Part shown: in pieces, positions 1 to 64,000 of the stretch
Layout: the number at the start of each line of letters is the position of its first letter
How positions within the stretch are numbered: position 1 is the first letter of the stretch
From: Crocinitomicaceae bacterium
GTDB lineage: Bacteria; Bacteroidota; Bacteroidia; Flavobacteriales_G; Salibacteraceae
Direction: 5' to 3'
DNA length: 64,000 nucleotides
Assembly: GCA_002713215.1 (NCBI GenBank)
Contig: PAVO01000019.1
Coordinates: forward strand, 310,001 to 374,000
Position numbers and translations under genes: made by a program
The notes under the pieces: generated by a model
What the model was told of the DNA's origin: nothing
Seen by the model: only the letters and a program-made list of their open reading frames with translations
The model's database searches: none

Positions 1-624
1 AAATCGATTAGCAGGGATTAATTTTTTGAGTTCTTTTTCATCCAGTTCAGCGGTCATATCGGAACGAATGAATCCTGGAGCAACTGCGTTGACCGTGATT
101 TTTCGTTTGGCAACTTCCTGAGCCAGGGCCTTTGTGGCACCAATAACGGCACCTTTAGCTGCCGAGTAATTGGTTTGGCCTGAAGTTCCTTTTAAACCAG
201 ATAGGGAAACCATATTAATGATTCGCCCCCCTTTGTTTCGAAGCATTTTTTCAAGCAGTGTTCTAGTAACGTTGTAGAACCCGTTTAAGCTTATGTTTAT
301 AACGTTGTGCCAATCCGAATCCTCCATCCATACCATCAATACATCCTTAGTGATTCCGGCATTATTTACAATTACTTCTATAATATCTTCCGGATGGTTT
401 TCCATCCAAGAAGAAAGTGCCTGATCAACGGCTTGTTTATCAGAAACATCAAACTTTAAAAGTTCGCCATTTCCTCCTGCTTCGGTAATTAACTGAATTG
501 TTTCGTCTGCAGCGGTTTTGTTTGATTGGTAGTTTACTATAACGGGATACCCCATAGTAGCAAGCTTTACACAAACCGCTCTGCCGAGCCCACGAGATCC
601 ACCGGTTACCAAGGCATATTTCAT
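1..624 (-). CDS. fabG: 3-oxoacyl-ACP reductase (FabG-type SDR), partial
   Basis: Short-chain dehydrogenase that would reduce 3-oxoacyl-ACP with NADPH. It is read leftward and runs off the window after 208 residues, so the C-terminus is missing. The start MKYALVTGGSRGLGRAV holds the TGGxxxLG cofactor loop. NNAG lies near residue 89, and the catalytic Ser plus YSAAK (Tyr and Lys) follow in the second half. The ATG at 624 lies 3 bases after the ammonia-lyase stop, so the two are co-transcribed. In flexirubin and aryl-polyene clusters a dedicated FabG works on the growing polyene, which fits this context; the primary fatty-acid enzyme is the alternative. Confidence 0.9.
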   Translation of the reverse strand, partial: MKYALVTGGSRGLGRAVCVKLATMGYPVIVNYQSNKTAADETIQLITEAGGNGELLKFDVSDKQAVDQALSSWMENHPEDIIEVIVNNAGITKDVLMVWMEDSDWHNVINISLNGFYNVTRTLLEKMLRNKGGRIINMVSLSGLKGTSGQTNYSAAKGAVIGATKALAQEVAKRKITVNAVAPGFIRSDMTAELDEKELKKLIPANRF

Positions 625-627
625 ATT

Positions 628-2157
628 CTAAATATCCTTTTTAATTAAATACTCTTTTACTTTTCTCACCTCATCGTACTTAGGATGATCTTCAATAAAC
701 GTAGGGAATACCTCTCGAATCTCGTCATATACCTGTCGGGACGTGTCCGATAGTTTATCCTTACAATCTAAAATATCAACAGCCATTGTCATTGACATGT
801 AAAGGATCGAAAGTACCTCAAATGAGTTTTCAATAACCTTCTTAGTAATCAAAGCAGCATTAGTTCCCATACTAACAATATCTTGGTTGTCATTGTTGTT
901 TGGGATACTATGTACATACATAGGATTACTTAGCATTTGATTTTCCGCTGTTGTACTTACAGCTGTAAATTGAACTCCTTGCATGCCAAAGTTAAAGCCT
1001 AGTTTTCCTCTATTAACAAATGGAGTAAGAATATTGTTCAGATTGTGGTTCATTAAAAAATTTAGTTGTCGCTCGGCAAGCATAGAAGCCTTAGTACATG
1101 CAATTTTTAATTTATCCATTTCAAGGGAGACATAATCTCCGTGAAAGTTTCCGCCATGGTAAACATTTTGTGTGTCTACATCTATAATAGGATTGTCATT
1201 CCCGGAATTAATCTCTTCGGTCAATACTTTTTTCGAAAAGGAAACCGTGTCTAATACCGGCCCTAATATCTGTGGAACACACCTTAAAGAATAATACTCC
1301 TGTACTTTTTCTTCAAAAACTTCTTCTTTATGCTCTCCCTGATATAAATGATCCTTTCTGCTTTTGACCATTTTACTGCTGGTTAAATAAGATGACATTA
1401 AGTCGGCAATCTGACGTTGTCCTTTATGGTATTTAGCCCTGTTTAGTTCCTTGGAGTAATGGTCGTTGTACGTCCCAACCAGTTCATTAATCAAGCACGA
1501 TGCCTCAACTCCCCAGCGAACAATTTTTCTCGCAAGGGTAACATTAATTAGCCCGATACCGGTCATACAACTGGTTCCATTCATTAGGGCGAGCCCTTCC
1601 CGATTTTTGATTTCCAGTTTACTAATGTTCAACTCGGCAAATACATCCTCGGTCTTTCTACGCTGTCCATTATAAAAACATTCTCCTTCACCGATTAGAA
1701 CTAAAGCTAAATGTGCCAATTGGACCAGATCTCCGGAGGCCCCAACTCCTCCATGCTCAAAAATGAGTGGAGTAACGTTCTTATTGATAAGTTCACACAG
1801 AACCTCCAACGTTGAAATATGAATTCCTGAATAACCCTGAGCCAGGGTATTTAATCGTGCAAGCATGGTGGCTCTTGCATACAGAGGTTCAAGTGGTGTA
1901 CCCGTGCCTGACGCGTGGCTTCGAATCAAGTTGTACTGAAGTTCTTTTCTGTCAACATCTTCTATTCGATATTGAGCCATTGGGCCAAAGCCGGTATTTA
2001 TACCATAAATGATTTTGTCGTCTGAAAATGATTCTAAAAAGTTGAAACTCGCTTCAACTTTTTCTAAACCTTCTTCTGAAATTCCAACAGCCTCACCTTC
2101 ATATAATACTTGCTGAAATTCATGTAATGTTAGTGGTCTGCCTCCAACCTTTATCAT
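628..2157 (-). CDS. Tyrosine ammonia-lyase (aromatic amino acid lyase, MIO enzyme)
   Basis: Deaminates tyrosine to 4-coumarate, the starter unit of flexirubin-type pigments. At 509 aa it has family length. The self-forming MIO cofactor triad Ala-Ser-Gly is at 140-142 in GGVGASGDLVQLAHLAL, and the catalytic Tyr51 sits in YGINTGFGPM. The pair Ser80-His81 looks like histidine lyases, but from memory the protein matches the Flavobacterium johnsoniae tyrosine lyase along its whole length, including AQYRI, FNFGMQGVQFTA and SIPNNNDNQDIVSMG. Gene order beside FabG and opposite a halogenase supports the pigment role. Histidine ammonia-lyase is the less likely alternative, since no hut genes are near. 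Confidence 0.9.
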   Translation of the reverse strand: MIKVGGRPLTLHEFQQVLYEGEAVGISEEGLEKVEASFNFLESFSDDKIIYGINTGFGPMAQYRIEDVDRKELQYNLIRSHASGTGTPLEPLYARATMLARLNTLAQGYSGIHISTLEVLCELINKNVTPLIFEHGGVGASGDLVQLAHLALVLIGEGECFYNGQRRKTEDVFAELNISKLEIKNREGLALMNGTSCMTGIGLINVTLARKIVRWGVEASCLINELVGTYNDHYSKELNRAKYHKGQRQIADLMSSYLTSSKMVKSRKDHLYQGEHKEEVFEEKVQEYYSLRCVPQILGPVLDTVSFSKKVLTEEINSGNDNPIIDVDTQNVYHGGNFHGDYVSLEMDKLKIACTKASMLAERQLNFLMNHNLNNILTPFVNRGKLGFNFGMQGVQFTAVSTTAENQMLSNPMYVHSIPNNNDNQDIVSMGTNAALITKKVIENSFEVLSILYMSMTMAVDILDCKDKLSDTSRQVYDEIREVFPTFIEDHPKYDEVRKVKEYLIKKDI

Positions 2158-2228
2158 ATTCGATTGTTGTTTATTTTAAACGATAACAGAGGCTGCCTTA
2201 AATCATCCTTTAGGCACACCATTATCTT

Positions 2229-2236
2229 TAAATTTG
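2229..2236 (+). promoter_or_regulatory. Putative -7 promoter element for the halogenase operon
   Basis: TAAATTTG matches the Bacteroidota -7 consensus TAnnTTTG. It lies 55 bases before the halogenase ATG, in the 134-base gap between two divergent pigment operons. No good -33 TTTG lies at the right distance, so the call rests on the -7 box only. Confidence 0.4.
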
Positions 2237-2291
2237 TCGCAAAAATAGGCTTTCATTATCAATGTAAAAAGATCCTTAAACAGAATGAAGA

Positions 2292-3539
2292 ATGAGTAAA
2301 GAAAAGGTAGATGTTTTAGTAATTGGAGCAGGCCCTTCAGGGGTTGTCTCATCGGCATATCTGCACAATCAAGGGATTAAGGTGAAAGTAGTTGAAAGAC
2401 AGATTTTCCCCAGGTTCGTAATTGGTGAGAGTTTGATTCCTAGATGTATGGACCACTTTAGGGAAGTTGGGCTTTTCGATGTATTGGACCAACAAGGATA
2501 TCAGAAAAAATTTGGTGCACGATTCCTAAAACACGGGAAGGTTTGTGAGTTCGATTTCTCTAAAAAATTTACAGAAGGAAGCAGCTGGACCTGGCAATTG
2601 CCACGGGCCCATATGGATAATGTTTTGGTAGAGGAAATCCAAAGAAAGGGTGTTGATGTTTCATTTGAAACGACCGTAACAAACGTCGAATTTAATGGAA
2701 CGAATTCAGTAACTACTGTTGTTGATAAGGAAGGGAATGAGTCTCAAATTGAAGCGAAATTTGTGATTGATTCGAGTGGTTACGGAAGGGTTCTCCCAAG
2801 ATTGTTGGATCTTGAACAAGCTTCGGATTTAGATCCAAGATCTTCGTTATTTGTTCACGTTGAAGACATAAATAGACCAGAAGGCCAGGAAGGCTGGATG
2901 ATTACTTTCGATGTATTAGAACAACATGTCTGGTTTTGGGTAATTCCATTTTCGAATGGTAAAACGTCTTTAGGGTTTGTTGCTTCTCCGGAGTACTTTG
3001 AAAAGGGTGGAACTAAGGAAGAAATTTTTGATGAGCTGCTAAAGAACAGCCCCTACTTTTATGATCGGTTTAAAGATGCTCCAAAAGAATTTGACCCTGT
3101 GTTAATTAACGCCTTTTCAGTTGGTATTAAGCAATTATGGGGAGAAGGGTATGCACTCACTGGAAACAGTACGGAATTTTTAGATCCTGTATTCTCTTCA
3201 GGGGTGACTTTTGCAACGGAGTCAGGTCTTTTGGCAGCTAAATTAGCAGCACGACAGATAAAAGGGGAAAATGTTGATTGGCAAACAGAGTATACTGATT
3301 ACATAATGCAAGGTGTTGAGACTTTTAAAACCTATGTGAAGACTTGGTATACAGGTGAGTTACAGGACATTTTCTTTGTTAGGGAAGAGAATAAAGAAAT
3401 CAAAAAACAAATTTGCTCTGTATTAGCAGGTTATGTTTGGGACACGAATAATCAGTTTGTAAGAAACCATAAACGTGCTGTATCTTCGCTGGCTAAGTTT
3501 ATTCGATCCACCTACGAAGATTCGAATACGGCAGTTTAA
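2292..3539 (+). CDS. Flavin-dependent halogenase-like monooxygenase (flexirubin cluster)
   Basis: FAD-dependent enzyme of the tryptophan/phenol halogenase superfamily, 415 aa. The FAD-binding GxGxxG loop is at residues 11-16 (IGAGPSG). The halogenase signature WxWxIP is present as WFWVIP at 214-219. Lys73 in KKFGARF is a candidate for the catalytic lysine that carries the hypohalous acid. A second FAD motif, near residue 290 in ALTGNSTEFLDP, is followed by the helix of the C-terminal part. It is the first gene of a rightward operon with the C45 protein. Flexirubins can be ring-chlorinated, which would fit, but related enzymes act as hydroxylases, so halogenation itself is inferred. Confidence 0.8.
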   Translation: MSKEKVDVLVIGAGPSGVVSSAYLHNQGIKVKVVERQIFPRFVIGESLIPRCMDHFREVGLFDVLDQQGYQKKFGARFLKHGKVCEFDFSKKFTEGSSWTWQLPRAHMDNVLVEEIQRKGVDVSFETTVTNVEFNGTNSVTTVVDKEGNESQIEAKFVIDSSGYGRVLPRLLDLEQASDLDPRSSLFVHVEDINRPEGQEGWMITFDVLEQHVWFWVIPFSNGKTSLGFVASPEYFEKGGTKEEIFDELLKNSPYFYDRFKDAPKEFDPVLINAFSVGIKQLWGEGYALTGNSTEFLDPVFSSGVTFATESGLLAAKLAARQIKGENVDWQTEYTDYIMQGVETFKTYVKTWYTGELQDIFFVREENKEIKKQICSVLAGYVWDTNNQFVRNHKRAVSSLAKFIRSTYEDSNTAV

Positions 3540-3575
3540 AACATTTTGCATACTAATAAACTTCGTTTTTTTTCA

Positions 3576-5258
3576 ATGGCAAGTATCCAATGGATGCTTG
3601 CCATTTTATTATTACTTACATCCTGTGATAATTATTATGAAAAACGGAAAAAACCGAAACCAGATGGAGACACAACGAGGCTTTCATTAAAAGTAAATGA
3701 AGTCTTGACAGGGTCACAGGAGAGTACATTTAAATACATTGACAATTCCTGGCTCCGAAAAAACAGATTTGGTTTATGGGAAATGTACCTAGACGGTAAA
3801 CCTTATTATAGAGGTGTCAATTACGGGCTATTAGCCCGGGAATTGATGAAAAACCAAGAAGCAGTTTTTTACAAGCAGATTCAAAAGATTGTACCTGATG
3901 AAAAAAAACTAAACCGATTATTGAAAATTGTAGCCTGGTACAACAGGAACTTACCTTTTTATTTTATTCCGGAATATCAGCAGGAAATTCTTGGACAATC
4001 GAATTTTTTAAGTGAAGAATTTGATTGGGCAGGCCCCCGATATTTTAGAGCATTGAATTTACATGGTGCACACGATATCGGCCATGCGCTGGAGGATTTA
4101 ATGTTGGTCGGTTGTACTTCGTTTGCCTCCTGGGGAGAGAATTCGAAAGATGGTAAACTAATTCTGGGGAGAAACTTTGATTTTTATGCAGGCGAAGGGT
4201 TTTCAGAGGAAAAAATGGTTGTATTTATGAAACCGGATCAGGGCATTCCCTTCATGTTGGTTTCGTGGCCAGGATTTCTCGGGGCAGTTTCGGGCATGAA
4301 CATTAATGGTTTGACGGTAACCATAAATGCAGGGAAATCCAAAATTCCAAAAAAAACTGGGACACCAATTTCTATTCTAACACGAGAAATCTTGCAGTAT
4401 GCATCAACCATTGAGGAGGCAATTGAAATAGCCGAATCAAGGACTGTTTTTGTGTCTGAATCAATTTTGGTTGGCTCTGCAAAAGATGGCAAGGCCGTGG
4501 TAATTGAAAAAAGTCCTAAAAAGCAAGGCGTGTTTGTTAGCAATGAACAGCAACTGGTATGTTCAAATCATTTTCAAAGCGAAGCTTTCAAAAAAGACAA
4601 AAAGAATGCAGAACACATTGAAAAGTGGCACAGTCAATACAGGTATGATCGTATGAATCAACTTTTGGATTCTACTAATAAGGTTGATTATATGGAGGTA
4701 GCTAACATACTTAGAGATAAGGAAGGAATTAATGGGAAGTTAATCGGCTATGGTAATGAAAAAGCGATTAACCAAATGATGGCCCATCACGGAATTATTT
4801 TTAAACCGGAAGATGGTTTGGTTTGGGTATCGGCCAACCCCTACCAGATGGGTAGCTTCGTTTGCTACGATCTCAATAAAGTATTTAAGAATTACGCAGG
4901 TTTGAAGGACGATAAGTCGGTTGATGAAAAAGAAAAAACCATACCCGAAGATCCATTTATCCACACCAAAGAATTTCAGCAGTATTTAACATTTAGAAAA
5001 CTTGAAGAAGAAGTAGATAGGCGAAATAATGACAACTTGTTGGATACTTTGGACCTGGAAACCATTGAAAGGTTTTTGGCAAACAACCCCAATTATTACC
5101 TCAACAATTATAAATTGGCTAACTATTATTTCAATAAGAAAATGTATTCTCAGGCTGCCAAACAATACGAATTGGCTTTAACCAAGGAGGTTACAACGGT
5201 TTATGAGGTTGAAGACATCAATAAGAAATTGAAGAAATGTCGAAAGAAGATCAATTAA
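3576..5258 (+). CDS. C45-family (acyl-CoA:6-APA acyltransferase-like) lipoprotein
   Basis: Ntn-hydrolase-type acyltransferase of the C45 family, probably forming or moving an ester bond in pigment assembly. I start it at ATG 3576, not the TTG at 3546, because this gives a clean lipoprotein signal, MASIQWMLAILLLLTSC, with lipid-carrying Cys17. The autoprocessing nucleophile is Cys180 in VGCTSFASWGEN, followed by the conserved GRNFDF segment. The last 80 or so residues look like one or two TPR helices (LANYYFNKKMYSQAAKQYEL). The next gene starts inside its 3' end (22-base overlap), so they are translationally linked. Homologues accompany flexirubin clusters. The attached acyl group cannot be told from sequence. 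Confidence 0.8.
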   Translation: MASIQWMLAILLLLTSCDNYYEKRKKPKPDGDTTRLSLKVNEVLTGSQESTFKYIDNSWLRKNRFGLWEMYLDGKPYYRGVNYGLLARELMKNQEAVFYKQIQKIVPDEKKLNRLLKIVAWYNRNLPFYFIPEYQQEILGQSNFLSEEFDWAGPRYFRALNLHGAHDIGHALEDLMLVGCTSFASWGENSKDGKLILGRNFDFYAGEGFSEEKMVVFMKPDQGIPFMLVSWPGFLGAVSGMNINGLTVTINAGKSKIPKKTGTPISILTREILQYASTIEEAIEIAESRTVFVSESILVGSAKDGKAVVIEKSPKKQGVFVSNEQQLVCSNHFQSEAFKKDKKNAEHIEKWHSQYRYDRMNQLLDSTNKVDYMEVANILRDKEGINGKLIGYGNEKAINQMMAHHGIIFKPEDGLVWVSANPYQMGSFVCYDLNKVFKNYAGLKDDKSVDEKEKTIPEDPFIHTKEFQQYLTFRKLEEEVDRRNNDNLLDTLDLETIERFLANNPNYYLNNYKLANYYFNKKMYSQAAKQYELALTKEVTTVYEVEDINKKLKKCRKKIN

Positions 5259-6559
5259 TTGGGAGCGAGTTTTATCCAGAGATTGAGTATTCGTCTGTAA
5301 GTGATATTAGGACACTACAGAATGAGAAATTAATGGAAACCATAAAGTATGTTTCTGAAAACTCACCTTTTTATAAGAGGAAATTCCAGGAATGGAACAT
5401 TGACCCGAAAAGTATAAAAACCTTAGAAGACCTTCAGAGAATACCCATTACTACTAAGGATGACCTAAACAATTACAACTTCGAGTTTTTATGCGTACCC
5501 CGTACCAGGGTAATTGATTACGTAACCACTTCAGGAACTCTTGGTGACCCGGTAACCTTTGCAATGACCAATGGAGATCTTGAGCGATTGGCATTAAATG
5601 AGGCTCTTTCCTATGCGTTAGCCGGATGTAATGAAGAGGATATTGTACAGTTAATGACCACCATTGATAAGCGATTCATGGCAGGGCTTGCCTATTTTTT
5701 AGGTGCAAAAAGAATGAATGCAGGAATTGTTCGTGTTGGTTCAGGAGTGCCGGAGTTGCATTGGGATACAATTAATAGAATAAAGCCAACGGTTGTTGTG
5801 GCGGTTCCTTCATTTATATTGAAACTTATTGGCTTTGCTGAAAAAAATGGAATTGATTTTCGAAATAGTTCCATTAAAAAAGCCATCTGTATAGGTGAAC
5901 CCCTCAGAAATCAGGATTTTTCTTTGAATACCCTGGGTGAAAAAATTAAAGAGAAGTGGGATATCAAGTTGTATTCAACCTATGCAAGTACTGAAATGAG
6001 TACTGCATTTACCGAGTGTGAGCATGGTAGAGGTGGGCACCATCATCCCGGGTTAATAATACCTGAATTTGTTGATGAAGAGGGTAAACATGTTGGCGAA
6101 GGTGAAATTGGTGAATTAGTATTCACTACTGTTGGGGTGGAAGGCATGCCCCTGCTTCGATTCAAAACCGGTGATTTGGTTCATCACTATTCAGAAAAAT
6201 GTCTTTGTGGAAGAACCACATTGCGCGTTGGGCCAGTATTAGGGCGGAAAAAGCAAATGATAAAACTTAAAGGAACCACGGTTTATCCGCCGGCAATTTT
6301 TGATATTCTCAATAAAGTAAAAGGGGTGTCTAATTACGTGGTTGAGGTCTATACCAGTGAAATTGGAACAGATGAACTACTAATTCACATAGGAAGCAGC
6401 ACCCATTCCGATATGTTTGAACATGAATTGAAAACCGTATTAGGTGCCAAATTAAGAGTTACTCCTAAGATTGCTTTTTTGCCCATTGATAAAGTTCATC
6501 AAATGCAATTCCCTGAAATGAGCCGGAAACCAATCTTGTTTTTAGACAACAGGAAATAA
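5237..6559 (+). CDS. Phenylacetate-CoA ligase-like adenylate-forming enzyme
   Basis: Member of the PaaK branch of AMP-binding enzymes, 440 aa. It would activate an aromatic or polyene carboxylate as acyl-adenylate and pass it to CoA or a carrier. The ATP loop is TSGTLGDP at 98-105. The adenylate motif YSTYASTEMS lies near residue 250. The metal-site cysteines and histidines typical of PaaK are visible in CEHGRGGHHH and CLCGRTT. It overlaps the C45 gene by 22 bases and closes the rightward pigment operon. PaaK-like ligases are regular members of flexirubin clusters. True phenylacetate catabolism is unlikely because no paa genes accompany it. Confidence 0.8.
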   Translation: MSKEDQLIGSEFYPEIEYSSVSDIRTLQNEKLMETIKYVSENSPFYKRKFQEWNIDPKSIKTLEDLQRIPITTKDDLNNYNFEFLCVPRTRVIDYVTTSGTLGDPVTFAMTNGDLERLALNEALSYALAGCNEEDIVQLMTTIDKRFMAGLAYFLGAKRMNAGIVRVGSGVPELHWDTINRIKPTVVVAVPSFILKLIGFAEKNGIDFRNSSIKKAICIGEPLRNQDFSLNTLGEKIKEKWDIKLYSTYASTEMSTAFTECEHGRGGHHHPGLIIPEFVDEEGKHVGEGEIGELVFTTVGVEGMPLLRFKTGDLVHHYSEKCLCGRTTLRVGPVLGRKKQMIKLKGTTVYPPAIFDILNKVKGVSNYVVEVYTSEIGTDELLIHIGSSTHSDMFEHELKTVLGAKLRVTPKIAFLPIDKVHQMQFPEMSRKPILFLDNRK

Positions 6560-6615
6560 AAAAGGCGCTATTAAAGAATAATGTGGGTTAGAAATATTAC
6601 CTAATTAAAAAGAAA

Positions 6616-6738
6616 CGTCATTCCTGCATCCGCGTGTTGCTGAAGCTTTTGCGGAAGCATAAAGCAGGAATCTAGAAATAGCACTAGATTAGTTTCACTG
6701 AGCTCCCTCGTCGGTTCCTTGTCAAGCAAGGAATGACG
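6616..6738. repeat. Multi-hairpin extragenic repeat-like element
   Basis: A non-coding block bounded by a 10-base perfect inverted repeat, CGTCATTCCT at 6616-6625 and AGGAATGACG at 6729-6738. Inside it a second inverted repeat (AATCTAG at 6669-6675, CTAGATT at 6684-6690) and the words TGCT/AGCA form smaller stems. The termini resemble widespread REP- or MITE-type elements found between bacterial genes. No second full copy is in this window, so repetitiveness is assumed from its form. Confidence 0.5.
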
Positions 6739-6768
6739 GCTGTTTCACATTATCGCTAAACTAGGCGT

Positions 6769-6797
6769 AAAAAAAGGCCATTCTAATAAGAATGACC
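6769..6797 (-). terminator. Rho-independent terminator of the small heat-shock gene
   Basis: Read on the minus strand, GGTCATTCT and AGAATGGCC pair around a 4-base loop (one mismatch) and are followed by seven T. It lies 30 bases after the stop of the heat-shock gene. It could also stop rightward transcripts from the pigment operon, though the T-run on that side is weak. Confidence 0.8.
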
Positions 6798-6826
6798 CTT
6801 TAATTCGGTAGTTATGTCTAATTAAT

Positions 6827-7255
6827 TTAACCGATTTCAATTTGCTTTACTTTTTGCTCCACCTCTTTCTTTTGTGGAATCGAAACTTGAAGAATTCCGC
6901 TGTCGTATTTTGCTGAAATGTTGTTTTGATCAACATCTTCTGGTAAGCTAAACGACCTCCTAAATTTGGCGAAGCTAAATTCTCTGCGGGTATACTTGTT
7001 CTTTTTGTCTTCCTCTTTTTTTTCTTCTTTTCGCTCAGAAGAAATGGTTAACGTGTCATTATTTACTTCCAAATTAATGTCTTCTTTCTTAAAGCCAGGA
7101 GCAGCAAGTTCAAGTTCGTATCCGTTTTTAACTTCTACGATATTGACCGCAGGAACTGTTTCCTTATTTGAATAGCTTCCTTGTAATTCGTTTTTAAATA
7201 ATTCGTCCATCAAAGTTGGAAATCCAAAAGGTCTTATTCTTCTTGTATGTGTCAT
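6827..7255 (-). CDS. Hsp20/alpha-crystallin small heat-shock protein
   Basis: ATP-independent chaperone that binds unfolding proteins in the cytoplasm. It has 142 aa, typical of bacterial Hsp20. The alpha-crystallin domain runs from about residue 37 to 132, with the LELAAPGFKKEDI start and the closing GILQVSIPQKK, which fits the family's GxLxxxxP pattern. A lysine- and glutamate-rich loop lies in the middle. It is a single gene with its own terminator. The 187-base region before it contains a spaced 9-base inverted repeat (GCAGTTAGT at 7286, ACTAACTGC at 7365), but no recognisable heat-shock operator such as CIRCE was seen. Confidence 0.93.
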   Translation of the reverse strand: MTHTRRIRPFGFPTLMDELFKNELQGSYSNKETVPAVNIVEVKNGYELELAAPGFKKEDINLEVNNDTLTISSERKEEKKEEDKKNKYTRREFSFAKFRRSFSLPEDVDQNNISAKYDSGILQVSIPQKKEVEQKVKQIEIG

Positions 7256-7442
7256 AATTCAATTTTTATTGTGTTTAATTTTCCAGCAGTTAGTCAATAT
7301 GAAGGCCAATGCAAAAAATCGGAAAAAATGTCTCTTTTAGTAAATATTAACTGCTAAAATGACTACTAACTGCCTGATTATAAGACTAAAAGTCCGATTT
7401 TGCTGGCGATTTAAATGGCAGGAAGAAATTTTGGCTATGTTT

Positions 7443-8627
7443 TTAGAGAAGAAGGCAACTCACCTGGTCACCTTTGGAAATGGAGGTGTTATTTTCATTC
7501 ATATAGACTAATGCGTTTGCTATGGCAAAAGTGTGCATCATGTTTGAACCTTGCCCTTCAAGTATAGTTACCGCTCCATTATCTACCTTAGCTTTTAAAA
7601 ATTGAGCACGGTTGCCTTTTTTGTGAAAGTCATTATTCGCTTTTATAGGGATGAAATTAGGTAATGGATCAATGCATCCCAGAAACTTCCTCAAGGAGCT
7701 TTTTACATAGACATTCAAACAAGATAAAGCTGCTGCAGGGTTACCTGGCAGGGCATAAATGTGACAATAACCTTTGCGTCCAAAAAACAGGGGCTTGCCT
7801 GGTTTCTGCTTCACTTTATAGAAAACCTCTTCTACTTCCAGCTCTTTTAAGGCCTTGCCCACAAAGTCATAGTCTCCGACAGAAATTCCTCCCGTTAAGA
7901 TAACGTAGTCACTGAATTCGATTAGCTGCCTTATTTTATTGAAGGTTTCTTCATAATTATCGTTGAGCTTCTCTGAACTTACATCGTTAAATCCACATTT
8001 TTTTAGTTCGCTAACAATGCCATATGAGTTGGATTCATAGATCTGTCCAAATTTTAATTCGGAGCCAATTGACACCAGTTCATTTCCTGTGGAAACTACC
8101 GTAATCGAAGGCTGTATTATTGTATTGATTGAAGTAGCTCCTAATGAGGCCAGGTATCCAACAGCAGCCGGTGTAAGTTCTGCCCCTTTTTTAAGAGCAA
8201 GATCCCCCTTTTTTACCTGCTCACCAATTAGCCTGATGTTCTGGCCGGCTTTTGCATTTTCTTCATCAATAAGAATTCCATTCTGGGTTTGGTTAACATG
8301 CTCCTGCATAATCACCAGGTCACAATTCAACGGAGTTGGTGCACCTGTAAATATTCGATAGGCTTGTCCTGAGTTGAGCTCATAAATATTGGTGTCCCCC
8401 GCTTGAATTTCTCCAATTAGGTCAAATTCTCTACGGCCATTTTGATAGTCGGAATAAAGCAATGCATACCCATCCATTGCCGAATTGTTGAATGAAGGAA
8501 GGTCTATATCAGAAATAAAATCTTCTGTAAGGAAGCCTCGGTTCACATCTTTCAAAGTTGTCTGATGAATTGTTCCCTGTTTGGTCCTTTCAACAGATTT
8601 GAGAATTGCATCGTTTACAGAAATCAT
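7443..8627 (-). CDS. moeA: Molybdopterin molybdenumtransferase MoeA
   Basis: Inserts molybdate into adenylylated molybdopterin in the last step of molybdenum-cofactor synthesis. It has 394 aa, the usual length. The conserved NSAMDGYAL near residue 50, LTGGISVGDYDFV near 241 and ALPGNPAAALSC near 295 are all intact. The ATG overlaps the stop of the upstream DUF2141 gene by 4 bases. No other molybdenum-cofactor genes or molybdoenzymes occur in the window, so the pathway is spread over the chromosome. Confidence 0.93.
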   Translation of the reverse strand: MISVNDAILKSVERTKQGTIHQTTLKDVNRGFLTEDFISDIDLPSFNNSAMDGYALLYSDYQNGRREFDLIGEIQAGDTNIYELNSGQAYRIFTGAPTPLNCDLVIMQEHVNQTQNGILIDEENAKAGQNIRLIGEQVKKGDLALKKGAELTPAAVGYLASLGATSINTIIQPSITVVSTGNELVSIGSELKFGQIYESNSYGIVSELKKCGFNDVSSEKLNDNYEETFNKIRQLIEFSDYVILTGGISVGDYDFVGKALKELEVEEVFYKVKQKPGKPLFFGRKGYCHIYALPGNPAAALSCLNVYVKSSLRKFLGCIDPLPNFIPIKANNDFHKKGNRAQFLKAKVDNGAVTILEGQGSNMMHTFAIANALVYMNENNTSISKGDQVSCLLL

Positions 8628-9019
8628 TTTAAATCGAATGTAATGCTAAGTTCGCGATTAAGTGTAACCAGGGTTTCTTCATGATCCGGTTTGCTAAGTA
8701 GTCCCCTGGCATTGTTAGAAAAACCATAAGGTTCGGTTGGAATACCGATCATATTTGTATCTAGCTTCTCATTTCCATTTATGTCGTGAAAAGCTATTAC
8801 CCCATAACTTCCAGCCGGTAGGTATACCGAAGCCTTGGATGATTTATTGGACACAAACAATACAAGTTTGGATACATCTTTTTCGTTTTTGTCTTGAATG
8901 AGAATCATTATTTTTCCTTCATTGGTTGTAAGGTTGTTGAAGTAAATGGTCAGTTTTTGGGTTTGTGCAACACCAATAAAGGAGGAAAAAACCAATAGTT
9001 GAATAAGAATTGTTTTCAT
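8624..9019 (-). CDS. Secreted DUF2141 domain protein
   Basis: Small exported protein of unknown function, 131 aa from the ATG at 9019. The longer frame adds seven residues that would precede the signal peptide, so I reject that start. MKTILIQLLVFSSFIGVAQ is a signal peptide cut after VAQ. The DUF2141 core is clear: VIAFHDINGNEKLDTN followed by GIPTEPYGFSNNA, a pattern that resembles a calcium-type loop in a beta-sandwich. Its stop overlaps the moeA start by 4 bases. The link to molybdenum cofactor is positional only. Confidence 0.8.
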   Translation of the reverse strand: MKTILIQLLVFSSFIGVAQTQKLTIYFNNLTTNEGKIMILIQDKNEKDVSKLVLFVSNKSSKASVYLPAGSYGVIAFHDINGNEKLDTNMIGIPTEPYGFSNNARGLLSKPDHEETLVTLNRELSITFDLK

Positions 9020-9081
9020 GTAAATATTCTGGTAATGCAAATAAAATGAATGAAAATAGAATTCTATTATTTATGACTACA

Positions 9082-9089
9082 TATCTTTG
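9082..9089 (+). promoter_or_regulatory. Putative -7 promoter element for the YceI-like lipoprotein
   Basis: TATCTTTG matches TAnnTTTG and ends 22 bases before the ATG at 9112. No matching -33 TTTG is seen at the expected distance. Confidence 0.4.
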
Positions 9090-9111
9090 AAACTTAAAAC
9101 AGAAAATAATT

Positions 9112-9804
9112 ATGAAAATAAAGGTTTTAAGTTTGGTTGCAGCGTCAGTATTTCTGGTTTCCTGCGGTGGTGGCGGATCTTCAAGCAATGAAAACGTTGA
9201 AGATAATAAGGACGCCGTCGTTAGTGGTAAAGAAGAATCTGCAGAGGAAATCTGTAAGTATGCATATAGTGGAGAAACGTCAGTAAAATGGACCGCTTTT
9301 AAATTTACCGACAAGGTTGGGGTAGGTGGCACCTTAGATTCAACGAAGGTAAAAACAGTTGCGTCTGTTGAAGAACCTTACTTGATTTTACAGGATATGG
9401 AATTTGAGCTTTACACTGCTTCGGTAAATACCAATAATCCGGATCGGGATAAAAAGATCACTTCTTTTTTCTTTGGGAGTATGGAGTCTTCGGATTTAAT
9501 CTCCGGAAAGGTTATGGAAATGACAGGAAATGCGCGTGAAGGAAGCCTTATGATAAGCCTATCTATAAATGGTCAGGCATTTTCGCAACAAATGAAATAT
9601 TTTGTGGAAGGTAACTCGGTTACAATTAATGGCCAGATTAATTTATCCAATTGGAATGCTGAAGGTTCAATTGATGCACTAAATAATGTCTGTAAAGACC
9701 TTCATACCGGAGAAGATGGTGTTACAAAGTTGTGGCCCGATGTAGATATTGAGGTTGTGAGCATCTTAAAAGAGATTAGTAAAAGCCCCTGTAAACAGGT
9801 ATAG
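9112..9804 (+). CDS. YceI-like lipoprotein
   Basis: Exported lipoprotein of 230 aa. The signal MKIKVLSLVAASVFLVSC carries Cys18, followed by a glycine/serine linker (GGGGSSSNEN) that places the domain away from the membrane. The body begins TSVKWTAFKFTDKVGVGGT, the pattern of the YceI beta-barrel, which in other bacteria holds an isoprenoid or lipid chain. The match is from memory and only the first third is convincing. A cysteine pair near the C-terminus (NVCKDL and SPCKQV) could form a disulphide. It stands alone between a leftward gene and the ribosomal operon. Confidence 0.65.
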   Translation: MKIKVLSLVAASVFLVSCGGGGSSSNENVEDNKDAVVSGKEESAEEICKYAYSGETSVKWTAFKFTDKVGVGGTLDSTKVKTVASVEEPYLILQDMEFELYTASVNTNNPDRDKKITSFFFGSMESSDLISGKVMEMTGNAREGSLMISLSINGQAFSQQMKYFVEGNSVTINGQINLSNWNAEGSIDALNNVCKDLHTGEDGVTKLWPDVDIEVVSILKEISKSPCKQV

Positions 9805-9857
9805 AATTCGCTTTTTACTGGCCTTTCCAACATTGTTTGTTTTCTGCTAAACATTCT

Positions 9858-9889
9858 TTTGTTAGAAAAGAAAATTAATTCTACATTTG
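9858..9889 (+). promoter_or_regulatory. Bacteroidota-type promoter of rplM-rpsI
   Basis: TTTG at 9858-9861 is the -33 box, and TACATTTG at 9882-9889 is an exact -7 box, with a 20-base spacer. The expected transcript start is near 9895, about 50 bases before rplM. Confidence 0.7.
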
Positions 9890-9910
9890 CACCCCCAATT
9901 TTAGGGGGTG
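9890..9910 (+). other. Perfect inverted repeat at the rplM transcript start
   Basis: CACCCCC (9890-9896) and GGGGGTG (9904-9910) pair around AATTTTA and are followed by a T-rich run. The repeat straddles the expected start of the rplM transcript. It could be the terminator of the preceding lipoprotein gene, an operator, or a ribosomal-protein leader element if transcription starts further upstream. Confidence 0.6.
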
Positions 9911-9943
9911 TTTTATTTGTTATTATAAACAAAACGAAAGACG

Positions 9944-10399
9944 TTGGATACATTAAGCTACAAAACAGTTTCAGCAAACAAGAATACCGTTAATAAAAAA
10001 TGGTTGGTGATTGACGCTGAGAATCAGATATTAGGTCGTTTCGCATCACGTGCTGCATTTCTTTTAAGAGGCAAGCACAAAGCGGATTACACTCCACATG
10101 TTGACTGCGGAGATAACGTAATTGTAATAAACGCGGATAAGGTTATCTTGTCGGGCGACAAAATGAATTCCAAGGAGTACATTCGTCATACCGGATATCC
10201 AGGTGGTCAGCGAATTACTTCTGTAAGAGAGATGTTAGAAAAGCATCCTGAAAGGGTCGTTGAAAAAGCGATTAAAGGGATGTTACCAAAAAATAAATTA
10301 GGCGCTGACTTGTACAGAAACCTAAAAGTGGTTACTGGTACTGAGCATAAACATGAAGCTCAGAAGCCAGAAGCATTTGATATTAATACGATTAAATAA
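9944..10399 (+). CDS. rplM: 50S ribosomal protein L13
   Basis: Large-subunit ribosomal protein, 151 aa. The start codon is TTG at 9944, giving [13 protein letters not shown], which is the conserved N-terminus of L13 in this phylum, so the rare start is credible. The family core [29 protein letters not shown] and GYPGG is intact. rpsI follows after 5 bases, the order found in nearly all bacteria. Confidence 0.97.
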
Positions 10400-10404
10400 A
10401 TAGC

Positions 10405-10791
10405 ATGTCGGTAGTAAATGCATTAGGAAGAAGAAAAGCCTCAGTTGTTCGTATTTATATGAACGAAGGAAAGGGTAAAATCACAGTAAACAATAAAGAA
10501 TATACTGAGTACTTTCCACAGGCTGAATATCAAAAAGCTATTGTAAAGCCGTTTGAATTGACCGAAAACATGGGGAAATTCGACGTTAAGGTAAATGCAA
10601 GAGGTGGAGGAGTTCACGGTCAGGCAGATGCTTTAAAGCTTGCTATTGCCAGAGCACTGGTTAAAGTTGATGAAGAAAACAGATCTGTACTGCGTACAGA
10701 AGGATGTTTAACCAGAGATTCCAGAATGGTTGAAAGAAAGAAACCAGGACAGAAAAAGGCAAGAAAGAAATTTCAGTTTAGTAAACGTTAA
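10405..10791 (+). CDS. rpsI: 30S ribosomal protein S9
   Basis: Small-subunit protein of 128 aa, whose C-terminal tail reaches the P-site t[15 protein letters not shown] at the start, [14 protein letters not shown] in the middle and the basic end [17 protein letters not shown], closing in the universal SKR, are all present. It is co-transcribed with rplM. Confidence 0.98.
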
Positions 10792-10815
10792 GATTTTTAC
10801 CAGTATCCAATCTCG

Positions 10816-10833
10816 TCTCGATAGCTATCGAGA
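10816..10833. repeat. Perfect 18-base palindrome between rpsI and rpsB
   Basis: TCTCGATAGCTATCGAGA is self-complementary with no loop. It sits 24 bases after rpsI and lacks a T-run, so it is not a standard terminator. It may be a protein-binding site or a fragment of a dispersed repeat. Confidence 0.5.
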
Positions 10834-10887
10834 TATCGGGATGCTCTTATATTAGTAGAGTCGACGGAAGGTGGTAGTTATAGCTGG

Positions 10888-10903
10888 CCTGGCAGATTCC
10901 AGG
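10888..10903 (+). other. Small hairpin before rpsB
   Basis: CCTGG and CCAGG pair around a 6-base loop, 21 bases before the rpsB start. Ribosomal-protein S2 leaders are known to regulate rpsB in other phyla. This stem is only a candidate for such an element. Confidence 0.3.
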
Positions 10904-10924
10904 AGTATATTAGAATAAATTATT

Positions 10925-11701
10925 ATGGCGAGAACTAATTATCAAGAACTACTTGAGGCAGGTGTACATTTTGGTCACCTAAAAAGAAAGTGGAACCCTA
11001 AAATGGCTCCTTATATTTTTATGGAAAGAAATGACATTCATGTTATTGATTTGCATAAAACAATTGCCAAGTTGGAAGAGGCTTGCAATGCATTGAAACA
11101 AATTTCAGCTTCAGGTAAGAAAATACTTTTTGTTGCTACCAAAAAACAAGCTAGAGAAGCAATTTCTACTTCTGCATCTTCAGTGAACATGCCTTTTGTA
11201 ACTGAGCGTTGGACAGGTGGAATGCTTACCAACTTTGTTACCATTCGAAAAGCGATTCGAAAAATGGGTCAAATCGAAAAGATTTTAAGTGATCCGGAGG
11301 CAACTGGTGTTAACAAGAAGGAAAGACTTCAATTGGATAGAACAAGGGAGAAATTGGATAAAAACTTAGGCTCAATTGCTGACCTAAATCGTTTGCCTGC
11401 TGCCTTGTTCATCGTTGATATAAAAAAGGAACATATTGCAGTAAAAGAAGCTCGCAAATTGAATATTCCAACTTTTGCGATCGTAGATACTAACTCTGAC
11501 CCGGATTTGATTGATTTTCCAATTCCTGCAAATGATGATGCTGCCGCTTCAATTGGTAAAATCATGAGCATTATTACTGCAAGCATTAGCGAAGGCCTTC
11601 AGGAAAGACAATCAATCAAAGAGAAAAGAAAGACTGAGTCTGAGGCTAAAGAAGTAAAAAAAGATGCTAAGCCGGTAGAGGAAGAAACAACTAAAGCATA
11701 A
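10925..11701 (+). CDS. rpsB: 30S ribosomal protein S2
   Basis: Small-subunit protein of 258 aa. LEAGVHFGHLKRKWNPKM at the N-terminus, FVTERWTGGMLTNF, and the IVDTNSDPDLIDFPIPAND block are the classical S2 signatures. The last 35 residues form an extra acidic/basic tail (KEVKKDAKPVEEETTKA) beyond the usual S2 fold. tsf follows after 25 bases, the near-universal arrangement. Confidence 0.98.
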   Translation: MARTNYQELLEAGVHFGHLKRKWNPKMAPYIFMERNDIHVIDLHKTIAKLEEACNALKQISASGKKILFVATKKQAREAISTSASSVNMPFVTERWTGGMLTNFVTIRKAIRKMGQIEKILSDPEATGVNKKERLQLDRTREKLDKNLGSIADLNRLPAALFIVDIKKEHIAVKEARKLNIPTFAIVDTNSDPDLIDFPIPANDDAAASIGKIMSIITASISEGLQERQSIKEKRKTESEAKEVKKDAKPVEEETTKA

Positions 11702-11726
11702 CAATAACATTTAATACGTATTCGAA

Positions 11727-12545
11727 ATGGCTATCACAGCTGCTGAAGTAAATAAACTTCGAAAACAAACAGGATTAGGTTTGATGGACTGTAAAAAAGC
11801 CCTTGTTGAAACAGACGGGGATTTTGATAAGGCAATCGACCTGCTGAGAAAGAAAGGACAGAAAATTGCTGCTAAACGGGGCGAGAATGAAGCTTCCGAA
11901 GGGTATGTAATTGCAAAAACATCCACAGATGGTAAAAGTGGAATCAATATCGTATTGAACTGCGAAACTGATTTCGTTGCAAAAAACCAGGAATTTGTTG
12001 ATTTTGTAAATTCAATTGCCGACTTAGCATTAGCGGAAAAACCTGCTTCAAAAGAAGAATTGGCTTCATTGAACCTGAATGGTGATACAGTTGCTAATGC
12101 AGTTGAAGCTCAAATGGGTAAAATCGGTGAGAAATTAGAGATTTCTGATTTCGGATGTATCAATGCGGAATGCGTTGTTGCATACAATCACCCTGGAAAC
12201 AGAACTGCTTCTTTAATCGGATTGAATAAATCGAATGCAGAATTGGGACGTGACCTTGCAATGCAAATTGCTGCTATGTCTCCAGTTGCTGTTGATGAAG
12301 CTGATGTTCCTGAAGAATTGAAGCAAAAGGAACTTGAAATTGGAAAAGAGCTAGCTATCAATGAAGGTAAACCAGCTGAAATGGCTGAAAAAATTGCTTT
12401 CGGAAGATTGAAAAAATATTTCAAAGAGCGTACTCTATTGAATCAGGAATTCATTAAAGAGAGTAAAAAATCTGTAAGACAATACATTGAAGGTGTTGAT
12501 AAAGATCTTTCAGTAAGTGAATTTAAGCTGATTACACTAGCTTAA
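11727..12545 (+). CDS. tsf: Elongation factor Ts
   Basis: Nucleotide-exchange factor for EF-Tu, 272 aa. The N-terminal UBA-like part has LRKQTGLGLMDCKKALVE. The two core subdomains follow, with NCETDFVAKN near residue 74 contacting EF-Tu. The transcript ends at a strong hairpin 26 bases after the stop. Confidence 0.98.
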   Translation: MAITAAEVNKLRKQTGLGLMDCKKALVETDGDFDKAIDLLRKKGQKIAAKRGENEASEGYVIAKTSTDGKSGINIVLNCETDFVAKNQEFVDFVNSIADLALAEKPASKEELASLNLNGDTVANAVEAQMGKIGEKLEISDFGCINAECVVAYNHPGNRTASLIGLNKSNAELGRDLAMQIAAMSPVAVDEADVPEELKQKELEIGKELAINEGKPAEMAEKIAFGRLKKYFKERTLLNQEFIKESKKSVRQYIEGVDKDLSVSEFKLITLA

Positions 12546-12570
12546 TTTAAGAGTTACATACAATTATAGA

Positions 12571-12605
12571 AAAGAGAGAAGTTTTTTAACTTCTCTCTTT
12601 TTTTT
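12571..12605 (+). terminator. Rho-independent terminator after tsf
   Basis: A perfect 13-base stem, AAAGAGAGAAGTT with AACTTCTCTCTTT, has a TTTT loop and is followed by five more T. Confidence 0.93.
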
Positions 12606-12634
12606 GTCCTAATTTTCGGCATCAAAAGGATATA

Positions 12635-13339
12635 ATGAAGTACAAACGTATTCTGTTGAAATTGAGTGGTGAAGCACTTATGGGTAAACGTGATTTTGGA
12701 ATTGATCATGACCGGCTACACACCTATGCTTCAGAAATTAAAGAGGTAGTAGAAACAGGAGTTGAGGTAGCGATTGTTATCGGAGGCGGAAATATTTTCC
12801 GTGGTGTTCAGTCAGAAAATAGCGCGATTGATCGTGTTCAGGGTGATTACATGGGTATGTTGGCTACCATGATTAATTCCATGGCTTTGCAATCGGCACT
12901 GGATGGTGTTGGGCTCTATACCCGTTTGTTGTCTGCGATTAAGATGGAACAAATTGCAGAACCTTTTATCCGAAGGCGAGCCGTAAGGCATTTGGAAAAG
13001 GGCCGGGTTGTGATATTTGGAGCAGGTACAGGTAATCCATATTTTACTACCGACACAGCTGCATCCTTGAGAGCCATCGAAATTGATGCCAATGTTATTC
13101 TAAAGGGAACCCGCGTTGATGGAATCTATTCTGCAGACCCTGAAAAGGATACTTCTGCAGAGCGATACTCTACCATTAGTTTTAAAGAGGTGATGGATAA
13201 GGGCTTAAACGTAATGGATATGACTGCCTTTACACTGTGCCATGAAAACAAACTACCGATCATAGTTTTCGATATGAACAAACCAGGTAATCTTTTGGAG
13301 GTTATTAAGGGAGAAGAGATTGGAACTTTAGTTAACTAA
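12635..13339 (+). CDS. pyrH: Uridylate kinase (UMP kinase)
   Basis: Phosphorylates UMP to UDP with ATP. It is 234 aa and belongs to the amino-acid-kinase fold, unrelated to eukaryotic UMP kinases. [14 protein letters not shown], the glycine loop [10 protein letters not shown] and [13 protein letters not shown] are all family motifs. frr follows after 4 bases. The tsf terminator separates this operon from the ribosomal genes; a weak promoter-like TAATTTTC lies just downstream of it. Confidence 0.97.
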
Positions 13340-13343
13340 AATC

Positions 13344-13907
13344 ATGAACGAAGAACTAGAAATGATATACGATATGGCCAAGGACTCTATGAGTCAGTCT
13401 ATCGATCACTTAAAAAAGGCATTGTTAAAGCTGAGAGCTGGCAAGGCTTCACCTTCTATGTTAGAAGGTGTGTTGGTTGACTATTACGGATCAATGACCC
13501 CTTTGAGTCAGGTGGCTAATGTTAATACTCCGGATGCCAGAATGATTTCGGTTCAACCCTGGGAAAAAATGATGCTTGAACCCATCGAAAAGGCCATTAT
13601 TAATGCAAACCTTGGATTGAACCCTCAGAACAATGGTGAAATGATTATTATCAATATTCCAGCCCTAACTGAGGAAAGGAGAATGGAATTGGTTAGAAAG
13701 GCAAGGTCAGAAGGTGAGGACGCTAAAATTTCTATTAGAAACGTTAGAAAAGACTCCAACGACGAGGTCAAAAAAATGAAAAACGATGGCTTACCTGAGG
13801 ACATGGCAAAAGATGCCGAGAACGAAGTTCAAAACATAACGAATTCATTTTCTAAGAAGGTGGATGAGCTACTGGCCGATAAGGAAAAGGATATTATGAC
13901 CGTATAA
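13344..13907 (+). CDS. frr: Ribosome recycling factor
   Basis: Splits post-termination ribosomes together with EF-G. It has 187 aa, standard length. The long three-helix domain carries LRAGKASPSMLEGV, and the small beta domain has VDYYGSMTPLSQVANV. The conserved ERRMELVRKAR segment and the C-terminal DELLADKEKDIMTV are present. It is the second gene of the pyrH operon. Confidence 0.98.
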   Translation: MNEELEMIYDMAKDSMSQSIDHLKKALLKLRAGKASPSMLEGVLVDYYGSMTPLSQVANVNTPDARMISVQPWEKMMLEPIEKAIINANLGLNPQNNGEMIIINIPALTEERRMELVRKARSEGEDAKISIRNVRKDSNDEVKKMKNDGLPEDMAKDAENEVQNITNSFSKKVDELLADKEKDIMTV

Positions 13908-13930
13908 TTGGTATGGATAAAACAGAGAAT

Positions 13931-13961
13931 AAAAAAAGGGCCGCAACTGCGGCCCTTTTTT
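13931..13961. terminator. Bidirectional terminator between frr and the barrel gene
   Basis: GGGCCGC (13938-13944) and GCGGCCC (13949-13955) enclose an AACT loop. An A-run precedes and a T-run follows, so it works on both strands for the converging genes. Confidence 0.95.
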
Positions 13962-13984
13962 ATTTGATCAACTATTAACCTGGA

Positions 13985-14719
13985 TTAAAATTTAAATCCA
14001 AATAAGAACTTCATTCGACTCATGTTGGTTTTATTGCTTACAAAACTGGAATGATCATCGTTTACCATGTTGTGATTTCCGTTGTTGATGTTGTATTCAA
14101 ATCCTAAGAAGAGAATACTATACCTGAAATAGATAGCTGGTACGTAACCCAATTGAAAATAACTAATACCACCATATGTATCATTATAATTTGTATTAGT
14201 AGGTTCATCGTTCAAGTCTACACCAGCTGCAAAACCACTCCATGAAGGATTAAATTTAAAAGCCACATCAAACGACATATTGTCTACCAATGAAAAACTA
14301 AAGGTTGGGCCTACCATGAAACCCATTTGAAAATAGTGCATTTTCGACTCTCCGATAACTCTTCCGGTAGCCAAGGTCTTGAATTCATAATTCACGGGAA
14401 TGTAGTTTAAGTCAATGTATGATACATCCAGTCCGATTGCCATTTGGCTACCTAAATCGATACCGTCAAAAAAGAACATACTTCCAAGTTGGAGGCCAAA
14501 ACCAAGACTTGAACCTTTAGTGTAGGCTCTTGGAGTTCCCGGATTAGCTATTCCCCAGTTGGAATTGAAATCATCGAATCCTCCAAAACTAGAGTTAGGT
14601 AAATTTAATCCAAAACGCAGCGAGAACCCTTTATCGAATGCATCTCCTTGTGAATGAACTGAAAGCGCTCCAACAAGAAGACTTCCTGCTAATAATAATC
14701 TAAGTATTTGATTTCTCAT
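13985..14719 (-). CDS. Outer-membrane beta-barrel protein
   Basis: Predicted 244-aa outer-membrane protein of unknown function. I use the ATG at 14719, because MRNQILRLLLAGSLLVGALSVHSQ is a signal peptide, while the longer frame puts 21 odd residues before it. The body alternates short aromatic-rich strands with glycine/asparagine turns, for example YGGISYFQLGYVPAIYFRYS. It ends in Phe (FLFGFKF), the usual signal for barrel insertion. No close family is recognised. Confidence 0.75.
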   Translation of the reverse strand: MRNQILRLLLAGSLLVGALSVHSQGDAFDKGFSLRFGLNLPNSSFGGFDDFNSNWGIANPGTPRAYTKGSSLGFGLQLGSMFFFDGIDLGSQMAIGLDVSYIDLNYIPVNYEFKTLATGRVIGESKMHYFQMGFMVGPTFSFSLVDNMSFDVAFKFNPSWSGFAAGVDLNDEPTNTNYNDTYGGISYFQLGYVPAIYFRYSILFLGFEYNINNGNHNMVNDDHSSFVSNKTNMSRMKFLFGFKF

Positions 14720-14822
14720 GTTTTTTACGGTTTTAATGAAATTATATGATTCAAATGTTATAATTAATACTTGAATAAGCAAGGGTTATTCACCTTAAAT
14801 ATCTACAGTAAAAGTCGTATTG

Positions 14823-15476
14823 TTAGTTTATAATTCCGTTTTTAAGTGCGAATTTGATTAGCCCTGCGATGTTGTGAACATTCAGTTTTCGCATCAAATT
14901 GGTCCGATGTGTATCAACCGTTCTGTGGCTAATAAAGAGTTTTTCTCCAATTTCTTTGTTCGATAGCCCCTCTGCAATTTGTCTTAAAATTTCGATTTCA
15001 CGCTCGGTCAATTCTTCAAATTCTTTAGACCGGGTTGCAGATGGTTTTATTTCTTCGGTCCGTTTCAGCAACTTCATGGTAACCTCGGTTGAGAAAAATT
15101 TCTCTCCTTTTAAAACCACTTCAATTCCCTTTGCAAGTTCATCCCCACTTGAGTTCTTTAGGATATAACCATCGGCGCCAACGTCTATAAGGCTTTGAAT
15201 TACACCCCGTTCATCATGCATTGAAAGACCAACGATTTTTATGTCCGGAAATTCTTGTTTTAATAATTTGGTTGCATCCATACCCGACATTCTTGGCATA
15301 TCAATATCCATTAGAATTACATCGGGCCTAATTCCTGAACGAACTTCATCCAAACATTGTTTTCCGTCAATTGCTGTCCCAATTACCTGTATTCCCTCTA
15401 TATTGCTGAGGATGGACTTTAACCCATCTTGAACCATTAAATGGTCATCCGCGATATAGATTTTAATTTCAGCCAT
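14823..15476 (-). CDS. NarL/FixJ-type response regulator (LuxR HTH)
   Basis: Two-component transcription regulator of 217 aa. The receiver domain (1-120) has Asp10-Asp11, phospho-acceptor Asp57 in LMDIDMP and a Lys near 107 (YILKNSSG). The LuxR helix-turn-helix lies at about 152-215, with LTEREIEILRQIAEGLSNKEI and the recognition segment SHRTVDTHRTNLMRKL. It starts 1 base after the stop of the sensor kinase, so the pair forms one operon. Target genes are unknown. The adjacent convergent barrel gene is a guess at best. Confidence 0.93.
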   Translation of the reverse strand: MAEIKIYIADDHLMVQDGLKSILSNIEGIQVIGTAIDGKQCLDEVRSGIRPDVILMDIDMPRMSGMDATKLLKQEFPDIKIVGLSMHDERGVIQSLIDVGADGYILKNSSGDELAKGIEVVLKGEKFFSTEVTMKLLKRTEEIKPSATRSKEFEELTEREIEILRQIAEGLSNKEIGEKLFISHRTVDTHRTNLMRKLNVHNIAGLIKFALKNGIIN

Positions 15477-15477
15477 A

Positions 15478-17283
15478 TTAAATTGGGACCCTTATAGTAG
15501 CAACCGTACCACGCCCGGGCTCACTGTCATATGAAAATGAACCGTTTAAAGTATTAATTCTACTTGACATATTCAACTGTCCTATACCATCTTTTGATTC
15601 TTTTTTTAAGAATCCGGTCCCATCGTCTTCAACCAACAATACCAAATGCTTTTCATTTTTGATTAATTGAATGGAAACATGCTCCGCTTTTGAGTGCTTA
15701 ATTACGTTGTTAATTAATTCCTGACAAATTCGATAAATACTGATTTCAATTCTTTCGTTAAACCTTCCCTTTATGCCATAATGCTCAAATTCATATTCAA
15801 AGTTGGAGAGTCCCAGACTTTTATTCAGCATATCTTCAATGGCAGCTACCAGTCCCTGTTCGGTTAAGGTTTTTGGCATCATTTGGTGGGAAATGGAACG
15901 CACGTCGGTACATGCTTCATCCAAAACCTGGTTAAACTCAATAAGTTGTTCCTTCATTTCCGGTTTCTTTGTTATCAAGTCATCTTTCAACTTACTAAAA
16001 AACAATTTTAATCCACTGAGCTGTTGGCCAACGCCATCGTGTAAATCTTTGGCAATTCGTTTTCGTTCTTCTTCTGTGGCATGAATCACAGCGTCGATTC
16101 CCTTTTTTTGTTCTTGAATAATTGCCCGATCCAACTTTCTTTTTTGTTTGGATTTAAACTGAAGGAAAATTAAAATGCCAAAAGCTAATAATGCAAGGGT
16201 TCCAAATACCATCCAATAAATTAGTCCCTGTTTCTTTTGTATTTCTAACTGCTGTATGTTCGATTTCTGAGAGAGGTTTTCTATTTCTAATTGTTTTTTT
16301 TCGGTTTCATACTGAGTTTGCATCCTAACCAACTGCAAACTCTTTTCCTCGTTGAATATGGAGTCATTTAATTGCTTGGCCAGCTTAAAATTCGTAAGTG
16401 CCTCTTTGTTTTTTCCTAACCTTTCATAAGTATCCGACATTCCATGATAATACATGCTCATGAGTTGTTTCGAACCTACTTTTTCAGCCCTTAATTTTGC
16501 TATTTCGAAATATTCAAATGCCTTGGAATAATCTTCAAGTACTTTGTAACTGTTGGCAATATTTAACAGGGTAAATACGCTTCCCATTAAGTTGTTTGTG
16601 ATGCTGTCACATTTTAGCGTTTTAAAGAAATACGGAAGGGCTTTGCCCTCCATATCCAGCTTGGCGTATTGTTCGCCAATATTGTTATACGAAGTAGCTT
16701 GCACATCAATCAAGTCATACTTTTCGCCGATTTGAGCTGCCTGTTTGTAGTACTTCATGGCACTATCCATTTCATTTCGGGCGCCGTATATGGTCCCAAT
16801 ATTGCTCAATGTCATGCCAATACCCATGGGGTATTCCAGTAAAACACATTGTTCGTTGGATAACCTATAATATTTTAAAGCATTGTCCCATTCCTTATTA
16901 ATTTTAAAAATGACACCAAGGCTGTTGTAGCCCATAGCCATCATTTTATGATCATCAATTTCTTCGGCAATTCTAATTCCATGCAGCATTACTTTAACAG
17001 CAGAATCATATTCACTAATATTTTTATAAACCTTACCTAAATTAATGTAGGTTCTGGCCTGAATTGATTTTTCCTGATTATGCGGATGCGTTAACGATAA
17101 CCGACTGTAGTGAATCGCTTTTTTTGGATTTGAATATTCGTGTGCCCGAATAAGTTGGTAATAAATTGAGGCTGTTAGAGAGTCGTCGGCCGATTGAAGT
17201 TCCAACTCTAAGCTATCTGTATTTTGGGCATAGCAGAGACTATATAAAATGGAGACGAAACCAAGGGTGAGAAAAATCTTCAA
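15478..17283 (-). CDS. TPR sensor histidine kinase (HisKA_3 type)
   Basis: Sensor partner of the NarL-type regulator. The longest frame starts at TTG 17337, overlapping aspS. I prefer the in-frame TTG at 17283, because it gives an exact signal peptide, MKIFLTLGFVSILYSLCYAQ, and no overlap; the protein is then 601 aa. The exported part is a run of TPR repeats (about 40-320). A coiled coil follows, then a membrane helix near 370 (IYWMVFGTLALLAFGILIFL), then the kinase. Phospho-acceptor His415 lies in ERKRIAKDLHDGVGQQL, and the ATPase domain has DDGTGF. The sensed ligand is unknown. Confidence 0.88.
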   Translation of the reverse strand: MKIFLTLGFVSILYSLCYAQNTDSLELELQSADDSLTASIYYQLIRAHEYSNPKKAIHYSRLSLTHPHNQEKSIQARTYINLGKVYKNISEYDSAVKVMLHGIRIAEEIDDHKMMAMGYNSLGVIFKINKEWDNALKYYRLSNEQCVLLEYPMGIGMTLSNIGTIYGARNEMDSAMKYYKQAAQIGEKYDLIDVQATSYNNIGEQYAKLDMEGKALPYFFKTLKCDSITNNLMGSVFTLLNIANSYKVLEDYSKAFEYFEIAKLRAEKVGSKQLMSMYYHGMSDTYERLGKNKEALTNFKLAKQLNDSIFNEEKSLQLVRMQTQYETEKKQLEIENLSQKSNIQQLEIQKKQGLIYWMVFGTLALLAFGILIFLQFKSKQKRKLDRAIIQEQKKGIDAVIHATEEERKRIAKDLHDGVGQQLSGLKLFFSKLKDDLITKKPEMKEQLIEFNQVLDEACTDVRSISHQMMPKTLTEQGLVAAIEDMLNKSLGLSNFEYEFEHYGIKGRFNERIEISIYRICQELINNVIKHSKAEHVSIQLIKNEKHLVLLVEDDGTGFLKKESKDGIGQLNMSSRINTLNGSFSYDSEPGRGTVATIRVPI

Positions 17284-17317
17284 CTTAGGGTGTGTTCTTC
17301 CCCTCAAAGATAGAAAA

Positions 17318-19072
17318 TTACCTATCGTTTTCTTCAATTCTAAGCCCCAATTCGATCATTTGCTCTGGAGCTATGGCGGATGGTGACTGGATCATTACAT
17401 CCCTACCTGCATTATTTTTTGGGAAGGCAATGTAATCGCGGATGGAGTCGGTACCACCAAACAAAGCGCATATTCTATCCAGCCCAAAGGCAATACCACC
17501 ATGTGGGGGAGCGCCATATTCGAATGCATTCATTAAAAAACCAAATTGAGCTTCGGCTTCTTCTTTACTAAAACCTAGCAAGTCAAACATTTTGGATTGA
17601 AGCGATTTATTGAAAATCCGAATTGAACCACCACCCAATTCCACTCCGTTAATAACCATGTCGTAGGCGTTTGCGCGAACTTCTCCAGGCTCCGATTCCA
17701 TTTTATTTTCATCCTCTTCCAAGGGTGAAGTAAATGGATGGTGCATGGCATGATAATTTTGAGTTTCTTCATCCAATTCCAGAAGCGGGAAGTCCACCAC
17801 CCATAGAGGAGAATATTCGTTCGGATTTCTTAGTCCAAGCTTGGACCCCATTTCCAATCGAAGTTGCCCCAGTTGAATTTGTGTGGTTGATTTTTTTCCA
17901 GATAACACAAGTATTAAATCTCCGGGCTGCGCATTAAATTCGGTTGCCCATTTAGCCAATTGTTCCTGTGAAAAGAATTTGTCCACCGAAGATTTATAGG
18001 TGCCATCCTCATTGCATTTAACGTAAACCAGTCCCTGGGCACCAATTTGAGGACGTTTTACCCAATCGGTTAATTTATCCAGGTCTTTTCTGGAATATGA
18101 TGCGGCGCCGGTCACACAAATTCCGCCCATCCATTCTGAGTTATCAAAAACTTTGAACCCATTGTTCTTCGCCAAATTTGACAGATCAACAAACTTCATT
18201 TCGAAACGGGTATCCGGTTTGTCTGAGCCATAATAATTCATGGCATCCGCGTAGGTCATTCTTGGAAATGCAGGTAATTGAATTCCCTTTAGCTCATTAA
18301 ATAGATGGCATACGAGGCCCTCAAATGTTCGGAGAACATCTTCTCGATTTACAAAAGTCATTTCGCAATCGATTTGTGTAAATTCAGGTTGACGATCGGC
18401 TCTAAGGTCTTCGTCCCGGAAGCACTTTACAATTTGGAAGTACCGATCGTATCCTGCAACCATTAACAATTGCTTAAAGGTTTGCGGACTTTGCGGCAAA
18501 GCATAGAATTCGCCAGAGTGCATCCTGCTTGGTACAAGAAAATCACGCGCACCCTCAGGAGTAGATTTTAGCAACACGGGTGTTTCAACTTCAATGAATT
18601 CCAACCCATCCAGGTATTTTCGGGTTTCAATGGCCAGTTTATGCCTAAGTTGCAGGTTGTTTTTTAAGGGAGTTCTTCGAAGATCAAGGTAGCGGTATTG
18701 CATTCTTAATTCCTCACCACCATCAGTTTCATTTTCAATGGTAAAAGGTGGTGTTTTGGATGGGTTCAGAATAACCAAATCGTTAACCGTAACCTCAACT
18801 TCACCCGTCGGTAGTTGTGGATTCTTACTTTCCCGCTCAATAACGGTTCCCTTTACCTGAATGACGTATTCGCGTCCAAGTTTTCTGGCGCTGGTGCACA
18901 AAAATTCATCCTGGTCTACGTTAAAGGCCAATTGCGAAATTCCGTATCGATCTCTTAAGTCGATAAAAGTCATTCCACCTAAGTCTCTGGAACGTTGTAC
19001 CCATCCGGCAAGAGCTACCTCTTGTCCAATATGTTCTTTTCGCAGTTCTCCGCAATTATGGCTCCTATACAT
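17318..19072 (-). CDS. aspS: Aspartyl-tRNA synthetase
   Basis: Class II synthetase charging tRNA-Asp, 584 aa from ATG 19072 ([14 protein letters not shown]). A GTG two codons upstream is possible but not needed. The OB-fold anticodon domain spans about 1-110 ([20 protein letters not shown]). Motif 2 is in [18 protein letters not shown], the bacterial GAD insertion follows, and motif 3 is [15 protein letters not shown] near the end. The intergenic region to tadA is short and the two genes diverge. Confidence 0.97.
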
Positions 19073-19128
19073 TTGCACTGTTTTTGGGACCGCGAAATTA
19101 CGGTTTACTGCAAATGAATACTAATAAA

Positions 19129-19136
19129 TACCTTTG
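19129..19136 (+). promoter_or_regulatory. Putative -7 promoter element for tadA
   Basis: TACCTTTG matches TAnnTTTG. The expected transcript start is near 19142, which lies after the TTG at 19134 and so excludes that codon as the tadA start. Confidence 0.5.
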
Positions 19137-19151
19137 GATTTTTGGATGGAT

Positions 19152-19601
19152 ATGGTAGACCCCTTTAGTGACGAATACTTTATGAAACAAGCCCTCATTG
19201 AGGCGCAAAAGGCATTTGATGCTGATGAGGTTCCCATTGGAGCAGTTATCGTTTGCGAAAACAAAATAATTTCAAGGGCGCACAATTTAACCGAACGACT
19301 TAATGATGTTACAGCCCATGCCGAAATGCAGGCAATTACTGCGGCGGCAGATTATTTGGGGGGGAAGTACCTGGGCCAATGCACGCTTTATGTAACGCTT
19401 GAGCCTTGTGTAATGTGCGCAGGAGCCACCATGCTTGCCCATTTAAAGGGTATTACCTATGGAGCTGGCGACAGTAAAAAGGGGTATGCCCGATTGTCTG
19501 AATCAATTTTGCACAAGAAAACCAAGGTGGTTCCCGGGGTACTAAAAGATGAATGCTCTAACTTAATTAGAGCATTTTTCCAGGATAAAAGAATGTTATA
19601 G
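19152..19601 (+). CDS. tadA: tRNA-specific adenosine deaminase
   Basis: Zinc deaminase that converts A34 to inosine in tRNA-Arg(ACG), 149 aa from ATG 19152 (ATG 19146 is equally possible). The zinc site is His56 in AHAEM with proton-shuttle Glu58, plus Cys86 and Cys89 in EPCVMC. ARLSESILH and the basic C-terminal helix fit TadA better than free-base cytosine deaminases. It is a lone gene; nothing is recognised in the 275 bases after it except a hyphenated palindrome at 19785-19800. Confidence 0.9.
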   Translation: MVDPFSDEYFMKQALIEAQKAFDADEVPIGAVIVCENKIISRAHNLTERLNDVTAHAEMQAITAAADYLGGKYLGQCTLYVTLEPCVMCAGATMLAHLKGITYGAGDSKKGYARLSESILHKKTKVVPGVLKDECSNLIRAFFQDKRML

Positions 19602-19876
19602 TTTGAGAGTGATGGTTAGCTGGAAGGGACTCTACTCATACGATAACTGGTTAATTGGATACTTCAATAGTACTACCAAATCACGTTAAGTAGCCTTTGG
19701 TTTTTGTGAACGACCAACTATTTCTTGTAAAAGAACAAATCTTCTCATTTTTCGTGAAGTTAGGCCGAAATTGTAAAATTTTAATAGTTAAAATTAACTA
19801 CTAAATCAGATAATAAGGATGGAGCAATCTGACAATAAGAGTCGACGGTTCAGTTGTAAAAAGGGTAGATTTCTGT

Positions 19877-20632
19877 CTATATGAAATTTAATCGCTGCCC
19901 CAATTTCTCCATAATTGCCGGTTTACTGGAAGCACCAATTTCTACCCGATCATTGTTTTGAAGGACCAAATAACCACCATCGTTTTTATGCAGTTCCTTT
20001 ACCTTATCCAGGTTTACAATGTGAGACCGATGAACCCTTAAAAAGCAATCTTGTTTTAGTGCATTTTCAATACTCTTCAGGTTTTTGGAAACCATTATTT
20101 CGCCTTCTGTTTCAGTGTAGATCACAGAATAACTTCCCTCAGCTCGAATATGAATAATATTCTCAGGATCTAAAAATTGGTGCCCATATAAAGTGGGAAT
20201 GGCAAGCTTGGCATTTTCTTCCAATGCAACGTTTCTAAGTACCTCTTTAACACTTTTAGGTTCATGCAATTTTTTTGTAACCTTATTTACGGCATTCACC
20301 AGATCGTCAATGTCCACGGGTTTCAGTATGTAATCAATGGCCTGACTTTTAATTGCCTGCACCGCATAGTGGTCATAAGCAGTTACAAAGACGACATGAA
20401 ATTTTCGATCTTCTAACTTAGCCAGTAAATCAAAACCACTTCCCATTGGCATTTCAATATCGAGAAACACAAGCTGCGGGTTATTTTCCATAATAACCTC
20501 AACTCCTCCTTCAATGTCATTTGCCGTACCCACTACATTTACTGTCGGGCAATAGCTTTCAATAAACTTATTTAAAACTTTTACAGCGTTGGGTTCGTCA
20601 TCAATTAATACGCAAGAAATTTGATCACTCAT
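19877..20632 (-). CDS. LytTR-family response regulator
   Basis: Two-component regulator of 251 aa from ATG 20632. The longer frame would use a TTG nine codons earlier, which I reject. The receiver has Asp11-Asp12, phospho-acceptor Asp58 in VFLDIEMPMGSG and Lys near 107 (YILKPVD). The LytTR DNA-binding domain lies at about 145-250, with FLRVHRSHIVNLDKVKEL and EIGASSKPAIMEKL. It is 52 bases downstream of the LytS-type sensor, so both are one signalling unit. Confidence 0.93.
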   Translation of the reverse strand: MSDQISCVLIDDEPNAVKVLNKFIESYCPTVNVVGTANDIEGGVEVIMENNPQLVFLDIEMPMGSGFDLLAKLEDRKFHVVFVTAYDHYAVQAIKSQAIDYILKPVDIDDLVNAVNKVTKKLHEPKSVKEVLRNVALEENAKLAIPTLYGHQFLDPENIIHIRAEGSYSVIYTETEGEIMVSKNLKSIENALKQDCFLRVHRSHIVNLDKVKELHKNDGGYLVLQNNDRVEIGASSKPAIMEKLGQRLNFI

Positions 20633-20684
20633 GTCTCCTATTTTTTTAATACTACTCAAAGTAAAATCATTTATTCCTTGATTC

Positions 20685-23501
20685 TTACATATAAGGAATC
20701 ATTAGTTCAATTTCAGTCCCTTTCGGTTTACCTTCTTCATCTTTCAAATCACGAATCTCCAGATTGAATTTGTTACCCATAAGACTTTCAAATACTTGCA
20801 ACCGCTCGCGGGTAATTCTTAGACCATGAGACTTATGCTTTTTGCCAATTTTATCTTTGTGATAATCCCTGCCAACCCCATTGTCCCGGATAGTTGCTAA
20901 CAGTGTGTTATCATCTTTAATATCAACTTTAAGCATTATTTCTCCACGGGATTCCAGCGGTAGAATTCCATGCAAAATTGCATTCTCAATAAACGGTTGA
21001 ATTAACATGGATGGAATTTTTAATGATTCCATTTCAAGTGAAGAGCTGGTAATTATTTTAAAGTCAAATTTGTTCCCAAATCGCAACTGCTCCAACTCCA
21101 TATAGAGCTCCAGCGAAGCAATTACGTCTTTAAGCGGAACAAATGTTTCATTGGAGTTGTTAAGGGTAAATCGCATCAATCGGGCAAACTTGGTTAGGTA
21201 CTTATTGCTCATTCTCAAATCGTTATCCACCAGGAAGGTTTGAATTGAGTTTAAAGAATTGAAAATAAAGTGAGGATTCATTTGCGAACTAAGTGCTTTT
21301 ATTTTGAGAACATTGAGTTCGTTTTGAGTTTTTTCCTCTTTCACCTGCTGTGCATATTGCCATCTGAATATGCCCCAGGTAATTCCACCGGCAAGTGCTA
21401 ATACCAGAAGAATAAACCACCACTCCAGGTAGTAGGGATTTGAAACCTCCAATTTTAATACTTCGTTTATTGGTCCCCATTCTCCACGTTGGTTTTGAGC
21501 TGAACAATAAAAGGTCCATTCTCCTGTGGGCAATGAAGCATATTTAATGGTTGGCTGCGACGTATACGACCATTTGGAGTCATTGGATAACCGGTACCTA
21601 TACCTAATTGGGAAGTCAATTCGGAAATCGATCGCCCTGAGGGTAATTGAAATCCCATTTTGCTTATAAGGCAGAACGGGTGTAGAGTTACGGAAATCTA
21701 ATTTAGACTCACCTAAGTTTACGTCAACGATTTCGAGGGTAAGTAGCCTTGGTGTATTGATCAAATACTTTTTGTCCAAAAGGACCAACCCCTTTCGCGT
21801 TCCGAATACAACCTTATCCGCACTCGACCATATTGCATTAATTTCCGCTGATGGCAGACCATCTTTTCTTCCAATGGATATGGTATCCTGCTCCGTAATT
21901 CGCGTAGCACCACTGTTGGTTGCACACCACAATTCATTATCTAGAACAAATAGGTCGTTGGTAAAATTACTTACCAATCCCTGGTCTTCACCGAAAAAAC
22001 TAAGGGTGTCCTTATTCAAAAAACCCAATCCGTTCCCCCTGGAGCAAAAGACCAAATTACCACTGTAAAAATCGATACGATCAACTCGGATTTCATTTGT
22101 GCTTTGAACCAATGTAACAGCTTTTCCATCAAATCTATATAGTCCATTTGTTGTGCCCAGCCAAACGATTCCTACAGAGTCTTCAACGATTGCAAGTACC
22201 TTTTCGTTGAAATCAAAAGCAGAGGAATTAATGATTTCCTGCTGATCCCGGTATCCACTAAATCCGTAAATCTTTCCATACCATTGTATTCCGGAAATTT
22301 TGCCGTTCCAGATGCATATTCCACTATACTTAAAGGTGTTAGGTGTAGACCTGCGTTTCTGTCTTTCCAGGAACAGGGGATTCTTTTTATCAAATAGAAC
22401 ATCGCTTACCGGTGAAGTAGCTAAGCCAATTAAGGTTGAATTACCATTTATATCTGCGGTGTATAGATTGTTTCTCGAATCCGAAAAGGCAATTGCATTA
22501 TCCCTGCCTGAAACGGAATTTATATCCGGTTCAAACAGATCATTCAGTTTATCGACAACAATTACATACTGATTCTTAATTTGATAGAGTCCTTTGGAAT
22601 AGGTTCCTATCCAAATGGAGCCGTCCAGGTCCTGAAAAATCTTAGATATTGACACGTTTTTCAATAGATGGATTGGTTTTGACCTGAGGTTTCCTTCTTT
22701 AAAAAACAGGACTCCGGAATAGGTACTCACCCACAAGTTACCATCCATGTCTATTAAAGAAGATCCCGAGTGAGTGGATTCAAGAAAATAGGATCTGGAA
22801 TAGCCGATTGAAATGATTTGATTATCACTGACCGCAAATGCTTTCTCATCGTTAGCACAAACCGATAAAAGGGTTCCCTGGCTTCTATCGAATACAGAAT
22901 TTGATTTATTCTGTCCATTAATCATCTCCAGGTTAGATACACTTCCCGGGCACGAATTACCACCGAAGATTTTCTTTTGGAGCATGTAATAAAACCCCTT
23001 TGATTTTATGTTTTTTTGAATGGTGCCATTTGAGTCTACATTAATAACGTAGGCATTATCAAAACAGGGTTGAGAAATTCCAATGATTAGATTATCCCGT
23101 TGATCAACTGCAAATGAACGAATGAAATCACGGCCAATTATTTTATTGAGGCTATCGGATGACCTCCACATTTTGGCCTTGTTATTCTGAAAAACTGAGA
23201 AACTTCTATTGGATCCGATACACCAGACATGGTCTTTAGCATCTACAAAGACCTTTGCTATTGAGTTATCACTTAATCCTTCTTCCTCCGAAAATGTTTC
23301 GAACGCATATCCATTGTATTTAGTAAGGCCCAAATCAGTAGCTACATACAGGTTCCCTTTCTTATCCTGTGCAATGTCATAGACTTGTGAGCTTGCCATA
23401 CCATCTTTAACCCTAAAATTAGTGAGATGAAATGTCTGACTATGTCCAACGAGAACAAAGCCAATGAAGATAAATACAACTATGACCTTTGCTACTTTCA
23501 T
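20685..23501 (-). CDS. Propeller-type sensor histidine kinase (LytS-like kinase core)
   Basis: Membrane sensor of 938 aa. A signal peptide (VIVVFIFIGFVLVGHSQ) leads an exported part made of two seven-bladed Reg_prop propellers, seen as repeats such as SIWIGTYSKGLYQI, LWVSTYSGVLFF and IVWLGTTNGLYRFDG. A Y_Y_Y domain (about 590-680) follows. One membrane helix (about 693-714) leads to the kinase core with His744 in QMNPHFIFNSL and the ATPase motif RDNGVGRD. It lacks the fused regulator of hybrid systems and instead works with the LytTR gene. Such sensors often detect glycans in Bacteroidota; no polysaccharide locus is near. Confidence 0.9.
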   Translation of the reverse strand: MKVAKVIVVFIFIGFVLVGHSQTFHLTNFRVKDGMASSQVYDIAQDKKGNLYVATDLGLTKYNGYAFETFSEEEGLSDNSIAKVFVDAKDHVWCIGSNRSFSVFQNNKAKMWRSSDSLNKIIGRDFIRSFAVDQRDNLIIGISQPCFDNAYVINVDSNGTIQKNIKSKGFYYMLQKKIFGGNSCPGSVSNLEMINGQNKSNSVFDRSQGTLLSVCANDEKAFAVSDNQIISIGYSRSYFLESTHSGSSLIDMDGNLWVSTYSGVLFFKEGNLRSKPIHLLKNVSISKIFQDLDGSIWIGTYSKGLYQIKNQYVIVVDKLNDLFEPDINSVSGRDNAIAFSDSRNNLYTADINGNSTLIGLATSPVSDVLFDKKNPLFLERQKRRSTPNTFKYSGICIWNGKISGIQWYGKIYGFSGYRDQQEIINSSAFDFNEKVLAIVEDSVGIVWLGTTNGLYRFDGKAVTLVQSTNEIRVDRIDFYSGNLVFCSRGNGLGFLNKDTLSFFGEDQGLVSNFTNDLFVLDNELWCATNSGATRITEQDTISIGRKDGLPSAEINAIWSSADKVVFGTRKGLVLLDKKYLINTPRLLTLEIVDVNLGESKLDFRNSTPVLPYKQNGISITLRAIDFRIDFPIRYRYRLSNDSKWSYTSQPTIKYASLPTGEWTFYCSAQNQRGEWGPINEVLKLEVSNPYYLEWWFILLVLALAGGITWGIFRWQYAQQVKEEKTQNELNVLKIKALSSQMNPHFIFNSLNSIQTFLVDNDLRMSNKYLTKFARLMRFTLNNSNETFVPLKDVIASLELYMELEQLRFGNKFDFKIITSSSLEMESLKIPSMLIQPFIENAILHGILPLESRGEIMLKVDIKDDNTLLATIRDNGVGRDYHKDKIGKKHKSHGLRITRERLQVFESLMGNKFNLEIRDLKDEEGKPKGTEIELMIPYM

Positions 23502-23863
23502 TTATTTAAACTGGATTTGAAGAACCTCCGGGTTGCCACTTTTTGGAGCTCACGTTCAATGATGAGTCGTGTATAAATTTCAAATTCGTTTGCATCAACT
23601 TCGGTTCTAAACGCCTGGGATAATTTGGTTTCATTGATGTCAATTTTATACAGGAGGTGTTTAAATGAAAACAAAGGATCGTTAATCGTTTCCTTAAGAA
23701 CAGGTAAGGTTTGTTCAAATAGTTCAGTGTAGGCCAGGTCAGGGTTTCCACTTAATTTCAGGGGAAATTCTATACCAAGGTCTTTTTCAATTTGCCTGGC
23801 TACCTCCTCAATCACATCGATTCGTGTTTTGTAATTGTTAATATCAGGAAGTTCCTTTGGCAT
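23498..23863 (-). CDS. Hypothetical protein coupled to the propeller sensor
   Basis: Uncharacterised 121-aa protein from ATG 23863; the longer frame begins at a TTG. It is soluble, charged and predicted helical, with no signal peptide, membrane segment or recognised motif. IDVIEEVARQIEKDLGI and INETKLSQAFRTEVDANEFEIYTRLIIERELQKV suggest two helical bundles. Its stop overlaps the sensor ATG by 4 bases, so it is made together with the kinase and may be a cytoplasmic partner or an unrelated passenger. Confidence 0.7.
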   Translation of the reverse strand: MPKELPDINNYKTRIDVIEEVARQIEKDLGIEFPLKLSGNPDLAYTELFEQTLPVLKETINDPLFSFKHLLYKIDINETKLSQAFRTEVDANEFEIYTRLIIERELQKVATRRFFKSSLNK

Positions 23864-23901
23864 AAATGTAATTTTGTTCAAACGAAAATAAATAAAACAC
23901 C

Positions 23902-24810
23902 ATGCGGCGAGTGTTGGTTACAGGTGGAAATGGATTGGTAGGTTCCGAATTGATCTCCTTACTTCTTAAAAAGGGTTTTGAAGTTTACAATTTGAGCCGA
24001 TCGGGAAATGCACCTATAGGAGCAAAGGGATTCAAATGGGACTACAGGAAAGGAGAGCTTGACACAAGGGCCCTGGAAGATGTAGATGTTATATTTCATT
24101 TAGCAGGTGCAGGTATTGCTGAATCTAAATGGACAAAGTCGAGGCAGCAGGAAATCCTCGATTCTCGAATTCTCACTGCGAAGTTATTGTTTGACAAGGT
24201 TGGTTCGATGAAGAACAAACCCAAACATTTTATTTCAGCTTCGGGAGTTGCTTTTTACGGGGTCAATGATTTTTCGACGGTGTTCACAGAGGAGGCTGAG
24301 GAAGGAGAAGGCTTTTTAGCTTCAGTGACCAGGGAATGGGAAAAGGCTGCAGCCAGGTTTAATGAACTTGGAATTTTAAATTCATCGATACGAACATCCA
24401 TTGTTCTTTCCAGTAAGGGAGGAGCTTTCAAAAAGTTGATTGACCCTGTAATATGGGGCATCGGATCACCATTGGCAAGTGGAAGACAGCGGATGCCATG
24501 GATTCATCTTGATGACTTGGTCAACCTGTTTCTTTTTGTGTACGAAAATCAATTGGAAGGGGCATACAATGCAGTGGCCGATGAAAACTTAACCAATAGG
24601 GAGTTTACCAAACAACTTTGCATGGCCACTAATCGACCAATGTTTATGCCTAATGTTCCGGGTTTTGTCCTTAAAATACTACTTGGAAAAATGGCGGATG
24701 AAATCGCTATAAATGGAAGTGCCGTGTCCAATAAAAAAATTAAAGAAGCAGGGTTTAATTTTAACTATAATACATTGGAAGAGGGCCTGAACGACCTGCT
24801 TAAGAAATAG
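23902..24810 (+). CDS. TIGR01777-family NAD-dependent epimerase
   Basis: Atypical short-chain dehydrogenase of 302 aa, related to E. coli YfcH and human SDR39U1. The cofactor loop is TGGNGLVGSEL at residues 7-17. The family hallmarks are present: HLAGAGIAESKWT, RILTAKLLFDKV, SASGVAFYGVND and the C-terminal domain of unknown use (PMFMPNVPGFVLKILLG). The substrate of this family is not known. It diverges from the kinase operon and converges on a lipoprotein gene with only 5 bases between stops. Confidence 0.88.
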   Translation: MRRVLVTGGNGLVGSELISLLLKKGFEVYNLSRSGNAPIGAKGFKWDYRKGELDTRALEDVDVIFHLAGAGIAESKWTKSRQQEILDSRILTAKLLFDKVGSMKNKPKHFISASGVAFYGVNDFSTVFTEEAEEGEGFLASVTREWEKAAARFNELGILNSSIRTSIVLSSKGGAFKKLIDPVIWGIGSPLASGRQRMPWIHLDDLVNLFLFVYENQLEGAYNAVADENLTNREFTKQLCMATNRPMFMPNVPGFVLKILLGKMADEIAINGSAVSNKKIKEAGFNFNYNTLEEGLNDLLKK

Positions 24811-24815
24811 GAAAT

Positions 24816-25190
24816 CTAATTGAGCAAAAAGTCAAGTTGCTCGCGCTCAATCATTTTGGCAAACTTAAGTTCGCTGCCTTCTTCATTCTTGAACTTTATG
24901 GTTGCAATTTCTCCTGAAGAATAATACCTGAAACTAAAGTCGTTTTGTTTAATCCAAATCTCTGTTCCAAAATAAAACGCCGTGGTGGGTTCCCATCCTT
25001 TTTTGTTACTGATGGCAAAATCGACCAGTTTATTCCATTTTTCTGAATTAACATGTATGGTCTCCTTCGATTTAGGAGTGGCAAGGCTCAAGGGCGCATT
25101 TAGGTTTATAACTGAAGTGAAATCGACACCCTTATTGCATCCGGAGAGCAAAAAAACTGCAAGAACAGAAGAGATAATAATTGGCTTCAC
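24816..25190 (-). CDS. Small lipoprotein of unknown function
   Basis: Exported lipoprotein of 124 aa. The start is GTG at 25190, as no ATG precedes the signal MKPIIISSVLAVFLLSGC with Cys18. The mature part has KETIHVNSEKWNKLVDFA and a repeated pattern of aromatic beta strands (TAFYFGTEIWIKQNDFSFRY). No family is recognised. It stands alone. Confidence 0.7.
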   Translation of the reverse strand: MKPIIISSVLAVFLLSGCNKGVDFTSVINLNAPLSLATPKSKETIHVNSEKWNKLVDFAISNKKGWEPTTAFYFGTEIWIKQNDFSFRYYSSGEIATIKFKNEEGSELKFAKMIEREQLDFLLN

Positions 25191-25378
25191 AACCTATTTT
25201 AAAAAATGGGCCTCAAAGTTACCGGCTCGATGTTCTATTTAACGAATTTAGCTTAAAGAATTTGCTTGAAATTCGTCGAGAATATTTGCCGATTTAATAC
25301 TTGAAACTATGAAATTGTTGATAAGGTTTTATTGGCTTCAAAATTGATGAATTACAAACACCCAATTTGAGCTTGGGA

Positions 25379-26359
25379 TTATATTTCCCTTACCATTAAT
25401 CCCTCCGCAAATTCTTTTAGAACCAATTTTTGGTTTTCGGGAATTTCAATCGTGTTAAGTGCAATTCCTGCCGATAAATAATAACGGTTCATTTCGGCTT
25501 TCGCTCTGGACTTAATGTCTAATTCGTCGAATATAGACTTCACCTTTTCGATTTTTTGCGGAGCCTTGAGATCAGCACTGTAATACGTTTGGTTTAATTC
25601 TTCTTTAAGCATCTTCGGTGCCCGCTCCATGGCTTTTACATAGAGGTAACTTTTCTTTCCTGCCAGAATATCTCCACCTGGAGACTTACCAAATTTTTCT
25701 GGATCTCCGTACAAATCAAGGATGTCGTCCTGAATTTGAAAGGCTATGCCGAAGTCCTTTCCAAAGTCATAGATCAGATGCTGGCTTTCTTCGTCGGCAT
25801 TGGCCATTATTGCACCCAGGCGCAAAGCTTCACCAAGCAACACTGCGGTTTTTTGTTTTATCATGGATAGATAATCATCCATTGAAACATTTGTTGATGT
25901 TTCGAAGTTCATATCCCATTGTTGGCCTTCGCAAACCTTAATTGCTGTTCTATTAAAGCTTGAAAGCAGGGATTGTATTTTATCGTTGCTGGCTTTCTGA
26001 AGGTATTGATAGGCCAAAATCATCATGGCATCACCGCTTAGAATGCCTGTATTGGTATCCCATTTTTTATGTACGGTTTCTTTTCCGCGGCGCAATGGAG
26101 CTTGGTCCATTATATCGTCATGCACCAGCGTAAAATTGTGAAAGATTTCAACCGCAATAGCCTGATTAATGGCTGCTTTGTAGTTGCCTCCAAACATTTC
26201 GCAGGATGCCAGGGTACATACAGGCCTTGCTCGTTTGCCTTTGAGTTTAAGTATGTAGTCAACCGGGTCATACAACTCGGTAGGCCGGTCAGAAAATTCA
26301 ACCAAACCAAGTGCATTTTCAAAATGCTTTTGAAGTTCGTTTATGGAATGCAAAGCCAT
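25379..26359 (-). CDS. Polyprenyl (geranylgeranyl/farnesyl-type) diphosphate synthase
   Basis: Trans-isoprenyl diphosphate synthase of 326 aa, building C15-C20 or longer chains from IPP and DMAPP. First aspartate-rich motif DDIMD is at 81-85, followed by RRGKETVH. The second, DDILD, lies in FQIQDDILDLYGD near 215. GKRARP near 41 and the KxTA-like KQKTAVL are intact. Phe76, five residues before the first motif, suggests a short to medium product, but chain length cannot be fixed from sequence. It ends 1.4 kb beyond the HMG-CoA reductase operon on the same strand and could supply its prenyl donor. Confidence 0.9.
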   Translation of the reverse strand: MALHSINELQKHFENALGLVEFSDRPTELYDPVDYILKLKGKRARPVCTLASCEMFGGNYKAAINQAIAVEIFHNFTLVHDDIMDQAPLRRGKETVHKKWDTNTGILSGDAMMILAYQYLQKASNDKIQSLLSSFNRTAIKVCEGQQWDMNFETSTNVSMDDYLSMIKQKTAVLLGEALRLGAIMANADEESQHLIYDFGKDFGIAFQIQDDILDLYGDPEKFGKSPGGDILAGKKSYLYVKAMERAPKMLKEELNQTYYSADLKAPQKIEKVKSIFDELDIKSRAKAEMNRYYLSAGIALNTIEIPENQKLVLKEFAEGLMVREI

Positions 26360-26367
26360 AGTATTTT

Positions 26368-27228
26368 TTAATCGAGAAGACTTAGCAAATATTTTCCGTA
26401 CCCACTTTTTACCAGTGGTTCTGCTACTTGCCTTAATTGCTTATCATCAATGTATTTCATTCTCCATGCAATTTCCTCAATGCAAGAGATTTTCATGCCC
26501 TGTCTTTTTTCAATTACTCCTACATATTGACTTGCTTCATTAAGAGAATCAATCGTTCCGGTGTCTAACCACGCCGTTCCACGATCCAATACAGAAACAC
26601 TTAATTTTCCTTGCTGAAGGTATTCTTTGTTTACATCTGTAATTTCGAATTCACCCCTTGCTGAAGGCTTTAAGTTTTTGGCAATTTCAACCACATGGTT
26701 GTCATAGAAATAGAGTCCGGGAACCGCAAAATTTGATTTGGGGTTTTCTGGTTTTTCTTCAATCGAACGGGCGATGTTGTTTTCATCAAACTCAACTACA
26801 CCATAGCGTTCAGGATCTGAAACATGGTAGGCAAAAATGATTCCGCCATTAGGGTTGGTACATTTTCTTAAATCGGCAGGTAAGCCTGTTCCATAAAAAA
26901 TATTATCGCCAAGAATTAAGCTAACGCTGTCGTCTCCGATAAACTCCTCTCCAATCACAAACGCCTGAGCCAGTCCATTGGGAACTTCCTGTATTTTATA
27001 TTGAAAGCTACAACCCAGTTTAGATCCATCTCCCAGCAAACGTTCAAATAAGGGCAAGTCATGAGGAGTGCTAATGATTAAGATTTCCCTTATTCCGGCA
27101 AGCATAAGTAAGGATAGAGGATAGTAGATCATGGGCTTATCGTAGATAGGCATGATTTGCTTACTTACGGCTATGGTAAGAGGATGTAACCTGGTTCCTG
27201 ATCCTCCCGCGAGAATAATTCCTTTCAT
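26368..27228 (-). CDS. rfbA: Glucose-1-phosphate thymidylyltransferase
   Basis: Makes dTDP-glucose for deoxysugar synthesis, 286 aa from ATG 27228 ([18 protein letters not shown]). The longest frame starts 21 bases earlier, inside the promoter, so I reject it. The nucleotide loop is [30 protein letters not shown] follows, and [19 protein letters not shown]-like [15 protein letters not shown] and IEEIAWRM are RmlA hallmarks. No rfbB, C or D is in the window. It lies 8 bases from the polyprenyl synthase and may be co-transcribed with it. Confidence 0.95.
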
Positions 27229-27246
27229 ACTAAAAAAATTCGGCGG

Positions 27247-27254
27247 CAAATGTA
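27247..27254 (-). promoter_or_regulatory. Putative -7 promoter element for rfbA
   Basis: On the minus strand this reads TACATTTG, an exact -7 match. It lies 19 bases before ATG 27228 and supports that start. A clear -33 box is not seen. Confidence 0.5.
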
Positions 27255-27258
27255 GAGA

Positions 27259-27723
27259 TTACATTGCTTGCAATTGCTCAAAAGTCAATCGGGCATTTAA
27301 CCATTCGTTGCCGTACTGTGTTCCGTATTTATCGTAAAAATTAATGGCGGCTTCGTTCCAATCCAACACCTGCCACTCGAAGCGGGAAACCTTTTCTTTT
27401 TTAGCAATCTGTAGTACTTCCTCAAACAGCAAAGTGCCAATACCATTTTTCCTGAGATGTTCTTTTACAATAAGGTCTTCCAAATGAATGGACTTGCCCT
27501 TCCAGGTACTGTATTTGTAGAAGTAGAGTGCTATTCCAACAATTTTACCGTCTTGTTCTGCAACGATAAAATCAAAGAGTTTATTATCACCAAAGCCATC
27601 CTTTAAGAGTATTTCTTCAGTCATGATAACCTCTTCTTCAGCCTTTTCAAACTTGGCCAATTCCTTAATCAATTCAAGCAATTGGGTTATGTCTTCCTCT
27701 GTTCCTTTTCTAATTTGAGGCAT
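27259..27723 (-). CDS. GNAT N-acetyltransferase, diamine-acetyltransferase-like
   Basis: Acetyl-CoA-dependent transferase of 154 aa. It resembles spermidine/spermine and thialysine acetyltransferases: ALYFYKYSTWKGKSIHLEDL, the CoA loop RKNGIGTLLFEEV, and the closing RFEWQVLDWNEAAINFYDKYG. The likely acceptor is a small amine, but the exact one is open. It lies between rfbA and the lipid-like operon; a near-consensus -7 box (TAGTTTCG, minus strand, 27741-27748) gives it its own promoter. Confidence 0.85.
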   Translation of the reverse strand: MPQIRKGTEEDITQLLELIKELAKFEKAEEEVIMTEEILLKDGFGDNKLFDFIVAEQDGKIVGIALYFYKYSTWKGKSIHLEDLIVKEHLRKNGIGTLLFEEVLQIAKKEKVSRFEWQVLDWNEAAINFYDKYGTQYGNEWLNARLTFEQLQAM

Positions 27724-27784
27724 TTGATATAATTTTTTTGCGAAACTACTCTAACGTAATGATTCAATGGATGAAACGGTGTAA

Positions 27785-29278
27785 TTACTTAAGTACGGTC
27801 TTCAATTTTTCATAGTCGATTTTCGAATTGTGTCTGGGGTCCATTGGGATTTTTGCAAGTATTGAAATTCTGTTATGCCTAATTCCATGAACAAGCTCTT
27901 TTACTTTTTCCTTAGCGAGCTTAGATTGAACGACAAGTACTACGTCATTCTTGATTTTAATTACCGTGCCGACTTCAATTCCTTCTATAGCCTGTACTTG
28001 GTTTTCAATTATAAATGGAGAAATTATTTCGTTATTGGAATGAATGAGTTGCTTACACCGACCCGTTAAAAATAGTTCTTCGTTTTGAGTGTATCCGCTG
28101 TCTCCGGTACGATGCCATATTTTGTCATCAACGATGATTTTGTTTTGACGAAACGCTTCTTCATTATTAAAATATTGTTTGAGAACATGAGGCCCTTCAA
28201 CGATTATTTCTCCAATTTCACCTTCTTCAAGTTCTAGCTGATCCAATTCAGATTCACTGCTGACCACAATCGCTCCTTCTTCAATAGCAATTATTTTAAC
28301 CTGAGCTTTGTGGTATGGGATACCAACAGGCAACCCTTTATCCAGTTGTTTATTCGTTGCCAATTCCTTAGCGGAGATTGAACTTATTGGTTCTGCCTCG
28401 GTAGAGCCGTATACGATTTTTGATTCTGTTTTGGGAAAGGCATCACAATAGAGTTTAGCTTCAGTTGGAAATACAGGAGCTCCTCCTGTAAATACCTTGT
28501 CCAGTTTTGGGAAATTGAGCTTATTCTCTTTTGAATATTCAGCTACTTTTTTGATGAAGAAGGGAGAAGCGGTTATTCGGGTTACTCCATTTTTTTGAAG
28601 TTGACTTGCAATTTTGGAGGGATTTAAGGAATTAGGCTTGGTCATTTTGAAGTTTGCAATTACCGATGTACATCCTACACCCAGGTTAACAAAAAGCACA
28701 ATAGGCAACACCGGCATGTCAATATCGGTTTCACTGGGGTCGATTTCATCAAGTAGAGCGTTGAACTGTTCGTTTAAAAAACCATGTGACCGCAAAGCAG
28801 CTTTTGGAGTTCCGGTGCTTCCTGTAGTAAAAGTGATTAATGCAGGAGTTTCGGCCTCTACTTTCTCCATAGTTGGAAGCCCTTGCTCCATTTTGGTTAG
28901 GTTTAATTTGATTGGAATTCTTCTTAACGGAGCTGAAAACCAAGAAAACGCGGTTGCTTTAAACCCTCCAATAAAACCACGGCATCGGGCAATTTCGCAG
29001 CACAACTCCAACCTTTTCATGCTCACCCATTCGTCCAGAAATACAGCTGTGGCGCCAATGTAAAAAAGCGCAAGTACAATTCGATACAGGTTTATGCTCA
29101 TGGGGGCAAAAACCAATACCCGGTCACCTTTTTTAAGTCCCTTTGATTTAAAGTAAGCTGCGGTCTGAATTACTTGCTTATTAAGTTCCTCGTAGGATAT
29201 CTTCTTATCCAATTCAATAATCGCAGTATGGTTGGGATACTTTTTAGCTGCGTTTAGAAAGAGATTTACAATATTCAT
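27785..29278 (-). CDS. AMP-dependent ligase, OleC-like
   Basis: Adenylate-forming enzyme of 497 aa that would activate a fatty or hydroxy-fatty acid. The ATP loop is ITFTTGSTGTPKAAL at 148-162. YGSTEAEPIS is the adenylate motif, WHRTGDSG the hinge region, and the C-terminal catalytic Lys lies in NSKIDYEKL. The block GGAPVFPTEAKLY with TEAEPISSISAKEL, and the short helix LDEWVSMKRLELCCEIA, recall OleC-type ligases that close beta-lactones; this comparison is from memory. It is the last gene of the seven-gene operon and overlaps the preceding gene by 4 bases. Confidence 0.82.
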   Translation of the reverse strand: MNIVNLFLNAAKKYPNHTAIIELDKKISYEELNKQVIQTAAYFKSKGLKKGDRVLVFAPMSINLYRIVLALFYIGATAVFLDEWVSMKRLELCCEIARCRGFIGGFKATAFSWFSAPLRRIPIKLNLTKMEQGLPTMEKVEAETPALITFTTGSTGTPKAALRSHGFLNEQFNALLDEIDPSETDIDMPVLPIVLFVNLGVGCTSVIANFKMTKPNSLNPSKIASQLQKNGVTRITASPFFIKKVAEYSKENKLNFPKLDKVFTGGAPVFPTEAKLYCDAFPKTESKIVYGSTEAEPISSISAKELATNKQLDKGLPVGIPYHKAQVKIIAIEEGAIVVSSESELDQLELEEGEIGEIIVEGPHVLKQYFNNEEAFRQNKIIVDDKIWHRTGDSGYTQNEELFLTGRCKQLIHSNNEIISPFIIENQVQAIEGIEVGTVIKIKNDVVLVVQSKLAKEKVKELVHGIRHNRISILAKIPMDPRHNSKIDYEKLKTVLK

Positions 29279-30303
29279 AGCTTTAGTCCGTACAGCGGGT
29301 AGTTTTTATGGTAACCGCTGCCTTTTGCATACTTTTCAGAGATCAACCTCGAAGCATTGTCATTTATCATAAAGGCATGAATTACCTTTTCATAGCCTTG
29401 TTCTTTAGCAATTTGAACGGTTTTTCCGGCTAAATAACTTCCTATTCCTTTGAAAGGAGAAGTTCGCTTTCTGGCCATTGATTTAATAATTAATGTTTTG
29501 CTTGGTTTTATTGAATCATAGTGGTCAGGGATAGAGAAAATAAAAGCTTGAATTTCTCCAAGCTTGTCTTCAACAATCCAAACCAATTCCGGATCGATTA
29601 GCGATTTTATTTTTAGGTATTTCGATACAAATTCAGAAGTGGTAATTGGGGTAAACAGAAAATTGGCAGAAAAAGCTTTGAGGCTAAAAGTGGCAATTTT
29701 ATAGAGTTCATTTTCTAAATCATTGAGGTTTAAATTTCGAAACACGGCTCCCTGGTTCAGGTACATTTGCTCAAATTTCTTTAATCGTTCCTCTTCCACA
29801 TTAAGTTCTTCATCCAGGTTCGAGAAATACTGGGAAATGGGAGAAAATCCAAAGTCAATAAAATGTTGGTTGTAATAAGCGTGGTGATAGGGCTCCATAA
29901 AGAAATTAGGTTGGTCATTGTCCATACTAAATCGGTGGTTGTTCCATGTGGATCCCTCCATGGGTCCAATCAGAAAATCGTACCCCTTCAATTGTGCCAT
30001 CCGCTTGGCATTATCTAATAAAGCATGAGAAGCATTAGGATCGTTCACGCATTCATAACTACCAATGCAGGCTGCGAATTGTCCATCGATCATTAAGTTT
30101 TCGTTTTCATAAAATGCAAAGCGACCAATGGCCTTGTCACTATCAAGTAGTACATAACATCCTTCCAAATGGGTTTTCACGGGGTCATGGCCCAATATAA
30201 ACCGTTGGCTGTTTTGGGGATAGAGTTTTTTAGGCAGGTTGTAGAATAAATCAAAATGTTCTTGACCCGGCTTTGTTTTCAATATTTTGTATGAAGAACT
30301 CAT
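29275..30303 (-). CDS. GNAT-fold acyltransferase-like protein
   Basis: Protein of 342 aa that looks like a double GNAT fold of the YghO type. The second half has KTLIIKSMARKRTSPFKGIG followed by SYLAGKTVQIAKEQGYEKVIH, a plausible acyl-CoA loop and its helix. The first half carries FIGGFE-like elements (AIGRFAFYENENLMIDGQFAACIGSYEC) and GPMEGSTWNNHRFSM. The acceptor is unknown. Overlaps of 4 bases on both sides tie it to the membrane kinase-like gene before it and the AMP ligase after it, so acyl transfer within the same pathway is a fair inference. Confidence 0.7.
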   Translation of the reverse strand: MSSSYKILKTKPGQEHFDLFYNLPKKLYPQNSQRFILGHDPVKTHLEGCYVLLDSDKAIGRFAFYENENLMIDGQFAACIGSYECVNDPNASHALLDNAKRMAQLKGYDFLIGPMEGSTWNNHRFSMDNDQPNFFMEPYHHAYYNQHFIDFGFSPISQYFSNLDEELNVEEERLKKFEQMYLNQGAVFRNLNLNDLENELYKIATFSLKAFSANFLFTPITTSEFVSKYLKIKSLIDPELVWIVEDKLGEIQAFIFSIPDHYDSIKPSKTLIIKSMARKRTSPFKGIGSYLAGKTVQIAKEQGYEKVIHAFMINDNASRLISEKYAKGSGYHKNYPLYGLKL

Positions 30304-30977
30304 ATTATCGTAAACTCCTTTAAGGTAATAAGCGCAACCACGGCACCAGTTGGTATGGTTAGGTTATCCCAACCGTTGTGTGTTAGCGCTTCTGCAAATA
30401 CCGTAACGAGAGCCACACTCGTTGAAACCAACAATACCTGATAACTTGTAAAGCTCTCCAGGTTTATTAAGAGTAATGCACAAGTAAGAAAAGCAACCAC
30501 AACAAAGCCCAATGAACCACAGAGTGTTTTGGTTTGCCCCAAAACTGTATAGGGCCTCCAGCACCATTTTTTTCCAAGGAGGGCTGCTACTGGGTCTGCA
30601 ATGGCCAACACCAAAATGGGGATGTAATAAAATATATATTGATTGTAATTGGCGTAAATCAGGTAGCACGAATAAACTATTACGGGGTAAAGAAAGCTTC
30701 CCCTGGTGACCCGGTCAACCGCATTTATAGCCGGAAGAAGTTTCCAGACCTGGCTAGCGATAAGTATAATTAGAAAACTGCCACACAAAGCCAGGACCAA
30801 CCAGTGATTCCCAATTAAAGGTGGGAATAACATGGTAAGTAGCCCCGTAACAAGATGAACGTATTTTCTTGTTATTTCCGCATCAATGCTTTTGATGTGG
30901 TAGAGCCATTCGGCACTTGCAAAGAGTGCAAGGAAGGCAATGGCCAAATACAAGGTATTGATAAAGCTAGGACTCAT
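30300..30977 (-). CDS. Phytol/dolichol kinase-like membrane protein
   Basis: Integral membrane protein of 225 aa with about seven helices. The pattern RKYVHLVTGLLTMLFPPL near residue 37, ADPVAALLGKKWC near 135, and TKTLCGSLGFVVVAF mark the CTP-dependent polyprenol/phytol kinase and CDP-lipid synthase superfamily. The C-terminal EALTHNGWDNLTIP is also typical. It could phosphorylate an isoprenoid alcohol or make a CDP-activated lipid. Neighbouring UbiA and HMG-CoA reductase genes favour an isoprenoid substrate. It overlaps both neighbours by 4 bases. Confidence 0.8.
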   Translation of the reverse strand: MSPSFINTLYLAIAFLALFASAEWLYHIKSIDAEITRKYVHLVTGLLTMLFPPLIGNHWLVLALCGSFLIILIASQVWKLLPAINAVDRVTRGSFLYPVIVYSCYLIYANYNQYIFYYIPILVLAIADPVAALLGKKWCWRPYTVLGQTKTLCGSLGFVVVAFLTCALLLINLESFTSYQVLLVSTSVALVTVFAEALTHNGWDNLTIPTGAVVALITLKEFTII

Positions 30978-32059
30978 TGCTTCACATCAATATTTACACT
31001 GGAGTAAAAGAAACCATTGTCCTTTTTCGTCAGTTTTTCGGAAGATTTCTGGTCTTTGTTTAACTCCTGAATCACCCGTGACATTTGCCTGTCGACCATT
31101 AAATTCCAATAAGCAAAACGAGCGCCTTTATTTGAGTTTTCAACCAGGTTTTGGGAAACCGCTTGAAATACTTCGGGATTCATGTATTCAAAAATATTCG
31201 ACAAGTTGAATTTATCGAAATCGGAGAATTTATTGAAGGCATCTTCTGCCAGCCCATGATAAGTTGTAAGCCGATCTATCCGCGATTTTATGATTTCAAA
31301 ATTAGATTCCCGGGCATAGTAAGGTAGTTCCGTTTCAAAACTTCCCTTCATAATGAATTGAAGAAAATAATTGTTTTGGCTTGCAATAGAACTTAGGTGG
31401 TCTTTTGACTGGTTCAGAATAAAGGTAGAAACTGGAATTTTCACCTCTTTTAAAAAGGCGGGGTCTCTGCCAAACCGTCCCATTACAAATTTGCTGAAGA
31501 ACAAGTTGAAGAGTAACCTCCAACGCCAGTTGTTCCAGGTTGAATGAAAGAACCGGACTTGTTCCTCTTCTGTTTTGATTGTAAAGAGTTGATCCACGTT
31601 TTTTTGAGTATGAACCAGTGGTAAGATTTTGGTTCTAAATAGCTGAAAGTACTTTTCGAACTTCCCCTGATAGATTATTCCATTCTCAATTTCAGAGATT
31701 CTCAAAGTCCAAAAGTCATTTATATCAGGCTCCAGGTTTTGGGCTACTTTGGAATAAAGAGCCTTTCTTCTCGCCGATTTCTGGAAACCCAGGAATTCAA
31801 GAAACTTGCGGTAGTCGAGCGATTTAAAAGCTGCTTTTTTTAGTTCGATTAAATACAGCTGAACCAAATTGATATCCACTGCAACAACTATCGCAGGGTC
31901 GTTAACCAACAGAGAAAAGCTATTGTCTCCGGCAGAACCAATGGAAAAAACCCGATCATTGGGCTGAACTTGTAAGCCATCCAGAAGAACATCCGCATCT
32001 TCCCAGCAATTGGCATAGCGGATATAATTGTGACGAATTTTCTCCAATTGATCACCCAT
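30974..32059 (-). CDS. DUF3419 / BtaA-like SAM aminocarboxypropyl transferase
   Basis: Protein of 361 aa of the DUF3419 family. Its known member BtaA moves the 3-amino-3-carboxypropyl group of S-adenosylmethionine onto diacylglycerol, the first step to betaine lipids. The N-terminus YIRYANCWEDADVLLDGL and the SAM loop VFSIGSAGDNSFSLL (37-51) are diagnostic, and AVDINLVQLYLIELKKAA binds the ribose. A long helical part follows. No BtaB-type N-methyltransferase is found nearby. It overlaps the dikinase by 8 bases and the kinase-like gene by 4. Confidence 0.85.
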   Translation of the reverse strand: MGDQLEKIRHNYIRYANCWEDADVLLDGLQVQPNDRVFSIGSAGDNSFSLLVNDPAIVVAVDINLVQLYLIELKKAAFKSLDYRKFLEFLGFQKSARRKALYSKVAQNLEPDINDFWTLRISEIENGIIYQGKFEKYFQLFRTKILPLVHTQKNVDQLFTIKTEEEQVRFFHSTWNNWRWRLLFNLFFSKFVMGRFGRDPAFLKEVKIPVSTFILNQSKDHLSSIASQNNYFLQFIMKGSFETELPYYARESNFEIIKSRIDRLTTYHGLAEDAFNKFSDFDKFNLSNIFEYMNPEVFQAVSQNLVENSNKGARFAYWNLMVDRQMSRVIQELNKDQKSSEKLTKKDNGFFYSSVNIDVKQ

Positions 32060-34634
32060 TGTTTAGGATTTTAATTTTACCCGTACTTCCGTCCATTTCA
32101 ATTTCATCACCGGTTTTTAGGGTTCTCAACAAACCACTAACACTAACAATGCAAGGGATCCCCATTTCCCTGGATACTATGGCAGAGTGACTTAGTAAAC
32201 TTCCTCGTTCAACAATAATAGCTGAAGCAGTAGGAAATAAGGTAACCCATCCAGGGTCAGTACTCGAAGTAACTAAAACGTCTCCATTTAATGAATCAAT
32301 GCTATTGGGGTCCAATACCATCTGTACTTTAGCTTTTACTCGTCCAGGGCAACATCCTATACCGCTGAGGTCTCCAGAAATGGGTTCAAGTTTTTCTTTG
32401 GAATAAATGTATTGATCGCTGAAATCATTGCCATAAGTGAAAAACCGTTCCTCGGGAATAGGTTGCTCTTTGTAAGAAGAGAAATCTGATTTTCGATCAT
32501 TGATTTTGGATTTTAATGCATCGGAAAATTGATGGTTCTCCAGTTGTTTAATTTCTCCCAGCTTCAAATAAAAAATATCCCTGGGGTTAGCCAAAAGCCC
32601 ATTTTCCGAAAGTTTGTTTCCCAGGGCACTGAACATGGTACGAACCATTCCAAACCCCCTGGTTCTTTCGTACCTAAGGTTTTCACGATTGCTTACCAGG
32701 TCCCTCGCTTTGTTTAGTACGTAGTAGAACCATCGTTTTTTTATCGGCTTTCCTTGTAGCTTTTCGTTTATTGTGGATTCAGCAGAACTCCTCAACTTGG
32801 AATCCAAACCGGAATGAGTTTTTTTCTTCGTGATTTTTTGCTCTACATAGGATTTAATAACCTTGACAAACAGGACGGGGTTTTGAGAGTAGGAAATTGT
32901 TTCCAATTTTAATTCTCCCACACACCGCTCTCCAAATTTGGCAATGTAGGAGTCTATTTCGGTTTTAATTTCAGGATATTTATTGGTGCTTAGTTCTTCC
33001 CATATTTTGTCCGGAGTGTTGTTATTGAAAAGGTCATTGGCCGATTCATTATCCATAACCTTTTTTGCAATTTCAATGCTACGGTGAATCGGTTCAACCG
33101 AAATTATATCCCGGCTTCCGCATAGTAGGTCGTTATGGATATTCGGTTCATCAGGACAAAGTTTTTTCGTTTGCTTTTGAAGTATTCCAAACCAGATCAT
33201 AGCAAAAAAATCGTTGATAAGCGGAGCCTTCCATTCCAATAGCAAGGTCTTTTCAAACTCATTGTACTTAGCGATTATTTCGGTAGGGCTAAGCTGGTCA
33301 AAGTCCATTGAATGATATCGATTCATTACCCCATTTAAGTGGGCCATAAATCGTTTTCGTTCTTTAGAAAGGTTACGTTGAAGTCGAATCATTTTAAACA
33401 CCATGAGTACAATCCGTAGCCAGGCCTGCCCCTTGCTCATTTTGTAATCTTCCTCAAGTTCAAACCGTTCTTTTACGCCCATCATGTTTTCCATGTATTC
33501 GGCGTTGAGTTTGTACCCCGGGAGCATAGCAAGCATTTTATACCAGCTTAGTAGGTTATAATAAACCCGGCCTCTAACCAGTCCAAGAGTATTGGCAAAA
33601 ACGTTGGCATGTTGTTCTATTTCATTCTCTTTAACTCCCATCAAACCAACGAACTGCCGGTATACCATTTCATACATTTTCAGGATAAATGAAAAGGTGA
33701 GGGGTGTTGTTATTCCCGGGTAGGACTCAACTATGTTGCTGTTGTCCCATAAGGTATACTCTCCTTGTTTTTTTCGGGACGTAATTGGGCGGGTTTGCAA
33801 CAGGTAAAGTTGATGGTTGTAATAGGCAAACTCAATGTCCTGTGGTGACCCAATTTTATTTTCGAGACGGTCCAATAAGGCGGCTATTTCATTGACCTGT
33901 TTATCGTTGATTGAAGGTAAATCTTGTTTTTCCTTTTCTACAGCAACTGTTACAATACCCGAGTTATTATTCGCAACAACGGCATGGGTTTTCTTAACTA
34001 AGGTTTGCGTTATTTCACCTGAATTAAATGTAAACGTATCCGCATCGAGTTCTCCGGAAACCAACCCTTCTCCTAATCCATAAACCGAAGAAATCACTTT
34101 GCTTCTGGGGTCACCTGAAACCGGGTCCATACCAAATGCAACTCCAGAAACTTCAGACGGAATCATTTCTTGAATAATGACACCTATTCCAAATTGTTCA
34201 GGCAAATCATTTTCTCGTCTATAATTTAGTACGCGTTCTGAAACCACCGAATTCCATACCGCTTTTATTTTTTCTTCAAGCTGGTCATATGGAACATGAA
34301 GGAATGTATCGAACTGTCCGGCAAATGAAAAAAGCTTACCGTCTTCGTCGAGTGCCGAAGAGCGTACTGCGTATGATTTTGATTGATAATTGTCGTCGAA
34401 AAAAGATTGAATATCTTCTAGTAGTTCTTTGGGGACGGTGACCCTGGAAAGCTCTTTTTTGGCCTCGTCTACATCGGTTGAACTCAATTGGTCCATTAAA
34501 ACGTTGCTCGGAATTACTGTCCAATCTGGAATTTTGACACCCAGTTTTTCTAGCTGGAATAAGTTTGATGCTTTTCCTCCAACCAAATCGAGAGGGAATT
34601 CATCCGAGTTTTTATGTGCCAAAAAGTCGCTCAA
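32052..34634 (-). CDS. Rifampin-phosphotransferase-like dikinase
   Basis: Soluble 860-aa enzyme with the order ATP-grasp domain (about 1-320), large helical middle (320-750) and phosphohistidine domain (755-860). The first shows GGKASNLFQLEKLGVKIPD, SYAVRSSALDEDG and IIQEMIPSEVSGVAFG. The last carries the catalytic His in RGSLLSHSAIVSREMGIPC. The PEP/pyruvate barrel of PEP synthase is missing, and length and layout equal rifampin phosphotransferase. Such enzymes split ATP to AMP and two phosphates, one of which goes to a hydroxyl of a small molecule. The start is TTG overlapping the UbiA stop (TTGA). The acceptor here is unknown. Confidence 0.85.
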   Translation of the reverse strand: MSDFLAHKNSDEFPLDLVGGKASNLFQLEKLGVKIPDWTVIPSNVLMDQLSSTDVDEAKKELSRVTVPKELLEDIQSFFDDNYQSKSYAVRSSALDEDGKLFSFAGQFDTFLHVPYDQLEEKIKAVWNSVVSERVLNYRRENDLPEQFGIGVIIQEMIPSEVSGVAFGMDPVSGDPRSKVISSVYGLGEGLVSGELDADTFTFNSGEITQTLVKKTHAVVANNNSGIVTVAVEKEKQDLPSINDKQVNEIAALLDRLENKIGSPQDIEFAYYNHQLYLLQTRPITSRKKQGEYTLWDNSNIVESYPGITTPLTFSFILKMYEMVYRQFVGLMGVKENEIEQHANVFANTLGLVRGRVYYNLLSWYKMLAMLPGYKLNAEYMENMMGVKERFELEEDYKMSKGQAWLRIVLMVFKMIRLQRNLSKERKRFMAHLNGVMNRYHSMDFDQLSPTEIIAKYNEFEKTLLLEWKAPLINDFFAMIWFGILQKQTKKLCPDEPNIHNDLLCGSRDIISVEPIHRSIEIAKKVMDNESANDLFNNNTPDKIWEELSTNKYPEIKTEIDSYIAKFGERCVGELKLETISYSQNPVLFVKVIKSYVEQKITKKKTHSGLDSKLRSSAESTINEKLQGKPIKKRWFYYVLNKARDLVSNRENLRYERTRGFGMVRTMFSALGNKLSENGLLANPRDIFYLKLGEIKQLENHQFSDALKSKINDRKSDFSSYKEQPIPEERFFTYGNDFSDQYIYSKEKLEPISGDLSGIGCCPGRVKAKVQMVLDPNSIDSLNGDVLVTSSTDPGWVTLFPTASAIIVERGSLLSHSAIVSREMGIPCIVSVSGLLRTLKTGDEIEMDGSTGKIKILNNG

Positions 34635-35569
34635 AACAAAAGCTTATTTATCATTGGTATTGCTCCAAGCGACAGGTACATGAGCGCCGTCCAGCCAGCC
34701 GATGCATATTCGATAAGCTTACTGGTTTTATCATTTTGTTTACCAAAAAATGACCAGGACCACCCAGGTAGAGAGAAAATGATGAATACCACACCAAACA
34801 CTGCTATTGAGAGGCTTCCATAGCCTGCATAGTTAGAAGCACCAATGGCAAGAAGCATGGTCACAAACATGAGTGCCAGCCAAACCAAAACCCCTCCCCG
34901 AGTGCCATACATTCCGGTATAAGAAACAACGCCCTCTTCTTCGGATTCAGGTGTTCTTATTTTTCGTCCAAACTCCAGCACCAACCCATTCATGTACGAT
35001 ACACAAAAGAACCAAGCCAGGCCCTGGTGGGGAGATGCCCCTTCTAATAACCAATCCAACCCACTCGAATAAATGTCAATTAAAGGGATGATAAACATGT
35101 GCGATGTGATGTAGATAATTTGCCTTTTTTTGAGCCATTCGGGCACAAAAAACTCAACAGCCATTAATAATAAATAGGCAAGCACTATTCCATAAAGTAG
35201 GAGCATTTGCAGTTGGAACAGGGCAATGATGGCAATTTGAATAATGGCCACAATCCAACCGATGGTTTTTAGTTCCTTTAATGAAATAAGGCCTCTTGGT
35301 ACAGGTAAGTACTTTCGGTACTTAGCATCGTCTTCTTTGTCTTTAAATTCATCGAAAACGCGAACCAAAAAGAACAAGGTAACCGTTGCAAAAATTCCAA
35401 TCAAAAAGTCCTTCCAAGAAATAAATCCGGTTTGGTTCCTACAGATTCTTGAATAGGATACCGCAGAAAATGTAAAAGCACTAATCATTAGCCCATGAGC
35501 TAAAAATGGAAAGCGCTCCTTTTGGTAAATGTAAAATCGCCTGAGAAAGGGAAGGTTATTTTCCTGCAT
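34631..35569 (-). CDS. UbiA-like membrane prenyltransferase
   Basis: Membrane protein of 312 aa with eight or nine helices; I choose ATG 35569 over the GTG one codon before. The aspartate-rich site that binds prenyl diphosphate through magnesium is Asp73, Asp77 and Asp81 in RVFDEFKDKEDD, followed by KYLPVPRGLISLKEL. The second aspartate site is less clear, with IDIYSSGLDWLLEG and RKIRTPESEEEG as candidates. It belongs to a branch of the UbiA family without a characterised member known to me. It overlaps HMG-CoA reductase by 14 bases. Confidence 0.78.
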   Translation of the reverse strand: MQENNLPFLRRFYIYQKERFPFLAHGLMISAFTFSAVSYSRICRNQTGFISWKDFLIGIFATVTLFFLVRVFDEFKDKEDDAKYRKYLPVPRGLISLKELKTIGWIVAIIQIAIIALFQLQMLLLYGIVLAYLLLMAVEFFVPEWLKKRQIIYITSHMFIIPLIDIYSSGLDWLLEGASPHQGLAWFFCVSYMNGLVLEFGRKIRTPESEEEGVVSYTGMYGTRGGVLVWLALMFVTMLLAIGASNYAGYGSLSIAVFGVVFIIFSLPGWSWSFFGKQNDKTSKLIEYASAGWTALMYLSLGAIPMINKLLF

Positions 35570-36938
35570 CACCTTTGTTTCGACCTAAGCTTTCGTGTGC
35601 TCTAGTAAAATGGCCGGCCGACATGGCTGCGGCAATTGAAATTTCGCCGGATAAGGCCACAGCACAGCAGATTTCAGCAAATTTTTTGGCCTTTCCAACT
35701 CCGGCACAATCCATCATTTTAAGGCATTCATTTTGGGTTGGAAGTTTGGTGCCGCCTCCAATTGTTCCAACAATTAAACTCGGTAAAGTAAGAGCTACAT
35801 ATAAATCTCCTTGGGCTGTTACTTCCATTCGGGTAATTCCAACAGAGGATTCTGAAACACAGGCAACATCTTGGCCGCATGCAATAAATAATGCAGCAAG
35901 TCCATTGGCCACATGTCCCTGGGCACCAATGGCACCGCTTTGTACGACTCCCAATGTGGAAGACTGCCAATAATCGGCTATTGCTTTAGGGGTTGTTTTT
36001 AAAACATGATTAACCACATCTTTTAGAAGTACGATTTCGCTGGTCACTTTTTTGCCTCGAGAACTGCTAAACGAAAGGGAAGTCGCTTTTTTATCACCGC
36101 TGTAATTACTCTCAATGTACCACTCAATGGGCTTATGAGGAAAGTTGTCAAGAATGTATTTACATACATTGTCCGTGCAAATGGTGACCATGTTTTGTCC
36201 AGAAGCATCCCCTGTGAAGTAATCGAAAGTTAGGATTACACTATTTCCTTCCACATTGGTTCTCATTTCATTGAGTTGAGCATAATTACTGCTTTCGCTG
36301 ACGACATTTTTAAAATTGTCCAAATGTTCGTGAACCCATTTAACAAAGAGCCCCATAATGCCCATGCTGTCAAATTTGAAAAACGGACTTCGTTGTACGC
36401 TTTCGGCGGTACACATGGCTGAAATTCCGCCACTCAACCGGCAAGCTTTCATTCCCCGGTTATAGGAAGCAACCAAAGCTCCTTCGCTAGTTGCCAGGGG
36501 AACAAAGAAATCTCCCACGGCATTGGTGCCATTGATTAAAATTGGTCCGGCCAATCCAACCGGAATTTGGGCCATTCCAATGAAATTTTCAATATTTCCT
36601 TTGAGGCTTTCCACCTGATCTATTTCTGTTGGGTTCGATAAATGGTTGATTCGGATATTGTTTTGGTTCAAAAAATCAATCCTTTGATTTTGGTTTTCCT
36701 TAGAATATCCCATAGGATATGCATAATCTTCCAATTCTTTTACCTCTTCGGCACTTCTCGGAGCTATTTGCTCTACGAATTCCTCAGGAGAGATCTGACT
36801 TTCAATGCGGTCAATTATTTTTTGAACTCTTTTATGATCGTGCGACATGACTTCAATGAAATTTTTATGGGTCAAAAATTGAGATTTTAAAGATAAGCTT
36901 AGTTGCATATTTTGCAACGGGTATAATGAAGTTCGCAT
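35556..36938 (-). CDS. HMG-CoA reductase (class I-type)
   Basis: Reduces HMG-CoA to mevalonate with two NADPH, the committed step of the mevalonate route. All four catalytic residues are visible: Glu152 (ATSEGALVAS), Lys283 (SGDKK), Asp357 (IACGQDVA) and His448 (FTRAHES). ENFIGMAQIPVGLAGPI and GTIGGGTKLPTQ resemble class I enzymes, not the NADH-using class II. The usual DAMGMN is changed to DASGQN at 244-249. It is soluble, 460 aa; ATG 36908 and ATG 36848 are alternative starts. It heads the seven-gene operon, and no other mevalonate-pathway gene is in the window. Confidence 0.88.
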   Translation of the reverse strand: MRTSLYPLQNMQLSLSLKSQFLTHKNFIEVMSHDHKRVQKIIDRIESQISPEEFVEQIAPRSAEEVKELEDYAYPMGYSKENQNQRIDFLNQNNIRINHLSNPTEIDQVESLKGNIENFIGMAQIPVGLAGPILINGTNAVGDFFVPLATSEGALVASYNRGMKACRLSGGISAMCTAESVQRSPFFKFDSMGIMGLFVKWVHEHLDNFKNVVSESSNYAQLNEMRTNVEGNSVILTFDYFTGDASGQNMVTICTDNVCKYILDNFPHKPIEWYIESNYSGDKKATSLSFSSSRGKKVTSEIVLLKDVVNHVLKTTPKAIADYWQSSTLGVVQSGAIGAQGHVANGLAALFIACGQDVACVSESSVGITRMEVTAQGDLYVALTLPSLIVGTIGGGTKLPTQNECLKMMDCAGVGKAKKFAEICCAVALSGEISIAAAMSAGHFTRAHESLGRNKGDAGK

Positions 36939-37215
36939 TTGGTAAGAAATAGTTAATGCTTTTTTATTGCAAAAGCAGTAGTTCAGAATTGAAATGGTTG
37001 AAAAAACATCCCTCTAAAGCCATTAATTAGCCATTTTATTCTTGTTAATATGCTTAATCTTTAAATGCAGAGTAATAGCCATTTACTCAGTACATTAAAC
37101 TGAATTATGAAGCGGGATTTCTAGAAACACCACCCACGTAATATTAATTTCTACCTAGGATCAAGGTTTTTACACATTGTAACAGATTGCCCTTCCTTAA
37201 GATTAAAAATCTTAC
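36939..37215. other. Non-coding region between the lipid operon and the NYN gene
   Basis: About 280 bases without a gene. It must contain the promoter for HMG-CoA reductase, but no clean TAnnTTTG was found on the minus strand. A short word near 37112 (GCGGGATTTCTAGAAA) resembles part of the repeat at 6616-6738 and may be a remnant. Confidence 0.4.
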
Positions 37216-37223
37216 TACATTTG
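37216..37223 (+). promoter_or_regulatory. -7 promoter element for the structured leader and NYN gene
   Basis: TACATTTG is an exact match. It predicts a transcript start near 37229, just before the first stem of the structured RNA. A TTG at 37187-37189 lies 26 bases upstream, longer than the usual spacer. Confidence 0.55.
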
Positions 37224-37229
37224 TTTCAT

Positions 37230-37316
37230 AATGTCCAATGAGCGGTTTTGTCACCTTCAGAGTTTAATTTTCTGAAGGATTGATAGCGACAAAAACTGAC
37301 TTTGGACTTTTTTTAT
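37230..37316 (+). ncRNA. Three-tier structured leader RNA or small RNA with U-tract
   Basis: Three nested stems share one axis. The outer stem pairs GTCCAA (37233) with TTGGAC (37302), the middle TTTTGTC (37246) with GACAAAA (37288), and the apical CCTTCAGA (37254) with TCTGAAGG (37271) around a 9-base loop. A 9-base asymmetric bulge, ATTGATAGC, lies between the apical and middle stems, and seven U follow the outer stem. It starts where the promoter predicts and ends 15 bases before the NYN gene. It matches no riboswitch class I know. It may be a terminating small RNA, an attenuator or an autoregulatory leader. Confidence 0.6.
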
Positions 37317-37329
37317 TTAAAAAGTAATA

Positions 37330-38022
37330 ATGAAAACTGCAATTCTAGTTGACGGTGGTTTTTTTCTGAAAAGATACCAGTATATTGAAGGATTTGAGAA
37401 AGGTGATGATGCCGAAACAGTAGCAAAGAATCTAGTCTCTTATTGTTTTAAACACATACAACGTATAAATAACTATCGCAACCGGTACAATTTGCCTCCA
37501 ACGGAGCTTTATCGTATTTTCTTTTATGACGCCAAGCCTTTCGATGGAGACTCAACTAATCCAATTTCTGGTAAGGCAATGAGTTTCAAAAAAACAGAGG
37601 TTTTTAAGTTCAGAAATGACTTATTTACATTCTTAAAGAAGCAACGGAAAATTGCATTGAGACTTGGCTTTTTAAAGAACTCATCAAAAAAGTGGAACAT
37701 TAAATCTAGACATACTAAACCCTTACTTGATGGAAAAATAAAGCTTGAAAACTTAAATGCTTCTGACTTGGATTTTCCTTTAAATCAAAAAGCAGTTGAT
37801 ATGAAGGTAGGTTTGGATATTGCTACTCTTGCCTTTAAGGAACAGGTAGACCAAATAATTTTGATTGCTGGTGATAGTGATTTTGTGCCTGCGGCCAAAT
37901 TTGCCAGAAGGGAAGGAGTTGATTTTATTCTAGATCCAATGCTTAATAACATTGACCCATCGCTCCACGAGCACATTGATGGATTAATGACAATAAAGCG
38001 AATGAATGAAGGAAGCAATTGA
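37330..38022 (+). CDS. NYN-domain protein (LabA/PIN-like putative RNase)
   Basis: Protein of 230 aa with the NYN domain, a PIN-like metal-dependent nuclease fold. The acidic residues expected in the site are present: Asp8 in AILVDGGF, Asp157 and Asp163 in KAVDMKVGLDIA, and Asp182/Asp184 in IAGDSDFVPAAKFAR. A basic insert (about 100-135, KKQRKIALRLGFLKNSSKKW) could bind RNA. It lies directly behind the structured leader, so cleavage of its own leader is an attractive guess. NYN proteins act in RNA turnover and in some defence systems; no defence partners are near. Confidence 0.85.
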   Translation: MKTAILVDGGFFLKRYQYIEGFEKGDDAETVAKNLVSYCFKHIQRINNYRNRYNLPPTELYRIFFYDAKPFDGDSTNPISGKAMSFKKTEVFKFRNDLFTFLKKQRKIALRLGFLKNSSKKWNIKSRHTKPLLDGKIKLENLNASDLDFPLNQKAVDMKVGLDIATLAFKEQVDQIILIAGDSDFVPAAKFARREGVDFILDPMLNNIDPSLHEHIDGLMTIKRMNEGSN

Positions 38023-38063
38023 AACTTTCTATTTTACGATATTTGCAGGCTTAGACTTAAAGC

Positions 38064-39044
38064 ATGATTGGAGTTACTACCCTCGACGAGTTTATTATTG
38101 ATCGACAAGACGACTTTCCCTTTGCAACGGGAGACTTATCCCGTTTGCTTAGAGATATTGGATTTGCGTCCAAAATTGTAAACCGGGAGGTCAACAAAGC
38201 AGGACTGGTTGACATCTCAGGTGCGGCAGGTTCAGAGAATATTCAGGGTGAACAGCAGCAAAAACTGGATGTATTTGCGGATGAGGTTTTTATCAAGGCC
38301 TTAAAAAGTGGAGGTGAAGTATGCGGTATTGCTTCTGAAGAAAACGATGATTTCATTGCTTTTGAAAATGAGTCTTCACGAAATGGCAAGTATGTGGTAG
38401 CTATGGATCCATTGGATGGATCTTCAAACATTGATGTAAATGTTTCGATTGGTACCATTTTTTCCATTTTTAGAAGAAAGTCAGAAATTGGAAGCCTGGC
38501 TACCATGGAGGATTTCTTGCAACCGGGTACGGAACAAGTTGCTGGCGGGTATGTGCTTTACGGATCTTCGTCCATGTTAGTTTATACTACTGGTAATGGA
38601 GTTAACGGTTTTACCTTAGATCCTTCAATTGGAGAATATTGCTTGTCTCATGCCGGTATGAAAACGGCTGAGAATGGTAAAATCTATTCCATGAATGAGG
38701 GGAACTATTTTCAATCGCACAAGGGAATTCAGAAGTACCTGGATAAGTGTAAGGAAGATAGAAAAACGGCTCGCTACATTGGTTCATTGGTGGCTGATTT
38801 TCATAGAAATTTAATTAAGGGAGGGGTTTATCTATATCCTGGAACTACTTCTGCACCAAGTGGTAAATTGAGGTTATTGTATGAGTGCAACCCACTTGCT
38901 TTTATTGTGGAGCAAGCTGGAGGAAAAGCCTCTGACGGAGATCAAAGAATAATGGAAATTGTTCCACGTGAACTGCATCAAAGGTGCCCTTATTTTGTTG
39001 GATCCAAGAATATGGTGGAAGAGATTGAAGGGCTGTTAAAGTAA
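38064..39044 (+). CDS. fbp: Class I fructose-1,6-bisphosphatase
   Basis: Gluconeogenic phosphatase of 326 aa. The metal site is [18 protein letters not shown] near residue 113. ASEENDDF supplies the upstream glutamates, and [29 protein letters not shown] and [17 protein letters not shown] are the classical class I blocks. A near-promoter (TTG at 38019, GATATTTG at 38038) suggests transcription separate from the NYN gene. The pair has no obvious functional link. Confidence 0.97.
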
Positions 39045-39146
39045 GTTGGTTATCTTCCTGACATTCGCATAAATAAGGATTGCTTGGAAGTAGCATTTAT
39101 CAGCTGGTAGACATATTTTGCCGTAGCGTCGTGTTATTTATGCGGC

Positions 39147-40943
39147 ATGAAAAATATTTCGATTACCGCAGCATTTTTACTGATTTGGACATTTTCTTTT
39201 TCCCAAAATATTTGCAAAAGAAAAGTCAGTACGTTTAGCCCAAGTTCAACCAGTTATACGATTTCTGGATCCGCAACTCTAACGGACTCTTTAGGGGCAT
39301 TGTATTTGTCTTTTTCCAGTACTTTTTCTACAAATTCTGGCCCAGATCTATACATCTATCTTTCGATCCGCAATCAGGCGCCTACTGTGGCCGGTAATAC
39401 TAATATTGAAGTTGCAAAACTGTCAAGCTTTTCCGGAGCTCAGACCTATGTAGTGCCGTCTGGAGTTAAAATTGGTGATTATGATTTTGTAACCATTCAT
39501 TGTAAACGATTTAATTCATTTTGGGACGGAGGTCCATTAGGAACTCAGAGTTGCATTAACATAGCTAGTTACGATACCATTAGTAAAACCGCTTGCTTAA
39601 GGTATTTATCACCGAGCAAAAAATACACATGGACTAAATCTGGGGCCTACATGGATACACTAAGGAGGGCAAATGCCAGAGGTGGTGACTCAATTCTTTC
39701 CATAAACCTAACAGTAAAAGCAGTTGACAATGGGATTGTAAAAAACAATCAAACACTGATGGCTACTGACTCAACGGCGAGATACCAATGGATAGAATGT
39801 GCTACGCAGAAGCCAATTGTAGGAGATACGAATCGAAGTTTTACCAGCACAAAAAACGGCTTTTATGCTGTGGTGGTTACGAAAAATGGTTGTTCCGATA
39901 CTTCCAAATGCGAGAGTATAACGTTTGGTGCGTCCACTTCTAATATTACCGATACCTCATGTCATAGATATAGATCACCAAGTGGAAAATATGTTTGGGA
40001 TACTTCGGGAATATATACCGATACAATTCAGAATGGAGCGGCTTCTGGCAGCGATTCAATTATTTCAATAATGCTGACGATTAAAACCGTAGATACTGCT
40101 ATAGCCTATGCTAATTTGGTGATGAGTTCCAGTGCTCAAAATGCTGCGTTTGAATGGTACGACTGCGATTTGAAAACATTAGTTCCAAATTCAACCCGGA
40201 ACACTTTCGTACCCAACAAGGTTGGGAATTTTGCAGCAGTTATTTCGCAAAATGGTTGTGTTGATACCACTACTTGTTACGAGGTAAAAAGCATAACAAA
40301 CGATACTACATTTACAGATAGTATGTGCTTCAGTTATACTTCTCCTAGCGGTAGGCTAGAATGGACTACTTCAGGTACTTATAACGATACAATAAAAGGA
40401 GGTAACATTGCCGGTGGCGATTCTATTCTTACCATCAACGTGATTATTCACACCATCGATACCGGATCGGTTGATTCAAATGGAACCATTATCGCAAAAT
40501 CTGCATCCGGTTCGGTATTTTTTCATTGGTATGATTGCGACAATGATAGTCTTGTTCCTAATGAGTTTGGTAGACGCTATACTCCTAAAATAAGTGGTAA
40601 CTACGCGGTGATTTTATTGGACAACGATTGTGTAGATACTTCAAAATGCCATAGAATTATTATTTCGAAGGATACAACAAATAGTGTAATTGCGACGGAA
40701 GTGAAGTTTTCCGGTATTGAGGTTTTTCCCAATCCAACTTCTGGAATAGTTTATATCAATCTAGAGCAAATTCAAGAAGAGTCGTTAATTACGGTTATAA
40801 ATATTTCGGGTGAGGTAGTCTCTAGTCAAAAATCACAAGAAGGACAGAACGCCGTGATTAATTTGGGTGAGGTTAGAGGATTGTATTTTATTCAGGTAGA
40901 GAGCCAGTCAGCAAAAAAGACCTTTAAGGTGATTAATCGATAA
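39147..40943 (+). CDS. T9SS-exported protein with DM13 domain and threefold repeat
   Basis: Secreted protein of 598 aa. The signal is ISITAAFLLIWTFSFSQ. Residues about 35-132 form a DM13 domain (FSTNSGPDLYIYLS, QTYVVPSGVKIGDYDFVTIHC), which carries a conserved Cys119 and is proposed to take part in redox reactions. Three repeats of about 110 residues follow (149-257, 271-379, 393-505). Each has Cys-x-Y-x-SPS, a TSGxYxDT turn, a GGDSI strand, a WYDCD-type segment and a final NGCxDTxxC. The C-terminal domain from 521 (EVFPNPTSG) is a type A sorting signal for the Por system. The function is unknown. Confidence 0.82.
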   Translation: MKNISITAAFLLIWTFSFSQNICKRKVSTFSPSSTSYTISGSATLTDSLGALYLSFSSTFSTNSGPDLYIYLSIRNQAPTVAGNTNIEVAKLSSFSGAQTYVVPSGVKIGDYDFVTIHCKRFNSFWDGGPLGTQSCINIASYDTISKTACLRYLSPSKKYTWTKSGAYMDTLRRANARGGDSILSINLTVKAVDNGIVKNNQTLMATDSTARYQWIECATQKPIVGDTNRSFTSTKNGFYAVVVTKNGCSDTSKCESITFGASTSNITDTSCHRYRSPSGKYVWDTSGIYTDTIQNGAASGSDSIISIMLTIKTVDTAIAYANLVMSSSAQNAAFEWYDCDLKTLVPNSTRNTFVPNKVGNFAAVISQNGCVDTTTCYEVKSITNDTTFTDSMCFSYTSPSGRLEWTTSGTYNDTIKGGNIAGGDSILTINVIIHTIDTGSVDSNGTIIAKSASGSVFFHWYDCDNDSLVPNEFGRRYTPKISGNYAVILLDNDCVDTSKCHRIIISKDTTNSVIATEVKFSGIEVFPNPTSGIVYINLEQIQEESLITVINISGEVVSSQKSQEGQNAVINLGEVRGLYFIQVESQSAKKTFKVINR

Positions 40944-41132
40944 TCGCCTGTGGTTCCAGAGGTCGAAGAGTCTATTCTATTTTTAGGTTTTCATTTTGCC
41001 AGAATGGTTGAATATCCTAGAATGCAGGTCAAATAGAATAAGCTTTCCGGAATTCAAAATTCAATTGGAATTATATGGCTGGTATTTGACAAAGAAAGCT
41101 AAGGATCCACCTGTTTTCAGCATCCACTTCTA

Positions 41133-41140
41133 TACATTTG
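41133..41140 (+). promoter_or_regulatory. Putative -7 promoter element for mfd
   Basis: TACATTTG, 23 bases before the mfd ATG, matches the -7 box. The -33 region holds only CTGTTTTC. Nothing else is recognised in the 220 bases between the T9SS gene and mfd. Confidence 0.5.
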
Positions 41141-41163
41141 CGTCCCTTGTTCTAACTGAATAA

Positions 41164-44100
41164 ATGTCTATTACGAAAAGCGAATTCAATGCGGGATTTC
41201 TATCCTGGCCCCAGGTTATTGAGCTGGAAAACCATTGCAAAGAACAAGTCAATCCATTAATTCATGCCACAGGCTTAAGAGGCAGTGCTTCTCAATTCTT
41301 AGTGTCTGCGGTGGTCAAAAAAATGGGCGGAATGCATGTGGTTGTTCTCAACGATAAAGAGAATGCAGCATACGCATTCAATGACCTTCAGGACATTTTA
41401 GGTGAAGATAAGGTTTTCTTTTTTCCTTCTCCATTTAAGTACCCTTACCAACAAGAAACAACCGACAATACCAACATCCTTATGCGAGCCGAAACACTCG
41501 ATATGATTGTAAAGAGACCATCCTGGATGGTGGTTGTTACCTACGGCGAGGCTTTGAGCGAGAAAGTAGTTACTAAAAAGCAATTAAAAAAGAGCCTGTT
41601 GGAATTGAAACAAGGCGATGAAATTGGCATTGATTTTATCAATGAAATGCTGTTCGAATATCACTTTGAACGGGTCAATTTTGTTACCGGTCCCGGACAG
41701 TTTTCTATACGTGGTGGAATCGTTGATATATTCTCTTATGCCAATGACGATCCATACAGGGTTGAGTTTTTTGGTGATGAAATTGATTCGATAAGAACCT
41801 TTGATCCGGCTTCACAACTCTCCAAAAAGAACTACAAAAAGATTCACATTCTTCCAAACGTACAGGATCAAACCTTGATGGAAACCCGTGAGGGATTTCT
41901 TGACTTCCTTCCTGCCAATTCTTTTCTATGGCTCAAGGATAGAGAAACCTCAAAGGGCCAGGTGAAAAAATCTTTTGAAGTTGCTCGGGAAGCTTATTCA
42001 AAACTCTCGGAAGAATCCATTCAATTGAGTCCGGAAGAGTTATATGTAAAAGCTGATGTATTTGATCGGGAACTGGAAAAGCATCGGGTTATTGAATATG
42101 GAGGGCGATTTGAAAGTTCTCCATCACTGGAGCTTCAATTCAACCAAAAGCCACAACCGACCTTTAATAAGAATTTTGAACTGTTGGTTCTTGACCTTCA
42201 CGAGCTTAAAGATCAAAAATTAGAGAGTTTTATTCTTTCGGGCCAGGCCCGACAGATGGAGAGACTCCATGCCATTTTTGAGGACCTGGATCCTGATGTT
42301 AGCTTTTCGCCCATCCTTCAATCGGCGCACGAAGGGTTTATTGACCTGGATTTAAAAATAGCCTGTTACACCGACCATCAAATCTTTGAACGATACCATC
42401 GCTTTCGATTAAAGGAAGGGTTCAATAAGGCCAAACAAGCATTAACCATTAAAGATTTAACCAGTCTTAAAAAGGGAGACTACGTAACCCATATCGATTA
42501 TGGAGTTGGTCGATTCGATGGGCTTCAAATCATTGAGAATAATGGCAAAGAGCAGGAAGCTATTCGGCTTATCTATAAAGACAGCGATATACTTTATGTA
42601 AGCATTCATTCCCTGCATCGCATTGCACGCTTTTCAGGAAAAGATGGTACCCCCCCTAAAATCAACAAACTGGGAACCCAGACCTGGAAAATTCTTAAAA
42701 CCAAAACCAAGAAGAAGGTTAAGGAAATTGCATACGATTTAATAAAACTCTATGCAAAAAGAAAGGCGGCTCCAGGGTTCCCTTTTACACCAGATAACTA
42801 CCTGCAATTTGAGTTGGAGAGTTCCTTTATTTATGAAGACACTCCAGATCAATTTAAGGCTACACAAGATGTAAAAGCGGATATGGAAAAGGCACATCCC
42901 ATGGACCGACTAATCTGCGGTGATGTGGGCTTTGGAAAAACAGAGGTGGCTATCCGTGCAGCCTTCAAAGCGGTTTGTGATAGCAAGCAAGTGGCTGTTT
43001 TGGCGCCAACAACTGTTCTTACCTACCAACATTACAAAACCTTCAAAGACCGACTCAATGATTTGCCATGCACAGTAGATTATATCAATCGATTTAAGAC
43101 TACCAAAGAGCAAAAAACCACCCTGAAAAATTTAGCGGAAGGAAAGGTAGATATCCTTATTGGTACGCACAGAATTGTAGGTAAGGATGTTAAGTTTAAG
43201 GACCTTGGATTGATGATCATTGATGAGGAGCAAAAATTCGGTGTTGGAGTCAAGGATAAACTGAAAACCATCAAGGAAAACGTGGATACGCTTACTTTAA
43301 CAGCTACACCCATACCAAGAACCCTACAGTTTTCATTGATGAAGGCCAGGGACTTGAGTGTAATTAATACACCACCGCCCAACCGTCAGCCAGTAGAGAC
43401 CATTCTAAAACCATTTAACGAAGAAACCATTCGGGATGCGATCTATTATGAAGTGAGTAGAGGTGGTCAGGTTTTCTTTGTCCACAACAGGGTAGAGAAC
43501 ATTCAGGAAGTTACCGGAATCATTCAGCGATTGTGTCCCGAAGTAAGAATTGGAATTGCACATGGACAATTGGAGGGGCATCGATTGGAAAAAGTAATGA
43601 TGGGGTTTATGGAACATGAGTTCGATGTTCTTGTAGCTACCACCATCATTGAATCGGGGCTGGATATTTCAAATGCCAACACCATAATCATTAACAATGC
43701 GCACAATTTTGGATTGAGTGATTTGCACCAAATGCGAGGGCGTGTTGGTCGGAGCAATCGAAAAGCATTTTGCTACCTGTTGGCACCACCGTCGAGCAGT
43801 TTAACCACTGAAGCACGTAAGAGAATTGAAGCCATTGAACAATTTTCTGACCTGGGAAGTGGATTTAATATTGCTATGCGTGATTTGGATATTCGTGGAG
43901 CAGGAAATATGCTTGGCGGTGAACAATCCGGTTTTATTTCGGACATTGGTTTCGAAACCTATCAAAAGATCTTGGATGAAGCCATTCAGGAATTGAAAGA
44001 AACTGAATTCAAAAGCCTGTTTAAAGAAGAAGAGGCCAACATTACCAGGTTTGTTCAGGACTGTCAACTGGATACGGACTTGGAGATCATGATTCCAAGT

Positions 44101-44505
44101 GATTATGTCAATAGCGTCAATGAACGATTAACTCTGTATCAGGCATTGGCAGATGTGAAAACGGAAAATCAGCTGCAGCAATATGAAGGCGGACTTAAGG
44201 ATCGATTCGGCCCAGTTCCCGAAGAAACCATTCATTTGATTAATGGTGTTCGATTGCAGTGGTTAGCAGAGAAATTGGGCTTTGAAAAGATAGTATTGAA
44301 AAACGAAAAGCTGCTTTGCTATTTTATTTCAAGCAAGAATTCACGATTTTATCAAACTTCTCAGTTTCAGTACATTTTAAAGTTTGTTCAAACAAACCAG
44401 GCTAAAACCCAGATGAAGGAGCGGAAGGAAAAACTCTATTTGGTTTTTGAAGGGGTTAGAAGTTTAGAGGACGCCCTAAGAATTATGGAGCCCATGGTGG
44501 TATAG
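41164..44505 (+). CDS. mfd: Transcription-repair coupling factor
   Basis: Removes RNA polymerase stalled at DNA damage and recruits UvrA. It has 1113 aa. The UvrB-like N-terminal part includes FFPSPFKYPYQQETTDN. The RNA-polymerase interaction domain begins KKGDYVTHIDYGVGRFDG near residue 436. Walker A is CGDVGFGKTEVAIRAAF near 580, the DEEQ box is IIDEEQKFGVGVKD, TLTATPIPRTLQ follows, and motif VI is HQMRGRVGRSNRKAFCYLL. The C-terminal D7 domain is complete. It is a single-gene unit. Confidence 0.98.
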   Translation: MSITKSEFNAGFLSWPQVIELENHCKEQVNPLIHATGLRGSASQFLVSAVVKKMGGMHVVVLNDKENAAYAFNDLQDILGEDKVFFFPSPFKYPYQQETTDNTNILMRAETLDMIVKRPSWMVVVTYGEALSEKVVTKKQLKKSLLELKQGDEIGIDFINEMLFEYHFERVNFVTGPGQFSIRGGIVDIFSYANDDPYRVEFFGDEIDSIRTFDPASQLSKKNYKKIHILPNVQDQTLMETREGFLDFLPANSFLWLKDRETSKGQVKKSFEVAREAYSKLSEESIQLSPEELYVKADVFDRELEKHRVIEYGGRFESSPSLELQFNQKPQPTFNKNFELLVLDLHELKDQKLESFILSGQARQMERLHAIFEDLDPDVSFSPILQSAHEGFIDLDLKIACYTDHQIFERYHRFRLKEGFNKAKQALTIKDLTSLKKGDYVTHIDYGVGRFDGLQIIENNGKEQEAIRLIYKDSDILYVSIHSLHRIARFSGKDGTPPKINKLGTQTWKILKTKTKKKVKEIAYDLIKLYAKRKAAPGFPFTPDNYLQFELESSFIYEDTPDQFKATQDVKADMEKAHPMDRLICGDVGFGKTEVAIRAAFKAVCDSKQVAVLAPTTVLTYQHYKTFKDRLNDLPCTVDYINRFKTTKEQKTTLKNLAEGKVDILIGTHRIVGKDVKFKDLGLMIIDEEQKFGVGVKDKLKTIKENVDTLTLTATPIPRTLQFSLMKARDLSVINTPPPNRQPVETILKPFNEETIRDAIYYEVSRGGQVFFVHNRVENIQEVTGIIQRLCPEVRIGIAHGQLEGHRLEKVMMGFMEHEFDVLVATTIIESGLDISNANTIIINNAHNFGLSDLHQMRGRVGRSNRKAFCYLLAPPSSSLTTEARKRIEAIEQFSDLGSGFNIAMRDLDIRGAGNMLGGEQSGFISDIGFETYQKILDEAIQELKETEFKSLFKEEEANITRFVQDCQLDTDLEIMIPSDYVNSVNERLTLYQALADVKTENQLQQYEGGLKDRFGPVPEETIHLINGVRLQWLAEKLGFEKIVLKNEKLLCYFISSKNSRFYQTSQFQYILKFVQTNQAKTQMKERKEKLYLVFEGVRSLEDALRIMEPMVV

Positions 44506-44513
44506 GTATAAAA

Positions 44514-44549
44514 AGAAAAGGGACCAGTCCATGATACAATCCCTTTTCT
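44514..44549. terminator. Possible terminator hairpin after mfd
   Basis: AGAAAAGGGA and TCCCTTTTCT form a 10-base perfect stem with a 16-base loop, 9 bases after the mfd stop. The T-tract lies within the stem and not after it, so strength is uncertain. It lies between converging genes. Confidence 0.55.
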
Positions 44550-44626
44550 CTAAACGGTTTAACATACGATATTATAAGGTCCCGATGTTAAACGGTTCAG
44601 TCAATAAATCACATTTCTCGTTTGAA

Positions 44627-45358
44627 CTATGGGCCTTCGATAAGAATGTGACCTATTGTTTTTTCTGTACCGTTGGTTAGCTGATAGATGTAAATTCCTC
44701 TTGAATAGTCTGTTCCATCAAATGCGAATGAATTCACATGATCGAGTTCAATGTTTTTATTTTCATAAACCTTTTTTCCAAACAAATCATACACGTTGAG
44801 TGATACATTATCCTGCGTTGGATTTGTGATTTGAAACTTAGCTCTCGAGGTAACCGGGTTAGGGAATATTTTAACCGTTATTGCGGGATCCTTCAGTTTA
44901 GGAACACTAACTGCTTTTTCTTTTACCAATTCGAGTTTTAGCGTTTTTGGATGCTTAATGCTATTCCCACCGTTGGCATAATAAGTTAGGTCAAGAATAA
45001 TATCGATCGTCCCAACTTCAGATGCAGCCGTAGGTGTCCCGCTTATTTGTATGCAGGTTTTTTCTCCTCTTTTTACCATTAGTTTTTTGGTTTGAAAGGA
45101 GAGACCCGTGGGTAGCGACTTTACCTGGTTTATCATAATTGAATCGACTACAATTGGAAATCCAAAAGTGTCGTAGGTAACCTGAGGAATAAAGGTGATG
45201 GTTTCTGTATAAGGCTTATTTATTTCAGCATCGTTCATAAGGCCTTCACCTGCGGATGTGTAGTTTCCCGGAGAAATTCTGCTAGGATCCGGAGTGCATT
45301 GAGCATACCCCAGGAATGTTCCCAGAATAAAGATACAAGTAAAGAGAAGTGTTTTCAT
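44627..45358 (-). CDS. T9SS cargo protein with C-terminal sorting domain
   Basis: Secreted protein of 243 aa. MKTLLFTCIFILGTFLGYAQ is the signal peptide. The middle resembles a single immunoglobulin- or cadherin-like sandwich (SLPTGLSFQTKK with a later ISGTPTAASEVGTIDI, the pattern of putative-Ig repeats). The end, from KIFPNPVTSRAKFQI to GIYIYQLTNGTEKTIGHI, is a type A sorting domain for the Por system. No enzymatic motif was seen. Confidence 0.8.
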   Translation of the reverse strand: MKTLLFTCIFILGTFLGYAQCTPDPSRISPGNYTSAGEGLMNDAEINKPYTETITFIPQVTYDTFGFPIVVDSIMINQVKSLPTGLSFQTKKLMVKRGEKTCIQISGTPTAASEVGTIDIILDLTYYANGGNSIKHPKTLKLELVKEKAVSVPKLKDPAITVKIFPNPVTSRAKFQITNPTQDNVSLNVYDLFGKKVYENKNIELDHVNSFAFDGTDYSRGIYIYQLTNGTEKTIGHILIEGP

Positions 45359-45551
45359 GTTTTAGATATTTAGAGATAAAATCATTTGCTAAAAACCCAT
45401 AACATTTCAGTTATTCGTTCCGTTTGTTGATTTGCCGCTGAAAGCCAGAACTTTAAGAAAGTTTTAAGATTTGAAAGTCGAGATTATTGGTCTGTCTCAG
45501 GTTCTCCCGTAATGCAACAAGGTCTGTTAAACACAACTTTACGGAGCTAGT

Positions 45552-46406
45552 TTAGCTTACCAGCCAAACCAATCCAAATTGGATGATCATAGTTCCTTCA
45601 ACGAGCAGGCTGTAGTAATATTCGCCTGACTCCTTTTTGGCATAGCTTACTATCCAGGCCGTAAACAAAGCTGAAAGAAGCAACGCTAATGTGGAAAATG
45701 TACTGGATTGGAAAAGAAAAAGAACCAAACCGGCAAAAAGGCTTAAAAATATAATGCTCAGTTTTCTTGCTTTTTCTACTCCAAAAAGGAGTGGAAGTGT
45801 GTTTAAGGAAGATGGCGCATCGAAGTCTATATCCCGTATGTCAAATGGAATTGTAATGGCCAGAATAAACAGAAAACGAGTACAAAAGAAACCCAGGATA
45901 GTTAAATTGCTCCAATCGATTATGGCATACTCATACAGTGGAAGATACACCGTTACATAGCTAACGGTTAGGCTAATTAAAAATACCTTAGCAAATGGTA
46001 AATCGCGTAGACGCCAATATTTCCCATTTCGTTTGATTATGGGCACTGAATAGCCAAAGGCAATTATTCCGGAAGGGAGCAGTACATATAGAAATGTAAT
46101 TTCAAGTCGATTGAGCAGGAAAAGAGATCCAGCAGCAGCTAGAAACATTCCCAGGTATAAAATGCCTTTGTTCTTTAATGCCCAGGTATGCCGTGGGCTT
46201 AAGAATTGGGTTTCGATTTTATGCAGACCAACAATTCGATGCACGTTGTAAATGAATAGAGTCGAGCAATAAATAAAAATGACAATATCGAAATTTACTT
46301 TCGAGCCAAACAATAAGAAGGTACTCCATGCCAATGCCGAAACCGGAAGGGCGACATAGATGTTACTAAAAACAAAAAAGTCAAGAACCGATTTTATTTG
46401 CCTCAT
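45552..46406 (-). CDS. UbiA-like membrane protein with degenerate first motif
   Basis: Membrane protein of 284 aa with eight or nine helices. The second aspartate motif of UbiA prenyltransferases is clear as Asp189, Asp192 and Asp196 in PFDIRDIDFDAPSSLNTLP, followed by the usual LLFGVEKARKL. The first motif, normally NDxxDxxxD, is replaced by YNVHRIVG near 53-60, so metal binding there is doubtful. It follows the glycine-rich gene after 5 bases. It differs from the UbiA gene in the lipid operon and may be a pseudoenzyme or use another donor. Confidence 0.7.
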   Translation of the reverse strand: MRQIKSVLDFFVFSNIYVALPVSALAWSTFLLFGSKVNFDIVIFIYCSTLFIYNVHRIVGLHKIETQFLSPRHTWALKNKGILYLGMFLAAAGSLFLLNRLEITFLYVLLPSGIIAFGYSVPIIKRNGKYWRLRDLPFAKVFLISLTVSYVTVYLPLYEYAIIDWSNLTILGFFCTRFLFILAITIPFDIRDIDFDAPSSLNTLPLLFGVEKARKLSIIFLSLFAGLVLFLFQSSTFSTLALLLSALFTAWIVSYAKKESGEYYYSLLVEGTMIIQFGLVWLVS

Positions 46407-46411
46407 TAAAA

Positions 46412-47053
46412 TTAAGGTTGACTATTGGCTGAGATGAGGCCCACAACCCCTCCCGCTATTCCTCCGGCTACCGAAGCGATAATGGAATTAAAAATCTTTT
46501 TTCCCCTGGCACCTTTGCGATAACCCTCAATATAAGCAGGGCTTTGTAGCACTTTTTCATTCCTGGCATATTTAGTCTTTGGGCGGTTGTTTTGTGTGGA
46601 GCTACCTGCCAGGGTTCCCACAACCGGACTTACAACTAACAGGGCGCTATTTTTTGATCCAAGGAACACACCTAGAACAGCACTGACCGAAAACCCTACT
46701 ATTACCGGGAGTGGAGTCTTGTGGTTAGCTCTTGCATCTTGTTGACCATAAATATAAAGCCTCATTTCTTCCACAGAATACATGTCTTCATCAGTAGAAT
46801 CTACCTTGTAATAGATTTTTTCCTTTCCATCTGTTGTAACTGAAAACACCTGGTCTAACCAAATATTGACGTACTTGATTTTACCATTTTTCTTTTTGGT
46901 TTCAAACTTTAGTCGCTCTTCATCTTCTGAAATTATTTTTCCGCCAAAACTTTGTCCTCCCATCAATAGAATAAATGATTGCGAATACCCTTCGCTATAT
47001 GCCAGGCAGAGAAGTGCAAAAGAAATAATCCGAAGACAGTGGTTTACTCTCAT
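46412..47053 (-). CDS. Exported protein with glycine-zipper tail
   Basis: Unrecognised protein of 213 aa. A signal peptide (IISFALLCLAYSEGYSQ) leads a short beta-rich domain (ILLMGGQSFGGKIISEDEERLKFETKKKNGK), which may be a small barrel. Two hydrophobic glycine-rich stretches follow: VIVGFSVSAVLGVFLGSKNS near 118 and the tail SIIASVAGGIAGGVVGLISA. The latter is a glycine zipper of the kind that packs in membranes. A TACTTTTG on the minus strand (47059-47066) almost touches the ATG, which would make the transcript nearly leaderless. Confidence 0.65.
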   Translation of the reverse strand: MRVNHCLRIISFALLCLAYSEGYSQSFILLMGGQSFGGKIISEDEERLKFETKKKNGKIKYVNIWLDQVFSVTTDGKEKIYYKVDSTDEDMYSVEEMRLYIYGQQDARANHKTPLPVIVGFSVSAVLGVFLGSKNSALLVVSPVVGTLAGSSTQNNRPKTKYARNEKVLQSPAYIEGYRKGARGKKIFNSIIASVAGGIAGGVVGLISANSQP

Positions 47054-47127
47054 GGCTTCAAAAGTAGGTAAACTAGGAACGGATTATTCCTGATTTTTTC
47101 AAGTACAATCTCACATTCTTTAGAATT

Positions 47128-47135
47128 ATATTTGC
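47128..47135 (+). promoter_or_regulatory. Putative -7 promoter element for gcvP
   Basis: TATATTTG matches the -7 consensus and lies 34 bases before the gcvP ATG. No good -33 box was found. Confidence 0.5.
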
Positions 47136-47169
47136 AGACTTTTTTATGCGACTTTTAGCACATTAGAAT

Positions 47170-50019
47170 ATGGAAAATTTTACTGGTAGACACATTGGAC
47201 CAAGAGGAAATGCAATTTCCAGAATGATGGAAGAAGTTGGTGTCGATTCAATCGAAGGCCTAATTTCAGAGACCATCCCAGACCAAATAAGGTTAAAAGA
47301 GGATTTAGACATTCCTCACGGTATATCTGAATATGAATTTCTTAAGCACATCGGTGAGGTTGCGTCAAAGAATAAGGTTTATCGATCCTATATCGGGCAG
47401 GGGTATTATGGTACCCTCACGCCAAGTGTGATCAGACGAAATATGTTTGAAAATCCAGGTTGGTATACAGCTTATACCCCTTATCAGGCAGAAATTTCTC
47501 AAGGAAGATTGGAAGCACTTCTTAATTTCCAAACGGTTTGTAGCGACTTAACCGGCATGGAATTGTCCAATGCATCCTTACTTGACGAAGCTACCGCGGC
47601 AGCAGAAGCTATGATTATGTTTTTTCATGCGAGAAGTCGGGCCGATCAGAAAGCAGGTAAAAACCGCTTCTTCGTGGACAATGGCTGCTATGCCCATACG
47701 GTAGATGTGTTAAAAACCAGGGCACTTCCATTGGATATTGAATTGGTTTTTGGAGAATGGAAATCTTTCACTTTTGATGAAAATACATTTGGCGCGATGC
47801 TACAATATCCAAACAATTTAGGTGCTGTAGAAGACTATGCGGGCTTTGTTGAATCTGCACATGCGAATAACGCTATGGTGGCTGTCGCTTCTGATTTAAT
47901 GGCCTTGGTTAATTTGACTCCTCCAGGTGAATGGGGTGCTGATGTGGTTGTTGGAAATTCACAACGATTTGGTGTACCCATGGGATTTGGTGGTCCTCAC
48001 GCTGGATTTTTCTCGTCAAAAGAAGAGTTTAAACGTTTCATTCCAGGCAGAATTATTGGTGTGTCCCAGGATAGAAATGGTGGTTCAGCGTTAAGAATGG
48101 CCCTTCAAACCAGGGAACAACACATTAAAAGAGACAGAGCAACTTCAAATATTTGTACAGCACAAGCGCTTTTAGCTAATATGGCAGGAGCATATGCTAC
48201 CTACCATGGTCCTGAAGGACTAAATAGAATTGCAGGAGAAATTCACGAAAATACAAACTCTCTGGCGGCTGCTCTTAAATCACTTGGTTTCAGCGTAGTG
48301 AACGATTCATGGTTCGATACGCTTGTAGTTGAGGCAGGAGAGTCTTCCGTACGCCCATTGGCAGAAGAAAAGAAGATTAACTTTTGGTATAGCAATGGCA
48401 AAGTTTCCATTAGTATTGATGAAACTGTACTTGAAGAGGATTTAAATGATATTGTTTCAATATTTGAAGAAGTGGCGGGGTCGTCTTCAAATAGAAATGA
48501 TGCCCAATCCGGAATTCCATCCGGGTTAAGCAGAAAATCAGAATTTCTAACCCATCCTACATTCAACTCTTATCATTCGGAAAGTGAAATGATGAGGTAT
48601 TTAAAACACCTGGAAAACAAGGATATTTCGCTGGTTCATTCCATGATTTCGTTGGGGTCATGTACCATGAAACTGAACGCTGCAACACAAATGTTTCCGG
48701 TTTCGTATCCCGAGTTTTCTTCATTGCATCCATTTGCCCCTAAAGACCAGACGCAGGGTTATGATCACGTTATTCAAAACCTGGAAGAGTGGTTGTGTGC
48801 CATTACCGGGTTTTCGGCAATTTCTTTTCAGCCGAATTCCGGTGCACAAGGAGAGTATGCTGGTTTAATGGTAATTCGTGCCTATCACGAATCAAATGGG
48901 GATATGAACAGGAATATCGCGTTAATCCCCTCATCGGCTCATGGAACTAATCCAGCGTCAGCGATTATGGCGGGGATGAAGGTTGTAGTAGTAAAAAGTT
49001 TAGAAAACGGAAATATTGATGTCGATGACCTTCGGGCTAAGGCTGAAGAACACAAGGAAAATTTAGCTTGCTTAATGGTGACTTATCCATCCACGCATGG
49101 TGTGTTTGAAGCACCCATTATGGAAATGACTGATATTATTCACCAAAATGGAGGTCAGGTATATATGGATGGCGCCAATATGAATGCACAGGTGGGACTT
49201 ACCAATCCGGCTACAATTGGAGCTGATGTTTGCCATCTAAACCTGCACAAGACATTTGCTATTCCACATGGTGGGGGTGGCCCGGGTGTAGGACCGATTG
49301 GAGTTGCAGAACATTTAGTGAAATTCCTTCCTGGTCATACATTTAGATTAAACGAAAATGAAGATGCAATTTCTGCTGTAAGCGCTGCTCCCTGGGGAAG
49401 TGCTTCTATTTTATTGATTTCTTATGCATATGTAAAAATGTTGGGGAAAGTAGGATTAAAGAACTCTACTGAAATTGCAATTCTCAACGCCAATTACATG
49501 AAGAGTCGTCTTGAAAAACACTACGATGTGCTCTATTTGGGAGATCGTGGAAGAGTGGCCCATGAAATGATTTTGGATTGTAGAGAGTTTAAGAAAACAG
49601 CTGGAGTTGAAGTAGTTGATATTGCAAAAAGGTTAATAGACTTTGGGTTCCATGCTCCAACAGTATCTTTCCCGGTTGCAGGCACTCTAATGATTGAGCC
49701 TACGGAGAGTGAAAGCAAGGAAGAACTGGATCGTTTTTGTGATGCCTTAATTCAAATTAGAAAGGAGATTTCTGCCATTGAATCTGGTGCAAGCGATGCG
49801 GAGAATAACCTGTTAAAAAATGCACCTCACAGAGCCGAAGAAGTTACCGGAAGCAACTGGAACAGGCCTTATTCAAGGGAAGCTGCTGCTTATCCTTTAC
49901 CATGGGTAGCTCATCAAAAGTATTGGGTACCGGTAGCTCGCATTGATGATGCATTTGGAGATAGAAATTTGGTTTGTGCTTGTCCTCCAATGGATGTTTA
50001 TGAAGACATTGAAGCATAG
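47170..50019 (+). CDS. gcvP: Glycine dehydrogenase (decarboxylating), P-protein
   Basis: PLP enzyme of the glycine cleavage system; it decarboxylates glycine and passes the aminomethyl group to the H-protein lipoyl arm. It has 949 aa, the fused form with both halves. The N-terminal half begins RHIGPRGNAISRMMEEVG, with MELSNASLLDEATAAAEAM. The C-terminal half has the PLP lysine in LNLHKTFAIPHGGGGPGVGPIGV, and SSAHGTNPASAIMAG. The gcvT and gcvH genes are not in the window. A hairpin terminator follows. Confidence 0.98.
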   Translation: MENFTGRHIGPRGNAISRMMEEVGVDSIEGLISETIPDQIRLKEDLDIPHGISEYEFLKHIGEVASKNKVYRSYIGQGYYGTLTPSVIRRNMFENPGWYTAYTPYQAEISQGRLEALLNFQTVCSDLTGMELSNASLLDEATAAAEAMIMFFHARSRADQKAGKNRFFVDNGCYAHTVDVLKTRALPLDIELVFGEWKSFTFDENTFGAMLQYPNNLGAVEDYAGFVESAHANNAMVAVASDLMALVNLTPPGEWGADVVVGNSQRFGVPMGFGGPHAGFFSSKEEFKRFIPGRIIGVSQDRNGGSALRMALQTREQHIKRDRATSNICTAQALLANMAGAYATYHGPEGLNRIAGEIHENTNSLAAALKSLGFSVVNDSWFDTLVVEAGESSVRPLAEEKKINFWYSNGKVSISIDETVLEEDLNDIVSIFEEVAGSSSNRNDAQSGIPSGLSRKSEFLTHPTFNSYHSESEMMRYLKHLENKDISLVHSMISLGSCTMKLNAATQMFPVSYPEFSSLHPFAPKDQTQGYDHVIQNLEEWLCAITGFSAISFQPNSGAQGEYAGLMVIRAYHESNGDMNRNIALIPSSAHGTNPASAIMAGMKVVVVKSLENGNIDVDDLRAKAEEHKENLACLMVTYPSTHGVFEAPIMEMTDIIHQNGGQVYMDGANMNAQVGLTNPATIGADVCHLNLHKTFAIPHGGGGPGVGPIGVAEHLVKFLPGHTFRLNENEDAISAVSAAPWGSASILLISYAYVKMLGKVGLKNSTEIAILNANYMKSRLEKHYDVLYLGDRGRVAHEMILDCREFKKTAGVEVVDIAKRLIDFGFHAPTVSFPVAGTLMIEPTESESKEELDRFCDALIQIRKEISAIESGASDAENNLLKNAPHRAEEVTGSNWNRPYSREAAAYPLPWVAHQKYWVPVARIDDAFGDRNLVCACPPMDVYEDIEA

Positions 50020-50048
50020 TCCAATAAAATAGAAATACCGAATAAAAT

Positions 50049-50080
50049 AAAGAGGGAGCCAATGCGTTCCCTTTTTCTTT
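50049..50080 (+). terminator. Terminator after gcvP
   Basis: AAAGAGGGA and TCCCTTTTT pair (one G-U) around a 10-base loop and run into CTTTTC. The next gene begins only 8 bases later, so the following transcript must start within or upstream of it, or arise by read-through. Confidence 0.75.
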
Positions 50081-50087
50081 TCTTTGA

Positions 50088-52733
50088 ATGATGAGAATTT
50101 TACTCTTTGTAACCTACATAATATTTTACTCAATGGTCCTTCAGGCCCAGGGGTTGAAACCGATTATCATTGAACCGGTGATTAAAAAAACCAAGGTAAA
50201 ATCAAGCGGTAAATTGGCTGCCGTGGGTTCCTTAATCTGGAGTGAGAATTTTGAAAGCAGTGGCAATGGGTTTCCTCACAATGGGATTGTCACAACGTCG
50301 AAAGATACTGTGGATAAAGGATTTCAAAGAGGGGATGTGTCCAATAGTAATTTGGGGCAGGTTTTTAAAGTACCTGTTCGTTCTCGATTTGCTTTTACCA
50401 ATGACGATTACTGCAATTGCAATAAGTCTGAAGACGAATTAATTCTTCCCAGCATTTCCTTTAACGGATCAAATGGAGCTGTTCTTCGCTTTTCGGCCTA
50501 TTTTAATCGTGTTATAAAAACCGAAACTGCTAAAGTTTTTGTAGAGTCCGGGTCAAACTGGATTCAAGTTGCTGAAATAGGCTCATACCAGGATTGGAAA
50601 GATTATGAGGTTCTCATTTCAGGAGCAGGTATTTCCAATCCAAAAATCAAATTTGTTTATGGCGATGATTCTACCTGGGCTTCCGGTTTGGCAATAGATG
50701 ATATTGAGGTGTATAACACTGTTGACAAACTGGATCTCCGATTGGACAGTCTACTGATCAACGATCAAATTATCAATGATTTTTATAAAATAATCCCTAA
50801 AAATCATGCGAGTTCTTTGCTATTGGAAACAACAATTCGAGCCAGTAACATTTCAAAGGAGTCTACGACTAATGCGGTGTTTACCTCAGAAATATCTGGT
50901 CAGACAACGCAAAGCATAAAAACAAATTTGGGCAAGTTCGACTCCTTATCATCTAAAACAGACGTTACGTTTTCTAATCTTGGACTGGCCAATGGAAAAG
51001 GAACTTATACATTTAAATCCTATGTGTCTTCAGACTCGGTGGATAACGATTTAACCAACGATACACTGGCTTTCAACCTTGAACTGAGCGATACTATCTA
51101 TTCCAGAATTAATCAAAAAAAGGCCAATCGAGGGTTTTGGTATGGCCCTAGTAAAAACTATGATATTCTATCTCTCATCGAAATCACAGCAATTGATACT
51201 GCGACTTCAATTTCTGTTTATCTGCATGATGACACGCAGGTTGGAGACACTATTGACGTTGTGATATTTAGTGAATTTTTACAAGACAAGGTAAAGGATA
51301 CATTTCCGCAAATCAACGAGAACATTAGGCTGCAAAAGGAGCATATTGGAGATTGGGTTACCTTTAAAATACCACGTTCGGTTCTGGTTCCCGGTAAGTA
51401 TTTTGTGGGTATAAAAGCTCGTGGGAAACAAGTTGTATTGGGGGTTAGCGACAACCCTGTTAAAGAAAAACTAGTATATGCCAATGCCGGTTCTGGTTTT
51501 GGTCCTGTAGATTATTTGCCTTTTGTAAAACTAAATATTAAGGGGAGTCCTTGTGGTCAGGTGCAGTTAAACGCTTCTGTTACCAAGTCCACTTGTAATG
51601 TGAAAAATGGCCAAATTCTTCTAAACCCAACAGGAGGAACAGCACCCTATAGATATCAGTGGGGGCCAAATGCGAGTTATTCGAGATTGAGTGCGATCAA
51701 TGGTGTTGGGTCAGGAACCTATTCTGTAACGGTGACTGATACGCTTGGTTGTAATCGTTCGCAGGTACTAACATTGGCAGATACCAGCAGCCTGGCAGTA
51801 AATTTAGATTCAATTAAACACGAGCAGTGTTTTGGTGATAGTTCGGGTTACCTTAAAATTGGCGTAACCAATGGAATTGCACCCTACCAAGTACTTTGGG
51901 CGGACGGAAATTCGGATACCATTCGCCAAAAATTGGTAACGGGCAATTATACCGTTACGGTTACCGACGCTTCCGGAAATGGATGTAAATCAATTTTCAA
52001 TTACCAAATCAGTGGCCCATACGAAGCTTTGTCAATGAGTTCCACAGTAGAAAATAATTTGTGTTTTGCTGATCAAAATGGTTCAATTCACGCTCAGGTA
52101 AGGGGAGGTTATGGAACCATTAAATACAAGTGGAGTGATAATTCTCTCAATGGACCATTTGTTGAATCATTAAAAACAGGAACCTATCATCTCACAGTTA
52201 GTGATTCAAACAATTGTTTGCTTACTGATTCTTTTGTTGTTAAAGGAGCTGATTCTCTTGGTGTGTCTGGAGTTGTAACTGATACAGGCGGTACCGCTTC
52301 TATTAAGGTAACCGCATTTGGTGGTAATCCTTCTTATACCTACCATTGGAAAGGCCCTGATGGGTTTACAGATCCAGGCACTAAAGATTTGGACGACTTG
52401 TTGGAACGTGGCATCTATCGATTAACAGTAACCGATAGCCTTGGATGTGAAGTAAGAGACACCTTCTTAGTTGCCGGCAATGTTTCAATTCACGAAGTAC
52501 AGAGTGGAAATAATTTTATTGTTTTTCCTAATCCATCAAACGGGCAAATCCAAATCGATGGTAAGTACGAAAAACAAATTGAAGTGATGATATTTGATCA
52601 GTCAGGTAGGGAAGTAAAGAGAATTGATGAATACCAGGGTCAGGTGATTCATTTATCGGAAGGCCTGTATTTTTTTAAATTGCATAGCTTAGATGATTCT
52701 ATTGAATCACACACCGTTCTGGTGGTTGAATAA
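50088..52733 (+). CDS. T9SS protein with SprB repeats
   Basis: Large secreted protein of 881 aa; ATG 50088 and 50091 are both possible. The signal is LLFVTYIIFYSMVLQAQ. The N-terminal 200 residues resemble a jelly-roll domain (IWSENFESSGNGFPHNGI to ASGLAIDDIEVYN), as in MAM-like adhesins. From about 490 there are three or four SprB repeats, with PTGGTAPYRYQWGPN, VTNGIAPYQVLWADG and VRGGYGTIKYKWSDN, each closed by a YxVTVTD strand. The type A sorting domain begins at IVFPNPSNGQIQIDG. SprB-like proteins serve gliding adhesion in relatives; here that is inference. Confidence 0.85.
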   Translation: MMRILLFVTYIIFYSMVLQAQGLKPIIIEPVIKKTKVKSSGKLAAVGSLIWSENFESSGNGFPHNGIVTTSKDTVDKGFQRGDVSNSNLGQVFKVPVRSRFAFTNDDYCNCNKSEDELILPSISFNGSNGAVLRFSAYFNRVIKTETAKVFVESGSNWIQVAEIGSYQDWKDYEVLISGAGISNPKIKFVYGDDSTWASGLAIDDIEVYNTVDKLDLRLDSLLINDQIINDFYKIIPKNHASSLLLETTIRASNISKESTTNAVFTSEISGQTTQSIKTNLGKFDSLSSKTDVTFSNLGLANGKGTYTFKSYVSSDSVDNDLTNDTLAFNLELSDTIYSRINQKKANRGFWYGPSKNYDILSLIEITAIDTATSISVYLHDDTQVGDTIDVVIFSEFLQDKVKDTFPQINENIRLQKEHIGDWVTFKIPRSVLVPGKYFVGIKARGKQVVLGVSDNPVKEKLVYANAGSGFGPVDYLPFVKLNIKGSPCGQVQLNASVTKSTCNVKNGQILLNPTGGTAPYRYQWGPNASYSRLSAINGVGSGTYSVTVTDTLGCNRSQVLTLADTSSLAVNLDSIKHEQCFGDSSGYLKIGVTNGIAPYQVLWADGNSDTIRQKLVTGNYTVTVTDASGNGCKSIFNYQISGPYEALSMSSTVENNLCFADQNGSIHAQVRGGYGTIKYKWSDNSLNGPFVESLKTGTYHLTVSDSNNCLLTDSFVVKGADSLGVSGVVTDTGGTASIKVTAFGGNPSYTYHWKGPDGFTDPGTKDLDDLLERGIYRLTVTDSLGCEVRDTFLVAGNVSIHEVQSGNNFIVFPNPSNGQIQIDGKYEKQIEVMIFDQSGREVKRIDEYQGQVIHLSEGLYFFKLHSLDDSIESHTVLVVE

Positions 52734-52741
52734 TTGGAATT

Positions 52742-53290
52742 ATGAAAGTTTATACCAAAACAGGAGATAAAGGAGAAACTTCATTGCTCGGAGGAACCCG
52801 GGTAAAAAAGAGCCACTTACGTATTCAGGCGTATGGTACAGTAGATGAGCTTAATTCCTATGTAGGTTTATTGAGGGATCATGATATTGATGAAGAAACG
52901 AAATCCATGTTAATCGAAATTCAGGATCGCCTTTTCACTTTGGGTTCTCATTTAGCTTCGGATCCCAAAAAGAACAAAAGGCGTGTTCCGGATATAGGCT
53001 CCAACGACATTCAACTGTTAGAGAATGAAATGGATAAGATGAATGAAGTACTTCCCGAAATGAGGTCATTCGTCTTGCCCGGAGGCAATAAACTGATTTC
53101 ATTTACACACATTACACGCTGTGTTTGCCGGCGTGCCGAACGCCTTACCATTGAATTGGACGAACTGGAAAAAGTAGATTCAATTATTATTCAATACCTT
53201 AACCGACTTTCCGATTATTTTTTTGTTCTATCAAGAAAATTTTCTCAGGATTTCCACGCTGATGAAAAACCTTGGAAACCAAGATTATAG
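52742..53290 (+). CDS. Cob(I)alamin adenosyltransferase, PduO type
   Basis: Transfers the adenosyl group of ATP to cob(I)alamin to give coenzyme B12, 182 aa. The ATP-binding N-terminus KVYTKTGDKGETSLLGGTRV, YGTVDELNSYVGLLRD, and the helix CVCRRAERLTIELDEL with the ribose-binding Arg-Arg are family hallmarks. It starts 8 bases after the SprB-repeat gene; this is probably chance, since the roles do not match. It would serve a B12-dependent mutase or reductase elsewhere. Confidence 0.93.
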   Translation: MKVYTKTGDKGETSLLGGTRVKKSHLRIQAYGTVDELNSYVGLLRDHDIDEETKSMLIEIQDRLFTLGSHLASDPKKNKRRVPDIGSNDIQLLENEMDKMNEVLPEMRSFVLPGGNKLISFTHITRCVCRRAERLTIELDELEKVDSIIIQYLNRLSDYFFVLSRKFSQDFHADEKPWKPRL

Positions 53291-53317
53291 GCTGATACCA
53301 GATTCGTAAAATTCATA

Positions 53318-53348
53318 TTTGTAAGTGTGGTTAAAAAAATTACATTTG
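53318..53348 (+). promoter_or_regulatory. Full Bacteroidota promoter for the small acidic protein
   Basis: TTTG at 53318-53321 and TACATTTG at 53341-53348 are separated by exactly 19 bases, the ideal arrangement. The transcript would start near 53354, downstream of the GTG at 53327, so translation must begin at ATG 53378. Confidence 0.8.
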
Positions 53349-53377
53349 CAAAAATTAGAAACCCAAAAGAGTCAGCT

Positions 53378-53599
53378 ATGTATTGGACTTTAGAATTGGC
53401 TTCCTATATGGAAGATGCACCTTGGCCGGCTACCAAAGAAGAGCTTATTGATTATGCTCTACGTAGAGGTGCCCCGCTTGAAGTTGTAGAAAACCTTCAG
53501 GAAATTGAAGATGAAGGAGATTCTTATGACACCATAGAGGATATATGGCCTGATTATCCTTCGAAAGAAGACTTCTTCTTTAATGAAGACGAATATTAA
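53378..53599 (+). CDS. DUF2795-like small acidic protein
   Basis: Protein of 73 aa starting at ATG 53378, fixed by the promoter position and by the conserved start MYWTLELASYMEDAPWPAT found in its relatives. ELIDYALRRGAPLEVVENLQ resembles the DUF2795 helical fold, and the acidic tail ends IWPDYPSKEDFFFNEDEY. The protein is very conserved across Bacteroidota, which suggests a core role, but no function is known to me. It has its own promoter and terminator. Confidence 0.85.
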   Translation: MYWTLELASYMEDAPWPATKEELIDYALRRGAPLEVVENLQEIEDEGDSYDTIEDIWPDYPSKEDFFFNEDEY

Positions 53600-53622
53600 G
53601 AAAGAGTTAAATAAATGATATT

Positions 53623-53654
53623 AAAAACCGCTCCATATTCCGAGCGGTTTTTTT
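53623..53654 (+). terminator. Rho-independent terminator before secA
   Basis: AAAAACCGCTC and GAGCGGTTTTT form an 11-base stem with an 8-base loop and end in a T-run. Confidence 0.93.
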
Positions 53655-53701
53655 GTTTCTGTTCCCTTCGTTAACACAAAATTGCAAAGCTCTTTTATCT
53701 G

Positions 53702-53734
53702 TTGAAATTCACCTCCCAAATTCATCTATTTTTG
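53702..53734 (+). promoter_or_regulatory. Putative promoter of secA-rnhB
   Basis: TTG at 53702-53704 and TATTTTTG at 53727-53734 fit the -33 and -7 boxes, with a slightly long 22-base spacer. The secA ATG is 33 bases after the -7 box. Confidence 0.6.
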
Positions 53735-53767
53735 CAGGCTTAATCAAGGATATAAGTACATCTTACT

Positions 53768-56700
53768 ATGGATTTTATTACCAAAATAATTGGTAGCTTT
53801 TTCGGAAATAAATCTGAAAAAGATATAACAGCCCTTCAACCACGAGTTGACGAGATAAACTCGATTTTTTCTGAACTTCAAAAAGTGTCGAACGATGAAC
53901 TTAGGGCTAAAACTAATGAACTTCGATCAATAATTGCTGAAAGGTTAAAAACAGAAAAAGATCAGATCGCCGAAATAAAAGCTCGAATCGAAGAGGAGGA
54001 TAATATTTCCATTGATGAAAAAGAGGGGCTTTACAAGCAAATAGATGATTTAGAAGACAAAGTCACTGAAAAACTGGATGAGGTACTGAATGAGATTCTG
54101 CCTCAAGCCTTTGCCATTGTAAAAGAAACCGCCTACCGATTTACCAATAACGATACTGTTGAAGTTACCGCGAACGAATACGATCGGGAGCTTTCCGCTA
54201 CCAGGGAACATATAAATATTAAAGGAGACAAGGCCTATTGGGATTCAAGTTGGAAAGCTGCTGGTGCTGATATTGAATGGAACATGGTCCATTACGATGT
54301 TCAGCTAATTGGAGGAATGGTGCTACACTCAGGTAAAATTGCTGAGATGGCTACCGGAGAAGGAAAAACGTTGGTGGCAACTCTTCCTGTTTTCCTTAAT
54401 GCACTAAGTGAACGTGGTGTACACCTGGTAACCGTTAACGAATACCTGGCTAAAAGGGATTCCGAGTGGATGGCCCCTATATTCCAGTTTCATGGAATGA
54501 CTATCGACTGTATCGACAACCATCAACCTAACTCAGAAGAAAGAAGAAAAGCTTACAATGCGGATATTACTTACGGAACCAACAATGAATTTGGCTTTGA
54601 CTACCTAAGGGATAATATGGCCAGTTCACCGGGTGATTTGGTTCAGCGCAAACACAATTTTACTATTGTGGATGAGGTCGATTCAGTGCTCATTGATGAT
54701 GCAAGGACTCCACTGATTATTTCGGGCCCAACACCCAAAGGAGATCAGCACGAGTTTCAGGAATTGAAACCGAAAATTGAGGTGCTCGTTTCCGCGCAAA
54801 GGAAGCTGGTAAACTCATTATTGGCTGAGGCCAAAAAGAATTTAGCCAAGGAAAACGATAAAAAAGCTGCCGAAGCAGGTGGGCTGGCGATCTTTAGGGC
54901 TTACCGGGCCATGCCTAAAAATAAGGCTTTAATCAAGTATTTGAGTGAACCCGGAGTTAAGGCTCAAATGACCAAAATTGAGCATCACTACCTGCAGGAC
55001 CAGGGAAAGGAAATGCCTTTTGTTGATTCTGAGTTGTTTTTTGTTGTTGACGAAAAACAAAATTCGGTAGAACTTGCCGAGAAGGGAATTGATCTGCTTA
55101 CTGGTGAAACCGAAGATGCCAATCTGTTTATTCTTCCGGATATTTCGACAGAGATTGGTCGTATAGAAAAATCGGATGCAACAGAAGAAGAGAAGTTGCG
55201 CGAAAAGGATAAACTCATTACTGAGTATTCAGAAAAATCTCAACGTGTCCATACCGTAAATCAGCTGTTGAAGTCATACTCGATGTTTGAGCTGGATGTC
55301 GATTATGTAGTAATGGACAACAAGGTGAAAATTGTTGACGAGCAGACCGGTAGGATCATGGAAGGACGACGGTACTCGGATGGACTGCATCAGGCGATTG
55401 AAGCGAAAGAAAATGTAAAAATTGAAGCAGCTACTCAGACCTATGCAACGGTTACCCTTCAGAACTACTTCAGGATGTACCACAAACTGAGTGGTATGAC
55501 GGGTACTGCGGAAACCGAAGCTGCTGAGCTACACGAAATTTACAAGTTGGATGTGGTTGTGATACCCACCAATCGTCCGATTTTGAGGGATGACAGGGAT
55601 GACCTGGTTTACAAAACTGTTCGTGAAAAGTACAATGCTGTAATTGACGAAATTGAAAGTTTGGTCAATCAAAAACGACCCGTTTTGGTTGGAACAACAT
55701 CGGTTGAGATTTCGGAGTTGTTGAGTAGAATGCTTCAGCGAAAGGGCATTAAACACCAGGTGTTGAATGCGAAACTGCATCAAAAGGAAGCGGAGGTAGT
55801 TACTGCCGCAGGTAAGGCCGGTGCGGTAACCATTGCAACCAATATGGCTGGTCGTGGTACTGACATTAAACTGGGCGAGGGAGTTAAAGAGGCCGGAGGT
55901 TTAGCCATTATTGGTACGGAACGCCATGAATCCCGAAGGGTTGACCGTCAGTTAAGAGGTCGTGCAGGTAGGCAAGGAGATCCCGGATCTTCTCAATTCT
56001 TTGTTTCCCTGGAGGACAACCTTATGCGATTGTTTGGCTCGGAAAGAATTGCCAAACTAATGGACCGTATGGGCTTGAAAGAAGGTGAGGTGATTCAGCA
56101 CAGTATGATTTCCAAGTCCATCGAAAGAGCGCAGAAAAAAGTAGAGGAAAATAACTTCGGAGTAAGAAAGCGATTGCTTGAATACGATGATGTTATGAAT
56201 TCTCAGCGTGAAGTAATTTACAAGCGAAGAAGGCATGCATTGCACGGGGAGCGTGTTCAGGTGGATATCGCTAACATGATTCATGACATCTGCCTGGATT
56301 TAACCCACGATTATCATGGACTAAAAGACTATGAAGGTTATAAGCTGGATTGCATTCGAAATTTAGGAATCGAGGCTCCCGTAGATAAAGAAGAATTTGC
56401 CAGGGAAAACCCAGATGCCATTGGTCAAAAGCTTTTTGACGATACCATGAAGCATTACCGCGATAAGTCGGAGATGATTGCTAAAATGGCTTTTCCGGTT
56501 ATCAAGAATGTTTATGAGGATGAGAGTACTCAATTCAAAAACATAGTTGTTCCTTTTACTGATGGAAGAAAATCGATTCAGGTAACCGCCGATCTTGAAA
56601 AGGCGGTAAGTTCTGAAGGTGTTGAAGTAGTAAAAGCGCTTGAAAAAGGGGTGATCTTAGGAATGATCGATCAGCACTGGAAAGAGCATTTGCGTGAGAT

Positions 56701-57136
56701 GGATGACCTTAGGCAATCGGTTCAAAGTGCGGTATACGAGCAAAAAGATCCGCTATTGATATACAAGTTCGAATCTTTTGGTTTGTTTAAGAAAATGGTT
56801 GGTGAAATGAACACCGAAGTGGTTTCATTCATTTCAAAAGCAACACTTCCGCAGTCCAACGAAGGAGTTAGAAGGGGAGAGTTGCCCGAAAGAAAAGCCC
56901 CCAAAACGCAAACTGGACGAGGAGCTTCTCCCGATCAGATTCCTACGGAGAATCAATACCACGACCCAAGTAGTGGGCAGCGTAAGAAACCGGAACCCGT
57001 AAGAGTAGAGAAAAAGATTGGTAGAAACGAAAGGGTTGAGGTTCAAAATATCCAGACAGGGGAAACCAAAAACATCAAGTACAAACAAGCCGAACCTTTG
57101 ATTGAATCCGGGCAGTGGATGGTCGTAAATCGATGA
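53768..57136 (+). CDS. secA: Preprotein translocase ATPase SecA
   Basis: Motor that pushes unfolded preproteins through SecYEG, 1122 aa. Walker A is [17 protein letters not shown] near residue 195, the DEAD-like box is [17 protein letters not shown], and motif VI is [15 protein letters not shown] long insert at about 340-500 makes it larger than the roughly 900-aa E. coli protein, as is usual in this phylum. The C-terminal zinc motif (CxCx8CH) is absent; the tail ends [14 protein letters not shown]. rnhB follows 1 base after the stop. Confidence 0.98.
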
Positions 57137-57137
57137 T

Positions 57138-57713
57138 TTGTTAAAGGCTTATTATAGCAAGGAACTTGTAGAGGCTGGTTGTGATGAAGCAGGGCGGGGA
57201 TGCCTGGCCGGACCAGTATGTGCAGCAGTCGTAATCCTACCTCCCAATTTTTCTAACAAAACACTGAACGATTCCAAGCAGCTAACTGCACTCAAGAGAA
57301 GTGAATTAAGAATTGTAATTGAAAAAGAAGCTCTCGCTTATGGAGTGGCCTTTGTTGATCACAAAAAGATTGACGAAATCAACATTCTAAACGCAAGTAT
57401 TTTGGCCATGCATCAGGCGCTGGATAAATTAAAGGTGCGACCTGAACATATTATAGTTGATGGTAATCGCTTCCTTCCCTATAATTTCATTCCCCACACT
57501 ACCATTGTAAAAGGAGATGCCAAGTATTTAAGCATTGCAGCGGCCTCGGTATTAGCGAAAACCCATAGGGATGAATTTATGGAGGGAATGCACAAAAAAT
57601 ATCCTCACTATGGATGGGATTCCAATGCGGGTTATCCAACCAAAAAGCATCGCGATGGGATTCGCAAGCATGGTTCAACTCCCATTCATAGAAAGTCATT
57701 CAGGCTTTTGTAG
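57138..57713 (+). CDS. rnhB: Ribonuclease HII
   Basis: Cuts RNA in RNA-DNA hybrids and at single ribonucleotides in DNA, 191 aa. The first catalytic pair, Asp16-Glu17, is in AGCDEAGRGCLAGPV, and the third acid is in HIIVDGNRF. AKYLSIAAASVLAKTHRDEFM and YGWDSNAGYPTKKH are RNase HII blocks. The start codon is TTG, 1 base after the secA stop; no in-frame ATG precedes the DEAGRG motif, so translation is probably coupled to secA. Confidence 0.95.
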   Translation: MLKAYYSKELVEAGCDEAGRGCLAGPVCAAVVILPPNFSNKTLNDSKQLTALKRSELRIVIEKEALAYGVAFVDHKKIDEINILNASILAMHQALDKLKVRPEHIIVDGNRFLPYNFIPHTTIVKGDAKYLSIAAASVLAKTHRDEFMEGMHKKYPHYGWDSNAGYPTKKHRDGIRKHGSTPIHRKSFRLL

Positions 57714-57797
57714 CAGCTAACGATAAACTGTTAATAGCCTAAGATCGTAAAGGATTCTAATTGAGTTCTTAAATCTATTTTTACAGATTGTATAATC

Positions 57798-60551
57798 ATG
57801 ATTAGAAAAATATTCTTATTTCTTCTTTTGGCTGGCTTCATTGCTCTAAGTGTCTTTTTCTTCTATAAATTCAATGAGAAAAAGCCAGTTGAAAATAGCT
57901 CCTTTGCAGCAATACCAGCCCAGAGTATGTGGGTTATGGAAATAAGAAAGACCAGTTCGTTTTACGCTACATTAAAAGGTACCAATATCATATATGACGA
58001 ATTGGTGCAAAATAAAGTCTGGTCGGATTGGACAGGTTATTTTAGTCAGTTGGATTCCATTATAACACTCAATCCATTAAAGTACGAAGCTTACAGAAAT
58101 ATGTCAATGGTATTGGCCTTGGTGCCAAGTGGTGCTGCATCCAGCGATTTGCTGCTCTCGATAAGAAAGCCTGTTGACATGGATGAATCCAAGGTGTTTG
58201 ATGACCTGGTCTTACCCCTGATTGGTTCTCCAACTCAGGATAAAAAGGAATATGATGGCGCAGTTATCAACGCTTATTCTAATGTAGATGGGGCTTTAAT
58301 TTATTCAAGCATATATAAGGGTTACACTTTGGTGAGTTCAGCTCAAATGGTAATTGAAGACGCCATTCGTCAACTTAATTCGAATACAGGGTTACCGGAT
58401 GATCCAACCTTTAAAAAAGTGATGTCAACAGCCGGAAGCAGTAGGAATGTCAATTGGTTTATCAATCAAAGCACGTTTGCAAAGTACCTGTCTGGTTTTA
58501 TCGACGAGCATCATAACTACAGTTTTGCAAAGGGGTATGGATTACCAGAATGGACGGAGCTTGACCTCTGGTTAAAACCCAATTCACTAATGTTCAATGG
58601 TTATTGCTACACCGGAAAAGCCAAAAAAAGCTTTATCGATGTTTTTAAAGGTCAAGTACCGGGAACCAATGATGTTTCGGAAATCCTTCCCATAAATACA
58701 GCATTCTTTATTAACTACAGCATAAGTAATTATTCCGATTTTAATCAATCATACCAGGCCTATCTCAAAGAGTTGAATCAGTACAATAGATATGCACAAA
58801 ATTTAAAGACCTTAAACGATTCAGCTGGGATAAATACCTCTGATCTATTGTTTAAAAACGTTGGCAGCGAAGTCTGTCTAGCTATATTGGAAATTCAAAA
58901 CAAGATAGATGGAGAGTCAATTTCTTCCGTGTTTGACAAATCATTAATCATACTTCGGCTAAAGAATTCGGATGTATGGACCGACGAAGTGGTAAACCTG
59001 ATTAAAGCGAATGAATCAGATAACCTGTTTAAAACCGAATATCGAGAAGTTCCGGTTTATGAAATGGGTGTGTCGGGTTTTATCTCCAATAACCTTGGTG
59101 GTATTTTTGACGGACTTGAAAACAAATATTTCATCGTGGTGGATGAGTATGTGGTCTTTGGTGAGAAAATAGCCATGCTCAGGGAAGTTATTAATGCCTG
59201 GAAGGGTGATAAAGTTTTAGCCGAGGACGAGCACTTTGAATCTTTTGGTGAAAATATGGCCTCTAATAGTAACGTTACCCTTTTTGCTTCTCCGGCCCGT
59301 TCACCACATTTGCTGTCTTATTTTCTGAATAAGAAAGAGCAAAACTGGATATCTGAGAAGATCGAACTATTTAGAAAGTTTGAAGGTCTGGCGATTCAGG
59401 TTACAAGGGAAGATGAAGGAATGGATTATTACAGTGTGTTCCTAAAGCACAACCCCATTTATAAAAAGGTAACGTCCTCATTGTGGGAAATGCCGTTGGA
59501 TACTCAAATTCAAGGATCACCACAGTTGTTCGAGAATCACTATACGAAAGCCGGTGAAATTTTAGTTCAGGATGTAAATAATCGACTGTATTTAATTTCC
59601 AATACCGGAAGGGTATTATGGTCAAGAGATATAAAAGGAAAAGCTTTGAGCCAGTATTACAAAGTCGACAAATTTAAGAATGACAAATTTCAGATTCTAT
59701 TCAATACTTCTGAAAAGGTTTATTTAATCGACCGAAATGGAAAAGACGTTAAGGGTTTCCCAATTAAATTGAAGAAAAATGCATCGGGCCCACTTTCGTT
59801 AATGGATTATGATCGAAATCGAAAATACAGGCTCCTACAACCTCTTGAAGATGGTTCAATCGTCTGTTTCGACATTGAAGGCAAAGTGGTAAAAGGATGG
59901 GGGTACAAAGGGAAGGTTCCGGCTCAGCGTGAATTAGTTTACTTAAGGGTCAAAGGCAAGGACTACATTATGTGTTTTTTCCAAGACGGAAGTGTTAAGG
60001 CATTGAACAGGCGAGGACAGACAAGAATTAAATTCGATGATAAGTTTAACCTGGCGGAAAATTCCCTGGTTCGTACCGAATTGGGTAATGAATTAAAAGC
60101 TACCTATATAATTGCAACTGACTCTTCAGGCAACGTAATGAGACTATCGCTGGACAAAAAGTTAGAATTGCTTCAATTCGGAAACTTTACTTCTTCGCAT
60201 TATTTTACTACAGCCGATTTTGATGGCGATGGGATTGATGAATATGTATTCCAGGATAAGGATCGGTTTGTTATTTATTCGGCCTCCGGAGATCAAATGC
60301 TGAAAATAGATTCGGACATTGGTGAGGGAGACCGACCTGGGGTATATCGTGGCGAAGTCAATACCTATGTTGCACGTTCTTCTACCAATACTAATAATGT
60401 GTGGTTGTATAATAACTACGGCGAAAAAATTGATGGAAATCCATTTTTAGGAAGTTCCAGACCAATAATATCTGATATAAACCTCGATGGTAGGTTGGAA
60501 CTGATTACTACCTCCTCATCAGGTATGGTATATTGCTACGTTCTAAATTAG
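57798..60551 (+). CDS. Large membrane-anchored protein with propeller-like C-terminus
   Basis: Unrecognised protein of 917 aa. A single N-terminal membrane helix (FLFLLLAGFIALSVFFFYKF) anchors it with the body outside. The first 570 residues are a mixed domain of unknown fold, with MWVMEIRKTSSFYATL at the start, perhaps related to DUF3352. From about 585 short strands repeat every 40-45 residues (GEILVQDVNNRLYLISNTGRVLW, KVYLIDRNGKDVKGFPI, FDGDGIDEYVFQDKDRFVIYSASGD, INLDGRLELITTSSSGMVYCY), as in PQQ-like or FG-GAP propellers. A weak TATTTTTA lies upstream. Conservation cannot be judged here. Confidence 0.7.
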   Translation: MIRKIFLFLLLAGFIALSVFFFYKFNEKKPVENSSFAAIPAQSMWVMEIRKTSSFYATLKGTNIIYDELVQNKVWSDWTGYFSQLDSIITLNPLKYEAYRNMSMVLALVPSGAASSDLLLSIRKPVDMDESKVFDDLVLPLIGSPTQDKKEYDGAVINAYSNVDGALIYSSIYKGYTLVSSAQMVIEDAIRQLNSNTGLPDDPTFKKVMSTAGSSRNVNWFINQSTFAKYLSGFIDEHHNYSFAKGYGLPEWTELDLWLKPNSLMFNGYCYTGKAKKSFIDVFKGQVPGTNDVSEILPINTAFFINYSISNYSDFNQSYQAYLKELNQYNRYAQNLKTLNDSAGINTSDLLFKNVGSEVCLAILEIQNKIDGESISSVFDKSLIILRLKNSDVWTDEVVNLIKANESDNLFKTEYREVPVYEMGVSGFISNNLGGIFDGLENKYFIVVDEYVVFGEKIAMLREVINAWKGDKVLAEDEHFESFGENMASNSNVTLFASPARSPHLLSYFLNKKEQNWISEKIELFRKFEGLAIQVTREDEGMDYYSVFLKHNPIYKKVTSSLWEMPLDTQIQGSPQLFENHYTKAGEILVQDVNNRLYLISNTGRVLWSRDIKGKALSQYYKVDKFKNDKFQILFNTSEKVYLIDRNGKDVKGFPIKLKKNASGPLSLMDYDRNRKYRLLQPLEDGSIVCFDIEGKVVKGWGYKGKVPAQRELVYLRVKGKDYIMCFFQDGSVKALNRRGQTRIKFDDKFNLAENSLVRTELGNELKATYIIATDSSGNVMRLSLDKKLELLQFGNFTSSHYFTTADFDGDGIDEYVFQDKDRFVIYSASGDQMLKIDSDIGEGDRPGVYRGEVNTYVARSSTNTNNVWLYNNYGEKIDGNPFLGSSRPIISDINLDGRLELITTSSSGMVYCYVLN

Positions 60552-60581
60552 TTTGAAAATCGTTTCTGAAAGGACTAGCCG

Positions 60582-60589
60582 TACTTTTG
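60582..60589 (+). promoter_or_regulatory. Putative -7 promoter element for the lipoprotein-barrel cluster
   Basis: TACTTTTG matches TAnnTTTG and lies 16 bases before ATG 60606, so the leader would be about 11 bases. A TTTG at 60552 is 26 bases away, too far for a typical -33. Confidence 0.45.
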
Positions 60590-60605
60590 TTACAGTTTCA
60601 TTGAG

Positions 60606-62156
60606 ATGAAGAAAATAACGCTTCTCCTTTTCGTAATAATAGTTGCATCGTGTGACCCGAACAAGTTTGCCGTTTCTGATGTTGAAACAAAGGATTGGAA
60701 ACCTTTGTTGGCAGCACCGCTTTTTACTGCAGAATTGAAAGTGACGGATTTGTTGAGGGAAATCAATGAAAGTTCAGTAATCAAGGTAAATGAGGGTGAT
60801 GGATTTATGACCCTGGTTTTACAATCAAACCCATACACCTTTGACGCTTCAAAAGTTTTTGATTTTAAAGACATTGAGAAACAAGTCACCTTTATTCTTC
60901 CAACTACTACATTTCCGGTAACCGGGAAAATCGAAGTATCTCAACAAATAAGGATTCCGTTGGTTCAAAGCACGGATAAGTTGTATTCCGTCCTGTTGGG
61001 CTCAGGTGTGATTTCTTTAGTCCCGGCTACCGCCATATCAGGTGGAACCCTTGAAGTATCGTCACCCAATATAACCAAGGCAGGAACTTCTCTTGCATTA
61101 TCCGGTTCTTCGAATGGGCCAATGTCAAGGTCCTTGAAAGGCTATCAAATTAATTTGGCCAATGGCAATGAGCTTGTAGTTAACGTCAAGTTAATATTGA
61201 CCGGTAGTCCAGGAAGCAATACCGGCTTTGCAAGCACCAGCGCAACGCTGAAAATGGAATCCCTGGGTTTCAAATTGATTAAATGCTATTTGTCTCAACG
61301 GACCATTGCCGATTTAAAAGACACTTTCAATGTAGAGATGTTTGACCTTGGTATGCTGGGTGGCAGCATAGACTTTTTTGACCCAAGGTTAACGTTTTAC
61401 TCCCAGAACTCTTTTGGTGGAAGCCTGAAGTTCATTATTGATGACATGGGAGGAATTGATATTAATGGACAAACGAAAAAGTTAGTTTTTGGTGCGGGAA
61501 AGAATGAGTTTCTTGTTAGGAGCCCAATGACCGTAGGGGGCGTCGCCAACGAAAAACACCTTCTCCAGGTAGGTAACTCACTGAATGAGGTTCTCAGAAG
61601 CTCTCCCAATAAAATATTCTATAAGAATAGGATTTTGTTGAACGAAGGGATTACCCCGTCCGATACCAATTTTATACTCGACACATCTAAAGCCACCATT
61701 AAAGGAGAATTGGAATTACCATTGCAACTTAGGTTTCCTGTGTTGGATGTAGCGTTTGAACGGAACATAGATTGGTCCAGCCTCTCATTCGATGACATAG
61801 AGTTTATGAAATTTGAGATGGAGTTTTACAATAAGTTTCCTCTAGAACTTCGGTTTCAATGTGTTTTTCTGGACGAAAACAAGCTTCCGTTCGATTCCTT
61901 GTTTAGTCATGGTAGTTCCTTATTCAATTCAGAACCACTTAATAGCCAGGGTCGAATTTCAAACATTAGTGCACAAAAAATTGAAGTAATAGTAGACCAA
62001 GAGCGTGCTAATAGCTTAAAAAAGGCAGATCGGGTATTAATTAAACTGGGTTTTAATACCGCTGATAAAGGGCAAAAATGGGTCAGGTTTTATGATGATT
62101 ACAGGCTAGGGATAAAGTGTAAAATCATGGCTAAAGCATCTTATGTTGTATTGTGA
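60606..62156 (+). CDS. Large lipoprotein preceding a DUF5723 barrel
   Basis: Exported lipoprotein of 516 aa with signal MKKITLLLFVIIVASC and Cys16. The mature start DWKPLLAAPLFTAELKVTDLL is echoed by the second lipoprotein at 63589 (SWNPQIGFPLVHSVMGVQDLM), so the two look like paralogues. The body is beta-rich with many Ser/Thr residues and no recognised domain. Its stop overlaps the GTG start of the barrel gene (GTGA), so both are made together, and an outer-membrane complex is plausible. Confidence 0.75.
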   Translation: MKKITLLLFVIIVASCDPNKFAVSDVETKDWKPLLAAPLFTAELKVTDLLREINESSVIKVNEGDGFMTLVLQSNPYTFDASKVFDFKDIEKQVTFILPTTTFPVTGKIEVSQQIRIPLVQSTDKLYSVLLGSGVISLVPATAISGGTLEVSSPNITKAGTSLALSGSSNGPMSRSLKGYQINLANGNELVVNVKLILTGSPGSNTGFASTSATLKMESLGFKLIKCYLSQRTIADLKDTFNVEMFDLGMLGGSIDFFDPRLTFYSQNSFGGSLKFIIDDMGGIDINGQTKKLVFGAGKNEFLVRSPMTVGGVANEKHLLQVGNSLNEVLRSSPNKIFYKNRILLNEGITPSDTNFILDTSKATIKGELELPLQLRFPVLDVAFERNIDWSSLSFDDIEFMKFEMEFYNKFPLELRFQCVFLDENKLPFDSLFSHGSSLFNSEPLNSQGRISNISAQKIEVIVDQERANSLKKADRVLIKLGFNTADKGQKWVRFYDDYRLGIKCKIMAKASYVVL

Positions 62157-63484
62157 TTAGGCGTTTTATTTTCATATCGATTGCCTTCGTTTACAGTGTT
62201 ATTAGTTCCGCGCAAACGGATTACACCATGCTACCCATGAAGCATATACCACAATCGTCAAGAGTAAACCCACAATTTTTTCCTGATTATCGTTCTTATG
62301 CAGGTATTCCGGTATTGAGTTCCATTTATTTTAATGCCTATAGCAGCAGTCTGTCATTCAGTGATTTGGTAAACCGAAACAAGTCCATTGATTTTAGCTC
62401 AGCCATGAATCGATTAAACGACAGAAATTATTTCAGTACCGATATGGCCATTGATTGGTTTTCAGGTGGATATAAAAAAGGAAATCACTATTTCAATTTT
62501 AATGTCACTGAGGTTCTAAATGTTTATATCAGTTACCCAAAGGAACTATTAGAATTAATGTGGTATGGGAATGGAAGTTTCCTTGGGCAAAATGTCTACC
62601 TGGATGGGTTAGCAGCAGATTTTACTCATTATCGTGAATTTTCCCTCGGATATTCTACCCAATACGATAAAAACTGGACTTTCGGCATTAAAGTGAAATA
62701 CCTCAATGGAAAAAGTATTGTTCAGACGGAAAAAAATGCATTGTTTTTCTACACCGATGAAGATTCGTACAACACCTATATCAACGGTTCCTATTCTACT
62801 TATACTGCCGGTTTGTTTAATGATGATGGCAGCTCCTCACAATATAAATTATTCGGAAATAAAAATCACGGGGTAGCATTGGACCTGGGCATCTCTTATA
62901 AACTTAATAAATGGAAGTTCGATGCCTCCATACTCGACTACGGGTTTATCAATTGGCGGGACAATGCTAATGTCAGATACAACGATTCCATATTAGTGAA
63001 ATATGAAGGAATTAAGATCGGCAATGTATTTAATGTGGAAAACGAGGTAGATTCGGGGATTCAATCATATACTGACACGATAAATAGTACGTTGGAATTT
63101 GACGTGTTGCCCCGGTCGTTTAGCTCTGAGTTAGTAACGTCTTTTGTACTTGGACTGGAATATGAACTAAATAAAAACATCGATCTGTCTGCATATTATG
63201 TTCATAGCAAATACCGGGAAGAGTTTCGTCCCATGGTGTTGGTAAATGGTAATTACAAGTTAAAAAATTGGTTGGTTTTTAGTTTGAATTATAACCTGAA
63301 TGGGGTTAATTACACCAATGTCGGACTTGGGTTAACGTTTAAGGTAAAATTTGCTCAACTCTATTTTGTAACTAACAACATTGCTTCGCACTTCAAACCT
63401 GAGAATAGCCGCAATGTAAATTACAGAGCTGGATTGAATTTAATATTCAATGGTAGGGAAAAGAAAAGCCTCCCGGTGGAGTAG
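62153..63484 (+). CDS. DUF5723-family outer-membrane barrel
   Basis: Predicted outer-membrane protein of 443 aa. The start is GTG inside the preceding stop codon. IAFVYSVISSAQ ends the signal peptide, and DYTMLPMKHIPQSSRVNPQF is the typical DUF5723 opening, recalling PorP/SprF barrels that hold T9SS partners. Regular amphipathic strands follow (FSLGYSTQYDKNWTFGIKVKY, YKLKNWLVFSLNYNL). The end, LNLIFNGREKKSLPVE, lacks the usual final aromatic residue. The ligand or partner is unknown; the flanking lipoproteins are the best candidates. Confidence 0.78.
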   Translation: MIRRFIFISIAFVYSVISSAQTDYTMLPMKHIPQSSRVNPQFFPDYRSYAGIPVLSSIYFNAYSSSLSFSDLVNRNKSIDFSSAMNRLNDRNYFSTDMAIDWFSGGYKKGNHYFNFNVTEVLNVYISYPKELLELMWYGNGSFLGQNVYLDGLAADFTHYREFSLGYSTQYDKNWTFGIKVKYLNGKSIVQTEKNALFFYTDEDSYNTYINGSYSTYTAGLFNDDGSSSQYKLFGNKNHGVALDLGISYKLNKWKFDASILDYGFINWRDNANVRYNDSILVKYEGIKIGNVFNVENEVDSGIQSYTDTINSTLEFDVLPRSFSSELVTSFVLGLEYELNKNIDLSAYYVHSKYREEFRPMVLVNGNYKLKNWLVFSLNYNLNGVNYTNVGLGLTFKVKFAQLYFVTNNIASHFKPENSRNVNYRAGLNLIFNGREKKSLPVE

Positions 63485-63588
63485 CTTCTTTAAGTGGTAT
63501 TATTAGCGATCTCAATCCTTGTTTTACCGTTAAGAATTTAGTTACTTTACCAAGATTATAAGATTTAGCAATTACTTCTGTTTATCGC

Positions 63589-64000
63589 ATGTACAAATTA
63601 GTAGCAACATTTTTCGCAATTATTCTCCTTTCAGCATGTGTTAAAAAGGAAGATTTTGATCCTGACAGATTTGCTAAAACAAGCTGGAACCCGCAGATAG
63701 GGTTTCCCTTGGTGCACAGCGTAATGGGAGTCCAGGACCTCATGGGAAACACCGATTCCAATGCGGTAACCACTGAGCCAAGCGGGTTGGTGGTATTGAG
63801 GTATGACGGTGGAGCTAAAGAATTAAGTGCAGAAGATTTTATTCAATTTCCCGGAAATGTGTTTTTAAATTCAGTGTCTGGTGTTCCAGTTATTCCGAGA
63901 TCATATGATATTCCCGTGCCCTTTAAATTTCCCGGAGACACCGATATGGTTTTTACCAAACTGGTCATTGAGTCCGGCAACATGCAACTTGGCTTTAATT
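63589..64000 (+). CDS. Lipoprotein related to the one at 60606, partial
   Basis: Open reading frame from ATG 63589 to the window edge, at least 137 residues. The signal MYKLVATFFAIILLSAC carries Cys17. The following SWNPQIGFPLVHSVMGVQDLM repeats the opening pattern of the lipoprotein two genes upstream, which suggests duplication around the barrel gene. The C-terminus lies outside the window. The 104-base gap before it shows no clear promoter, so it may belong to the same transcript. Confidence 0.75.
   Translation, partial: MYKLVATFFAIILLSACVKKEDFDPDRFAKTSWNPQIGFPLVHSVMGVQDLMGNTDSNAVTTEPSGLVVLRYDGGAKELSAEDFIQFPGNVFLNSVSGVPVIPRSYDIPVPFKFPGDTDMVFTKLVIESGNMQLGFN

Follow-up and report, generated by a model that had tools for sequence, protein, structure and literature searches.

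Seven genes of the window, i.e., the whole stretch of 64,000 nucleotides analysed here, form one co-inherited biosynthetic unit, the gene order of which is kept in many Bacteroidota and in a few other phyla. The ORF listing of the window bore out the seven leftward, overlapping genes of the preliminary description, with seven minus-strand ORFs arranged head to tail at 27785–36938 (Table 1). Read from gene G to gene A, successive ORFs overlap by 4, 4, 4, 8, 4 and 17 bases, the last value applying to the GTG start of the UbiA gene and falling to 14 if the start is the second codon (ATG). Pfam and NCBIfam models support AMP-binding, GNAT (weakly), DUF3419, PPDK_N plus PEP-utilizers, UbiA and HMG-CoA reductase (class I, TIGR00533) assignments within the unit.

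Table 1. Genes of the conserved unit and its lineage-specific neighbours (coordinates within the window).
Feature	Coordinates	Strand	Description
Gene A	35556..36938	-	class I HMG-CoA-reductase-like, 460 aa; opens the unit
Gene B	34631..35572	-	UbiA-superfamily membrane transferase, 313 aa; start GTG or next-codon ATG
Gene C	32052..34634	-	ATP-dependent dikinase-like phosphotransferase, 860 aa; TTG start; PPDK_N + PEP-utilizers swivelling-His domain
Gene D	30974..32059	-	DUF3419 (BtaA-related); predicted SAM 3-amino-3-carboxypropyl transferase
Gene E	30300..30977	-	phytol/dolichol-kinase-like membrane protein (CTP_transf_1 superfamily), 225 aa
Gene F	29275..30303	-	tandem-GNAT acyltransferase, 342 aa; family motif GPMxGSTWxxxRF
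Gene G	27785..29278	-	adenylate-forming acid ligase, OleC/PRK09274-like, 497 aa; RHxxKI motif
Small GNAT	27259..27723	-	lineage-specific neighbour; follows G by a 4-base overlap in near relative L004
RmlA-type nucleotidyltransferase	26368..27249	-	lineage-specific neighbour; named by eye from sequence; synteny with L004
Polyprenyl diphosphate synthase	25379..26359	-	lineage-specific neighbour; same place in L004

Across 80 loci collected via the DUF3419 gene, all seven families occur in the same order and orientation in 40, and out of order in none, which rules out a chance adjacency of the seven genes. The proposed gene-order search thus did not turn up the scattered, unordered homologues that would have spoken against a shared pathway, and the conserved order across relatives supports the earlier suggestion of a single shared, lipid-like pathway unit. 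Moreover, the pairwise divergences of the seven proteins are correlated (r 0.51–0.90), and the junction between the DUF3419 and kinase genes is an exact 4-base overlap in 44 of 70 loci, a count biased upward by the use of the first start codon. Besides being spread across Bacteroidota orders, the unit turns up, divided between two contigs, in one Fibrobacterota and one gammaproteobacterial MAG; its distribution is patchy (about 11 of 395 sampled Bacteroidota). No description of the seven-gene unit was found in the literature searched, subscription papers and preprints lying outside it, so that the statement that no described pathway combines these genes stands within that scope.

Around this core, the gene content varies between lineages. 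The polyprenyl synthase, proposed earlier as a partner supplying the prenyl donor, belongs to the unit in a few lineages, i.e., in L004 and, as a different synthase (31–33% identical) following G, in L001 and L042, but not in the unit generally. CDP-OH_P_transf and CTP_transf_1 genes are inserted beside A or C in five loci (L027, L033, L041, L069, L107), and a CarS-like gene joins the unit in L067; a CDP-alcohol transferase as a universal part is unsupported, the genome of the window having no close homologue. In Crocinitomix-type loci, G is followed by a P450-like gene, and in many loci F and G are separated by a Polyketide_cyc2 gene. Finally, L113 carries the core B-C-D-E-F as D-B-C-F-E, with neither A nor G at the locus and no HMG-CoA reductase found in its genome (G029), while in the spirochaete locus L080, D adjoins G in the absence of C, E and F.

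Gene D matches PF11899 over nearly its whole length (residues 12–357; 232.9 bits) and conserves the SAM motif SIGSAGDN; from its family alone, it is predicted to be a SAM 3-amino-3-carboxypropyl transferase. Relatives G005 and G011 have DUF3419 proteins that score higher (393 and 368 bits), hence the acceptor of D may differ. No related solved structure was found by sequence, and among PDB entries the predicted fold resembles SAM methyltransferases only weakly. A partner N-methyltransferase (BtaB) is absent from the seven genes and was not matched in the two neighbours scanned. Gene B exceeds the PF01040 cut-off (40.7 vs. 34.2 bits); its first Asp motif, DEFKDKEDD, is conserved and fits the pattern [ND]xxxDxxxD, its second motif is Glu-based, and a search by sequence found no related solved structure. 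Gene C combines PPDK_N and the PEP-utilizers swivelling His without the PEP-binding domain, i.e., the layout of the rifampin-phosphotransferase/PigC type (motif GSLLSHSAIVSREMG); RedH, PigC and Rph are among the named proteins closest to it.

The gene E protein of the window has no Pfam match, while CTP_transf_1 (PF01148) is matched by 9 of 52 relatives (best 5e-5); the motifs E.TRK..H..G, DP.AA..GK and G.DN are near-invariant. Two GNAT domains span the whole chain of gene F, the AlphaFold model of which (pLDDT 94.7) superimposes on MAB_4324, MshD and Eis with Z of 16–22 over 265–298 residues; a sequence search for solved structures returned chance-level matches only. The earlier label “GNAT-like” agrees with a weak Pfam match, and from the predicted structure the protein is better described as having a tandem-GNAT N-acyltransferase fold, close to the MshD, Eis and NMT folds. 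For gene G, the OleC equivalog models give 177.7 and 175.9 bits, below both cut-offs (900 and 850, respectively).

Gene A encodes an altered HMG-CoA-reductase-like protein. The catalytic residues Glu559, Lys691, Asp767 and His866 are kept in 60 of 60 relatives, while in the same 60 sequences Ser684 is replaced by Glu and Lys735 by Ser, Ala or Gly, whereas human and archaeal references retain both residues; Met657 of the class I enzyme is further replaced by Gln. In HMG-CoA reductase, Lys735 forms a salt bridge to the terminal carboxylate of HMG (PMC9500038), while Ser684 belongs to the lining of the HMG pocket (PMC7503714). The anchors of the HMG carboxylate are thus gone, and the hold on HMG seems lost. 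A tree of the family, with modest support and few references, was left out as proof. In four loci (L095, L096, L103, L109), gene A is fused to an APH/EcKL kinase, and HMGR-APH fusions are also found without gene D alongside. In L094 (genome G045), gene A lies beside E, a desaturase-family gene, CDP-OH_P_transf and CTP_transf_1. These APH-type kinase fusions, along with the CDP-alcohol transferase, cytidylyltransferase and desaturase neighbours in relatives, suggest that the alcohol putatively made by gene A gets phosphorylated.

We propose that the seven genes make a lipid-like product bearing a SAM-derived aminocarboxypropyl group, a reading of the chemistry for which we see the case as evenly balanced. 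The conserved order, the enzyme families and the separation from isoprenoid supply are observed; the chemistry is inferred. The earlier suggestions that two unlike kinases act in phosphorylation, and that prenyl transfer, addition of an aminocarboxypropyl group from SAM and acylation take place, are plausible from the families present. Gene G would activate a carboxylic acid (as acyl-AMP or acyl-CoA), and gene A, no longer fitting HMG, would reduce an acyl thioester to a primary alcohol at the expense of two NADPH. Gene E, as a CTP-type kinase, would place a phosphate onto this alcohol, to which gene C, as an ATP-dependent swivelling-His phosphotransferase, might add a second phosphate, unless it activates a partner. 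In the membrane, gene B would then attach the activated chain, or else a prenyl chain, to an acceptor, gene D would put the 3-amino-3-carboxypropyl group of SAM on the joined product, and acylation of its amino group would fall to gene F. Where a lineage also has a CdsA- or CarS-like cytidylyltransferase and a CDP-alcohol phosphatidyltransferase, as some do, these could convert the lipid phosphate into a phospholipid bearing a head group. The order of steps can differ, because A and E occur in the set of G045 with both D and G missing.

The preliminary description had gene A making mevalonate, which would feed isoprenoids to the UbiA transferase and yield a prenyl aminolipid. UbiA and kinase-like genes, and in a few lineages a polyprenyl synthase gene, are indeed present, but the unit includes neither a mevalonate kinase nor a mevalonate-PP decarboxylase, and genome content contradicts such a supply. 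Profile searches of the genome of the window (G000) detected DXR of the MEP pathway, gave no match for mevalonate-PP decarboxylase (TIGR01240) and showed gene A as the sole HMG-CoA reductase. DXR without a strong mevalonate-PP decarboxylase match recurs in 24 of the 37 other cluster-bearing genomes, the cluster gene being the only HMG-CoA reductase in 21 of them and the second copy of the remaining three (G061, G092, G095) showing the same altered signature. All ten cluster genomes with mevalonate-PP decarboxylase have two separate HMG-CoA reductases. HMG-CoA synthase models (PF08540, PF01154) have no match in the window's genome, but they also miss genomes having mevalonate-PP decarboxylase. 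Together with the replaced pocket residues, the MEP genome content leads us to reject mevalonate supply by gene A and sets its unit apart from isoprenoid supply, as judged from sequence; the prenyl aminolipid version as a whole is accordingly very improbable.

Two other schemes deserve attention. In an amino-alcohol (ceramide-like) route, D would first tag a lipid alcohol with the aminocarboxypropyl group, G would thioesterify the new alpha-carboxylate, A, its Glu684 binding the ammonium, would reduce the thioester to a 2-amino-1-alcohol, E would phosphorylate this alcohol and F would N-acylate its amine. The outcome would be a sphingolipid-like phospholipid, the backbone of which comes from methionine. 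The invariant acidic residue at the expected site of the HMG carboxylate, the N-acyltransferase fold of F, the pairing of D with G in L080 and the joint absence of A and G from L113, in a genome devoid of HMG-CoA reductase, all fit this route. We nevertheless hold it to be rather unlikely, since A and E occur in G045 without any DUF3419 gene in the genome, HMGR-APH fusions exist with no neighbouring D, and desaturase-family neighbours suggest a long-chain substrate. Alternatively, the product might be a soluble secondary metabolite, C activating a condensation partner like PigC/RedH or rifampin phosphotransferase and the P450 and SRPBCC proteins tailoring the product. The named relatives of C, the P450-like and Polyketide_cyc2 genes and the patchy distribution would agree with a soluble compound, but the families of B and E are those of membrane enzymes, and several lineages have CdsA/CarS and CDP-alcohol transferase genes added to the unit, which leaves this option less likely still.

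Taking the lipid-like product further, we tentatively advance, with more doubt than confidence, that an HMGR-like family spanning Bacteroidota and no fewer than three further phyla was recruited from mevalonate to the conversion of other acyl thioesters into lipid alcohols, and that the unit makes a new class of membrane lipids with a methionine-derived amino backbone, possibly by a second route to sphingolipid-like phospholipids that does not depend on serine. If true, “HMG-CoA reductase” annotations in MEP-pathway bacteria would be wrong for a whole family, which would affect the inference of isoprenoid pathways from genomes, and the unit would define a lipid class that no assay we found has sought in cultured genera such as Dyadobacter. 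HMG-CoA would then not be a substrate of the gene A enzyme, and a four-carbon unit from methionine would be expected in a compound that depends on the cluster.

The unit shares parts with several known systems. With DGTS synthesis (BtaA/BtaB), it has in common a DUF3419 protein for which transfer of the 3-amino-3-carboxypropyl group from SAM onto the hydroxyl of a lipid is predicted, but this protein is of a divergent subfamily and its gene stands in a fixed order with six unrelated ones, none of them for a methyltransferase. Gene A has the fold and catalytic residues of class I HMG-CoA reductase, yet differs at the three positions given above and is found either in genomes of the MEP type or together with another reductase. 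Phytol salvage (VTE5/VTE6 with UbiA, vitamin E; phytol/dolichol kinase) likewise associates CTP-type lipid-alcohol kinase motifs with a UbiA transferase, whereas the unit lacks genes for chlorophyll phytol or homogentisate, its alcohol probably being made by A. The domain layout of C is that of rifampin phosphotransferase and PigC/RedH, but in a lipid-type unit. Gene G has an OleC-like sequence with the RHxxKI motif, while OleA, OleB and OleD of the Ole operon (OleABCD) were not recognised among the genes listed around it. Finally, the archaeal-type ether-lipid genes of the FCB group (PMC7852524) also include a UbiA transferase and, as in some lineages here, CarS-like and CDP-alcohol transferase genes; GGGP-synthase was not recognised among the listed genes of the unit, which in turn features DUF3419, HMGR-like, GNAT and AMP-ligase proteins as extra components.

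An ORF listing of the window confirmed the overlapping genes of the preliminary description: seven ORFs run head to tail on the minus strand from 36938 down to 27785 and overlap, in transcription order, by 17 (or 14), 4, 8, 4, 4 and 4 bases. Pfam and NCBIfam back the assignments of A, B, C, D, F and G; the window's own E protein has no match, but 9 of the 52 E relatives match CTP_transf_1, and the E motifs are near-invariant. Across a non-coding gap of ~390 bases, a divergent plus-strand gene (37330-38022) appears NYN/PIN-like by eye.

Genes of the unit in the window and HMGR-like fusions in other genomes
Feature	Position	Strand	Basis
Gene A: HMGR-like	first in transcription order	-	Pfam/NCBIfam
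Gene B: UbiA	second in transcription order	-	Pfam/NCBIfam
Gene C: dikinase-like	third in transcription order	-	Pfam/NCBIfam
Gene D: DUF3419	fourth in transcription order	-	Pfam/NCBIfam
Gene E: phytol-kinase-like	fifth in transcription order	-	relatives' CTP_transf_1 matches + motifs
Gene F: GNAT-like	sixth in transcription order	-	Pfam/NCBIfam
Gene G: AMP ligase	seventh in transcription order	-	Pfam/NCBIfam
HMGR-APH/EcKL fusion	L095:3188-5503		
HMGR-APH/EcKL fusion	L096:7386-9689		
HMGR-APH/EcKL fusion	L103:1071-3812		
HMGR-APH/EcKL fusion	L109:7904-10228		

With D as query, bacterial and archaeal genomes yielded 80 loci, 40 of which have A-B-C-D-E-F-G complete and in this order, on a single strand and spanning 8.7-12.1 kb; the remaining ones are incomplete, often at contig ends, and none of the 80 is out of order. 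By record title, the hosts are Flavobacteriales, Crocinitomicaceae, Saprospiraceae, Chitinophagales, Cytophagales (Dyadobacter, Rhabdobacter, Cesiribacteraceae) and Parapedobacter. Beyond Bacteroidota, a Gammaproteobacteria MAG (L074) and a Chitinispirillaceae MAG (L078) have C-D-E-F-G, and the A-B pair is found elsewhere in the genome, at the end of a contig (L101) or on a separate contig (L102). An Endomicrobia MAG has B-C-D-E-F-G (L077, L079), and a Spirochaetes MAG has D-G (L080). The E kinases of L074, L077 and L078 carry an extra C-terminal membrane domain of ~200 residues. Pairwise identity is correlated among the seven proteins (r 0.51-0.90 over 28 complete loci), and the seven genes almost certainly form one unit. 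Its distribution in Bacteroidota is widespread but patchy, D of this type (E below 1e-90) being found in about 11 of 395 evenly sampled genomes, from several families. The pathway is real, and the open literature that was searched held no account of it.

Other DUF3419 genes, with Pfam scores far above those of D, lie in relatives of the window organism (G005:C14:7945-9060; G011:C1:4913658-4914779), the other six genes being absent from the stretch shown; these are possibly ordinary betaine-lipid genes. At L092:2640-3920 (G028), a ketosynthase-like gene (polyketide synthase, by eye) follows a broken DUF3419 gene.

The mevalonate supply initially attributed to A is contradicted by genome content. 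DXR, an enzyme of the MEP pathway, is encoded in the window's genome (5.0 Mb, 98.9% complete), where A is the sole HMG-CoA reductase (HMGR) and no mevalonate-PP decarboxylase was found. Among 37 further cluster-bearing genomes with A, DXR is present in 27, of which 24 are without a strong decarboxylase match; 21 of these have no HMGR besides the cluster gene, and in the remaining three (G061, G092, G095) the second HMGR shows the same altered residues as the cluster gene. All 10 genomes with the decarboxylase have a second HMGR. The mevalonate HMGRs of L097 and L099 were taken as class II because most of their aligned active-site residues do not match the class I references; both kinds occur within one genome (G013). 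HMG-CoA synthase profiles had no match in the window's genome, but also missed genomes with mevalonate genes. It is very probable that A serves no isoprenoid supply, and losing the mevalonate step makes the finding more unusual.

In 60 HMGR-like sequences (human numbering; a few genes included twice), Glu559, Arg590, Asp690, Lys691, Lys692, Asn755, Asp767 and His866 are invariably kept, and Ser684 is invariably replaced by Glu, Met657 by Gln, and Lys735 by Ser, Ala or Gly; human and archaeal enzymes keep Ser, Met and Lys there. The terminal carboxylate of HMG forms a salt bridge with Lys735 (PMC9500038), and the HMG pocket includes Ser684 (PMC7503714). With both lost and the catalytic residues kept, the simplest reading is that A would be a working thioester reductase for a substrate without HMG's terminal carboxylate; action on a different substrate is likely. 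The same signature occurs outside the cluster in HMGR-like proteins of 516-538 aa (L105, L106, L108, L111), the gene of L111 (G042) lying just downstream of two small genes (by eye, STAS and anti-sigma-type kinase).

HMGR-like proteins of this signature are also fused to an APH/EcKL kinase domain, so their alcohol product is probably phosphorylated; desaturase-family, CarS-like, CDP-alcohol transferase-like or dikinase genes lie nearby, varying by locus. In L094, D is absent, and A and E are accompanied by genes for a desaturase-family protein, a CDP-alcohol phosphatidyltransferase and a CTP_transf_1 protein; the latter two genes are inserted adjoining A or C in L027, L033, L041, L069 and L107; L067 has a CarS-like insertion. 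This module is optional, since the window's genome has no close homologue of the transferase. L113 reads D-B-C-F-E; profile comparison upheld its F and E (E-values 9e-14 and 5e-25), A and G are missing from the locus, and its genome lacks an HMGR. Many loci have SRPBCC genes between F and G, and in Crocinitomix-type loci G is followed by a P450-like gene; L004, L001 and L042 each have a polyprenyl synthase after G, and L004 also shares the window's other two genes downstream of G. A gene of 123/124 aa lies between B and C in L016 (3957-4328; no Pfam match for this copy) and L010 (2677-3051).

Beyond the unit, its enzyme families, the non-mevalonate context and the changed pocket of A, which the data show, we infer a route in which G would activate an acid, A would reduce the thioester, E and then C would phosphorylate, B would couple at the membrane, D would add a SAM-derived aminocarboxypropyl group and F would N-acylate, CDP activation and a head group forming an optional further step. 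Reduction followed by phosphorylation is somewhat favoured by us, and an amino-lipid product is put forward tentatively, at slightly under even chances. The main rival is a ceramide-like route, in which A would instead reduce the carboxylate derived from D.

The D model (pLDDT 94.8) has only weak structural matches, to SAM-methyltransferases; the aminocarboxypropyl activity of D is predicted from its membership of the DUF3419 family. F is modelled confidently as a tandem GNAT (pLDDT 94.7), with MAB_4324, mycothiol synthase, Eis and N-myristoyltransferase as neighbours of the predicted structure. G resembles OleC, yet scores far under the OleC cut-offs, and C shares with Rph and PigC/RedH both the swivelling-His motif and the absence of a PEP-binding domain.

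Follow-up and report, generated by a model that had tools for sequence, protein, structure and literature searches.

A structured RNA preceding NYN-domain nuclease genes in prophages, plasmids and chromosomes, and its possible role in a two-part RNA-nuclease module

The antitoxin RNAs of type III toxin-antitoxin systems are tandem repeats that fold as pseudoknots, and the fold of their toxins differs from that of NYN nucleases. To our knowledge, no upstream RNA is known for the LabA-like/NYN nucleases MARF1 and VPA0982. In the AbiF/RCd22 system of C. difficile prophages, an RNA antitoxin encoded upstream of the protein gene, with its own promoter, a terminator and read-through, binds and neutralises the protein (PMC12373285). 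A literature search, with subscription journals mostly beyond its reach, turned up no earlier account in which an NYN gene is paired with an RNA. Such a pair is described here.

The RNA and the nuclease gene at the window locus

The locus was found in a window of 64,000 nt (the whole stretch of DNA that was analysed) from a Crocinitomicaceae bacterium. Its features, in window positions, are as follows.

37216..37223, + strand: probable promoter -7 box TACATTTG, of the TAnnTTTG type, predicted from sequence
37230..37314, + strand: structured RNA of about 82-85 nt with three nested stems and a U-run (z -4.08)
37233..37238, + strand: outer stem, 5' arm GTCCAA (6 bp with 37302-37307)
37246..37252, + strand: middle stem, 5' arm TTTTGTC (7 bp with 37288-37294)
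37254..37261, + strand: inner stem, 5' arm CCTTCAGA (8 bp with 37271-37278)
37271..37278, + strand: inner stem, 3' arm TCTGAAGG (partner of 37254-37261)
37288..37294, + strand: middle stem, 3' arm GACAAAA (partner of 37246-37252)
37302..37307, + strand: outer stem, 3' arm TTGGAC (partner of 37233-37238)
37308..37314, + strand: run of seven T, which with the outer stem makes an intrinsic-terminator-like end; the T-rich tail is kept across relatives
37330..38022, + strand: NYN-domain nuclease gene (ATG at 37330, 230 aa, PHROG 5783)

The three nested stems (6, 7 and 8 bp) and seven U of the preliminary description proved exact on direct reading of the sequence. The minimum free energy of the RNA was -27.1 kcal/mol compared with a mean of -14.6 for shuffled sequences, and none of 200 shuffles equalled it. 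Equally good energies were found in 64 of the 12,784 87-nt segments of the window, either strand (about 0.5%); folding energy by itself does not set this RNA apart in the window, and the weight for it is the comparison with its relatives.

TAnnTTTG is the -7 consensus of Bacteroidota. The promoter box proposed ahead of the RNA fits it, and similar promoter-like boxes lie 10-15 nt ahead of the RNA in three flavobacterial relatives (L002, L003 and L005, the last with one mismatch). The U-run ends 15 nt before the NYN ORF and, judged from its sequence, should stop most transcripts ahead of that ORF. A terminator scan of the window did not list the hairpin before the NYN ORF because the scanner was restricted to loops of 3-8 nt.

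An Rfam scan of the window copy gave no match, relaxed threshold included, and the gathering score of TEG147 (RF03535; 56.1 bits) was not reached. The abiF RNA (RF03085) had no Rfam match in the window or the scanned relatives. A riboswitch or other Rfam class was rejected for the window copy, as none matched. Two further candidates were set aside: a dispersed repeat, since the genome contains the RNA sequence only once, and tandem antitoxin repeats, since only one structured unit is present in the window and across relatives.

The window protein matched Pfam NYN (PF01936) with 36.7 bits (cut-off 24.2) and no other Pfam family. All 47 aligned members match PHROG 5783, annotated as of unknown function, and D8, D67, D157, D163, D182 and D184 are invariant in the 47 relatives, giving an acidic site of candidate catalytic residues. 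With the window protein, a sequence search of solved structures returned nothing at E <= 0.01, and among PDB structures plain Foldseek found none at E <= 0.001. The NYN fold was recovered by VIA from an AF2 model (pLDDT 92.7): the MARF1 NYN domain (5yaa; Z 15.8, 2.6 Å over 144 residues) and VPA0982 (2qip; Z 15.0) stood well above the remaining structures. PADLOC gave only weak matches of the generic NYN and HEC-09 models to the last third of the protein. Taken with the Pfam match and the invariant acidic residues, the predicted structure indicates that the window protein is an NYN-fold nuclease.

Protein homologues at 77-78% identity are present in L002, L003 and L005, and the DNA upstream of them aligns well with the window across the RNA only, the RNA being nearly intact and the flanks diverged. 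The comparison of homologous upstream regions, proposed earlier as a check on the fold, bore it out: seven of the 24 pairs predicted over the four flavobacterial copies have two-sided compensatory changes. Such changes occur in the inner stem among the flavobacterial copies and in the middle stem in L005; the outer stem is unvarying in all four, and its equivalent covaries strongly in the wider family described below.

In the window the NYN ORF neighbours genes for HMG-CoA reductase (on the opposite strand) and fructose-1,6-bisphosphatase. Each of the four flavobacterial cassettes has a different gene neighbourhood, and therefore the RNA and the NYN gene travel together. No clean empty site for the window locus was found at the fructose-1,6-bisphosphatase loci of 24 relatives, which adjoin neither NYN nor HMG-CoA reductase genes; because gene order is not conserved, an insertion boundary cannot be drawn there. 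The protein is sporadic in Bacteroidota, with any match, several of them weak, in 4 of 100 relatives and in 15 of 395 genomes of the phylum.

The wider RNA family and its genomic setting

Full-length relatives of the protein, at 40-51% identity, were found in records of phages (Streptococcus, Lactococcus, Dorea, Moraxella, Proteus and Escherichia) and plasmids (Thermus, Campylobacter, Xanthomonas, Aeromonas and Pseudomonas). A scan of viral contigs with the single window protein gave no match, and one with the alignment profile gave 216 relatives. Eighty of these loci, chosen by protein similarity and not by presence of the RNA, were fetched, and almost all have a hairpin RNA with a T-rich end just upstream of the NYN gene. 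In the relatives the RNA is compact (about 60 nt) and occupies the same place. Counting prophages, plasmids and chromosomes together, the protein relatives have 40-52% identity and the RNA-NYN pair recurs in no fewer than five bacterial phyla; this recurrence makes the pair probably a mobile two-part module and not the leader of one genome. The preliminary description was right to tie a structured RNA to the NYN gene; the comparison refines it, the RNA being one member of a widespread pairing and not a private leader.

Some of the protein relatives have surroundings of note. After the repressor of an E. coli lambdoid prophage the NYN ORF is split or shortened in the annotation (L256:4196-5053 and L257:4196-4585); in RefSeq E. 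coli the NYN query is matched in part by 996 genomes, only 73 of which cover 80% of it. On a Thermus plasmid (L027) the NYN gene lies between helicase-related and N-6 DNA methylase genes, a defence-like neighbourhood, and on the Pseudomonas plasmid pF003 a RelE/HigA-type toxin-antitoxin pair follows it (L249:3957-4542).

An alignment of 61 RNAs was folded by RNAalifold. The consensus nests three stems, of 8 bp (outer), 2 bp (middle) and 4 bp (inner), with two-sided changes at 14 of 14 pairs. Paired cells made up 92.5%, compared with 70.9% after shuffling, and the covariation score was 0.699, compared with 0.276 for shuffled alignments (0/500) and at most 0.257 when the structure was slid. Even the short middle stem takes varied pair types (columns 20-47: GC 29, UA 12, AU 6 and CG 5). 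Conservation extends to unpaired positions: a GUA lies on the 5' side and an A on the 3' side, with an AU between them in the apical loop, and the unpaired G, U, A, A, U and A columns are conserved at 90% or more. A plain terminator would need no such columns.

A covariance model built from 27 odd-numbered loci was tested on 40 even-numbered viral loci. In 36 of the 40 it located the RNA immediately upstream of the NYN ORF, all at E <= 1.1e-4, some training and test loci being related and the test not fully independent. The four misses were L032, L066 and two loci with the enterobacterial variant, L108 and L110. The held-out model also found the RNA before the NYN gene in L010, L022, L024 and L030. 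Independent matches of the full model precede NYN genes on plasmids of Xanthomonas (E 2e-6), Aeromonas (0.0017) and Thermus (0.004), and another precedes the chromosomal NYN gene in L009 (E 6e-5); weak NYN relatives (L006-L020) gave no convincing upstream RNA. A scan with the short pattern TTGGCAGTANGCCNCC was not specific enough, most of its matches being noise, and 39-nt matches in two Bacteroidota genomes (L244 and L245) were set aside as most of the model was missing.

Three RNAs before NYN genes score above the TEG147 gathering score (L080, 80.9; L060, 58.3; L049, 56.3 bits), and many others match TEG147 below it. The claim that the RNA matches no family therefore stands for the window copy and fails for the Bacillota-type copies before homologous NYN genes, which match RF03535 with up to 80.9 bits. 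A published list of bona fide S. aureus sRNAs includes Teg147, with a transcript length of 60 nt (PMC5826253), and its expression from a genomic island has been described (PMC3053349); the Rfam family was built in a training course (PMC7779021). Rfam types it as cis-regulatory, and it is an orphan family to which no function is assigned. It has the same length and stem order as the compact RNAs before NYN genes; its Rfam model is a narrow one, with no partner gene named, and the link made here is through the RNA match.

The window RNA was unmatched by the compact-RNA model R1 at E up to 1 and is a longer variant missed by that model. Its locus has the same architecture: three nested stems, an inner internal loop that is longer on the 3' side, a T-rich tail and a PHROG 5783 NYN gene directly downstream. 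More generally, the model gives no match, or no significant one, to the enterobacterial, Pseudomonas and flavobacterial RNAs, which keep the order of three nested stems and the T-rich tail. As there is no sequence-structure match, the kinship of these variants to the compact RNAs is argued from position, stem order and the homologous protein. Upstream of the Campylobacter ORF, where the model was also unmatched, the motif GGCAGUAACC...GGCAAACC is visible by eye. Four loci (L083, L091, L094 and L105) have, by eye, an extra 5' hairpin, e.g. ACAACG...CGTTGT, which follows the promoter-like site and precedes the conserved RNA, and the transcript there may therefore be about 100 nt long with two domains.

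The anatomy was measured in 72 viral loci. The gap from the end of the stem to the NYN start has a median of 24 nt and contains a motif like a Shine-Dalgarno sequence in 57 of the 72. A sigma-70-like site scoring at least 9/12 lies within 75 nt ahead of the RNA in 49 of the 72, the best score averaging 9.2, compared with 7.4 in shuffled sequence. The 24-nt gap is too short for a further promoter, and expression of the NYN gene would therefore most likely need read-through of the U-run.

In the viral loci a repressor gene of CI-type HTH or S24 kind often precedes NYN; the gene after NYN has a tyrosine-integrase Pfam match in 26 of 48 viral loci and a serine-recombinase (resolvase/recombinase) match in 8. 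The prophage copies therefore sit between repressor and integrase, the position of a lysogeny module. This interval is a usual site of lysogen-expressed genes, including exclusion and defence genes. Divergence of the RNA correlates with that of NYN (r 0.27; 0/299 permutations; 0.36 for the RNA core in the integrase subset) and not with that of the neighbouring integrase (r -0.006). The RNA co-diverges with NYN, and not with the integrase, the correlations being modest.

Some copies of the RNA stand apart from an NYN gene. The one other strong match of the held-out model, in 240 kb, was a second copy in L036 (L036:3444-3503; E 2.6e-17), directly before a tyrosine integrase ORF and downstream of the NYN gene; it is perhaps a relic of a lost second NYN gene, or a sign that the RNA can serve other genes. 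Strong copies with no detectable NYN nearby were seen at L115:9255-9314, L121:3624-3683 and L243:314-379, the last near a contig end.

Possible roles of the RNA

The reading that we prefer, and hold at even balance, is that the pair is a mobile module of non-coding RNA and RNase in which the RNA binds and restrains the NYN protein in trans, as in type III toxin-antitoxin systems or AbiF/RCd22. A promoter just ahead of the RNA would drive transcription, and most polymerases would stop at the U-run closing the outer stem, giving a free RNA of 60-90 nt, while a minority would read through into the nuclease gene some 15-30 nt downstream. The NYN protein would be bound by the excess of free RNA via the conserved internal loops and so kept inactive, in the manner of an antitoxin. 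Feedback on the NYN mRNA is also possible because this RNA forms part of its leader. If transcription or RNA pools were disturbed, e.g. by an infecting phage, the nuclease would be released; it would then be toxic and could serve in defence. Several findings count against this reading: the RNA is single-copy, unlike the ToxI repeats; the window RNA was missed by the model (E > 1); there are RNAs without NYN (L115, L121 and L243) and one before an integrase (L036); the PADLOC matches are weak and generic; and the co-divergence correlations are modest. The wider proposal, of a new phylum-crossing RNA-protein class in which a nested-hairpin RNA with its own terminator restrains an NYN nuclease for prophage or plasmid defence or addiction, TEG147 being the first of its RNAs to be observed, is tentative and falls a little short of that balance.

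The main rival, possible and on the whole rather unlikely, is leader attenuation. The RNA would act only in cis, as a conditional terminator answering to the NYN protein, which would bind or cut its own leader, or to some other ligand, and the short RNA would be a by-product. A constant position some 24 nt upstream of the ORF, the U-run and the conserved loops are what such a leader would have; the cis-regulatory type given to TEG147 and the L036 copy directly before an integrase ORF also favour it. However, an unsystematic look noticed no alternative, anti-terminator fold, the RNA has been kept at three sites that lack NYN, and S. aureus is reported to make a 60-nt sRNA as a free transcript (PMC5826253).

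It is improbable that the RNA is a cofactor or guide for the activity or targeting of the nuclease, and not its inhibitor. RNA and nuclease do co-diverge, and the RNA combines a high degree of structure with conserved loops, but the 61-RNA alignment has no variable, spacer-like segment of constant length, and NYN nucleases such as MARF1 work without a guide. A plain intrinsic terminator insulating NYN from upstream transcription would explain a hairpin and U-run between the repressor gene and NYN in prophages; this is very improbable given the conserved unpaired positions, the covarying 2-bp middle stem and the internal loops, which weaken a terminator. Least probable of all is a prophage element regulating integrase expression, with NYN acting on the integrase mRNA: an integrase or recombinase does follow NYN in about 34 of the 48 viral loci tested and one RNA copy directly precedes an integrase (L036), but RNA divergence does not track the integrase, and chromosomal and plasmid copies have none adjoining.

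If restraint of the nuclease by the RNA is the true role, the orphan TEG147 and the uncharacterised phage family PHROG 5783 get a common explanation, and NYN nucleases are added to the few RNases that have a regulatory RNA as a neighbouring partner. Because the pair is compact, self-contained and carried by phages of laboratory hosts (E. coli and Lactococcus), binding, toxicity and phage resistance are quickly testable. Even a leader only would be a widespread autoregulatory RNA, previously unlinked to its gene in the literature searched.

Comparison with known systems

The window protein shares its fold with the LabA-like/NYN nucleases MARF1 (5yaa) and VPA0982 (2qip), about 85 of its 230 residues lying outside the aligned core. 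It is not of the ToxN, CptN or TenpN family, Pfam NYN being the one family matched and its fold that of NYN. The type III systems ToxIN, CptIN and TenpIN have the same order of RNA, terminator and RNase and are likewise carried on mobile elements, the order and the U-run being read here from sequence; they differ in that the RNA here, in the window and its relatives, is a single nested hairpin without tandem repeats. As for AbiF/RCd22, AbiF is a protein of the Abi_2 (AbiD/F) family whereas the RNA's partner here is NYN, and RCd22 holds two abiF motifs (RF03085) upstream of a separate terminator whereas the RNAs here have no RF03085 match. Because its RNA is a single nested hairpin and its protein an NYN nuclease, the pair is by sequence a member of neither type III nor AbiF/RCd22. 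It resembles the latter in being prophage-borne and in having a structured RNA upstream of the protein gene, and for RCd22 neutralisation of the protein by that RNA has been shown.
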